Source: a virus. From it: 32,124 nt of DNA. Under the pieces are notes generated by a model. The model was given only the letters and a program-made list of their open reading frames with translations, searched no databases and had not been told where the DNA came from. Both the position numbers and the translations under genes were made by a program. The DNA lies in the IMG/VR virus record IMGVR_UViG_3300045115_000289, positions 1 through 32,124 of that record; one strand, written 5' to 3'. Shown here in pieces: positions 1-32,124 of the stretch (positions are counted from its first letter, which is position 1; each line of letters begins with the position of its first letter).

Positions 1-486
1 TCAATTGTTGGTGTTTTCATTATTACCCTTTGCTATACCCGCTATTTTAGTCGGGTCTACGCTGTTTGTTATATCTCTGTAAACCGCCAGCCATTTTATT
101 AACCAGTCAGGAACATTTACGCCTGCGGCTTTAACATTTTCCAGTATTGACAAATTTTCAGAAGCGATAAAATAGACACATACAACACCGCGAATGACAG
201 GCGGTATACTGTCAGCGCCAAATACGTCAATTGCACCTGTAGCTACAGCTCTGTCAAATTGCGCCGCAACAACAATAACCGCCAGAATTGAAACTTTCCT
301 TAAACCACCAATAAACGCCGTATGTGCTTTTAAGTCTCTGTTAACAAAGGCTTTAATGTACCCTGTTACAATGTCTATTAAAATAGCTATACAAAGCGTC
401 TGGAAAAGGACATCAAACCCGCCAAAAATAGCAGCGGCAACACCTGTTACTGGCGGAATAATCTGTAGTAGAAAAGTGTGTTTCAT
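1..486 (-). CDS. Phage holin, toxin-secretion/phage-lysis holin family
   Basis: A 161-residue membrane protein predicted to form the lesion that lets the endolysin reach the cell wall. Hydrophobic stretches lie near residues 5-25, 28-47, 64-80 and 95-115. The segment LIDIVTGYIKAF followed by GGLRKVSILAVIVVAAQFD matches the Asp-x-x-Thr-Gly and Gly-Leu-x-Lys pattern of the holin family that includes TcdE/Cph1-like holins (Phage_holin_4_1). The C-terminal ~30 residues are polar. The stop codon is at the window edge (1-3), so the gene is complete. It is the last gene seen in the leftward late operon, directly after the tail-tip genes, which fits a lysis function. An endolysin would be expected further left. 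Confidence 0.85.
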   Translation of the reverse strand: MKHTFLLQIIPPVTGVAAAIFGGFDVLFQTLCIAILIDIVTGYIKAFVNRDLKAHTAFIGGLRKVSILAVIVVAAQFDRAVATGAIDVFGADSIPPVIRGVVCVYFIASENLSILENVKAAGVNVPDWLIKWLAVYRDITNSVDPTKIAGIAKGNNENTNN

Positions 487-1479
487 CTAAGAACCACCTA
501 ACCTAAAGTTTACTATACAAGGCTCTAAAGTTAACCCGCCAGGTGTGCCTGTTTTGTCGCATTGTATATACCACGATAAGGCATTAGCAGGCGTAGCCGT
601 TACATTAACGTCTATTTTTTTAGTATAGAATGTACCTGCGGTGTATCCCGCTGTCCATGTTGTAATAGCCCCAACAGAAGTTCCAACACCAGCGGCAAAC
701 CTACGTAAAGAAATTTGCCAGTTATTAGACCCGTCAAACGTAGCCGCCTGACTATACCCGACTATACAGCTTTCAACCCAAATAGATAGACTATTTTCAA
801 GTTGAGCTATACCCAGCGGCGTAGCTGCCGTAACTGTAATAGGATAAGTAATACCGGGTTTGTGTGGGATTACCGCCTTAAACAGTTGTGAACTTAGCCA
901 CCTGCCGCCGTAGTTAACATCCCAAAAATATTCTATACCGTCTTTGATACATCTAGCTTTGTCAAGAATTGTTGTCGGTAAAGCTGTAACAACCGGGTAT
1001 GTATTTATAACAGCCTTTAGGTTGTATATGGCGGAGTTTGGTATATTTGTTACAGCCTCGTTAACTGCTATTTCTGCTATAGAGTGTTGCCACCTAACCC
1101 CCGCGTTTTGGGTTAAAGTAGGTGCAACTTGAGTTCCTGCGATTGCTGGTGTACCTTGTAGTACCGCTAAAACCGCAGTTCTAGCGGAGTAGTCTATATC
1201 GATTATTATTCTGTCAATTCTGTACAAGGTTGCATGCGCTGCGGCTATTGTAAGACTTGTATCTGTTCCATACTGTTCAAAAACTTTACCCTGTACAAAG
1301 GCAATACCAGATTTTACGTTTACAACCATGCTGGCAACTGTAGTTTGTTCAACTTTTAGCTCATTACCTTGAAAAGCTACAACGCCGTCTTTCATAGCTT
1401 TTAGCATGGTATCAAAATATGTACTACTGTATACCCTATCGCCGCTTACAGCGTCGAAAAATCCATATCTTGTTGACAT
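487..1479 (-). CDS. Probable baseplate/receptor-binding structural protein
   Basis: A 330-residue protein with no motif that fixes its function. The N-terminal ~60 residues (starting MSTRYGFFDAVSGDRVYSS) and the following beta-rich part with GIAFVQGKVFEQYGT and IDRIIIDIDYSARTAV resemble N-terminal attachment regions of siphovirus upper-baseplate or tail-appendage proteins. The C-terminal half is rich in Thr, Gly and Asn with beta-strand periodicity, as in adhesin tips. It sits between the Gp37-like tail protein and the holin, where receptor-binding proteins normally lie, and its start overlaps the stop of the upstream gene by one base. Position is the main support for the call. Confidence 0.6.
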   Translation of the reverse strand: MSTRYGFFDAVSGDRVYSSTYFDTMLKAMKDGVVAFQGNELKVEQTTVASMVVNVKSGIAFVQGKVFEQYGTDTSLTIAAAHATLYRIDRIIIDIDYSARTAVLAVLQGTPAIAGTQVAPTLTQNAGVRWQHSIAEIAVNEAVTNIPNSAIYNLKAVINTYPVVTALPTTILDKARCIKDGIEYFWDVNYGGRWLSSQLFKAVIPHKPGITYPITVTAATPLGIAQLENSLSIWVESCIVGYSQAATFDGSNNWQISLRRFAAGVGTSVGAITTWTAGYTAGTFYTKKIDVNVTATPANALSWYIQCDKTGTPGGLTLEPCIVNFRLGGS

Positions 1480-2570
1480 TAATTATAGCTCACTGACTGA
1501 TTGCGTTTGGCTAATAAATCTTTTAACGAGGGTAATGGCCTGTCCAAAACTACGGTTGAAGTTGTGGCTGGCGTATCCAGTGTTTTGTTTTGTGTTACAC
1601 TTATAACCCTGGCGGCTTTTTCTAAATTCCATTCTTTGTTCCTGACAGTCACAAGATAACCTAAATTCCAGTTGTCAGGATATTTAAACCCGCCGTCGTT
1701 GTTTATGGTAACTTCAAACGTGTCTGCTAGCGCAGTTTCGGATAATCCCGCTAAACCTCTGGTTGCCATTGCACGAGTATTATCAATGTCTCTGGCGTCT
1801 ACAAACAATTCACGTCTTAACCAGTTTTCAGGCTCAGTAGTTCCTGCGTATACAGGAACTATTATTCTTGCAACTCCGTCGCCTTTTCCGGCGACTAAGG
1901 CATAATTTTTTAGTAGGCTGTTTGAAGACAACCATCGTTGTGTTTTTGCTGTATCCAATTCCACTTGAAACGCCATGTTGCCTGTAACGTCTTCTGTACT
2001 GATTATATCTAAAACAAGTCCAGAGCTAGTATACGTAACTTCGTAGCCTATAGCGCCAGCTTTGGCTATATCTTCACAAACTTTGCTTAGTGGTTGGTAT
2101 CTGGCTTGAATTGATACGTTTAATCCGCGTTGTTGGTCTGGCGCAACAAAAAAACTTGATAGTTTTCTTTTAACATCGGCATTTACGCCTACGTTGTTGT
2201 TAACGATATTTTTTAACGCAGTTTCGGCGCTAACCCCTATCTGTTCATCATGCGCCAGACCCGCAGGCGGTAGACAGTTTCTAGCACTAAAAAACCCTTT
2301 AATACACTTGCCTGTTACTTCAACAGTGGCAACAAGGGAGTTAGAATAGTCTATTTTTCTGTCAACAGCCTCGATTAGAAAAACCTGACCATCTGGCGCT
2401 AAAACGAAGTTATTGTTTACCAGATGTTTCATTACGTTTGTTTGGTAGTCTAGTACAAGCTTAAAATTACCCGCGCTATAGTAGTTTCTAGTCCAAACAA
2501 AGCTGCCATAAAGGTCAATGGCAACAACAGGTAAAAAAGAACTGTCCAAAACATAAATGTTATCACTCAC
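1479..2570 (-). CDS. Gp37-like siphovirus tail protein (tail-tip/baseplate hub)
   Basis: This 363-residue protein resembles the Siphovirus ReqiPepy6 Gp37-like family, a tail-associated component functionally equivalent to part of the Tal/hub protein. Family-like features are an N-terminal beta-rich segment with SFVWTRNYYSAGNFKLVLDY, an early IEAVDRKIDYS stretch, and VEVTGKCIKGFFSARNC leading into the central domain. The C-terminal part ends in a typical short charged tail (KDLLAKRNQSVSYN). It is translationally coupled to the distal tail gene upstream (one-base overlap at 2570) and to the presumed receptor-binding gene downstream. The role is inferred from family resemblance and from its place after the Dit gene. 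Confidence 0.75.
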   Translation of the reverse strand: MSDNIYVLDSSFLPVVAIDLYGSFVWTRNYYSAGNFKLVLDYQTNVMKHLVNNNFVLAPDGQVFLIEAVDRKIDYSNSLVATVEVTGKCIKGFFSARNCLPPAGLAHDEQIGVSAETALKNIVNNNVGVNADVKRKLSSFFVAPDQQRGLNVSIQARYQPLSKVCEDIAKAGAIGYEVTYTSSGLVLDIISTEDVTGNMAFQVELDTAKTQRWLSSNSLLKNYALVAGKGDGVARIIVPVYAGTTEPENWLRRELFVDARDIDNTRAMATRGLAGLSETALADTFEVTINNDGGFKYPDNWNLGYLVTVRNKEWNLEKAARVISVTQNKTLDTPATTSTVVLDRPLPSLKDLLAKRNQSVSYN

Positions 2571-3448
2571 TATATACCGCCATATAACCTAACGTATTGA
2601 ACCAAAGCATGCGCGCCAGGTTCAATTATATTAGCCCCAAACTCCAGATTGTTTGTACCTGGCGAAATAGGAAAAAAATCACTTCTTGACAGGTCTAGTA
2701 AGTTAAACCCGTCTGAGACAACGCCAGACCTGTTAACCGTTATAGACTTTTTACCGTATTCAGTTTCTATGACAACAAAGTCGTTTGTATCCAAACTGCC
2801 TGTTATCCCTAAAACTTCACCTGTTGTTACGTTTTTAATAAAAGGATAACTACAAGAACCGTAAATAGTTATCTTTGGATAACTATCCGCTGACCCTGTA
2901 TTCACATGAGCTACAGTTACACTATTTGACGCCATAGTAAAAGGAAATTTTAATTCCTGTACACCAGACTGAAATTTCATGCCGCTGTTTGGACTAGTAA
3001 AAACAATGTCGTTTGTATTTTCCCTGAAAAACGGAAAAGGACACAAAAAGTCAATAGAAACAACACAGTAGTTGTCAGAAATGATTTTCATTTCTGGCGA
3101 CTGCGTTAAAACGGCGTCTATATAGTAATAACCCGCGCCTGTTGGATGAAAAGCTAACTGTACAGGTTCGGTAATGCTAAAGCGGCTGGTGTAAAGTTTT
3201 GACAGTAGTTCTTGTCTGTAATCCCATAACTCCGCCGCCGTCGCCGCCGCTATTTCTACATACAAAGTAATTTGACGCGGAGTGTAAGAAGTATTAACTA
3301 CACTACCGCCTCGTTGACCGGGACTTTGCTTTAACTTTGGGGTTATAGCTAGTTTGTCTATTCCTTTTATCCCGGTTATGGAATACTGAGGTGAAGAAAA
3401 ATCAATAAGAGTTGCGCTGTTGTAATCCAGAAGATATACATCAATCAT
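2570..3448 (-). CDS. Distal tail protein (Dit), siphovirus tail family
   Basis: A 292-residue protein of the Sipho_tail/Dit type, which forms the hexameric ring joining the tail tube to the tip. Features seen are the N-terminal beta-rich domain with GIKGIDKLAITPKLKQSPGQ, the GSVVNTSYTPRQITLYVEI stretch, a central CPFPFFREN segment typical of these proteins (compare C-P-x-P-x-W/F), and a C-terminal galectin-like half with ITVNRSGVVSDGFNLLDL. Its start codon lies 8 bases inside the tape-measure gene, and its stop overlaps the next gene by one base. This order (tape measure, Dit, hub) is standard in siphophages. Confidence 0.82.
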   Translation of the reverse strand: MIDVYLLDYNSATLIDFSSPQYSITGIKGIDKLAITPKLKQSPGQRGGSVVNTSYTPRQITLYVEIAAATAAELWDYRQELLSKLYTSRFSITEPVQLAFHPTGAGYYYIDAVLTQSPEMKIISDNYCVVSIDFLCPFPFFRENTNDIVFTSPNSGMKFQSGVQELKFPFTMASNSVTVAHVNTGSADSYPKITIYGSCSYPFIKNVTTGEVLGITGSLDTNDFVVIETEYGKKSITVNRSGVVSDGFNLLDLSRSDFFPISPGTNNLEFGANIIEPGAHALVQYVRLYGGI

Positions 3449-5747
3449 ACATAGCCTCTGTTACTTCACTTCTTATTGCTTTTCTGGTTTGTATTTCAAC
3501 TTCGTCAGGCAACAACCCGTAAATGTGTTGAGTTATATTAACTACAGCGCCGTTTCTGGCTTGTGTCTGGTCAACAGGTGTAACTTTTGCGCCTCTAGGT
3601 AAATACCCCAGAGTAGGCGACGTTGCCAGGTAATCAACTCCGCCTGCGCTCACAATTTCAGCGCCAGCTTCGCCAAAGATAGCTAAACCGCCGCTAAAAA
3701 AATTAGTCCCTGCGGCTAACATAGGAATACGCGGAATAGTCCGGCCAAATATGCCACCTACAATGTTATACCCGTCAATTAATACGTTAACGGCGCTTAT
3801 CACGCCGTTTATAACACCTTTTATTACGCCTAATGCAGCGTTAAACGCGCCGCCTATAATATCCGCAACTTTTCCTACTGCGTCGCCAATAGTTTTCCAG
3901 ACAGGGTTAAGCGTAGTTGTAATAAAATCGATGATGGTTTTAAAAATACCTCGTAGTATATCCCAAGCTCCGCCAACAATATTACCTAAACCATCCCATA
4001 CGCCATTTACTGTGTCCTGTATGTCTTTCCAAGCGGCGCTAAAATCGCCGCGTAAAACGTTAGCAATAGTTTTGAATATACCGCTTATGACAGACCAAAC
4101 GGTTTCAATTGCGCCTTGTATCGCCTGCCAAACGCCGCTAACAATCTGACCTAAATTTTGAAAGACAACAACCAGCGTTGAAACAATAAAATCCGCCAGC
4201 CCCTTCAAAATAGGTAATATGTTTGCTTGTATGTAATTCCATATATCGCTAAACGCAGGAACTATCTTTTCAGTGATAAAACCGGATATTTTAGAAAAGG
4301 TTGGAAGTAATCCAGTTGTGATATAATCCATTAAAGCCTGAAAAACAGGTTTTAATGTGTCAACAAGCCAGTTCCAAACAGAAATAACTGCGTCAACCAC
4401 GTTTTTTACAACGTTTTGAATAGTTGTAAAAGTATTACCAATAAATTTACCGAATTCGTCTACAGTTGGGAGTTTGCCAGACAAACCGTTGACAAGGTCA
4501 GTAACCCATTGCACAATTGTTTGTATAATTGGTCCAACCTGCTGACTAATCCACTGAAAAGCCGCTACAATTTGCGGCAATATCATTTGAGCAAATTCCA
4601 GAACTTTTGAAACGACAGGCGCTAGCTTGTCCATTAACTCTCTAGTAAAAGAAGCCCACGCTGCGCCTAAGTTGTTTGAAACATTCTGACCTGCGGTTGC
4701 GGTTGCGCCGTCAAAGTTGCCTACTTTGTCTTTAGCCGTGTCTAAACCTAGTATAACTTTGCTAGATACGTCTTCCCACTGAGTGCCATACAAAGCAACG
4801 CCTAAATTATTCTGCGCCGTTTGGTCTGTCATGTTGCGGAGTTTTTCATTAACCATTTCCATAGCGTCTTTACCGCTAATAGCGCCAGACGCTAACTTCT
4901 GGTTAAAATCATCCGTGTCAATCCCTAAAGTTTTTAAGGCGTCGCTGGTTGTTGTTGACCCGTCTCTTATGCGAATGTTGAATTCCTTAACAGCGTCAGC
5001 AACCTTGTCAGCGTTAAACGCGCCGTTATCCAACCCGGATATAAGAATATTAGTAAAGTCTTTGGCACTATACCCCATAGTGCCAAATTGAACAGAGTAT
5101 TCATTAAAAGTATCTAGTAAATCCCCTGCCTTGTCTCCGCCTAATTGAAAACCTCTGGTTACAAGGTCTAACGCCTGAGTTCCTGTTATACCAAAATTTT
5201 TAGCCATTGTTGACGCCGCTTTCATACTTTCCGGCGTATCAACCCCAAAAATTTGTTTTATTATTAGGCTTTGCTCTGTCAAATTTTGCAGGTCTGTATC
5301 ATTTAAGTCTGAAAACTGGCGCTTAACGTCTATTAAAGCGTCGCTAACTTCGTTAAGGTCTTCACCCCAACCTTTTTTAAAAACGTTTTTAGACACGTCA
5401 GCTAATTTTTTAGCGTCTTCGCCTGTCAACCCCAACTTAGCTTGTAAGTTGCCTATACTGTTCATGCTTTGGTCAACGGCGTTAATCATGCCTTTTCCAA
5501 AGTCAGCCGCCATGCCCAAAGCCGCTCCGCCAGCAAAAAATGAAAAACCAGACTTAAAAGCGTTGGCTATAACTCCGCCAGACTTTTCAGCGTCTTTTCC
5601 CATTTGGTCAAAGGTTTTTCCAATATCATCGCCAGCTTTGTCTAAACCTGCCTCTGTATCCTGCGCTGTTTTTTCAACCTCTGCTAACTCTTTTTTGGCG
5701 GCGGTTGCGTCGCCGATTACCTCAATTTTTACTGTTCTTGTGCCCAT
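3441..5747 (-). CDS. Tail tape measure protein
   Basis: The longest gene of the late operon, 768 residues. The N-terminus (residues 1-75) is a charged coiled coil with repeated Ala/Glu/Lys/Asp. Residues ~75-300 hold an alpha-helical region with GLTGEDAKKLADVSKNVFKKG and GYSAKDFTNILISGLDNGAF, a pattern typical of the TP901-type tape-measure core. The second half has long amphipathic and hydrophobic helices with spaced Trp residues (for example VISVWNWLVDTLKPVFQ, IVSGVWQAIQG). The C-terminus is globular (FFSGGLAIFGEAGAEIV, GYLPRGAKVTPVDQT). Tape-measure proteins set tail length and enter the cell during injection; at ~1.5 angstrom per residue this would give a tail of roughly 115 nm. It follows the G/GT chaperone genes as expected. 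Confidence 0.95.
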   Translation of the reverse strand: MGTRTVKIEVIGDATAAKKELAEVEKTAQDTEAGLDKAGDDIGKTFDQMGKDAEKSGGVIANAFKSGFSFFAGGAALGMAADFGKGMINAVDQSMNSIGNLQAKLGLTGEDAKKLADVSKNVFKKGWGEDLNEVSDALIDVKRQFSDLNDTDLQNLTEQSLIIKQIFGVDTPESMKAASTMAKNFGITGTQALDLVTRGFQLGGDKAGDLLDTFNEYSVQFGTMGYSAKDFTNILISGLDNGAFNADKVADAVKEFNIRIRDGSTTTSDALKTLGIDTDDFNQKLASGAISGKDAMEMVNEKLRNMTDQTAQNNLGVALYGTQWEDVSSKVILGLDTAKDKVGNFDGATATAGQNVSNNLGAAWASFTRELMDKLAPVVSKVLEFAQMILPQIVAAFQWISQQVGPIIQTIVQWVTDLVNGLSGKLPTVDEFGKFIGNTFTTIQNVVKNVVDAVISVWNWLVDTLKPVFQALMDYITTGLLPTFSKISGFITEKIVPAFSDIWNYIQANILPILKGLADFIVSTLVVVFQNLGQIVSGVWQAIQGAIETVWSVISGIFKTIANVLRGDFSAAWKDIQDTVNGVWDGLGNIVGGAWDILRGIFKTIIDFITTTLNPVWKTIGDAVGKVADIIGGAFNAALGVIKGVINGVISAVNVLIDGYNIVGGIFGRTIPRIPMLAAGTNFFSGGLAIFGEAGAEIVSAGGVDYLATSPTLGYLPRGAKVTPVDQTQARNGAVVNITQHIYGLLPDEVEIQTRKAIRSEVTEAMYD

Positions 5748-5774
5748 ATTCGCCTAATAAAATAGGCGCAGGTC

Positions 5775-6172
5775 TTAACCTTGCGCCTCTTGTACTTTCT
5801 TTATGTAGTTCAAACAGGTTAAATATTCGTCTGTTCTTAATTTCCAGTAATCATGCGGCGATATGTGATAAAACCTCATAAAAACAGGTAAGTTAGACAG
5901 CAACAGCTGTCTTACTGCGCCGCGCCGCCAAATATCTTTTTTAGGGTATCTTTAACCTCTGCAACATTGCTAATCTTTACGTTTCTGGCGTCTTCGTATG
6001 TAAATTTAGGATTACTACGCCGTGTAATTAGCCAGGTCATAGCAACCAGCAACTTAACAGGCGGGTTTGACAGGTTGATTGTTTTTAACGATGTACCTAA
6101 AACGTCTTCTAAGTCTGCCAACTCGCCTAAAGTCAATTCATCTAAGTTAAATGTAATTGTTTCGTCTGCCAT
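5775..6172 (-). CDS. Tail assembly chaperone, -1 frameshift product (gpGT-like)
   Basis: Not an uninterrupted reading frame: residues 1-79 come from the short chaperone gene, then ribosomes slip -1 at 5936-5942 and continue in a frame that stays open for 53 codons to a stop at 5775-5777. The predicted fusion is 132 residues. The extension begins DIWRRGAVRQLLLSNLPVF and continues with FYHISPHDYWKLRTDEY and LNYIKKVQEAQG. The Pro-x-x-Tyr-Trp then Tyr pattern is typical of gpT-like extensions. The frame fills the otherwise unexplained 164-base gap before the tape-measure start. Known G/GT systems use the ratio of both forms to load the tape measure onto the tail tube. The sequence supports this strongly; frameshifting itself is inferred. 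Confidence 0.88.
5912..6172 (-). CDS. Tail assembly chaperone, short form (gpG-like)
   Basis: An 86-residue acidic protein (starting MADETITFNLDELTLGELAD) located between the tail tube region and the tape-measure gene, the canonical site of the lambda G-like chaperone that coats the tape measure during assembly. The segment FNLDELTLGELADLEDVLG and the later PVKLLVAMTWLITRRSNP resemble the N-terminal domain of many siphovirus tail-assembly chaperones. The last ten codons contain the slippery heptamer A_AAA_AAG, so a fraction of ribosomes should make the longer fusion listed separately. Confidence 0.85.
   Translation of the reverse strand: MADETITFNLDELTLGELADLEDVLGTSLKTINLSNPPVKLLVAMTWLITRRSNPKFTYEDARNVKISNVAEVKDTLKKIFGGAAQ
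5936..5942 (-). promoter_or_regulatory. Programmed -1 frameshift slippery heptamer A_AAA_AAG
   Basis: On the minus strand the zero-frame codons read CTA AAA AAG ATA, giving the classic X_XXY_YYZ heptamer A_AAA_AAG eight codons before the zero-frame stop. Slipping back one base enters an open frame that ends at 5775. The GGCGGCGCGGCGC run just downstream is GC-rich and could help stall ribosomes. Confidence 0.88.
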
Positions 6173-6182
6173 GTTGTAACCT

Positions 6183-6653
6183 TTATGGAAAAGCTTCTTT
6201 TAATAATTCACCTATCATAAGACTGTAAAACGCAAGAATTTCATCTCGTTTTTCTCTTATAGTAGGATGTAGAAAATACCCTGCGTCTTCGCCGTTGCCA
6301 CGCCAGATAGGAAACTGCGTTGTGTGTCCACCTGCGGCGGTTTTACGCAACTGCATTGAACCAAACTCATAGCCAGCGGCATGCGGCGCTTTTGCGCCGC
6401 CTAAGCTCACTATAGCCGCTTTTGCCTGACGGAGTGCTTTAATACTGTTTACAACAGCGCCGCCAGGTTTGACAGCGGGTTTACCGCCTCTGGAAATAGC
6501 TGCGCCTGCCTTTGTTTTTGCCGCTGGTGTAATTAATTCGTTAACCAGTGTCCAGTTAATTTCTTTTAATTCAGCGTCAAAAGATGCGTCTATCTTTTTT
6601 AATTCACGGCGAAGTTGTTTTAATCCGTCAACCCTTAACCCTGGCGTAGACAT
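6183..6653 (-). CDS. HK97 gp10-like head-tail/neck protein
   Basis: A 156-residue protein with the layout of HK97 gp10-type neck proteins (tail-completion/minor tail component). It has an N-terminal helix (VDGLKQLRRELKKIDASFD), an Ala/Lys-rich middle with a GGKPAVKPGGAVVNSIKAL stretch, a His/Tyr segment APHAAGYEFGSMQLRK, and the terminal motif HPTIREKRDEILAFYSLMIG that recalls the PFLRPAL...I helix of the family. The position between tail tube and chaperone genes differs from the commonest order (before the tail tube) but occurs in related phages. Its start overlaps the tail tube stop by one base. Confidence 0.65.
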   Translation of the reverse strand: MSTPGLRVDGLKQLRRELKKIDASFDAELKEINWTLVNELITPAAKTKAGAAISRGGKPAVKPGGAVVNSIKALRQAKAAIVSLGGAKAPHAAGYEFGSMQLRKTAAGGHTTQFPIWRGNGEDAGYFLHPTIREKRDEILAFYSLMIGELLKEAFP

Positions 6654-7642
6654 TACGGTGTAACGTCGGTTGTTCTGTATTCCAGAGTTATTAACGGGTT
6701 TGTTCCATTGTAAAGACCCTTGAATTTAAGCGGAAATTGCACTACACCAGCGCCGTCAACGGTTGGCGGGTCGCCAGTAAATTCAATAAGCGGAATAGTA
6801 ACAACTATCTTAAACGGGTTAGACTGACCCGCGTCAATTTCTCCGTAACTAAAAGTCAGAACTAGTTGCGCGGTAGTGCCATTCCGCAGGCTAGTGTGAT
6901 TTGTTAATCCTTCAAACTCGCAGTCTAAAGAACCTGTTATACCAAGCTCACCAGACGCCAGAGGTTCGCGTTTGACATTACCTAAACCACGCCTGTCAAC
7001 TGCTAAGTTGTTTTCACCCTTAACACTTATGCCTTTGACAAAGTAAGTTGACCCACCTACAGTTACAGACCCGTCAACGAATGTCAGTAAAGCACCTGGC
7101 GAGGCTGAATAACTAGCGGCGGTTAATACCTGCGCTGTATCCTCTGTCTTAAAATCGTTTGACAGAGACAACATTAAAATATCATCAAGTTTAGCGGATA
7201 ATTCCCATGAATTTATTTTACCGCCAGGATACGAAAAAGGTACAACAACGCCTGTCAAAGCTTCGGGTCTGCCAACTTGCCAGCTTAACGACTTACCTTT
7301 TAGACCATTAGGGTCAGGTGTAAATGTGTGAACTTTTTCCAGTGGTTTAGGCGCACCTGGCGAAGTTGTACTAACAGCACCAAACATGTGCTTAAATAGC
7401 AAACCAAAACCTGTTGTTGCTACTCCAAAAGTAACTTCGCCTTTTGCCTGTTTTACATAAGTTCTAACCCGGTTACTGCGTTGAAACCTAAAACTTCTAA
7501 CGTTTTTACCGTAAATTTTGCCTAAGTCAAGCGTTATTTTTTCGCTTACAAACTCATAAAAAAGAGTTGGCGCAACATATGTTCCATAGGTTACTTCTTC
7601 AGCAACGCCTAACTGACTATCTATTCCTGTACCTGTCGCCAT
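6653..7642 (-). CDS. Major tail tube protein
   Basis: A 329-residue protein resembling the phage tail tube family often annotated Phage_tube_2. Characteristic parts are the N-terminal GIDSQLGVAEEVTYGTYVAP followed by FVSEKITLDLGKIYGKNVRS, the KGEVTFGVATTGFGLLFKHM strand-helix, a central ALTGVVVPFSYPGGKINSWE region, and the C-terminal beta-rich half ending LITLEYRTTDVTP. Tail tube proteins hexamerise into stacked rings that form the DNA channel. It lies three bases after the preceding head-tail gene and just before the gp10-like gene, in the expected region between head connector genes and the tape measure. Confidence 0.82.
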   Translation of the reverse strand: MATGTGIDSQLGVAEEVTYGTYVAPTLFYEFVSEKITLDLGKIYGKNVRSFRFQRSNRVRTYVKQAKGEVTFGVATTGFGLLFKHMFGAVSTTSPGAPKPLEKVHTFTPDPNGLKGKSLSWQVGRPEALTGVVVPFSYPGGKINSWELSAKLDDILMLSLSNDFKTEDTAQVLTAASYSASPGALLTFVDGSVTVGGSTYFVKGISVKGENNLAVDRRGLGNVKREPLASGELGITGSLDCEFEGLTNHTSLRNGTTAQLVLTFSYGEIDAGQSNPFKIVVTIPLIEFTGDPPTVDGAGVVQFPLKFKGLYNGTNPLITLEYRTTDVTP

Positions 7643-7645
7643 TTA

Positions 7646-8110
7646 TTATGTATTCCTTAAACTATCAAAAATTTCAAGTTCAAAATAGAGCGCCGCGCCT
7701 CTGGCGTTGCCTGTTTGTCCAACTATCGCTTGGTCAAAATAAGCATTTTTAACCCTTGCAACATTTACAACTCCGCTAATTGACGGGTCTTCTGTTAGCG
7801 CCGTTTCTAGCTCCGCAAACACGGCGAATACTTTGTCTCTGGCGGCTTTTGCGGCGGCTTCGCCTGCGCCGTATTCCTGGCAAAAAATCCACCCATTCGC
7901 CGTATTTGTTTCTTTACGGCTTTTTCTACCCAAAGCAGCCCACTCAAAGTTAATAAAAGCTCCGCCTAGTTCAATACACGTGTAAGCTGTTGAAGTGTCT
8001 GGCGCTGGCGCAGTTGTAACAACAATACCGTTTTCCTGTATATATTCCCTGGCGTCTAAAGCCGCCTTTAACGCGTCATAAACCGCTGGTAATTTAGTTG
8101 TTGCTATCAT
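7646..8110 (-). CDS. Probable tail terminator/head-tail joining protein
   Basis: A 154-residue protein without a sharp motif. It starts with a helix (LPAVYDALKAALDAREYI), then strands with YTCIELGGAFINFEWAALG, and a long helix EAAAKAARDKVFAVFAELETAL followed by ISGVVNVARVKNAYFDQA and a terminal ALYFELEIFDSL strand. This alpha-beta layout with a long helix and terminal strands is like tail-terminator proteins (gpU-like). It lies immediately upstream of the tail tube gene, where terminator genes usually are. It overlaps the upstream connector gene by four bases (ATGA type). The function is inferred mainly from position. Confidence 0.55.
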   Translation of the reverse strand: MIATTKLPAVYDALKAALDAREYIQENGIVVTTAPAPDTSTAYTCIELGGAFINFEWAALGRKSRKETNTANGWIFCQEYGAGEAAAKAARDKVFAVFAELETALTEDPSISGVVNVARVKNAYFDQAIVGQTGNARGAALYFELEIFDSLRNT

Positions 8111-8940
8111 CCTATTACCTGCCGCCTGTATTGAACTAAAACGCTGTCAACGTCTGGTAAACCATAGGGTCTATTGTCGCCATTAGCGACGCTTAATTTA
8201 TACGTTGACCCGCCTATGTCATATGACAAAGCTCTGCTTGGTAAGTTAGACGGAATTATTTTTGACAGGAGAATTTTTAATCCAGTTCTTTTAATTTCAA
8301 GCGGCGGAGTTGTATATCCGTATTCGTAGCCAACCCTAAACATACCAGAGGGAAAAAACCCATAAATAACGCCGTCGCCGTCAACCTTGTAGTTGCTGGT
8401 TGCCTGCGAAGACCACGCGCCATTTACCCAAAAATCTATGCTGCGTAGTTTGGTTATTTTATTATCGGTTAAAACAATAAAGTCAACCTCTGTATTCAAA
8501 TAACCATACAGAAGTTTATACGCAGGAACAAAACTAACCCCGCAATACTCGCCTATTTCTTTTAATATTTCAGACCTGGCGGCGGTTATTACAGCGTCAG
8601 GGTATGTTGTTGCGTTAGTTAGCTGTTTTTGGTCAAAGTTTCTAGCCTCTGTCAAAAGAAATAGCCAAGCGCCGATAATTTCAACGCGGGTTTGCGCCGT
8701 CGCCGGTTGACCCGAATAGGTAAAAGACCATGTTAAAACTAGTGTATCCAGTTGCGCAGTTTGCGCCGCTGTCAAAGTATACTGACCATTAACGGCGCTG
8801 GCGTCTGTAACTACGGTTGACCCGTCTATCCTATTTATTGTAACTGTCGCCGCTGTCAAATTAGCGGCGGCGTCTGTTGTTTCCAGCTTAACAAGCGCAG
8901 GCGAATTTATTAAAACGTGACAATCGCCGCTGTATTCCAT
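8107..8940 (-). CDS. Head-tail connector with N-terminal Ig-like domain
   Basis: A 277-residue protein that looks two-domained. Residues ~10-92 form a Thr/Ala-rich beta sandwich (for example LTAATVTINRIDGSTVV and TLVLTWSFTYSGQPATAQT), like the bacterial-Ig-type domains seen on phage virions. Residues ~93-277 begin with a helix-rich stretch (LLTEARNFDQKQL, VITAARSEILKEIGEYCGV) and continue with beta strands, the layout of HK97 gp6-like head-tail adaptors. It lies between the major capsid region and the tail terminator candidate, which fits an adaptor ring under the portal. The Ig-like extension would lie on the virion surface near the neck. Confidence 0.6.
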   Translation of the reverse strand: MEYSGDCHVLINSPALVKLETTDAAANLTAATVTINRIDGSTVVTDASAVNGQYTLTAAQTAQLDTLVLTWSFTYSGQPATAQTRVEIIGAWLFLLTEARNFDQKQLTNATTYPDAVITAARSEILKEIGEYCGVSFVPAYKLLYGYLNTEVDFIVLTDNKITKLRSIDFWVNGAWSSQATSNYKVDGDGVIYGFFPSGMFRVGYEYGYTTPPLEIKRTGLKILLSKIIPSNLPSRALSYDIGGSTYKLSVANGDNRPYGLPDVDSVLVQYRRQVIG

Positions 8941-9135
8941 TTAAGCCTCTGTTTTCTTGCGCTTTTTATCTTCTATGACAGGGTTGCTTGTTATTTCGTT
9001 GCCGTCTTTGTCACATTCTATAGCTCTGTAGCCGTCTGCCCATTTAACGCCGTCTTCGTCAGTCATTTCTACTATTTGTCCTGGCGCGTAAGACCAATTA
9101 GACGACGCAACGCCTTGTAAAAATTTAATAAGCAT
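8941..9135 (-). CDS. Small hypothetical phage protein after the capsid gene
   Basis: A 64-residue protein, starting MLIKFLQGVASSNWSYAPGQ and ending in a charged tail (IEDKKRKKTEA). The middle (GQIVEMTDEDGVKWADGYRA) resembles small SH3-like proteins often encoded directly after the major capsid gene in siphophages. A GGAG ribosome site lies just upstream of the ATG, and the gene ends directly before the connector gene. It is the first gene after a terminator-like hairpin, so its expression may be lower than that of capsid. No function can be assigned. Confidence 0.7.
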   Translation of the reverse strand: MLIKFLQGVASSNWSYAPGQIVEMTDEDGVKWADGYRAIECDKDGNEITSNPVIEDKKRKKTEA

Positions 9136-9144
9136 GTTTTCTCC

Positions 9145-9177
9145 GCAAAATAAAAGGCGGCGATAAAAACCGCCGCC
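9145..9177 (-). terminator. Rho-independent terminator downstream of the capsid gene
   Basis: On the minus strand a perfect 7-bp stem GGCGGCG/CGCCGCC (9156-9177) with an 8-base loop is followed by TTTTATTTT. It lies between the major capsid gene and the next late gene, so it probably acts as a partial terminator that lowers transcription of the genes after capsid. Confidence 0.75.
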
Positions 9178-9192
9178 CTTGTTAACCCGCTA

Positions 9193-10428
9193 TTATGTAG
9201 CGGAGTTAGCATACCATTTAATAGCTTTACTGTCTGTCAGGTTGCCGTCGCCCCTGGCGAAGCCGATAAAACCAACCTGGAAATATTCGGCGTATCTTTC
9301 ACGCAGTTGCATAATAGGCATGCCTGTTACGTTACGGAAAACATACTTAGTGAAATCGCCAAAGAACAAAGATTTAGCATTTGCAGCCATAGTAGCAACT
9401 TCCGGGTTTGATAGCAGAGGAAAACCAAGAAGCGTATCAGGTTGGCCTGCGGCTACAGCGGGTTGCCACAAAGGTCGAAGATGACCATCCTGCAATTTGC
9501 GAATAGCCGCAATAGTAGCGTTAGCCGCCATAAAAGACCCGTAGACCCTGTATGCAGGGTCTACGGAGTAAACAAGGTCAACCAAATCATCATAAATAAT
9601 GCTAGCTGTTTGACCCGTTGCGCCAGTTTTACCAACAGAACCCGCCGCCGCAATACCTGTCGGCTGACTTGACCCTGTACCTGTTGTAAGATACTGGTTG
9701 ATAATTCTGCCAAGTCTTTCTGACAAGATTTGACCCAAATAGGCATTAAGGTCAAACGCGCTATCTTGCATCAAAGTTAAAGGTACAAGCACCAACTTGC
9801 TGGAAAAAATGTACCCCCTCAACGCAACGTTACCAAATGTTACATCCTGCGAAGCAACCGCCGTGTTTTCTGCAATCAACTCGCCTTTATTAGCAGTATC
9901 ATCTACTGTAGGATGGTTGATAGTATCGCCGCCTGCGGTGTTAAGTGTTGTTACTGCCTGTAGCATAGAGCTATAGAGCTTCATAGATGTTGTAATCTGG
10001 CTTGCCATAGTCGGTTCAACCAGATATCCGCCTGCGCTGTTAGTACCTACAGACTGAGCGCGACTTTGTAAAATCTGGCGCTGTTCACCAGACAGAGACA
10101 AAGCGCCGCCTTTTAGCCATGCGTTAAAAGCATCCCTATATTCTTTGTCATTCTGGTTAGCGTCAACAACCTGAATAGCACTATTAACCTGCGCCAGTAG
10201 CGACGGGTCAACATTAAGCGCAGACAAATCACGGCTTCGTTTTTCAGCGTCTTCAAAGCGGCGCTTCTGTTCTGTAGCTTCGTCAAAGGCAGCTTCTAGC
10301 TTCTGGTATTTGGCAGTTTCCTCTGCGGTAAAGCCGCCGTCGTTGCGTTTTTCCGCTTCTGTCAACATATCCTGCATTTCTTTATGCAGTTTTACGCGCA
10401 AGTCAATAATTTTCTGAATGTCAACCAT
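9193..10428 (-). CDS. Major capsid protein, HK97 family
   Basis: A 411-residue HK97-fold capsid precursor. Residues 1-~105 are a charged coiled-coil delta/scaffold domain (IDLRVKLHKEMQDMLTEAEK, AAFDEATEQKRRFEDAEKRS) that the prohead protease is expected to remove. After it come the N-arm and E-loop region (SVGTNSAGGYLVEPTMASQI, typical G-G-Y-L-V-P pattern), the spine helix and A-domain (GFPLLSNPEVATM, SLFFGDFTKYVFRNVTGM), and the terminal AIKWYANSAT. It follows the protease gene and precedes a terminator-like hairpin. Cross-linking residues cannot be judged from one sequence. Confidence 0.95.
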   Translation of the reverse strand: MVDIQKIIDLRVKLHKEMQDMLTEAEKRNDGGFTAEETAKYQKLEAAFDEATEQKRRFEDAEKRSRDLSALNVDPSLLAQVNSAIQVVDANQNDKEYRDAFNAWLKGGALSLSGEQRQILQSRAQSVGTNSAGGYLVEPTMASQITTSMKLYSSMLQAVTTLNTAGGDTINHPTVDDTANKGELIAENTAVASQDVTFGNVALRGYIFSSKLVLVPLTLMQDSAFDLNAYLGQILSERLGRIINQYLTTGTGSSQPTGIAAAGSVGKTGATGQTASIIYDDLVDLVYSVDPAYRVYGSFMAANATIAAIRKLQDGHLRPLWQPAVAAGQPDTLLGFPLLSNPEVATMAANAKSLFFGDFTKYVFRNVTGMPIMQLRERYAEYFQVGFIGFARGDGNLTDSKAIKWYANSAT

Positions 10429-10446
10429 TGTTAATTAAATTCTCCG

Positions 10447-11049
10447 TTAAATTTTGTTATTAAGGTCTAAACGCTTGCGTTTCAACTCAAAGCTGACAGG
10501 TGTTATTGACCCGGCAGAAACAAGCGACTTTCCAGTTTCAAAACATCTAAGCGCCGCGTCTGTATCTGGATACGCCGGTATAGTTACAACAGATACATCA
10601 TAAAGTTTGACGTCTAACAGGGTTCTAATATAGTTGCCATTAGCGTCAGTTTCCCAAAAATCATTCCTAGTTTCAAAAACAAAAGACATTTGACTAACGT
10701 CGCCGCGTCGCATACTAATTTCTAGGTCTCTAGCGTAGCTAGTAGGCGCTAGTGTAGCCTCTGCTAATAGTCCTATACTGTCTTCTGACAGGGTTAAAGT
10801 ACCTGACTTTGTTCTCGCCAGGATTTTAGACGGGTCATGGTTAATTGTGAAGATAATATCATCTTCACGTATTGACTTAGCAAAAGCCCCTGGCGCTATT
10901 TGTTCAATAAAATAGCCTAAATCATTGCTGCGCCTGTTAAACGGCGCAGCATGTCCAACAAAAATTAAATCGCCGCTATCAGAAGCGGCGCGTAACTCCG
11001 TTGAAAATGTATATAGCCGCTTTTCAGGCGTTTGTATTCTGGTTGGCAT
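10447..11049 (-). CDS. HK97-type prohead maturation protease
   Basis: A 200-residue serine protease that cleaves the capsid delta domain after prohead assembly. Family-specific parts are the N-terminal GHAAPFNRRSNDLGYFIEQI and APGAFAKSI, the catalytic His in FTINHDPSKILART, and the catalytic Ser in GDVSQMSFVFETRND, followed by DVKLYDVSVVTIPAYPDTDA, which is highly characteristic of the family. It overlaps the portal gene by 26 bases and is followed by the capsid gene, the canonical order portal, protease, capsid. Confidence 0.95.
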   Translation of the reverse strand: MPTRIQTPEKRLYTFSTELRAASDSGDLIFVGHAAPFNRRSNDLGYFIEQIAPGAFAKSIREDDIIFTINHDPSKILARTKSGTLTLSEDSIGLLAEATLAPTSYARDLEISMRRGDVSQMSFVFETRNDFWETDANGNYIRTLLDVKLYDVSVVTIPAYPDTDAALRCFETGKSLVSAGSITPVSFELKRKRLDLNNKI

Positions 11050-12238
11050 TATCAGTATTCCCTAATGTACCCATATTTAGAGGTTGAATGTAAGCGTCGC
11101 CGCCGCTAACAGGGTCTAAGTCTTCTTTTTCTCTTATTTCGTTGACAGACAACCAGCCACTATCATGCGCCGTCTTATACGCGGTATACCTGGCGGCGCT
11201 ATTACTCCTTAAAAACCCTTCAACATTATGTTTAACATAGTGATTAAGCGGTAAAAGGTCTGTATCATCTGTTAGTTCTTCTTCAACGCGTATTAAAGTT
11301 GGTAGCAAACCATAATTAAGCCATGCTAAATTCTGTTCTGCTATACCAGAACCCCATGAACTCGAAACTTCAACAGCGCCGATTAAATGAGGCGGAACTT
11401 TGAACCATCTGGCAACCTCTACAACCTGAAAACGGCGTGTTTCTAGAAATTGCGTATCCTCTGGCGGTAGTCCTACCTCATGCCACTTAGCGCCATTATC
11501 CAGAATAGCGGGTTTGTGACTATTCATCAAACCGCCATGCCTAAGTTGCCATTGCTTAGCAAGCGCCGCCGCTTCGTCTATCTTTAGTTTTCCAGTAACT
11601 TCAATTACACCTGACAGGCTAGTACCGTTGCTGAAAACTTTAGCGCCGTATTTCTCCGCCGCCAGGGTTAAACCTAAAGACTGTTTAGCCAGAGTTACAA
11701 CAGACAAACCAGTAACGCCGTTTAAGCCGTAATAAGGGATATGCAAAATATCCCTCATAGTGTATTCGTCTTTATTGTCAACTAAATAGAGTTTCTTTAG
11801 CTGACTATCCAGACCTTTAACAACTACTCTGTCAGGTCTTAAAGGCCAAAGCGCCGCAACTGCGCCTGTATTATCCCGTATTTTTAAGGCGTATGCATTA
11901 CCCCACGTCAGTAAGTTACCTATCATAGTTTCCCAAAACACCTGTTTAGACATTGACGGGTTTGGCCTGCCCCATAAAAACCTGTTGCCTGCGGTTTTTA
12001 TTTTGGCTTTTGAACCGTCTGGCGCTTCGCGAAATACTTGCAACGGCAAACTACCAACAACGCCAGCAATTAGACTAACAGCGTTGTAGACTGCACTGAC
12101 AGTATGCGAGTTTTCAGGAGTTATTGTTATACCCGCGTCAGTAGTGTAGCCGCCTACATAGTCAGCAACGCTTGTACCTGTCAACGGCGTTGAAGGGTCT
12201 TCTAAACTACGTCTTTGAAGATGGTCTAATAGCGACAT
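11024..12238 (-). CDS. Phage portal protein, HK97 family
   Basis: A 404-residue portal protein that forms the dodecameric DNA gate at one capsid vertex and docks the terminase. Typical signatures are YNAVSLIAGVVGSLPLQVFR near the N-terminus, FWETMIGNLLTWGNAYALKI, LWPLRPDRVVV, the ILHIPYYGLNGVTGLSVVTL segment, and VVEVARWFKVPPHLIGAVE with WLNYGLLPTLIRVEEEL. The C-terminal ~30 residues are Gly/Asn rich and probably flexible. The start codon lies inside a small overlapping membrane-protein gene (12207-12380). Confidence 0.95.
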   Translation of the reverse strand: MSLLDHLQRRSLEDPSTPLTGTSVADYVGGYTTDAGITITPENSHTVSAVYNAVSLIAGVVGSLPLQVFREAPDGSKAKIKTAGNRFLWGRPNPSMSKQVFWETMIGNLLTWGNAYALKIRDNTGAVAALWPLRPDRVVVKGLDSQLKKLYLVDNKDEYTMRDILHIPYYGLNGVTGLSVVTLAKQSLGLTLAAEKYGAKVFSNGTSLSGVIEVTGKLKIDEAAALAKQWQLRHGGLMNSHKPAILDNGAKWHEVGLPPEDTQFLETRRFQVVEVARWFKVPPHLIGAVEVSSSWGSGIAEQNLAWLNYGLLPTLIRVEEELTDDTDLLPLNHYVKHNVEGFLRSNSAARYTAYKTAHDSGWLSVNEIREKEDLDPVSGGDAYIQPLNMGTLGNTDNANQNTNA

Positions 12239-12380
12239 TTTTAATGTATTTCCAGTTTGTTACTATAACCAGCGCCAGACCTGGCAGAATTAAAAGAATA
12301 GGAGAAATAAAAACCAATCCAGCGCAGATTAAAGCAATACCTAACAATTCGTAAAGGTCAAGCGGCGTCAGTTGTTTCAT
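12207..12380 (-). CDS. Small membrane protein between terminase and portal genes
   Basis: A 57-residue reading frame on the minus strand, starting with ATG at 12380 inside the 3' end of the large terminase gene (23-base overlap) and ending 32 bases inside the portal gene, so it fills the otherwise unexplained 119-base gap. The protein starts MKQLTPLDLYELLG. Residues 11-41 are almost wholly hydrophobic with one central Ser-Pro and one Pro-Gly kink, giving one or two membrane segments, then a basic tail. Small membrane proteins at exactly this site are known in HK97-like phages (for example DUF1056-type). Similarity to that family is only in size, position and hydrophobicity. Confidence 0.72.
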   Translation of the reverse strand: MKQLTPLDLYELLGIALICAGLVFISPILLILPGLALVIVTNWKYIKNVAIRPSSKT

Positions 12381-13881
12381 CTATAATTAAATTCCCGTTA
12401 TTGTCAAACACAAAAATAGACGGCGCGTTACTTTCCTCTGTCTCAATCTTTTTTGTTGCCAGCGCCGCAACCATAGCGCATGCTATAGCGGCATCCATTT
12501 TACTTTTAGCCTTTTTCTTGACAAGCCGCCATGCACCGTTGCCTAAACCTGTTTGTTCTGCGGCGGCGTTTCTTATGTGTCTGGCGAAGTCTTTAGCGCC
12601 GTTGTGTCTTAGTTTATCCTGAATACATAAATCATAAAGAGTTTGCGACGCAGGCGACATTCTACCTGTTGTTTGCGGAAATTCAAGCATGGGTAAACCG
12701 TCAACCTCTAGCTTTTGAGCAAGCCAGGAAATAAACGCAGGGTCATAAGCTATATATTCTAGCTCTGGAAAGTCTGTGTATAAGTCTCTTAAGTAATTTT
12801 CCAACTCCGCCAGAGGCATGCGCCAGTCTTCATCAAATTTTCCGCTAACAGCGTCAAAAGGTCTTTCCCAGATTTTAGCAACTACCGCCAGGTTTTCACC
12901 TTGCCACTGTCCAACAACAACCGCTGTACTATCGTTGCGTGTTGCGGCGTCAACCGCAACCCATGTTTTTAATTCAGTATCTAGAGTTATATTCGGGTCA
13001 GCTAACTTTTCCCAAACACCAGACGGCAACCATAGGTTTTCAACCTCTGTCCACTGGTTTAGAAAATAACGTCTAAATACCGCTTCTGGTTTTCTTAATT
13101 CAGCTTCTAAACGCTGTTTAGTTAGTGTTACCCCATAGGACGGGTTAGCCTGACGCCATGTTTCTTCGCTTCTGTAATCAGCGTTTTCTGACAGAGGTTC
13201 AAACCAGCGGAAAAAGAACCGCCTGTCAATAACTTCGCCGCTATCAACCTTTTTGCCGTAATCGTATAACTCGTAACAGATACTCTCTCTGTCATAGCCT
13301 GCGGTTGTTATACCAATAACCATCGGCTGGCGGCGGCTAATAGTGCCATTTGTCAGAACATTAAAAACTGACCTGCCTTTTACCCCCTGCCACTCATGCA
13401 ATTCGTCAAGAATGGCGGCGCTAACATTTAACCCGTCGTTAGTGCCTACAGCGGCGGCAACCCTGCGGATTTTTCCGCCAGTTGCCAGACGACTAATTAT
13501 TTCCTTGTCATACCTGTCTGTTATTTGCGACAGAGTAGGCGACAATTCAGCCATTTTACGCGCTGCGCCATAAACTAAACCAGCCTGTTCTTCACTACCC
13601 GCGCCTATGATAACTAGCGGGTCTTTTTCTCCGTCAGCTAACAGGAAATACAGCGCCAGCGCAGCGGATAATTCAGACTTTCCATTTTTCTTTGGCGTTC
13701 CAACCAGCGCCATAGAATACTGGCGCTGGTTTGTTGAAGGGTCTATGACAAACAGGTCATTTATTAACTTTTTTTGCCAGGGCAATAACTTAAACGGTTT
13801 GCCTTGAAAATCGCCAGAGACAAAAACACAGTGTTTTTCAATAAAAGCAATAACCCGGTTGCCTTGCGTCAACCGTTTCAT
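12358..13881 (-). CDS. Terminase large subunit (packaging ATPase/nuclease)
   Basis: A 507-residue Terminase_1-type motor that cuts and packages concatemeric DNA. The N-terminal ATPase domain has the adenine-binding segment GKPFKLLPWQKKLINDLF, Walker A-like VGTPKKNGKSELSA (residues ~60-75) and a Walker B-like SAAILDELHEW (~155-165), then GITTAGYDRES as the coupling motif C region. The C-terminal nuclease domain shows TWVAVDAATRNDSTAVVVG (first acidic Asp of the RNase H-like fold), IAYDPAFISWLA (second) and KSKMDAAIACAMVAALA (final Asp). It overlaps the small subunit gene by four bases. Confidence 0.95.
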   Translation of the reverse strand: MKRLTQGNRVIAFIEKHCVFVSGDFQGKPFKLLPWQKKLINDLFVIDPSTNQRQYSMALVGTPKKNGKSELSAALALYFLLADGEKDPLVIIGAGSEEQAGLVYGAARKMAELSPTLSQITDRYDKEIISRLATGGKIRRVAAAVGTNDGLNVSAAILDELHEWQGVKGRSVFNVLTNGTISRRQPMVIGITTAGYDRESICYELYDYGKKVDSGEVIDRRFFFRWFEPLSENADYRSEETWRQANPSYGVTLTKQRLEAELRKPEAVFRRYFLNQWTEVENLWLPSGVWEKLADPNITLDTELKTWVAVDAATRNDSTAVVVGQWQGENLAVVAKIWERPFDAVSGKFDEDWRMPLAELENYLRDLYTDFPELEYIAYDPAFISWLAQKLEVDGLPMLEFPQTTGRMSPASQTLYDLCIQDKLRHNGAKDFARHIRNAAAEQTGLGNGAWRLVKKKAKSKMDAAIACAMVAALATKKIETEESNAPSIFVFDNNGNLIIDETTDAA

Positions 13882-14360
13882 TCGTCTAACTCCGCAGGCG
13901 GCATGCTGGTTATATCGCTTAACAACTCCGCCGCCGCCTTTTTGACAGAAGATACAGCTAACCCTAATTGCGCCCTGGCTGTAGGCGTTAAACCTAACTG
14001 CTTTTCAATTGCTGACAAGGCAGTTTCAACCGCTTGTCTTCGTCTGGCAAGCGGGTTTAGAACTTTCTGTCCATTACTGCCTGCAACCAGCAATTCAGCG
14101 CCGCTTATGGCGTCGGTTAGTTCAAACCATTCACTAACATACGTTATCCAGCGGATAACGCTAAACCCGTCACTATCAATATCCAGCGCAGAGGATACGC
14201 TACTATTCCAGAAATTCCGCCAGACCTGCGCCGCCGCAGGTTTTAATTCCACTGGCGGCGTTAGTTTGTTATCTAAACCTGGCGGCGCTTCGTTTACAAC
14301 AACTAAGTCATGCGTTTCTCTATTTTGGCGTTTATTACTTGCTTTACGCGGTCTAGCCAT
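13878..14360 (-). CDS. Terminase small subunit, P27 family
   Basis: The protein begins MARPRKASNKRQNRET and ends in a charged MPPAELDE tail. The Met at 14360 is preferred (160 residues) because GAGGG lies a few bases upstream; an in-frame ATG at 14372 lacks such a site. Features of P27-type small terminases are the basic N-terminus, a Pro-rich linker then LKPAAAQVWRNFWNSS (compare L...A...W), a Ser/Asp middle helix bundle (IRWITYVSEWFELTD), the NPLARRRQAVETALSAIEKQ helix and the LGLTPTARAQLGL segment that is almost diagnostic (LGLTP..R..L). It recognises the pac/cos region and recruits the large subunit. It overlaps the HNH gene, as often seen. Confidence 0.9.
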   Translation of the reverse strand: MARPRKASNKRQNRETHDLVVVNEAPPGLDNKLTPPVELKPAAAQVWRNFWNSSVSSALDIDSDGFSVIRWITYVSEWFELTDAISGAELLVAGSNGQKVLNPLARRRQAVETALSAIEKQLGLTPTARAQLGLAVSSVKKAAAELLSDITSMPPAELDE

Positions 14361-14742
14361 GCTGACCCTCATGACACTTTTGACAGAGTGTAATTAAGTT
14401 CCTGGCGGAGTTATCGCCGCCTAAATACAGCGGCGTTATATGATGTACTTCTAACCCATTAACGCCGCCGCAGTTTTTACACTTGTTACCATCACGCTGT
14501 TTAACCAACGCAGGCAGGTTAAATCTAGCCTGCGCAGGTCTGTACTTTTCCTGGCAAGGTTTACACCTACTGCCTTGTTTTATTGGCTGGCTGCATGACA
14601 GGCAAAGTTTTAACATAGTCCTTGCCTCTTTTCTTGTCATGGTCAGCGGCGCAAACAGCGCCGCAGAATAAAAGCTTAAAACCTTTAACCTCTTAGGTTC
14701 TTTGAAAAGTTTTCCGCAATGGTAACACCTGTCAATAACCAT
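14353..14742 (-). CDS. HNH endonuclease
   Basis: A 129-residue HNH nuclease, first gene of the late operon. The HNH core is at the C-terminus: LVKQRDGNKCKNCG, LEVHHITPLYLGGDNSARNL, then LITLCQKCHEGQHG, with the catalytic His in VHHI and two Cys pairs for structural zinc. Unusually, two further Cys pairs come before it (RCYHCG at residues ~5-10 and CLSC/CKPC at ~47-63), suggesting extra zinc sites. The ATG at 14742 has a GGAG site eight bases upstream, so the long form is favoured. In HK97-like phages an HNH protein beside the terminase is needed for terminase cos cleavage and packaging. Confidence 0.9.
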   Translation of the reverse strand: MVIDRCYHCGKLFKEPKRLKVLSFYSAALFAPLTMTRKEARTMLKLCLSCSQPIKQGSRCKPCQEKYRPAQARFNLPALVKQRDGNKCKNCGGVNGLEVHHITPLYLGGDNSARNLITLCQKCHEGQHG

Positions 14743-14759
14743 AACGTTAACTCCATTGA

Positions 14760-14830
14760 AGCCGCAGGCAGGAATTGAACCCGCAACGGAAGTTTACAAA
14801 ACATCTGCTTTACCATTAAGCTACAGCGGC
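14760..14830 (-). tRNA. Phage-encoded tRNA-Thr(UGU)
   Basis: The minus strand folds into a 71-base cloverleaf: acceptor GCCGCTG/CTGCGGC, D arm GCTT AATGGTA AAGC, anticodon arm GATGT TTTGTAA ACTTC with anticodon TGT after U33, a four-base variable loop, and T arm GCGGG TTCAATT CCTGC. There is one T-T mismatch in the acceptor stem and one in the anticodon stem. CCA is not encoded. It lies just upstream of the HNH gene on the same strand and would help decode ACA/ACG codons in late genes. Confidence 0.85.
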
Positions 14831-14835
14831 ATAAA

Positions 14836-14911
14836 TCCAGACCCATAGACAAAGATTACACGCCGCTTTAGGCGCTGGTTAGACCCTTGTTTGTTCTATC
14901 GCATGTCTGGA
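14836..14911 (-). other. 76-base structured element next to the tRNA
   Basis: The ends TCCAGAC (14836-14842) and GTCTGGA (14905-14911) pair perfectly over 7 bp, exactly tRNA length apart. Inside, ATAGACAAA pairs with TTTGTTCTAT (one bulge), and CGCC/GGCG closes a small hairpin. No T-arm consensus or D arm is present on either strand, so it is not a normal tRNA. The strand of any RNA is unknown; minus is listed because the adjacent tRNA is minus. Confidence 0.4.
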
Positions 14912-14943
14912 TAAACAAAAGCCGCCTTAAAAACAAAGGCGGC
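14912..14943 (-). terminator. Rho-independent terminator, leftward
   Basis: A 9-bp perfect stem AGCCGCCTT/AAGGCGGCT with a short A-rich loop (T-rich as read on minus; 14919-14943) is followed on the minus strand by TTTTGTTT. It would stop leftward transcripts coming from the regulator/noncoding region before they enter the tRNA and late operon, so late expression needs a promoter inside 14760-14919 or antitermination. Confidence 0.7.
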
Positions 14944-15112
14944 TAATTAGTAAAAAATATTTTCACGCTTTTAGTTAAAAGAAAAAATTTTCTTTTGTAT
15001 TTTTCATTATGTGAAAATCTTTGACAAATTTTTGAAAATTCCCTACAGAAAAAAAGCATGGGGGCGAGGTCATATACACTCAAAAGAGTATAAAACTTTT
15101 TACTATCCCCTA

Positions 15113-15121
15113 TGGTATACT
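15113..15121 (+). promoter_or_regulatory. Extended -10 promoter candidate
   Basis: TGGTATACT fits an extended -10 (TG-n-TATACT). There is no good -35 element 17 bases upstream. It would transcribe rightward into the inverted-repeat region. Confidence 0.25.
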
Positions 15122-15161
15122 TGTGGAATTTTACTTTACGTGTATTTTATTAATAGGGGGT

Positions 15162-15275
15162 GACACTGGTTGACAGGCTGACTACTAACCGACTAACTAC
15201 ACACCAGGTAAGTCTAGCTATCAACTAGGTTTGCTGGTGTTGTTAGTCCTCTGGTTTGTCAGTGTAACCAGTGTC
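15162..15275. repeat. Imperfect long inverted repeat (cruciform candidate)
   Basis: The outer arms GACACTGGTT (15162-15171) and AACCAGTGTC (15266-15275) are perfect complements. The inner arms GACTAACTACACACCAG (15191-15207) and CTGGTGTTGTTAGTC (15234-15248) match with a two-base indel and one mismatch. The central loop is 26 bases. TTGACAGG in the left arm and CTGGTTTGTCAG in the right arm also partly match. Confidence 0.7.
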
Positions 15276-15342
15276 TATGACAGAGTAGCATACTACCCTG
15301 TAACTTACAACTGTTGTCTATGTGCTTAACAGGGTTCTATGT

Positions 15343-15371
15343 TTGACAGAGTATCAATGTAATACTATTAA
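15343..15371 (+). promoter_or_regulatory. Promoter candidate TTGACA-N17-TATTAA
   Basis: A consensus -35 TTGACA (15343-15348) lies 17 bases from TATTAA (15366-15371). Transcription would start at about 15378, placing the first duplicated hairpin at the very 5' end of the RNA, with no protein gene on this strand for nearly 1 kb. Confidence 0.4.
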
Positions 15372-15372
15372 C

Positions 15373-15418
15373 TATTCTTTCAAACCTCAGTAAAGAGGTT
15401 TGAAAGATAACTTATATA
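15373..15418 (+). repeat. Duplicated hairpin unit, copy A (46 bases)
   Basis: The stem CTTTCAAACCTC (15377-15388) pairs perfectly with GAGGTTTGAAAG (15395-15406) around loop AGTAAA, then GATAACTTATATA. Copy B at 15458-15503 has the same flanks. Orientation is arbitrary because the unit is palindromic apart from its tail. Confidence 0.85.
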
Positions 15419-15457
15419 ACTTATGTAGTTACTGTATTTAATAACTATCTGCATACC

Positions 15458-15503
15458 TATTCTTTCAAATCTCTTTAGAAAGATTTGAAAGATAACTTAT
15501 ATA
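15458..15503 (+). repeat. Duplicated hairpin unit, copy B (46 bases)
   Basis: The stem TCTTTCAAATCT (15461-15472) pairs with AGATTTGAAAGA (15481-15492) around an 8-base loop, followed by the same GATAACTTATATA tail as copy A. Relative to copy A one C-G stem pair has become T-A with both sides changed, so pairing is preserved. Confidence 0.85.
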
Positions 15504-15514
15504 GTTATTAATTA

Positions 15515-15536
15515 ATACCCTTCATACTCTTAGATG
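15515..15536 (+). repeat. 22-base perfect inverted repeat, left copy
   Basis: A 22-base sequence starting ATACCCTTCATACTCTTAG. Its exact reverse complement occurs at 15726-15747. The pair encloses 189 bases. Confidence 0.9.
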
Positions 15537-15670
15537 GTCTATTGTATTCCTAATTAGTTATTCTTATTCCCGTATTGAACCTAAATACTTTTTGTTCTAA
15601 AAACGTACTAAAAAAAATGAGAATAAAATACTATCTACTGTTTTGTAGCAACTACGCTACAGAGGCGTTT

Positions 15671-15710
15671 AGTATAAGGTTTTACTTATACTTCCCTGTC
15701 ATAGTATAAG
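15671..15710. repeat. AGTATAAG motif cluster with hairpin
   Basis: AGTATAAG at 15671-15678 forms a perfect 8-bp hairpin with CTTATACT at 15685-15692 (6-base loop GTTTTA), and a third direct copy lies at 15703-15710. The spacing suggests protein-binding sites or an RNA hairpin between the two 22-base inverted repeats. Confidence 0.6.
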
Positions 15711-15725
15711 CGGAATAAATATATA

Positions 15726-15747
15726 CATCTAAGAGTATGAAGGGTAT
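15726..15747 (-). repeat. 22-base perfect inverted repeat, right copy
   Basis: Exact reverse complement of 15515-15536, ending three bases before the stop codon of the YqaE/Pmp3-like gene. Confidence 0.9.
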
Positions 15748-15750
15748 GTT

Positions 15751-15957
15751 TTAGTAACGCGGGTAATTCTGTTTGTTTATTTCCTTCTTAATTTTCCTGA
15801 CAGTAGCATCATTGTTACAAATAACCAGCGCCGCTATTGCGCCAGGTATCCAGCCTAACACGGTTAGAATAATAACAAGAATGATGTTACCAGCTCCTTT
15901 GTTCCAAACCGCCAGAGGCGGCAACAAACAGCATAGCAATACCTGCATACAACTCAT
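15751..15957 (-). CDS. YqaE/Pmp3-family small membrane protein
   Basis: A 68-residue proteolipid-like protein with two membrane helices. The segment LLCCLLPPLAVWNKGAG (residues ~7-23) and LTVLGWIPGAIAALVI (~31-46) match the family hallmark LLPPL-V and LT-LG-IPG-IHA. The usual His after the IPG motif is replaced by Ala. Known relatives are stress-induced membrane proteins affecting membrane potential and salt tolerance. RBS AAAGG lies seven bases before the ATG. It is read leftward together with the Arc-type regulator upstream, so it is probably expressed in the lysogen. A lysogenic conversion or membrane-protection role is inference. Confidence 0.85.
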   Translation of the reverse strand: MSCMQVLLCCLLPPLAVWNKGAGNIILVIILTVLGWIPGAIAALVICNNDATVRKIKKEINKQNYPRY

Positions 15958-16043
15958 TGTTAAAACCTTTCTGTATAGAGGTTAGGTAACACAGTCAGTG
16001 GTATTGTAAACTATTTCGTTTAGTATGTAAACTGGTTCTGTAC

Positions 16044-16220
16044 TTATTTACTCCGCCGCTTTTGTTTGTCTTCTCTGGCGTCTAGTGCTTCTTCTAACAA
16101 TACAATTATTTCGGAGTTCTTGCTCCGCTTGTTTTTCTCAGCTTCTTTTTCAATTCTTTCTGAAACTTCATGCGGCATTCGTAAAGTTGTTTTTACTTCG
16201 TCGTCGGTTGGTTTTTCCAT
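16044..16220 (-). CDS. Arc-type ribbon-helix-helix transcriptional regulator
   Basis: A 58-residue reading frame on the minus strand. The N-terminal strand VKTTLRMPHEVSERI (residues 9-23) followed by EKEAEKNKRSKNSEIIVLL (24-42) is the ribbon-helix-helix pattern of Arc/MetJ-like repressors (TLR-P-EL---I---A----RS-N-EI---L). The tail is highly charged (DAREDKQKRRSK). It diverges from the early operon, and two TAGTACTA palindromes one helical turn apart lie 33-51 bases before its start, well suited to a dimer-of-dimers RHH operator. It may be the lytic-lysogeny or early-gene repressor, since no CI-type repressor is seen here. Confidence 0.85.
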   Translation of the reverse strand: MEKPTDDEVKTTLRMPHEVSERIEKEAEKNKRSKNSEIIVLLEEALDAREDKQKRRSK

Positions 16221-16252
16221 TGTTTTCTTAACCCTTATTTTTGATTACATAC

Positions 16253-16271
16253 TAGTACTATTTTAGTACTA
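16253..16271. promoter_or_regulatory. Paired TAGTACTA operators for the RHH regulator (predicted)
   Basis: Two perfect 8-bp palindromes TAGTACTA at 16253-16260 and 16264-16271 have centres 11 bp apart, one turn of B-DNA. This geometry is typical of Arc-type repressors binding as adjacent dimers. The pair sits in the divergent control region between the regulator and the early promoter. Confidence 0.65.
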
Positions 16272-16278
16272 CAAAAGC

Positions 16279-16307
16279 TTGTTTTGCCACTTATATGGTG
16301 GCATAAT
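16279..16307 (+). promoter_or_regulatory. Early promoter with palindrome in the spacer
   Basis: TTGTTT (16279-16284), a 17-base spacer, and CATAAT (16302-16307). The spacer and the first two bases of the -10 are covered by the inverted repeat TGCCACTTATATGGTGGCA (16285-16303), a likely operator for a second regulator. It drives the gene at 16356. Confidence 0.6.
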
Positions 16308-16355
16308 AGTATCATACTGACCTTATATTGACACTACAGAAACGGAGGTAACTAC

Positions 16356-16937
16356 TTGTCTAACCGAATGGTTGAAACTGTCGCCAAAGAATACGACAGA
16401 ACAAACCGCCAAAATCACAATATTGAAAAGACGCTTATTCCTAACAAGCAAACTGAGATACCTGTATACAGGTATCGAGATGCTTTGAATTATGCTCACC
16501 AAAACGGATTGATAGGGTTTGAAACGGCGCTTGTTATTGAGTTATGCGACGTTGCCGCTAATTATTACGTTGCCAGAGCAACCGCCTATTTTGCAGACGG
16601 CACAAAGTTTGACGGAATAGGCGACGCTAACCCGGAAAACGTAAACAGTAAGATAGTCAGGCATTTACCGCGAATGGCAGAAACAAGGGCTAAAGCCAGA
16701 GCTTTAGGCGACGCGTTAAATCTTGACGCTAACTTCGCTGACGAATTTGGCGGCGAAGACGAAGTTACGCCAGCAAAGGCAACCAGCCCTGTCAAAGAAG
16801 TTAAGAAAGAAACTTACCAGTGTGAAAACTGCGGAGTTGAAATAACTGACAGCTCCAAATATACAGCGGCGCAAAAGGCGGAGTTTAGCCGCCAGAAAAA
16901 CAACGGCGCAGTTCTGTGTTACACATGCGGTAGATAA
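16356..16937 (+). CDS. Possible Rad52/Sak-type single-strand annealing protein with zinc finger
   Basis: A 193-residue protein, first gene of the early operon. It starts at TTG (16356): GGAGG lies seven bases upstream, while the next ATG is too far away. Residues ~60-122 hold a core with RATAYFADGTKFDGIGDANP and LPRMAETRAKARALGDALN. This G-x-GDA-x---N followed by a MAETRA-ARAL helix recurs in phage recombination-mediator-like proteins, but I cannot place it firmly in one family. The C-terminus carries a CxxC...CxxC zinc finger (Cys156, 159, 188, 191). Its position at the head of a module with nucleases and a branch-migration ATPase supports a DNA recombination role. Alternative: an unrelated ssDNA-binding protein. 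Confidence 0.5.
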   Translation: MSNRMVETVAKEYDRTNRQNHNIEKTLIPNKQTEIPVYRYRDALNYAHQNGLIGFETALVIELCDVAANYYVARATAYFADGTKFDGIGDANPENVNSKIVRHLPRMAETRAKARALGDALNLDANFADEFGGEDEVTPAKATSPVKEVKKETYQCENCGVEITDSSKYTAAQKAEFSRQKNNGAVLCYTCGR

Positions 16938-16963
16938 CTGTAGCAACCCTGTATCCTTTATTG

Positions 16964-16969
16964 TATAAT
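16964..16969 (+). promoter_or_regulatory. Consensus -10 TATAAT before a small gene
   Basis: A perfect TATAAT lies 30 bases before the ATG of the next gene, preceded by TTG. The -35 region is poor, so it would need an activator or act as a weak internal promoter. Confidence 0.3.
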
Positions 16970-16998
16970 AGAACAACAGTTCTGAAAGAGATTAAATT

Positions 16999-17208
16999 AT
17001 GTTTACAGCTATGGCAGACGCATTGTTAAAAGCGGCAATTGGTAATAGGTGGAATTTTTCTAACCAGACAGTTAATGACATTTTTGCTGTACTGCGTGAA
17101 CGCCGTCACTATTGCATACCCGGCAAATACACTTACACGGTTGACTACTGCGGCAACCACTTCAAAAAAGGTCTTTATTTGGGCAAACCAACCAGCAACA
17201 TTGCATAA
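16999..17208 (+). CDS. Small hypothetical protein
   Basis: A 69-residue basic protein, starting MFTAMADALLKAAIGNRWNF, with a likely helix (QTVNDIFAVLRERRHY) and a Gly/Tyr-rich end (YTYTVDYCGNHFKKGLYLGK). The gene follows the putative annealing protein by 61 bases, has AAAGAG upstream of its ATG, and is directly followed by a strong terminator, so it may be transcribed with the first gene as a short early transcript. No family is recognised; size, charge and place would fit a small early regulator. Confidence 0.6.
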   Translation: MFTAMADALLKAAIGNRWNFSNQTVNDIFAVLRERRHYCIPGKYTYTVDYCGNHFKKGLYLGKPTSNIA

Positions 17209-17213
17209 CAAAC

Positions 17214-17244
17214 AGGCTGTCAAGCGCCAACTTGACAGCCTTTG
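17214..17244 (+). terminator. Rho-independent terminator
   Basis: An 11-bp perfect stem AGGCTGTCAAG/CTTGACAGCCT (17214-17241) with loop CGCCAA is followed by a short T run. It ends the first early transcript. The next gene starts 27 bases after the stem, so it must be reached by read-through or an unseen promoter. Confidence 0.75.
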
Positions 17245-17267
17245 TAACTCTTTTGGAGTTCTCTATT

Positions 17268-18401
17268 ATGACTATACTCAATACTACTCTAGACCCGCAA
17301 AAGTTACAAGAATTAGAGGCGGCGCAAGAAGCATTACACCAGTTTAGTGATAATCAAGGGGTAGGCAGGTATAAAAAATATGCTATTGACAGGTTTGTAA
17401 AAGCTACACTCGCAGTAGACCCTGACGAAGACGAAGCAAGCACTAGAGAAATAGCTAAAATGCTATCTGGTGGCGACGGAGAAAATAACCAGTTTACAAC
17501 TAGTCTGGATACTTCGCAGGAAATAATAAGAAAAACCAGCGGCGATAGTTATCTAGAAATAGAAAATGTTGCCTCTGCGTTACAAACTGATTTGACAGGT
17601 GAAAAAGTCAATAAAGAACTACCTGTCAGTGTTTCTTATCTTGATAAGTTGAATTACCTGGCAGAAAATGACAGGTTAAACAACTTTTTAGGGTTTTTTG
17701 ATTATTTAGAGGCGTCTAAAGATACTTCTTTGCAGTATCAACAAGAAGTTACCAGAGAAAAATGTGAAGGGGATATAGTAACAGCGGCGGTTATTAAAAC
17801 GATTATTCACGGGTTTAACTACACTCGTTTTTACCTGAAAAAAGAACACAAGGCGGATAGCTACCGCTTAAACGTCTTCGGTATAGTTGAAGCTATTTCA
17901 CCAGACGAAGACGAAAACCGCCAGGGTGAAAGAAAACCTTTTCCGGTTGAAGACTACACCGTCTATTCTTTTTCGGGGTATTTACAGGCGTTGTTTCCAG
18001 AATTGGATATACCAGACAGCGCCAGGGTAAAAAGGCTGTCATGGTTGTTGACAGAAAAACTAGACCCTGACGAAGTAGTAAATATTGCTTTTGCTGGTTG
18101 TGTACAGTTGCGCAGTTTAGTACCTGCGATCATGACCCTTTACGGCGACATTGTTAGATGTACCCTGTTTGGCAGGCACAAACAACCAGAGCTAAAGCCG
18201 TCTTTACCTGGCGACGCAGGCAGACCCGCCAGAGGCGCAAATATAGAAGACATGCGCCAGCGAATGTTAAACGTCGCTGGTGTAATAACCAACTATAACC
18301 ACATTGCAGGCGGGTTCGGTAAACGCGTTGCTGACGTTGCTAAGTTGTTAAAAGACGCTGGTTACACGTCTTCTAAAGTAGGCAGGAAAAAACATGCTTA
18401 A
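17268..18401 (+). CDS. Hypothetical early protein (377 residues)
   Basis: Starts at ATG 17268, preferred because GGAG lies nine bases upstream; an earlier in-frame TTG (17232) falls inside the terminator stem. The protein begins MTILNTTLDPQKLQELEAAQ, has acidic stretches (VDPDEDEASTREIAKML), a central helical part with FLGFFDYLEASKD, and a C-terminal half with SFSGYLQALFPELDIPDSA and VAKLLKDAGYTSSKVGRKKH. No domain is recognised. The C-terminal Gly/Lys-rich tail and its overlap (8 bases) with the next gene suggest a subunit of a DNA-linked complex with the two genes that follow. Confidence 0.7.
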   Translation: MTILNTTLDPQKLQELEAAQEALHQFSDNQGVGRYKKYAIDRFVKATLAVDPDEDEASTREIAKMLSGGDGENNQFTTSLDTSQEIIRKTSGDSYLEIENVASALQTDLTGEKVNKELPVSVSYLDKLNYLAENDRLNNFLGFFDYLEASKDTSLQYQQEVTREKCEGDIVTAAVIKTIIHGFNYTRFYLKKEHKADSYRLNVFGIVEAISPDEDENRQGERKPFPVEDYTVYSFSGYLQALFPELDIPDSARVKRLSWLLTEKLDPDEVVNIAFAGCVQLRSLVPAIMTLYGDIVRCTLFGRHKQPELKPSLPGDAGRPARGANIEDMRQRMLNVAGVITNYNHIAGGFGKRVADVAKLLKDAGYTSSKVGRKKHA

Positions 18402-18795
18402 TCCAGTTAAAGCCGCTAAAGAAGCGGCGCAGGCGGCGCATGTCAGGCTGTTTAACAACCCGTATGATTTAGAGGCCATGAAAGAACTTGACGCCGCTTT
18501 GAAAGAATGGGAAGAAGCTTTTAAGCCTGCGCAGTTAGACGAAATAACATTAAGCGCCGCCAGGGTTGTAGACAGGGTTAAAAAGTGCTATATGCAGGGT
18601 CATTCGCTTGACAGGCACAAAGACGGAATAATTACAGACCTGTCAAAGCTGTTTAACACGCTTGTTAGTACTCTAGACACATTTGGCTTTACGACAGGTG
18701 AAACGCTACAGGAAAACGTTGAAAAACTGGCTGCTAGACATCCTGGCGGGTTTTCAACCGAAAACGACATTAACAGAAAAGAGGGTTTTAACTAA
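18394..18795 (+). CDS. Hypothetical helical protein
   Basis: A 133-residue, mostly alpha-helical protein starting MLNPVKAAKEAAQAAHVRLF, with charged helices (LDAALKEWEEAF, DGIITDLSKLFNTLVSTLD). Its start overlaps the previous gene by 8 bases and its stop shares TAATG with the next gene, so the three genes 17268-19442 are translationally coupled. No family is recognised. Coupling and similar acidity suggest the products work together. Confidence 0.68.
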   Translation: MLNPVKAAKEAAQAAHVRLFNNPYDLEAMKELDAALKEWEEAFKPAQLDEITLSAARVVDRVKKCYMQGHSLDRHKDGIITDLSKLFNTLVSTLDTFGFTTGETLQENVEKLAARHPGGFSTENDINRKEGFN

Positions 18796-19442
18796 TGTTC
18801 CTTCACTATATGCGTCTTCTAACTGGATTGATTGACGCATTTTCAAAACAAGCGCCAGCGCAAACCATAGTAGACATGGTTAAGTTTTGGGCTAACGATT
18901 TAGACGACGTTGACGCGTTTTTAGAGGTTGCGGGGTGGTTGACAGGCGAATTTAAGGACATTTTGCCAGGTATAGCGCCGCCTACTTCTGACGAAGCTAA
19001 ACGCATATTTGACGCCGCTGGCGGCGATACTAAGCTTATACAGGCAACGCTAGAATTGATTAAATGGCGTCGGGATAACAACAAATCTACTTCTGATAAG
19101 TTTATCGGTATGTTAATCAACATGCTACGCAAGGATGATAAGGCGGAGTTGTTGAGAAAAGGTCAGCAAATACGCCGCCGCAGGTTAAACCCTGGCGAAA
19201 TTCCGCCGCAAAATGTAACACCTATCAGACCAGCGGCGAAGCCTGCGCCGCAACCAGCCAAACCAGCCGCCAAACCAGCGGCGAAGCCTACACCTAAACC
19301 CGCCTCACCTGCGCCAATACCTGACCCTATGGCGGCGTTACAAGCGGCTTTAGGCGGGTCTAACGTAGACTTAGAAGCATCACAAGCGGCGCTTGTTAAG
19401 AGGTTACAACCGCCTGTCATACCTGACGATATTCCAGAGTAA
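18795..19442 (+). CDS. Hypothetical protein with Ala/Pro/Lys-rich linker
   Basis: A 215-residue protein. Residues 1-~125 are helical (FSKQAPAQTIVDMVKFWAND, TLELIKWRRDNNKSTSDKFI), followed by a basic RRRRLNPGEIPPQN turn. Residues ~140-175 form a low-complexity linker of repeated Ala-Lys-Pro units (KPAAKPAAKPTPKPAS), then a short acidic C-terminal peptide ending PPVIPDDIPE. Such a layout (folded domain, flexible linker, acidic tip) is seen in SSB-like and hub proteins that recruit partners, but no OB fold is recognised. It is translationally coupled to the gene before it and followed by a terminator. Confidence 0.65.
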   Translation: MFLHYMRLLTGLIDAFSKQAPAQTIVDMVKFWANDLDDVDAFLEVAGWLTGEFKDILPGIAPPTSDEAKRIFDAAGGDTKLIQATLELIKWRRDNNKSTSDKFIGMLINMLRKDDKAELLRKGQQIRRRRLNPGEIPPQNVTPIRPAAKPAPQPAKPAAKPAAKPTPKPASPAPIPDPMAALQAALGGSNVDLEASQAALVKRLQPPVIPDDIPE

Positions 19443-19454
19443 ACATACCAGAGT

Positions 19455-19480
19455 AAAGACCCGGTTAACCGGGTCTTTTT
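19455..19480 (+). terminator. Rho-independent terminator, palindrome type 1
   Basis: A perfect palindrome GACCCGGTTAACCGGGTC (19458-19475), preceded by AAA and followed by T5. The same palindrome with T5 recurs at 21267-21289, and a variant with a different core at 27480-27504. Confidence 0.85.
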
Positions 19481-19504
19481 AATTACGAATAAAAGGATAC
19501 AACA

Positions 19505-19594
19505 ATGAACCGCAATAATTGGATTGTTATTCAGGCAGGAAAAGAAACGCCATTAGGCGAAACTCCGCAGCATAGGTGCAAAAAGCATGGCTAA
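19505..19594 (+). CDS. Very small protein with Cys/His tail
   Basis: A 29-residue frame starting MNRNNWIVIQAGKETPLGE and ending HRCKKHG, with an AAGGA ribosome site eight bases before its ATG. Its stop overlaps the start of the next gene (ATGGCTAA). The good ribosome site and coupling argue for translation; it could instead be a leader peptide for the next gene. The Cys-x-x-His end could bind metal. Confidence 0.5.
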   Translation: MNRNNWIVIQAGKETPLGETPQHRCKKHG

Positions 19595-19763
19595 AAACGA
19601 GGTACTAGAAACTTTTCTAAAGTTGCTCCGCAACAACCAGACAAAGACAGCATTTATAGAACTGTCGCCGCCAGAAATGGCGGAAATTCTAGCGGCGTTT
19701 GACAGGCTAGAAAAACTGGAAAACTTGTTAACAACTACTTTTATTGAACCCCTGCGGAAATAA
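19587..19763 (+). CDS. Small hypothetical helical protein
   Basis: A 58-residue protein starting MAKNEVLETFLKLLRNNQT, followed by AFIELSPPEMAEILAAFDRL and a short basic end. The frame is complete and coupled to the 29-residue gene before it. Its helical, Leu-rich character resembles small early phage proteins that bind host factors. No family is recognised. Confidence 0.65.
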   Translation: MAKNEVLETFLKLLRNNQTKTAFIELSPPEMAEILAAFDRLEKLENLLTTTFIEPLRK

Positions 19764-19772
19764 GGGATATAA

Positions 19773-19964
19773 ATGTTTGACAGTAAAACACTAAACGACA
19801 TGCGCCGCGCCTTAGTCAGCGGCGCTTCTGTTACTCTGGAGACTGCCCAGATTTACGCGTTTCTAAATCTGGTAGACAGTTTTAATGAACTGCAAAATAA
19901 AAACGCGATGCTTGAAAAGCAGTTAGAAAACTGTTCAAAACACCTGGCTAAATTACTACCATGA
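19773..19964 (+). CDS. Small coiled-coil protein
   Basis: A 63-residue protein starting MFDSKTLNDMRRALVSGASV. The C-terminal half (LNLVDSFNELQNKNAMLEKQ) has heptad-like Leu/Asn spacing, suggesting a dimeric coiled coil. A TAAGGG ribosome site precedes the ATG, and the stop overlaps the start of the nuclease gene by four bases (ATGA). No function can be assigned. Confidence 0.68.
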   Translation: MFDSKTLNDMRRALVSGASVTLETAQIYAFLNLVDSFNELQNKNAMLEKQLENCSKHLAKLLP

Positions 19965-20299
19965 CAGCAATCGAAACTAAACGGCGTGTTAGAAACGCTA
20001 AACAACGCGGCAGACGTTGGGAATATGCCATAGCTGAAAAGTTAGGCGGCGATAGACACATATTAAGCAAAGGCGGCGACGTAGAAACGCCTGAATTGCT
20101 TATAGAGTGCAAATATCGCAACGACGCAGATGGTCTAAAACTGGTTAAGAACTGGATTGAAAAGGCCAAAGAAGACGCCGCTAAACTAGATAAGCTCTGG
20201 TTGCTGGCGCTTAACTTTGGCGACGGGTCAGGCGGCTATATTGTTATGCCTGTTGATATGTTTGTTGAACTGGCGGAAAAGGCGGCAAACTGTGCTTAG
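19961..20299 (+). CDS. PD-(D/E)XK nuclease, Holliday-junction-resolvase-like
   Basis: A 112-residue protein with the pattern of Hjc/archaeal-type resolvases and related phage nucleases: a basic N-terminus (KRRVRNAKQRGRRWEYAIAE) with Glu21, then a Gly-Gly-Asp (Asp40) and GDVETPELLIECKYR giving Asp40-x8-Glu49-x-Lys51. The rest is a short alpha-beta end. Small enzymes of this kind resolve recombination or replication junctions before packaging. It is coupled to its neighbours and sits near a ComM-like branch-migration ATPase. It could also be a restriction-like nuclease; the substrate is inferred. Confidence 0.75.
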   Translation: MTAIETKRRVRNAKQRGRRWEYAIAEKLGGDRHILSKGGDVETPELLIECKYRNDADGLKLVKNWIEKAKEDAAKLDKLWLLALNFGDGSGGYIVMPVDMFVELAEKAANCA

Positions 20300-20765
20300 G
20301 GTTGAATACAAAAGTATTTTTGATACAGACTGTGAAGCTGTTGTAAATCCAGTGAATTGTTATGGTATCTCTGGCGCAGGTCTGGCGGCGCAGTTTAAGA
20401 GACATTTTTATTACTTAGACAGCGTGTATGTTGAGGCGTGTAGTTCTAAAAAACTACTAGTTAACGATGTATTGCCTGTCAAAAACACGGGTGAACAATA
20501 CCCTAATATTAGATATGTTATCTACTTTCCTACTAAAAACCACTGGAAAGAACCTGCAAAGTATAGCTACGTAGACGCCGGGTTAAGGCAACTAGAACAA
20601 ACCATAAAAACACTTGAAATAAAGTCTATTGCTTTACCCATGTTAGGCGCTGGTTTAGGCGGGTTAGACCCTCGAATAATCAGAGAATATATTTACAACT
20701 TTGCTTTTAGGGTTAAAGACTTTTGCACCGTTAAGCTGTATATAGTAGGCAAAAACAATGTTTGA
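20292..20765 (+). CDS. Macro-domain protein (ADP-ribose-binding/hydrolase, DarG-like fold)
   Basis: The reading frame extends upstream, but GTG at 20292 is preferred: it follows an AAGGCGG site and gives a 157-residue protein that is exactly one macro domain. Features are VVNPVNCYGISGAGLAAQFK (Asn19, Asn22 and the Gly-rich ADP-ribose loop), TGEQYPNIRYVIYFPTKNHW (residues ~66-85) and IKSIALPMLGAGLGGLD (~110-126), the second phosphate loop. Macro domains bind or remove ADP-ribose from proteins, nucleic acids or O-acetyl-ADP-ribose. The loop resembles the DarG antitoxin and phage Appr-1-p phosphatase-like proteins. It overlaps genes on both sides. Countering ADP-ribosylating host defence is a plausible but unproven role. 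Confidence 0.85.
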   Translation: MLRVEYKSIFDTDCEAVVNPVNCYGISGAGLAAQFKRHFYYLDSVYVEACSSKKLLVNDVLPVKNTGEQYPNIRYVIYFPTKNHWKEPAKYSYVDAGLRQLEQTIKTLEIKSIALPMLGAGLGGLDPRIIREYIYNFAFRVKDFCTVKLYIVGKNNV

Positions 20766-21291
20766 CGTGTTTTTGACAGAAGACGAAGAAAGTCAATGTC
20801 TTGCGTGGGCAATCGCCATAAACGAACATAAGGCGGCGTTAAACAAACCTGGCAGGTTTAGAGGCGTTAACGAATTAGAAGCCAGAGTGATAGGAATTAG
20901 AGCTGAATTAGCGGTTGCTAAAGCTCTGGAAATTCCCTTTAATGTTGAAATTTTTGACGGCGGCGACGGCGGCATTGATTTAACTTTACCTGCGCCGCTG
21001 TCATTCGGGTCAACAGTTCAAGTCAAGCACAGAAATAGACGTGAAACTGACTTAGCTACAAACGGTTTGAATTTTCATCGCGAATTAAAAGCTGACCTAT
21101 ATGTTTTGACCTGGCGAAGCGAAGACGGAGCTATAACGCTGGTTGGCTGGTGTACAAAAGAAGACTTTATTAAACGGATTATAGAAAAGCCGCCAGCCAG
21201 GTTGTTAGGACTTAAATATGAGATTAGATGGAAAGATTTAAGACCGATAAATGAACTACTCGCAATGACCCGGTTAACCGGGTCTTTTTAG
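20758..21291 (+). CDS. PD-(D/E)XK-type nuclease or DNA-binding protein
   Basis: A 177-residue protein with GIRAELAVAKALEIP (Glu50), then DGGDGGIDLTLPAP (Asp74) and STVQVKHRNRR (Gln88-Val-Lys90), i.e. an Asp-x13-Gln-x-Lys signature of the PD-(D/E)XK fold in which Gln replaces the usual Glu. A second half with LYVLTWRSEDGAITLVGWCT forms strands typical of phage and restriction-type members. The last eight codons encode MTRLTGSF from a terminator palindrome that overlaps the stop codon. It could be a second resolvase, a T7 endonuclease-like enzyme or a defence-related nuclease. Confidence 0.65.
   Translation: MFDVFLTEDEESQCLAWAIAINEHKAALNKPGRFRGVNELEARVIGIRAELAVAKALEIPFNVEIFDGGDGGIDLTLPAPLSFGSTVQVKHRNRRETDLATNGLNFHRELKADLYVLTWRSEDGAITLVGWCTKEDFIKRIIEKPPARLLGLKYEIRWKDLRPINELLAMTRLTGSF
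21267..21289 (+). terminator. Rho-independent terminator overlapping a gene end
   Basis: The palindrome GACCCGGTTAACCGGGTC (21267-21284) plus T5 is identical to the one at 19458-19480. It is part of the coding sequence of the nuclease gene, whose stop codon TAG follows the T run. Both copies are followed by near-identical AATTACG-A/AGTTACGGA sequence. Confidence 0.8.
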
Positions 21292-21305
21292 TTACGGAGT
21301 AAAAC

Positions 21306-21824
21306 ATGGCTAAAATTGCATTTGTCGGTAAACAAAAATCTGGTAAATCCACGCTGGCGGCGCAGTTAGCGCCGTCTCTTAATGCTACGGTGGTTAGCTT
21401 TGCACAACCGTTAAAAGACGGTTTACGAATTATGGGAATTGAAGTTGACGGCTATAACAAAGACAGGCAGGCATTACAAGAATTCGCCGCCAGTTTTCGA
21501 CAACGCAACCCTAACCACTGGATTGACTTACTAGAAAAACGTAATGACTTTGATATTAAGTTTGGCAGCTTGATTATTGATGATATGCGTTTTCTTAACG
21601 AGATGTCATGGGCTAAATCAAAGGGGTTCTTAATTGTTAAGTTGGAAGTTTCCCCAGAAACCCAACTAGCCAGAGGCGCAAGCGGCGATTTAAGCCACGC
21701 CAGCGAAATTGACCTGGACATGTTACCTGACAGTGTTTTTGACCTTGTACTACACGAAAATACAACAGTCAGTCAGCGGGTTTACGCCGTTTTACAACTA
21801 ACTAAAGAGGCTAAATATGTTTGA
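21306..21824 (+). CDS. Deoxynucleoside monophosphate kinase
   Basis: A 172-residue P-loop kinase starting MAKIAFVGKQKSGKSTLAAQ (Walker A at residues 8-16). The following ATVVSFAQPLKDGLRIMGIE matches the dNMP-binding region of T4 gp1-like kinases, and GSLIIDDMRFLNEMSWAKSK (residues ~79-100) with the Asp-Asp-Met-Arg motif is characteristic. The LID-like end (PETQLARGASGD, HASEIDLDML) completes the fold. It phosphorylates dNMPs from host DNA or synthesis for phage replication. It lies beside the polymerase and overlaps the next gene by 8 bases. Confidence 0.85.
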   Translation: MAKIAFVGKQKSGKSTLAAQLAPSLNATVVSFAQPLKDGLRIMGIEVDGYNKDRQALQEFAASFRQRNPNHWIDLLEKRNDFDIKFGSLIIDDMRFLNEMSWAKSKGFLIVKLEVSPETQLARGASGDLSHASEIDLDMLPDSVFDLVLHENTTVSQRVYAVLQLTKEAKYV

Positions 21825-22581
21825 TTTTTCCGAAATAAAAGGCCAAGAACACGCTAAACGCGCCGTTGAAATAGCCGCCGCTGGCAACCATAACATAATT
21901 TTGACAGGCAACGCAGGCAACGGTAAAACCACTTTAGCCATGTCTGGCGCTGGTTTGGTTGCGCCAGACCTTAACCAAATTACTGCTATAACCCCTATAA
22001 GCGAAATAGACGACTATGAACACGCAGTCAGGAACATTAAAGACAAGCGGGTTATTTTAATAGACGACTTGCATCTTATTCCAGATAAAATACTTGACTT
22101 TTTAAGCTGCTATTTGCCTCTATACGCTGGTTGGGTCATTGCAACCGCCGCTAGTTGTGACTGCGGCAACGCAGGCAGCTATAGCCGCCAGTGTACTTGT
22201 ACAGAGCCAGAAAGACGCCATTTTAACAACCGCCTGCGGCGCGTGAACCGTTGGTTTTCTATGGAAGTGGTATTACCGGAAATAGTGTTTTACAAGCTGG
22301 TTGACGCTAAACAAGGCGAAACAACCGAAATTATCTCTAAACGTGTTGACACGGTTTTATTGCGGCGAAAATTCAACCAGAACTTGGCGGCACTGGTTGC
22401 AAACCTACACGCTGACGCTGAAAAACTACTAAAACAGGCTACAAACCAAATGGCGTTAAGCGCCAGGTCTTTTAATAATACCCTGGCGATTGCTAAGACT
22501 ATTTCTTACCTGTCAAATTCAGACACTATAACAGCGCCGTTTTTAGCAGAGGCTATACAGTATAGAAATAAGGAAATTTAG
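21817..22581 (+). CDS. Short ComM/YifB-type AAA+ ATPase (branch migration)
   Basis: A 254-residue protein beginning MFDFSEIKGQEHAKRAVEIA. This is the start of the Mg-chelatase-like ATPase domain of ComM, so the usual N-terminal Lon-protease-like domain (~200 residues) is absent. Walker A GNAGNGKTT (31-39), Walker B VILIDDLH (79-86, second acidic Asp), a Cys cluster CDCG...CTC (114, 116, 126, 128) as in ComM, and the C-terminal LSARSFNNTLAIAKTI with AIQYR (246-250) follow. ComM is a hexameric helicase that drives branch migration in recombination. It overlaps the dNMP kinase gene and precedes the polymerase. In this phage a recombination or replication restart role fits. Confidence 0.82.
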   Translation: MFDFSEIKGQEHAKRAVEIAAAGNHNIILTGNAGNGKTTLAMSGAGLVAPDLNQITAITPISEIDDYEHAVRNIKDKRVILIDDLHLIPDKILDFLSCYLPLYAGWVIATAASCDCGNAGSYSRQCTCTEPERRHFNNRLRRVNRWFSMEVVLPEIVFYKLVDAKQGETTEIISKRVDTVLLRRKFNQNLAALVANLHADAEKLLKQATNQMALSARSFNNTLAIAKTISYLSNSDTITAPFLAEAIQYRNKEI

Positions 22582-22583
22582 AA

Positions 22584-22685
22584 ATGGAGAAAAACGACGT
22601 TATAGGCGTGATTATCGCCTTTATTTTGCTGGTTGTTATCCCTAACCTTTATTTTGTATGGAAAAGGCGGCGTGAAGGGTGGTAA
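22584..22685 (+). CDS. Small single-pass membrane protein
   Basis: A 33-residue frame starting MEKNDVIGVIIAFILLVVIP, then NLYFVWKRRREGW. It has one hydrophobic helix (residues 7-25) flanked by acidic N- and strongly basic C-termini, a positive-inside pattern. It begins three bases after the ComM-like gene (RBS AAGGAA) and overlaps the polymerase start by seven bases. The role is unknown; small phage membrane proteins at replication loci can anchor replication or act on the host membrane. Confidence 0.6.
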   Translation: MEKNDVIGVIIAFILLVVIPNLYFVWKRRREGW

Positions 22686-24802
22686 CATACGAATTTACAG
22701 ATAAGTTGCGCCGCTTCTTTCCTGCGGCGCAAACTTTAGCACTCGACATAGAAACAACCGGGTTAAATTTTTGGTCTGACAAAGTAACTTGTATAAGCCT
22801 GTCAGACGGTTCAACTAGCGTTGTTATTGACCTGCGCAATTTAGACCCTGTATTTGTTAAAACTTGGCTAAAGTTACACGTCTATGACAGAGGCGTTATA
22901 GTACACGACGGCGCTTTTGATTTTACTTTCTTAAATCAAGTATTTGAGTGTGGTTATCCTAAAAGCTACCATGACACAATGTTAGCAGAGCAATTGTTAA
23001 TAGCTGGTGCTGACAGGTCTGTTAGTGTTAGTTTGAAGGATGTAGCATTGCGCAGGCTGGCGGTAGTTTTAACCAAAGACGAAGAAGTTAGAACCGGGTT
23101 TGTTTTTGGTGTTATTTGGTCAGAAGACCAAATTAAATATAGTGCAAACGATGTAGCGTATCTTCACAGAATAGCCAACCAGCAAATTACAGAGATTGAA
23201 AATCTTTATTTGTTAAGTGTCTGGCAAATTGAAAATAAATGCTTGCCTGTTTTCTGTGACATTCGCCGGTATGGAATACAGCTTGACAGCGATAGATTAA
23301 AATCTTTACTTAATAAAACCGCAGACACTTTGACAGAGGTTAAGTCTAAATTAGAGGCGGTTTTAACGCCGCAGGTGGTCAAAAGCTGGCAAGGCCAAAA
23401 CGATAAAATAGTTTCTGAATTGCAAGAATGGGAAAACGCCGGCGCCGCGATTGAAACGGATAAAACAGCGGAGTGGTATAGCTGTTGTCAACAACCAACA
23501 TATCAAGAAGCGTTAGTTTATTTATTTAATTTAGACCTGGCGCAAACTAAAGACAACTTTTTTGATATAACGCCTGACAAAGACGGCAAACCAAAAGGGC
23601 TAAAAAGGTTTATCAGACGTTTTATGCAGGCGTATAGAAAAGGCAACCCAAAACCTGCGGCGAAGTTAATAGACCTGTCAGAAGTAATAAACCTGCGTAG
23701 CAACCAGCAACTTAAACAAGCCACTGAGAACTACTTCAAAGAATACAACCAGCGACACAAGGCTAAACTAGACCCGCCTGTCAATTTTAGTGCCAAAACA
23801 CTAAAAGGCATGTTGGGAGAAATGCCTGACGAAATTAACGAAGACCTATTAAAACCCCTGTTAGTTTTCAAAAAATCATCAAAGTTAATAGACGCATTTG
23901 GGGAAAAATTGCTTGAAATGGTTAATCCCGTTACAGGCAGATTACATGGCAACTGGAAACAAATTGGAACAGCGACAGGCAGACCCACATGCGCTAAACC
24001 AAACCTTTTACAAATGCCCTCAGATGGTAGTTTTAGAAGTTGTTTTGTTGCCGCCGCTGGTTATCTTCTGGTTGTTGCTGACTTTAGTCAGATAGAACTG
24101 CGAATAATGGCGGAGTTGTCAAACGATGCAACTTTTATTGACGCTTTTGTTTCTGGTAAAGACCTGCATAGGTTGACAGCTTCAAACATATATCATTTAC
24201 CACCAGAGGAAATAAACGACAAACAGCGTAAAGTTGCAAAGATAGTTAATTTTGCAACTTTATACGGTATTGGACCAAAAGGGCTACTAACACAAATTGT
24301 AGCCGAAGGGCAGAAAATGACCAAAGCAGAGGCGGCGCAGGCTTTAGACGGCTGGCGTAAAACTTACCCGCAGGCGGCGGAGTTAATAGAAAAATGGGGT
24401 TATCAGGCTGTCAAATTAGGCTACACAACAACGGCGTTTGGCAGGCGGAGAAATTTTAACATTTATGGTGAAATGAACCTCGAAATTGAAGGGATAATAA
24501 AACGCGCTGGCGCTAATCATCCGATACAAGGCACAAACGCGGATATGACCAAATTGGCTATGGTAGGCATAAACGATAGGTTAGCGACGTATGGCTGTAG
24601 AATTGTTGCGCAAGTATACGACGAAATAATAACAGAAGTGCCAGAAGATAAAGCCGCCTTTGCTGCCTCTGTCATAAAAGAAACAATGGTGGCGGCGGCT
24701 AAACCTGTGTTAAAAACTGTTCCTGTAGCTGTAGATACAACAATTAGTAAAACGTGGAATGAAAAAGACGGCTTTAGCTTAGAAGATTTAGAGGCTGAAT
24801 AG
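22679..24802 (+). CDS. Family A DNA polymerase with 3'-5' exonuclease
   Basis: A 707-residue polymerase starting at GTG (22679), preceded by an AAGGCGG site. Proofreading domain: Exo I LALDIETTGL (Asp23, Glu25), Exo II HDGAFDF (Asp81), Exo III YSANDVAYL (Tyr154, Asp158). Polymerase domain: motif A VVADFSQIELR (Asp468), motif B RKVAKIVNFATLYG (Lys521, Phe525, Tyr529), and motif C QVYDE (648-649), where Tyr replaces the usual His before Asp-Glu. The 5'-3' nuclease of bacterial PolA is absent. Residues ~200-420 form a long region between the two domains. It overlaps the small membrane gene and the next gene and would replicate phage DNA with the primase-helicase. Confidence 0.95.
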   Translation: MVTYEFTDKLRRFFPAAQTLALDIETTGLNFWSDKVTCISLSDGSTSVVIDLRNLDPVFVKTWLKLHVYDRGVIVHDGAFDFTFLNQVFECGYPKSYHDTMLAEQLLIAGADRSVSVSLKDVALRRLAVVLTKDEEVRTGFVFGVIWSEDQIKYSANDVAYLHRIANQQITEIENLYLLSVWQIENKCLPVFCDIRRYGIQLDSDRLKSLLNKTADTLTEVKSKLEAVLTPQVVKSWQGQNDKIVSELQEWENAGAAIETDKTAEWYSCCQQPTYQEALVYLFNLDLAQTKDNFFDITPDKDGKPKGLKRFIRRFMQAYRKGNPKPAAKLIDLSEVINLRSNQQLKQATENYFKEYNQRHKAKLDPPVNFSAKTLKGMLGEMPDEINEDLLKPLLVFKKSSKLIDAFGEKLLEMVNPVTGRLHGNWKQIGTATGRPTCAKPNLLQMPSDGSFRSCFVAAAGYLLVVADFSQIELRIMAELSNDATFIDAFVSGKDLHRLTASNIYHLPPEEINDKQRKVAKIVNFATLYGIGPKGLLTQIVAEGQKMTKAEAAQALDGWRKTYPQAAELIEKWGYQAVKLGYTTTAFGRRRNFNIYGEMNLEIEGIIKRAGANHPIQGTNADMTKLAMVGINDRLATYGCRIVAQVYDEIITEVPEDKAAFAASVIKETMVAAAKPVLKTVPVAVDTTISKTWNEKDGFSLEDLEAE

Positions 24803-25251
24803 TGCTTGACGAAGTAAAAGAACCTGAATTAGAAGATGTTTACAGGGTTATTAGCCGCTGTTACCTTTTAGCAGACGAAGCATGGCAAGTTTTTGAAGAC
24901 TACAAGAATACAAGAGAAAACCCAAAAAGCGTAAAAGTGTTACGTACAAATGTACAAGGGTTTCCAGAGTTTGACAAAAAATATTCCCTTTTTGCAGAAA
25001 CAATAAAAGTAACAAATGGGTTAGCTATAGTTGTTGACCCTGCTGTGGATAGCCCAAGAACAAAGGCATATTTTGTTATACATATATCCTCTGGACTGTC
25101 TTTAGGCGGAGAATGTGAAACACTGAAAAAGGCTAAAAGCCTTTTTCACAGGCTTATCAATATAACTGACTGGAGTGTTTCAAAAGACCAAATAAAAAGC
25201 GATGAAAGTTTAGTTGAGAAAATTAAAGAGGCTATAAATTGTCCTACTTAG
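24802..25251 (+). CDS. Hypothetical protein
   Basis: A 149-residue protein starting at GTG, one base overlapping the polymerase stop. It begins LDEVKEPELEDVYRVISRCY, has a basic/acidic helical middle (VFEDYKNTRENPKSVKVL) and a strand-rich part with VTNGLAIVVDPAVDSPRTKA and YFVIHISSGLSLGGECETLK, then a helix and Lys-rich end. No family is recognised. Base composition matches its neighbours, and coupling to the polymerase and to the methyltransferase suggests an accessory replication or anti-restriction factor. Confidence 0.6.
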   Translation: MLDEVKEPELEDVYRVISRCYLLADEAWQVFEDYKNTRENPKSVKVLRTNVQGFPEFDKKYSLFAETIKVTNGLAIVVDPAVDSPRTKAYFVIHISSGLSLGGECETLKKAKSLFHRLINITDWSVSKDQIKSDESLVEKIKEAINCPT

Positions 25252-25775
25252 ATAATCAAGCCTATTCGTCAAAGTCTGTCGAATGGCATACACCAGAGGT
25301 ATATCTAAAAGCCGCCAGAGCCGTCATGGGTGAAATAACGCTTGACCCTGCCTCATGCGAAGTTGCTAACCAGAGGGTAAAAGCTTTTCATTATTACACA
25401 GAGGAAAACAGCGGGTTAGATAGACAGTGGCATGGTAACGTGTGGCTTAATCCGCCTTTTGACAAGTCTAAAGAATGGGTTAACAAGCTTTTGCAGGAAT
25501 ACAAAATAGGCAACGTTAAACAAGCTATTTTGTTATGTAAGTTTGTGCCTAACTATGTATGGTTTAAGCCTCTGGTTAATTACCCTATGGTTGTTGCTGA
25601 CCATAGGGTCAGCTTCTTAAAGCTCGACGGTAGACCTGGCGGTAGTAAATTAGATGTACCAATAGTCTTTATTTACTTAGGCGCAAATATCCAAACTTTT
25701 AGGGAACTATTTGGTTGTTTTGGCTGGCATGCTGCCTTTTTTCCTGGCTCTGGAATAGCACTTTATGAGGATTAA
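25239..25775 (+). CDS. dam: Phage Dam-type DNA N6-adenine methyltransferase
   Basis: A 178-residue protein starting at TTG (25239) with AAAGAGG seven bases upstream. It resembles the phage N6-adenine-methyltransferase family (Dam, PF05869-type): SVEWHTPEVYLKAARAVMGE followed by TLDPAS (SAM-binding), VKAFHYYTEENSGLDRQWHG, and VWLNPPF as the catalytic motif IV (Asn-Pro-Pro-Phe), then KQAILLCKFV and PMVVADHRVSFLKLDG. Most such phage enzymes methylate GATC. The prophage has only one GATC in 30 kb by eye (18128), so either restriction pressure or this enzyme shapes its sites. It probably protects phage DNA or marks newly made DNA. Confidence 0.85.
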   Translation: MSYLDNQAYSSKSVEWHTPEVYLKAARAVMGEITLDPASCEVANQRVKAFHYYTEENSGLDRQWHGNVWLNPPFDKSKEWVNKLLQEYKIGNVKQAILLCKFVPNYVWFKPLVNYPMVVADHRVSFLKLDGRPGGSKLDVPIVFIYLGANIQTFRELFGCFGWHAAFFPGSGIALYED

Positions 25776-27446
25776 ATGTCAAACGCTACTGACTTACTCT
25801 GGCATTTGTTTGACGGGTTAACTGGCTATCTATGTGTAACAACCGCTAAACGCCTATCTACTAAAGATAGGCTTTTTAATTTCACTGATAATTATCTGTA
25901 TTTTCCTGACGAAATAGCCGCTGTTGACACTATTATAGAAGACGCTAATAAAGCGGGTCTGGAAACTTTCTTTGTAGCAAGTCTTTTGACAGAGAAAAGC
26001 AGAGCTAAAGAGTATAGCGCAGGGATACAAACTCTGTTTGTTGACGGCGACGGCGCAGGCGAAACTATACCAGACCATTTACCGCAACCTACGGCGTCAG
26101 TAGAAAGTTCACCAGGCAAAAGGCACTGGTATTACAAACTAGACAGGCTGTTAGCGCCGCCAGAGGCAGAAACACTTAATAAGCGGCTGGCGTCAGCTAT
26201 TGGCGCTGACAAGTCTGGAATAGACGCTACACAGTTGTTAAGGCTGCCAGGTACTAGAAATCATAAATATGTGGGTTTTCCGCTAGTTGAACTATTGGAA
26301 TTAGAAGACGCATATTACAAAGTTGAAGACCTGGCGGAGTGTTTGCCAGAGTTGCCTACTGTAAATCAGTTGTTTGATAGTAGCGATAATGAACCGCCTG
26401 TATATCTAACTGGCGCAGGTCTGGAATACTGGCAAGGTAAACGCCAGAAACTAAAACCAGACGGCGAAACTGACAAATCAGAAACTTTAATAGCTATAGC
26501 GTATCACCTGCGCAACGCTGGCGCGTCTGTCAAAGTAATTGCGGAGGCGTTATCTAATCGTGACAGTGCTTTAGCCTATAACAAGTATTCAGGCAGAAAA
26601 GACGCCTCCAGGTACTATCTAGATATAGCTAAACACGCGTCAACCAGCATAGCAATACCAGATACGTTTGACAGGCAACTAACCAGCGAAGACAGCCAAC
26701 CAGCGGCGGTTATAAGTTACCGCCGCTTGGACATTACGGAGTTATTAGACGAAGAAACAAGCCAGGTTAACCCGCTGGTGTATGGTCTTATTTATCCCGG
26801 CATGCTGTCTATTATCGGTTCATGGGTTGGCACTGGTAAAACTTCGCTGGTTATGGCACTGGTTGCGGCGCTGGTTAATCAAGAAAACGCTTTGGATTGT
26901 CTGCCAACTACGTCAATTAAAGGTAATATAGTCTACTTTTCAGAACTGCCTAAAAAGTCAATGTCAAAGACATTAAGGTCAATGTCACTGACTTATGAGG
27001 TTGACCCGGTAAAGTTGTCGGAAAAGTTACACGTTTATGATATTACTGGCGACAGTGTTTTAATTCCATCGGTTGCGGCGCAGGTTAAATCTATCTGTAA
27101 AAACGCTACTTTAGTAGTTATTGATACGTTTGACGCGTGGTTTAACGGTAATCCAAACGATACAGCGCAGGTATTAGAAGCGTGGACATTGTTAAAAAAC
27201 ATTGCTTCTGACAACTCCGCCGCTATTCTGGTGTTAGACCATCAAAGTAAATCCAAACCAGACCAAAAAACACAAGAAACTGCGGTTAGCGGGTCAGCGG
27301 CTAAACAACGCTATGCTGACCTTGTTTACAGGCTTGACAGGTCAGACGGCGCTAATATTTTAACACCTGTCAAAGATAGGTTTGGTGTAGCTGTAAATCT
27401 TCAAATCAGAAAAAACGATGAAAACAAGTTAGTTGCTTTTAAGTAG
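25776..27446 (+). CDS. Primase-helicase (AEP primase domain plus RecA-like NTPase)
   Basis: A 556-residue, two-domain protein. Residues ~60-170 look like a RepB-type archaeo-eukaryotic primase: QTLFVDGDGAG with two catalytic Asp (90, 92), SSPGKRHWYYKLDR with the conserved His (117), and LLRLPGTRNHKY (~154-165). Residues ~335-470 are a RecA-like NTPase with Walker A IIGSWVGTGKTS (~346-357) and Walker B LVVIDTFDAW (~446-455), as in RepA/Gp4-type helicases. The C-terminal domain has SKPDQKTQETAVSGSAAKQR, a sensor or loop region. It follows the Dam gene directly (stop then ATG) and likely opens and primes the phage origin for the polymerase at 22679. Confidence 0.85.
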   Translation: MSNATDLLWHLFDGLTGYLCVTTAKRLSTKDRLFNFTDNYLYFPDEIAAVDTIIEDANKAGLETFFVASLLTEKSRAKEYSAGIQTLFVDGDGAGETIPDHLPQPTASVESSPGKRHWYYKLDRLLAPPEAETLNKRLASAIGADKSGIDATQLLRLPGTRNHKYVGFPLVELLELEDAYYKVEDLAECLPELPTVNQLFDSSDNEPPVYLTGAGLEYWQGKRQKLKPDGETDKSETLIAIAYHLRNAGASVKVIAEALSNRDSALAYNKYSGRKDASRYYLDIAKHASTSIAIPDTFDRQLTSEDSQPAAVISYRRLDITELLDEETSQVNPLVYGLIYPGMLSIIGSWVGTGKTSLVMALVAALVNQENALDCLPTTSIKGNIVYFSELPKKSMSKTLRSMSLTYEVDPVKLSEKLHVYDITGDSVLIPSVAAQVKSICKNATLVVIDTFDAWFNGNPNDTAQVLEAWTLLKNIASDNSAAILVLDHQSKSKPDQKTQETAVSGSAAKQRYADLVYRLDRSDGANILTPVKDRFGVAVNLQIRKNDENKLVAFK

Positions 27447-27460
27447 ACGGAGTTAATTAG

Positions 27461-28255
27461 ATGAATAGTGTTACACAAAGACCCTATCTAGATAGGGTCT
27501 TTTTAGGTGATTGTTTGGAAATTATGCCTTGCCTGCCTGACAACTCCGTTGACCTTGTTTTGTGTGACTTGCCTTATGGTACTACTAGATGTAAATGGGA
27601 TGAAATTATCCCGCTTGAACCCTTGTGGAAAGAATACAAAAGACTGTTAAAGTCTGGCGGCGTTGTTGTACTGACAGCTTCGCAGCCGTTTACAGCTAAA
27701 GCTGTTAATAGCAACATAGACAATTTCAAATATTCTTTAGTTTGGGATAAGGTTTTGCCCGTAGGTCACTTAAATGCAAAAATAATGCCTTTGAGAAAAC
27801 ACGAGGATATTTTAATTTTTGGGTACGGTAAAACAAAGTATTTTCCCCAAGAAGAACAAAGGGAAAACCCTAAAAGAGTTAAGCAAAGTAAACAAGAGGT
27901 AAGCGACGGAAAAGGTAACTTCTCATACGGCAAGCACATAAGGACGGAAAACACCTACATAACTCGTCAACCCACGTCTATTTTATCTTTTTCAAACGCT
28001 AACCAGTTAGTAAAAAGCCACCCAACTCAAAAACCTGTTGCCTTATTCGAGTATCTTATCAAAACCTATTCTAATCCAGGCGACGTAGTTTTAGATAACG
28101 CCTGCGGGTCAGGTACAACCGCAATAGCGGCGCTTAGAACTAATAGGCACTTTATTTGCATAGAAAAAGACCCGCAATATTGCGATGTAGCACTAAAACG
28201 GATTATTGCAGAATTAGACGCCAGACAAGCGGCGGAGTTAGCAGGAGTTAATTAA
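27461..28255 (+). CDS. Beta-class DNA methyltransferase (N6-A or N4-C)
   Basis: A 264-residue methyltransferase with motif IV first and the SAM-binding motif last, i.e. class beta. Seen are LGDCLEIMPCLPDNSVD and DLPYG (residues 36-40, catalytic Asp-Leu-Pro-Tyr), LTASQPFTAK, KSHPTQKPVALFEYLIKTYS (motif X) and VVLDNACGSGTTAIAAL (motif I). GGAG eight bases before the ATG supports the start. Beta-class enzymes include CcrM/HinfI-type GANTC methylases; the target here cannot be read directly. A terminator-like palindrome occupies codons 7-14. The gene may protect phage DNA together with the Dam-type enzyme. Confidence 0.88.
   Translation: MNSVTQRPYLDRVFLGDCLEIMPCLPDNSVDLVLCDLPYGTTRCKWDEIIPLEPLWKEYKRLLKSGGVVVLTASQPFTAKAVNSNIDNFKYSLVWDKVLPVGHLNAKIMPLRKHEDILIFGYGKTKYFPQEEQRENPKRVKQSKQEVSDGKGNFSYGKHIRTENTYITRQPTSILSFSNANQLVKSHPTQKPVALFEYLIKTYSNPGDVVLDNACGSGTTAIAALRTNRHFICIEKDPQYCDVALKRIIAELDARQAAELAGVN
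27477..27504 (+). terminator. Terminator-like palindrome inside the 5' coding region
   Basis: The palindrome GACCCTATCTAGATAGGGTC (27480-27499), AAA before and T5 after, lies within codons 7-14 of the methyltransferase. It has the same outer GACCC/GGGTC and T5 as the terminators at 19458 and 21267, but a different core. A translating ribosome would melt it, so it may couple transcription to translation. Confidence 0.6.
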
Positions 28256-29080
28256 ATGCCTATAATCGGCTGGTTGGTAAATGATACACTCTATAGTTTT
28301 GACGAAGCGGAGAAAATAGCCACTGACGCAGGCCATTTTGACAGGTTTAGCTATAGCGCAATAAAGGCCATGCGAAGTCAAGATAGAAAAGAAACAAGGC
28401 TGGTTTTGTCGCCGTCTACCGCAGGCGGTTGTCCACGCAACAGACTATTAAAAATGTCTGTTGATTACTATGTTGACCCTGAGAGTATGTGGAAAATGTT
28501 TGTAGGAACTGCAATTCACAAGGCTTTAGAAAGTGGAGAAGACTTAGAAGAAACTAAGCTGGAAACTATTTTATCTGTCCCTTACACTGACGCATCTGGT
28601 GTTACTTTGTGGGTTCAAACCATCATGGCGGGTTCAATAGACAAATACACTAAACACTCTAAGACGCTGACAGACTATAAGACTACAAATAAGCCTTTTA
28701 TGGTCTATGACAAGCAAACAAACACTAAAAAAGCAAGGGAATTACCTGAGCCAAACCACGTTATACAGACCAACCTATACCGCTTTATGCTTGAATTGGC
28801 TGGTTATCCCGTTGAAAAAATACAGATTTGGTATGTACAACCTGGCGGCGTTGCCGCTAGAAAAATGGTTAATGTTCCTGTTTGGTCTTTAGAAGACACC
28901 TATTTAGAGGCGATAAAACTAGCTATACCTCTGGTTACAGCTATGCAAACAGGCGAGTTGCCGCCATGTACCTGCGTCTACAAATCAAACACATACCCAG
29001 ATTTGTGCAATGACCCGGAAATAGTTGCAGGCTGGCAACCAGCCCACTTGACAGCGGTTTTAGCCACTAATTCCCTATAA
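28256..29080 (+). CDS. RecB/Cas4-like PD-(D/E)XK nuclease with four cysteines
   Basis: A 274-residue nuclease. The motifs read MFVGTAIHKALESG (His88), AGSIDKYTKHSKTLTDYKTT (Asp129, Asp140-Tyr-Lys142), and HVIQTNLYRFML (Gln171-x3-Tyr175), the RecB/Cas4 nuclease signature. Cys59 lies before the nuclease core, and Cys238, Cys240 and Cys251 follow it, the layout that holds an iron-sulfur cluster in Cas4 and AddB. It directly follows the methyltransferase. A 5'-3' resecting exonuclease that makes single-stranded DNA for annealing is the likely job. Alternative: an end-trimming nuclease in replication. No Cas genes or arrays are present. Confidence 0.85.
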   Translation: MPIIGWLVNDTLYSFDEAEKIATDAGHFDRFSYSAIKAMRSQDRKETRLVLSPSTAGGCPRNRLLKMSVDYYVDPESMWKMFVGTAIHKALESGEDLEETKLETILSVPYTDASGVTLWVQTIMAGSIDKYTKHSKTLTDYKTTNKPFMVYDKQTNTKKARELPEPNHVIQTNLYRFMLELAGYPVEKIQIWYVQPGGVAARKMVNVPVWSLEDTYLEAIKLAIPLVTAMQTGELPPCTCVYKSNTYPDLCNDPEIVAGWQPAHLTAVLATNSL

Positions 29081-29090
29081 GAAAGAAGCA

Positions 29091-29210
29091 ATGAAAACTA
29101 AAAAGTATTCTGTTATGGCGGCTTTTGTAGTCGCCATTATTTGCATTGTTATAACTGGCGTTATTTCCTGGCTAGCCTGCCTTAATCCTAGTTGGTGGTT
29201 TATTTATTAA
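29091..29210 (+). CDS. Small membrane protein (39 residues)
   Basis: A 39-residue frame starting MKTKKYSVMAAFVVAIICIV and ending SWLACLNPSWWFIY. A basic N-terminus and hydrophobic helix (8-28) give a single membrane span or signal anchor. GAAAG lies before the ATG. It falls between the RecB-like nuclease and a zinc-ribbon gene, with short gaps on both sides. The role is unknown. Confidence 0.6.
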   Translation: MKTKKYSVMAAFVVAIICIVITGVISWLACLNPSWWFIY

Positions 29211-29221
29211 GGCGGGATAAA

Positions 29222-29422
29222 ATGCCAGTTAAAACTAAAACAGCTTTGGTTATACAGGTCAGCGTTATCATGGTCTGTCCTAACTGTAATAAAAATGTTA
29301 TTTCTCCATCTGGCTCTGTAGTCTTTGACAGAGAAGAAATAGATGCGGCGAAGATTAGCGGGTTATTCTGTAACGACTGCGGCGAAGCTTTTGAAGTTCC
29401 AAAAATAAAGTCGTTTAGTTAG
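29222..29422 (+). CDS. Small zinc-ribbon protein
   Basis: A 66-residue protein starting MPVKTKTALVIQVSVIMVCP. The ATG at 29222 is preferred because AAGGCGGG lies just upstream, and an earlier GTG falls inside the preceding gene. Two CxxC pairs (CPNC and CNDC) 32 residues apart form a probable zinc ribbon (VCPNCNKNV, GLFCNDCGEAFEV). It is the last gene of the early operon, ahead of the terminator facing the integrase. A DNA or RNA-binding or recruitment role is possible; no family is recognised. Confidence 0.65.
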   Translation: MPVKTKTALVIQVSVIMVCPNCNKNVISPSGSVVFDREEIDAAKISGLFCNDCGEAFEVPKIKSFS

Positions 29423-29426
29423 TTTT

Positions 29427-29457
29427 AAGCCAGACCTTTTGACAGGCCTGGCTTTTT
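29427..29457 (+). terminator. Terminator between early operon and integrase
   Basis: AAGCCAG-A-CC pairs with GG-C-CTGGCTT (one mismatch) around an 8-base loop, followed by TTTTT. It ends the rightward early operon just before the convergent integrase gene. Confidence 0.75.
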
Positions 29458-29462
29458 CTATT

Positions 29463-30503
29463 TTATATACCTAAAAACTTAGTTAGCGCCGCTTCTGTCT
29501 GTTTGTCGTTTTCTGCTAACAAATGTGTGTATACCTTCAAAGTTACAGACGGGTTAGAGTGGCCTAAACGGAGTTGCGCCGCCTTAACACTGACGCCAGC
29601 GGCGGCTAAAATGGAAGTATGCACATGGCGCAGACCATGAATTGAAATATACTTAACACCCGCGCCTTTACAGGCAGTAATAAAACAGCGCCGCAGGCTT
29701 GACCTTGTAGGCGGGTTATCGTTTTCATACCTGAAAATGAACCCGCTGGCGCTGGTTGGCAACTCCGTCAGCTTCTTTAGTGCTAGCTCTGGTAAAACTA
29801 CAAACCTGACGCTACTGGCGTTTTTAGGCGTCTGTATAACAAATTTACCGCCGCTTAACTCCGCCAAACTCCGCCTAATGTACACGCCGTCGTTGGTTAT
29901 ATCGCTGGTTTTTAGCGCCAGTAATTCACCTAAGCGGCAACCAGACAGCAACGCTACAAGGAATAAACTATTCCATCCGCCTTTATTAGCACTGGTGTAA
30001 ACTAGAAACGCCTGTATTTCGGCTTTAGTCCAGACGTCTTTGATAACCGCGTTATTCTTAGGCTTGTCAACCCTGGCGGCGGCGTTTGTGTCAACTATCT
30101 GCCATTCAACCGCAACCTGTAACAACCTGCGCAGTACAACATAGACATACTGTACTGACCTGTCTGACAGTTTCTTCTGTCTGGCGGCGGCTATGACAGA
30201 AACAACGTCAAGCGGTTTAACATCTTTGACAGGCTTTAGAGTTCCTAAGATAGATAGTATGTGCCTGTCAAGTGTTTGTCTGTAACTTTCTTCTGTCTTA
30301 GGTTTTAGGTTGGCAGATAGCAACCAGTTTCTAGCCAGGTCAACCAGCGTTGACGCCTCTGGCGCTGGCGGCGAAGTGTTTGTAAGCTGGCGGAGTATTA
30401 ACTCCGCCTCTGTAATGCTTTTAGCGTATTTTTGAACCCGTTTTCCATCAATGGTTAGTCTGACAGAGTATAACCCGTCTTTACGCATGCTAATATTTTT
30501 CAT
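29463..30503 (-). CDS. int: Tyrosine integrase
   Basis: A 346-residue phage integrase. The frame extends upstream to 30653, but that part reads the tRNA complement (REDLNLRPPEPH), so ATG 30503 (start MKNISMRKDGLYSVRLTIDG) is chosen. An N-terminal AP2-like arm-binding region (residues ~1-40) and SAM-like core-binding domain (~50-145) precede the catalytic domain: Arg190 (LLSGCRLGELLALK), Lys227 (QTPKN), His289-x-x-Arg292 (HGLRHVH), His315 (LGHSNP) and Tyr325 (KVYTHLL), all present. It catalyses integration at the tRNA-Pro 3' end, just 58 bases from its start, and lies convergent to the early operon. Confidence 0.95.
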   Translation of the reverse strand: MKNISMRKDGLYSVRLTIDGKRVQKYAKSITEAELILRQLTNTSPPAPEASTLVDLARNWLLSANLKPKTEESYRQTLDRHILSILGTLKPVKDVKPLDVVSVIAAARQKKLSDRSVQYVYVVLRRLLQVAVEWQIVDTNAAARVDKPKNNAVIKDVWTKAEIQAFLVYTSANKGGWNSLFLVALLSGCRLGELLALKTSDITNDGVYIRRSLAELSGGKFVIQTPKNASSVRFVVLPELALKKLTELPTSASGFIFRYENDNPPTRSSLRRCFITACKGAGVKYISIHGLRHVHTSILAAAGVSVKAAQLRLGHSNPSVTLKVYTHLLAENDKQTEAALTKFLGI

Positions 30504-30560
30504 AAGCTGCCTCTGGTGTATGGTTAATAGCCGCTGGTGTAGTTTTGAGGCAGGCCATGA

Positions 30561-30602
30561 ATGGGGTTCAGGTGGTCGGAGGTTCAAATCCTCTCGCCCC
30601 GA
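30561..30602 (+). other. attR: 3' half of tRNA-Pro(GGG)
   Basis: Reads as a tRNA from the anticodon loop to the discriminator: loop ATGGGGT (30561-30567; anticodon GGG), stem TCAGG, variable TGGTC, T arm GGAGG TTCAAAT CCTCT (30578-30594), acceptor CGCCCCG and A73. No matching 5' half (CGGGGCG) exists upstream; phage DNA is there instead. The crossover probably lies within the anticodon loop or downstream. Host DNA follows, so this is the right attachment site. Confidence 0.88.
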
Positions 30603-30908
30603 TTTTTCCCTCACATATCCGGATAAACCCATACCGGTAAATTCCAGACACATTTAACTTATGCTGAATATAGCCTGTTATTGAGGTATTCCTTCAGATT
30701 ATTGTATTTGAATGATTTCCTGATATATTCCCTTTAGCTTGCCTTTTGCCCATTCTTAAGATAAATGTTATAGACCTCGTAAGGTAAAATAAGTAGAATA
30801 TAAATATAAAGTATTTTTTATATGTCTCTGAGTCGAATCCTGGACCTATTGTTTACTCGTTGAATCGTCTTTGTCCTTTCGATGCAACATAGATAGAGTT
30901 AATTTTTT
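30603..30908. other. Host intergenic region (306 bases)
   Basis: AT-rich host DNA with no convincing gene. T5 after the tRNA end may serve as part of a terminator. No strong -35/-10 pair is evident before the downstream response regulator; AT-rich runs near 30788-30820 are candidate promoter sequence. Contains GAGTC/GAATC in TGAGTCGAATCC (30830-30841 region). Confidence 0.6.
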
Positions 30909-32063
30909 ATGAACTCACACTCAAGTCCAAAAACCAGAGTCCTTGTAATAGAGGACGAGAAAGACATCAGGAATATTATTGTTACATACCTGAAATTCAG
31001 TAATTACGAAGTGATTGAAGCTGAAGATGGGATTGACGGGCTGGATAAAGCACGTTTACTATTACCTGACCTGATTATAAGCGATATAAGTATGCCAAAT
31101 ATGGATGGGTTTACGGTGCTGGAAGAACTGATGGAGCACCAAAACACCGCCCAGATACCGTTTATTTTTTTGAGCGCCCTTTCTGATCGAAATAGTATAC
31201 GAAAAGGTATGTCCCTGGGTGCAGATGACTATCTTTCAAAACCTTTTACTAAAATCGAGTTGCTTACGGCGGTAGAGAGCCGTCTTTCCAAGAAACGACA
31301 GCAAAATATGGTTCAATGCGGCGAAGATGAAACTGTGAAAAGCAGCAATTATCTATCCATGCGCTTTGAACTGAACAAAGCTATTGAAGCTAAAGAGTTA
31401 AAAATAATGTACCAGCCTCAGTTTGAGATTAAATCAGCTCGGTTGGCTGGTAGCGAAGCTCTCATAAGATGGCATCAACCTTACCGGGGCATTATCCTTC
31501 CAGACCAGTTTATACCGGTAGCGGAAGCTTCCGGTCTGATAGAACCGATCTGGGATTGGACTTTGGACCAGGTGTGCCATCAGATACGGGATTGGTGGAC
31601 CCAATTCGGGATACAGTTAAGAATTATGGTAAATTTAACCGGTTCACAGTTCAACCACTACCGTTTGAATGAACAGATACTGGAGAAAATCAAACTCTAT
31701 GCTATACCTCCTACCTGCCTGGGACTGGATATATCTGAAACTATCATAGCCAAGAATGTGGAAAGGTCTATTGCAATACTACATTCCCTGCGGGCTTTAG
31801 GGGTTCATTTGTGCCTTGATAATTTTGGAACTACCTATTTCACCTTGATACATTTTAAGCGGTTGCCTTTTAACAGCATCAAGTTCGATCGAAATTTTAT
31901 TGCCGAGATTACAAATAAATCCAGTAATGCGGCTATTGCTGCTTCGGTGATTAAAATGGCGCACCAGCAGGGAATGAAAGTTATTGCCGAAGGGATAGAA
32001 ACCAGGCAGTCTCCTAAGTTTGTGCAGCTTGAAGAATCTGCGGTTTTAACCACTGCACTTTAG
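30909..32063 (+). CDS. Response regulator fused to a degenerate EAL domain (host)
   Basis: A 384-residue two-domain protein. A REC domain (residues 10-128) has Glu15/Asp16, phospho-acceptor Asp59 (ISDISMPNMDGF), Ser89 and Lys111 (LSKPF). A short linker leads into an EAL domain (~150-384) for c-di-GMP breakdown or binding: SEALIRWHQP (Glu183), VNLTGSQF (Asn242), SETIIA (Glu277), LCLDNFGTTYFTL (Asp304-Asn305 where Asp-Asp is usual), IKFDRNFI (Lys325) and IAEGIET (Glu361). The expected C-terminal QGY-F-P segment is missing; the frame ends ESAVLTTAL. It looks like a degenerate or frameshifted EAL protein, possibly an effector rather than an enzyme. Confidence 0.85.
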   Translation: MNSHSSPKTRVLVIEDEKDIRNIIVTYLKFSNYEVIEAEDGIDGLDKARLLLPDLIISDISMPNMDGFTVLEELMEHQNTAQIPFIFLSALSDRNSIRKGMSLGADDYLSKPFTKIELLTAVESRLSKKRQQNMVQCGEDETVKSSNYLSMRFELNKAIEAKELKIMYQPQFEIKSARLAGSEALIRWHQPYRGIILPDQFIPVAEASGLIEPIWDWTLDQVCHQIRDWWTQFGIQLRIMVNLTGSQFNHYRLNEQILEKIKLYAIPPTCLGLDISETIIAKNVERSIAILHSLRALGVHLCLDNFGTTYFTLIHFKRLPFNSIKFDRNFIAEITNKSSNAAIAASVIKMAHQQGMKVIAEGIETRQSPKFVQLEESAVLTTAL

Positions 32064-32124
32064 ACAATTTAATAAGGATAAATTGCAACCAGGGCAAGCC
32101 CTCCAGGTCTACTCCGGCTAATTC

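Follow-up and report, generated by a model that had tools for sequence, protein, structure and literature searches.

A short Arc-type RHH gene in a prophage piece lies downstream of a putative operator pair of 8-bp palindromes spaced by 11 bp

The RHH repressor Arc binds as a tetramer (a dimer of dimers), which fills two adjacent major grooves of its operator via Gln9, Asn11 and Arg13 (PMC12645479). RHH antitoxins, such as RelB and the FitA/VapB-like proteins, repress their own genes through paired palindromic half-sites at a fixed spacing, and cooperative autorepression by RelB requires this spacing (PMC2812701). A similar mode of autorepression is predicted for the locus described here, a short RHH gene within a viral DNA stretch of 32,124 bases (the window). 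The nearest phage counterparts, Jimmer2 gp64 and Bob gp30, are single-domain RHH proteins of 56-62 aa, and two 8-bp palindromes 11 bp apart are likewise located upstream of their genes, in a divergent intergenic region. The palindromic word differs, however (TAGTACTA in the window versus TGACGTCA in the two phages), as does the DNA-reading strand (KTTLR versus KRFTLR), and the two phages have additional single sites spread over the intergenic region and HTH regulator genes in the same genome. The P22 proteins Arc and Mnt belong to the same family and share strand positions 9, 11 and 13 with the window protein, although the alignment covers approximately 36-40 core residues and, unlike those of P22, the half-sites in the window are perfect 8-bp palindromes. 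An antirepressor gene, for which P22 Arc and Mnt are the point of comparison, was not present among the window genes scanned.

The window corresponds to the whole of IMG/VR record IMGVR_UViG_3300045115_000289 and represents a prophage piece. The coordinates of the features are collected in Table 1. A leftward structural block extends from approximately 14.7 kb to position 1 and encodes terminase, portal, protease, capsid and tail proteins as well as a holin. A rightward early block (16.3-29.4 kb) encodes resolvase-like, ComM-like ATPase, DNA polymerase A, Dam and other methylase, primase-helicase and exonuclease-like proteins. It is followed by the integrase gene, beyond which lies a host gene for an EAL response regulator. 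The record opens precisely with the holin stop codon, so a gene border is probably where it was cut; the left-hand end of the prophage is not included. The closest phage relatives were only 50% identical at best when searched by terminase, and none were found by integrase. A cyanobacterial host had been guessed, but the search with the EAL protein gave no close host and did not bear the guess out. Directly downstream of the RHH gene, after a gap of 86 bp, a gene of the same orientation encodes a phage-borne proteolipid of the Pmp3/YqaE type and is a possible operon partner.

Table 1. Position, strand and supporting evidence of the features of the window.
Feature	Position	Strand	Evidence or remark
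Holin gene	1-486		First base of the record is in the holin stop codon
Pmp3/YqaE-like small membrane protein	15751-15957	-	Pfam PF01679, E 3.7e-10
Arc-family RHH protein, 58 aa	16044-16220	-	Pfam PF03869, E 1.4e-11
Putative operator half-site 1, perfect 8-bp palindrome TAGTACTA	16253-16260		Pair statistics
-10-like TAAAAT of the RHH gene	16260-16265	-	Consensus scan only; weak -35 upstream
Putative operator half-site 2, perfect 8-bp palindrome TAGTACTA	16264-16271		Pair statistics
Promoter-like elements of the divergent early operon	16279-16312	+	Consensus scan only; TTGTTT-17-CATAAT or TTGCCA-17-TAGTAT
Inverted repeat TGCCAC-N7-GTGGCA	16285-16303		Noted in the preliminary description; not above chance
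First gene of the divergent early operon, 193 aa	16356-16937	+	Relatives in 18 viral contigs
Tyrosine integrase	29463-30653	-	

The preliminary description of this DNA had proposed a small Arc-type protein at this place, and the profile search bore this out: residues 12-47 of the 58-aa ORF matched the Pfam Arc family, scoring 44.5 bits where the cut-off is 20.4. The protein also matched Arc-like PHROG families and could be aligned to PDB chains of Arc, Mnt and AmrZ. According to the alignment to Arc, the DNA-reading strand is V9-K10-T11-T12-L13-R14, with K10, T12 and R14 at the places of Arc Gln9, Asn11 and Arg13. The AlphaFold2 model of the monomer, built from two sequences, consisted of helices only and had no strand, an element that takes shape only on dimerization.

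The same description had placed two perfect palindromes one helical turn apart in front of the gene. Both are exact copies of TAGTACTA, with 11 bp from centre to centre, and they lie 32-51 bp upstream of the RHH gene; the 32-kb window holds no further copy. The word alone is not significant, as approximately one occurrence is expected by chance per 32 kb (mean 0.81). The arrangement is rarer. Nowhere else in the window do two identical 8-bp palindromes fall within 40 bp of each other (0.2 such pairs expected), and when the 220 bp in front of the RHH gene were shuffled 40,000 times, a perfect pair at 11-bp spacing arose once. Alternatively, the pair could have no function and represent a repeat that arose by chance, or a simple tandem of AT-rich sequence, a reading to which the chance frequency of the word lends itself. 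TAGTACTAN3TAGTACTA also occurs in 53 viral contigs, none of which (0/53) has an RHH gene near it, and in two of them the pair is part of an 11-bp tandem repeat. The shuffling result and a position that matches RHH-specific geometry argue against this explanation, which we consider highly improbable.

This geometry was evaluated in the DNA upstream of 41 short RHH genes, which the Arc profile or similarity had identified in phages, viral contigs and genomes. Pairs were counted when both members were 8-bp palindromes with at least 7 of 8 positions paired, summed over both copies, and at most one difference between the copies. Near-identical pairs at a spacing of 11 were present at 10 of the 41 loci, in comparison to 0.16 expected (0.34 under a looser, two-difference rule), and ten such loci were reached in none of 200 shuffles. 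Spacings of 8-10 and 12-30 stayed near chance, with no other peak. Approximately 172 kb of the same loci contained 13 such pairs in all, ten of which immediately precede an RHH gene. The pair reads TGACGTCA-AAT-AGACGTCA in Brevibacillus phage Jimmer2 and CGACGTCA-TCA-TGACGTCA in Paenibacillus phage Bob; other pairs at 11 bp among the sampled loci were built from TGATATCA, TGAATTCA and, at antitoxin-like loci, TGCATGCA. The ten positive loci are not all independent, as they include three phage loci with TGACGTCA and three antitoxin-like loci. The majority of the sampled RHH genes had no 11-bp pair, and approximately 40 further RHH loci, mostly of a cellular Bacillota subfamily, yielded no new one. 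The grammar thus belongs to a subset of RHH genes, the one in the window included.

No relative sharing the word TAGTACTA was found. The 11-bp pair was absent from the sole viral contig with a match to the window RHH protein (L002). ORF22 of Edwardsiella phage GF-2 has an identical VKTTLR strand, yet TAGTACTA is absent upstream of it; support for the word itself is therefore confined to its geometry and position. The window and GF-2 have a 10-bp word in common (ATGGTGGCAT). Its candidacy for the true RHH site was set aside, because GF-2 has a second, AmrZ-like RHH protein that may own it.

An 11-bp repeat is also a feature of some LexA boxes. Prophages are commonly under SOS control, and the pair could be read as a LexA box of the host, since GTAC-N7-GTAC resembles the alpha-proteobacterial GTTC-N7-GTTC and TAGTAC resembles cyanobacterial LexA half-sites. 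The alpha-proteobacterial direct repeat GTTCN7GTTC has the same 11-bp spacing as the TAGTACTA pair (PMC3091678), but GTTC differs from GTAC. In the cyanobacterial/Bacillus-type form (RGTACNNNDGTWC), the half-sites are 8 bp apart rather than 11, and the window contains no match to it. A spacing of 11 bp between perfect 8-bp palindromes is, moreover, what RHH genes show, and we regard the LexA reading as very unlikely. The reading of the protein as a type II antitoxin was rejected. In contrast to RHH antitoxins, the protein has no toxin-binding tail (11 residues follow the core) and no adjoining toxin gene, the neighbouring Pmp3-like gene not being a known toxin.

Taken together, the protein family, the geometry and the comparative enrichment at 11 bp argue well for an RHH regulator with a putative operator pair, as first described. 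We estimate a probability of about 0.8 that the TAGTACTA pair is the cognate cooperative operator of the Arc-type RHH protein and serves its negative autoregulation. The direct observations are the ORF and its family, the pair of sites, and the recurrence of their geometry in front of related genes; binding, both promoters and the effect on the early operon are predicted from the sequence of this locus. The 58-aa protein would act as an Arc-type repressor, with the two-stranded sheet of one dimer reading one TAGTACTA and two dimers placed next to each other on the same face of the DNA at a distance of 11 bp. Occupation of the operator would cover the RHH gene's own promoter, as the candidate -10 element (TAAAAT) sits between the two palindromes and overlaps both. 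The autoregulated leftward unit would be short, comprising the RHH gene and perhaps the Pmp3-like gene. The promoter-like elements of the divergent early operon start at 16279 or 16284, approximately 8-13 bp from the pair, so that the same complex probably tunes early transcription as well, either by repression or by hand-over. All these promoter-like elements are weak consensus matches, and the region contains seven such sites against 6.5 expected. As a local autoregulator, the RHH system is ordinary phage gene control.

The preliminary description had gone further, suggesting an unconventional lysogeny switch built on the RHH protein, with a second palindrome in the spacer of the early promoter. 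That inverted repeat does exist, but it is at chance level: when this region was shuffled 2000 times, an inverted repeat as good arose 579 times (29%). It does not recur elsewhere in the window, and its candidacy as the operator of a second regulator was rejected on both grounds. According to this proposal, the RHH protein would be the lysogeny repressor that shuts the early promoter in the prophage from the TAGTACTA operator and the spacer palindrome. The RHH gene is divergent from the early operon, a place where repressor genes often sit. Furthermore, no CI-like gene was visible among the scanned genes of the 32 kb, as had been stated; since the record ends at the holin gene, this holds for the scanned 32 kb and not for the whole prophage, whose left end is missing. 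A novel repressor among the early genes is also possible, as several of them belong to no known family. Against an RHH lysogeny repressor, the spacer palindrome is unlike TAGTACTA in sequence, and instead of the multiple operators at the early promoter or promoters by which a lysogeny repressor is judged, the 32-kb record has a single TAGTACTA operator, on the side of the intergenic region nearer to the RHH gene. HTH, XRE or CI-type regulator genes are annotated in addition to the same RHH type in the temperate phages Jimmer2, Abouo, phiC2, Davies and Bob, i.e., in all five (5/5) phages with this RHH type and an annotated regulatory region, and also in Dulem virus 31. The annotated regulators in like phages and the unique operator make an RHH switch unlikely, though possible, and the proposal went unsupported; we consider the RHH protein an improbable lysogeny repressor. 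Its strongest form, a phage lacking a helix-turn-helix repressor in which the 58-aa RHH protein alone maintains lysogeny from one cooperative operator by the early promoter, seems very improbable.

Of more general use is the readable operator grammar of short phage-type RHH repressors, namely 8-bp palindromes at 11 bp, perhaps with a simple code by which one strand residue goes with the central bases. Such a grammar would make the operators of unannotated tiny phage repressors predictable from sequence and cheaply testable. The possible code was examined in the phage-type RHH proteins whose residues at Arc positions 11 and 13 are T and R. Arginine at position 9 went with TGACGTCA and a central CG (Jimmer2, Bob, L163 and phiC2), and glutamine with TGAATTCA and a central AT (L197 and L198). 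Alanine, valine or proline went with TGATATCA or TGAYRTCA-like words (L153, L196, L164, L224 and L228), the central bases being mostly TA, TG or CA. The combination seen in the window, a protein with K, T and R and the word TAGTACTA, had no counterpart in this comparison. Three fresh plasmid loci gave a mixed outcome: one fitted (L284), one had only TGACATCA, a weak site, and one had no sites. This residue-to-central-base pattern emerged post hoc from the data and is a lead rather than a result.

Several observations were made at the compared loci. The trend between position 9 and the central bases of TGANNTCA was seen upstream of the RHH genes at L143, L144, L163, L225, L196, L197, L198 and L224; in the 3-5-kb loci for which the code was examined, most TGANNTCA words are no more than 150 bp upstream of that gene. 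In a Ligilactobacillus salivarius plasmid (L284, 1209-3165), five short RHH genes form a run of mixed orientation, and TGACGTCA sites lie between the first two. In the Faecalibacterium phages Pioen and FP_Taranis (L226/L227), a short Arc-like gene is located approximately 0.9 kb from a reverse transcriptase gene, and in FP_Taranis the gene immediately before it is annotated as a DGR target.

The window itself contains further elements. Within an AT-rich, gene-free stretch (15.0-15.75 kb), two 50-nt direct repeats (15369-15503) are 86% identical and 85 bp apart, and each contains the inverted repeat CTTTCAAACCTC ... GAGGTTTGAAAG. They had no Rfam match and could be a replication origin or a structured RNA. 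In the same stretch, a 33-nt inverted repeat (15504-15536 and 15726-15758, 88% complementary) flanks 189 bp. A phage-borne tRNA-Thr gene (anticodon TGT, 14760-14830) lies between an HNH gene and the gene-free stretch. In the early operon, the ComM/Mg-chelatase-like AAA protein (21817-22581) has its family domains only in part. Finally, positions 30560-30603 resemble the 3' end of a tRNA gene and are probably the right attachment site; as they fall within the listed integrase ORF, the true start of the integrase would be further in.
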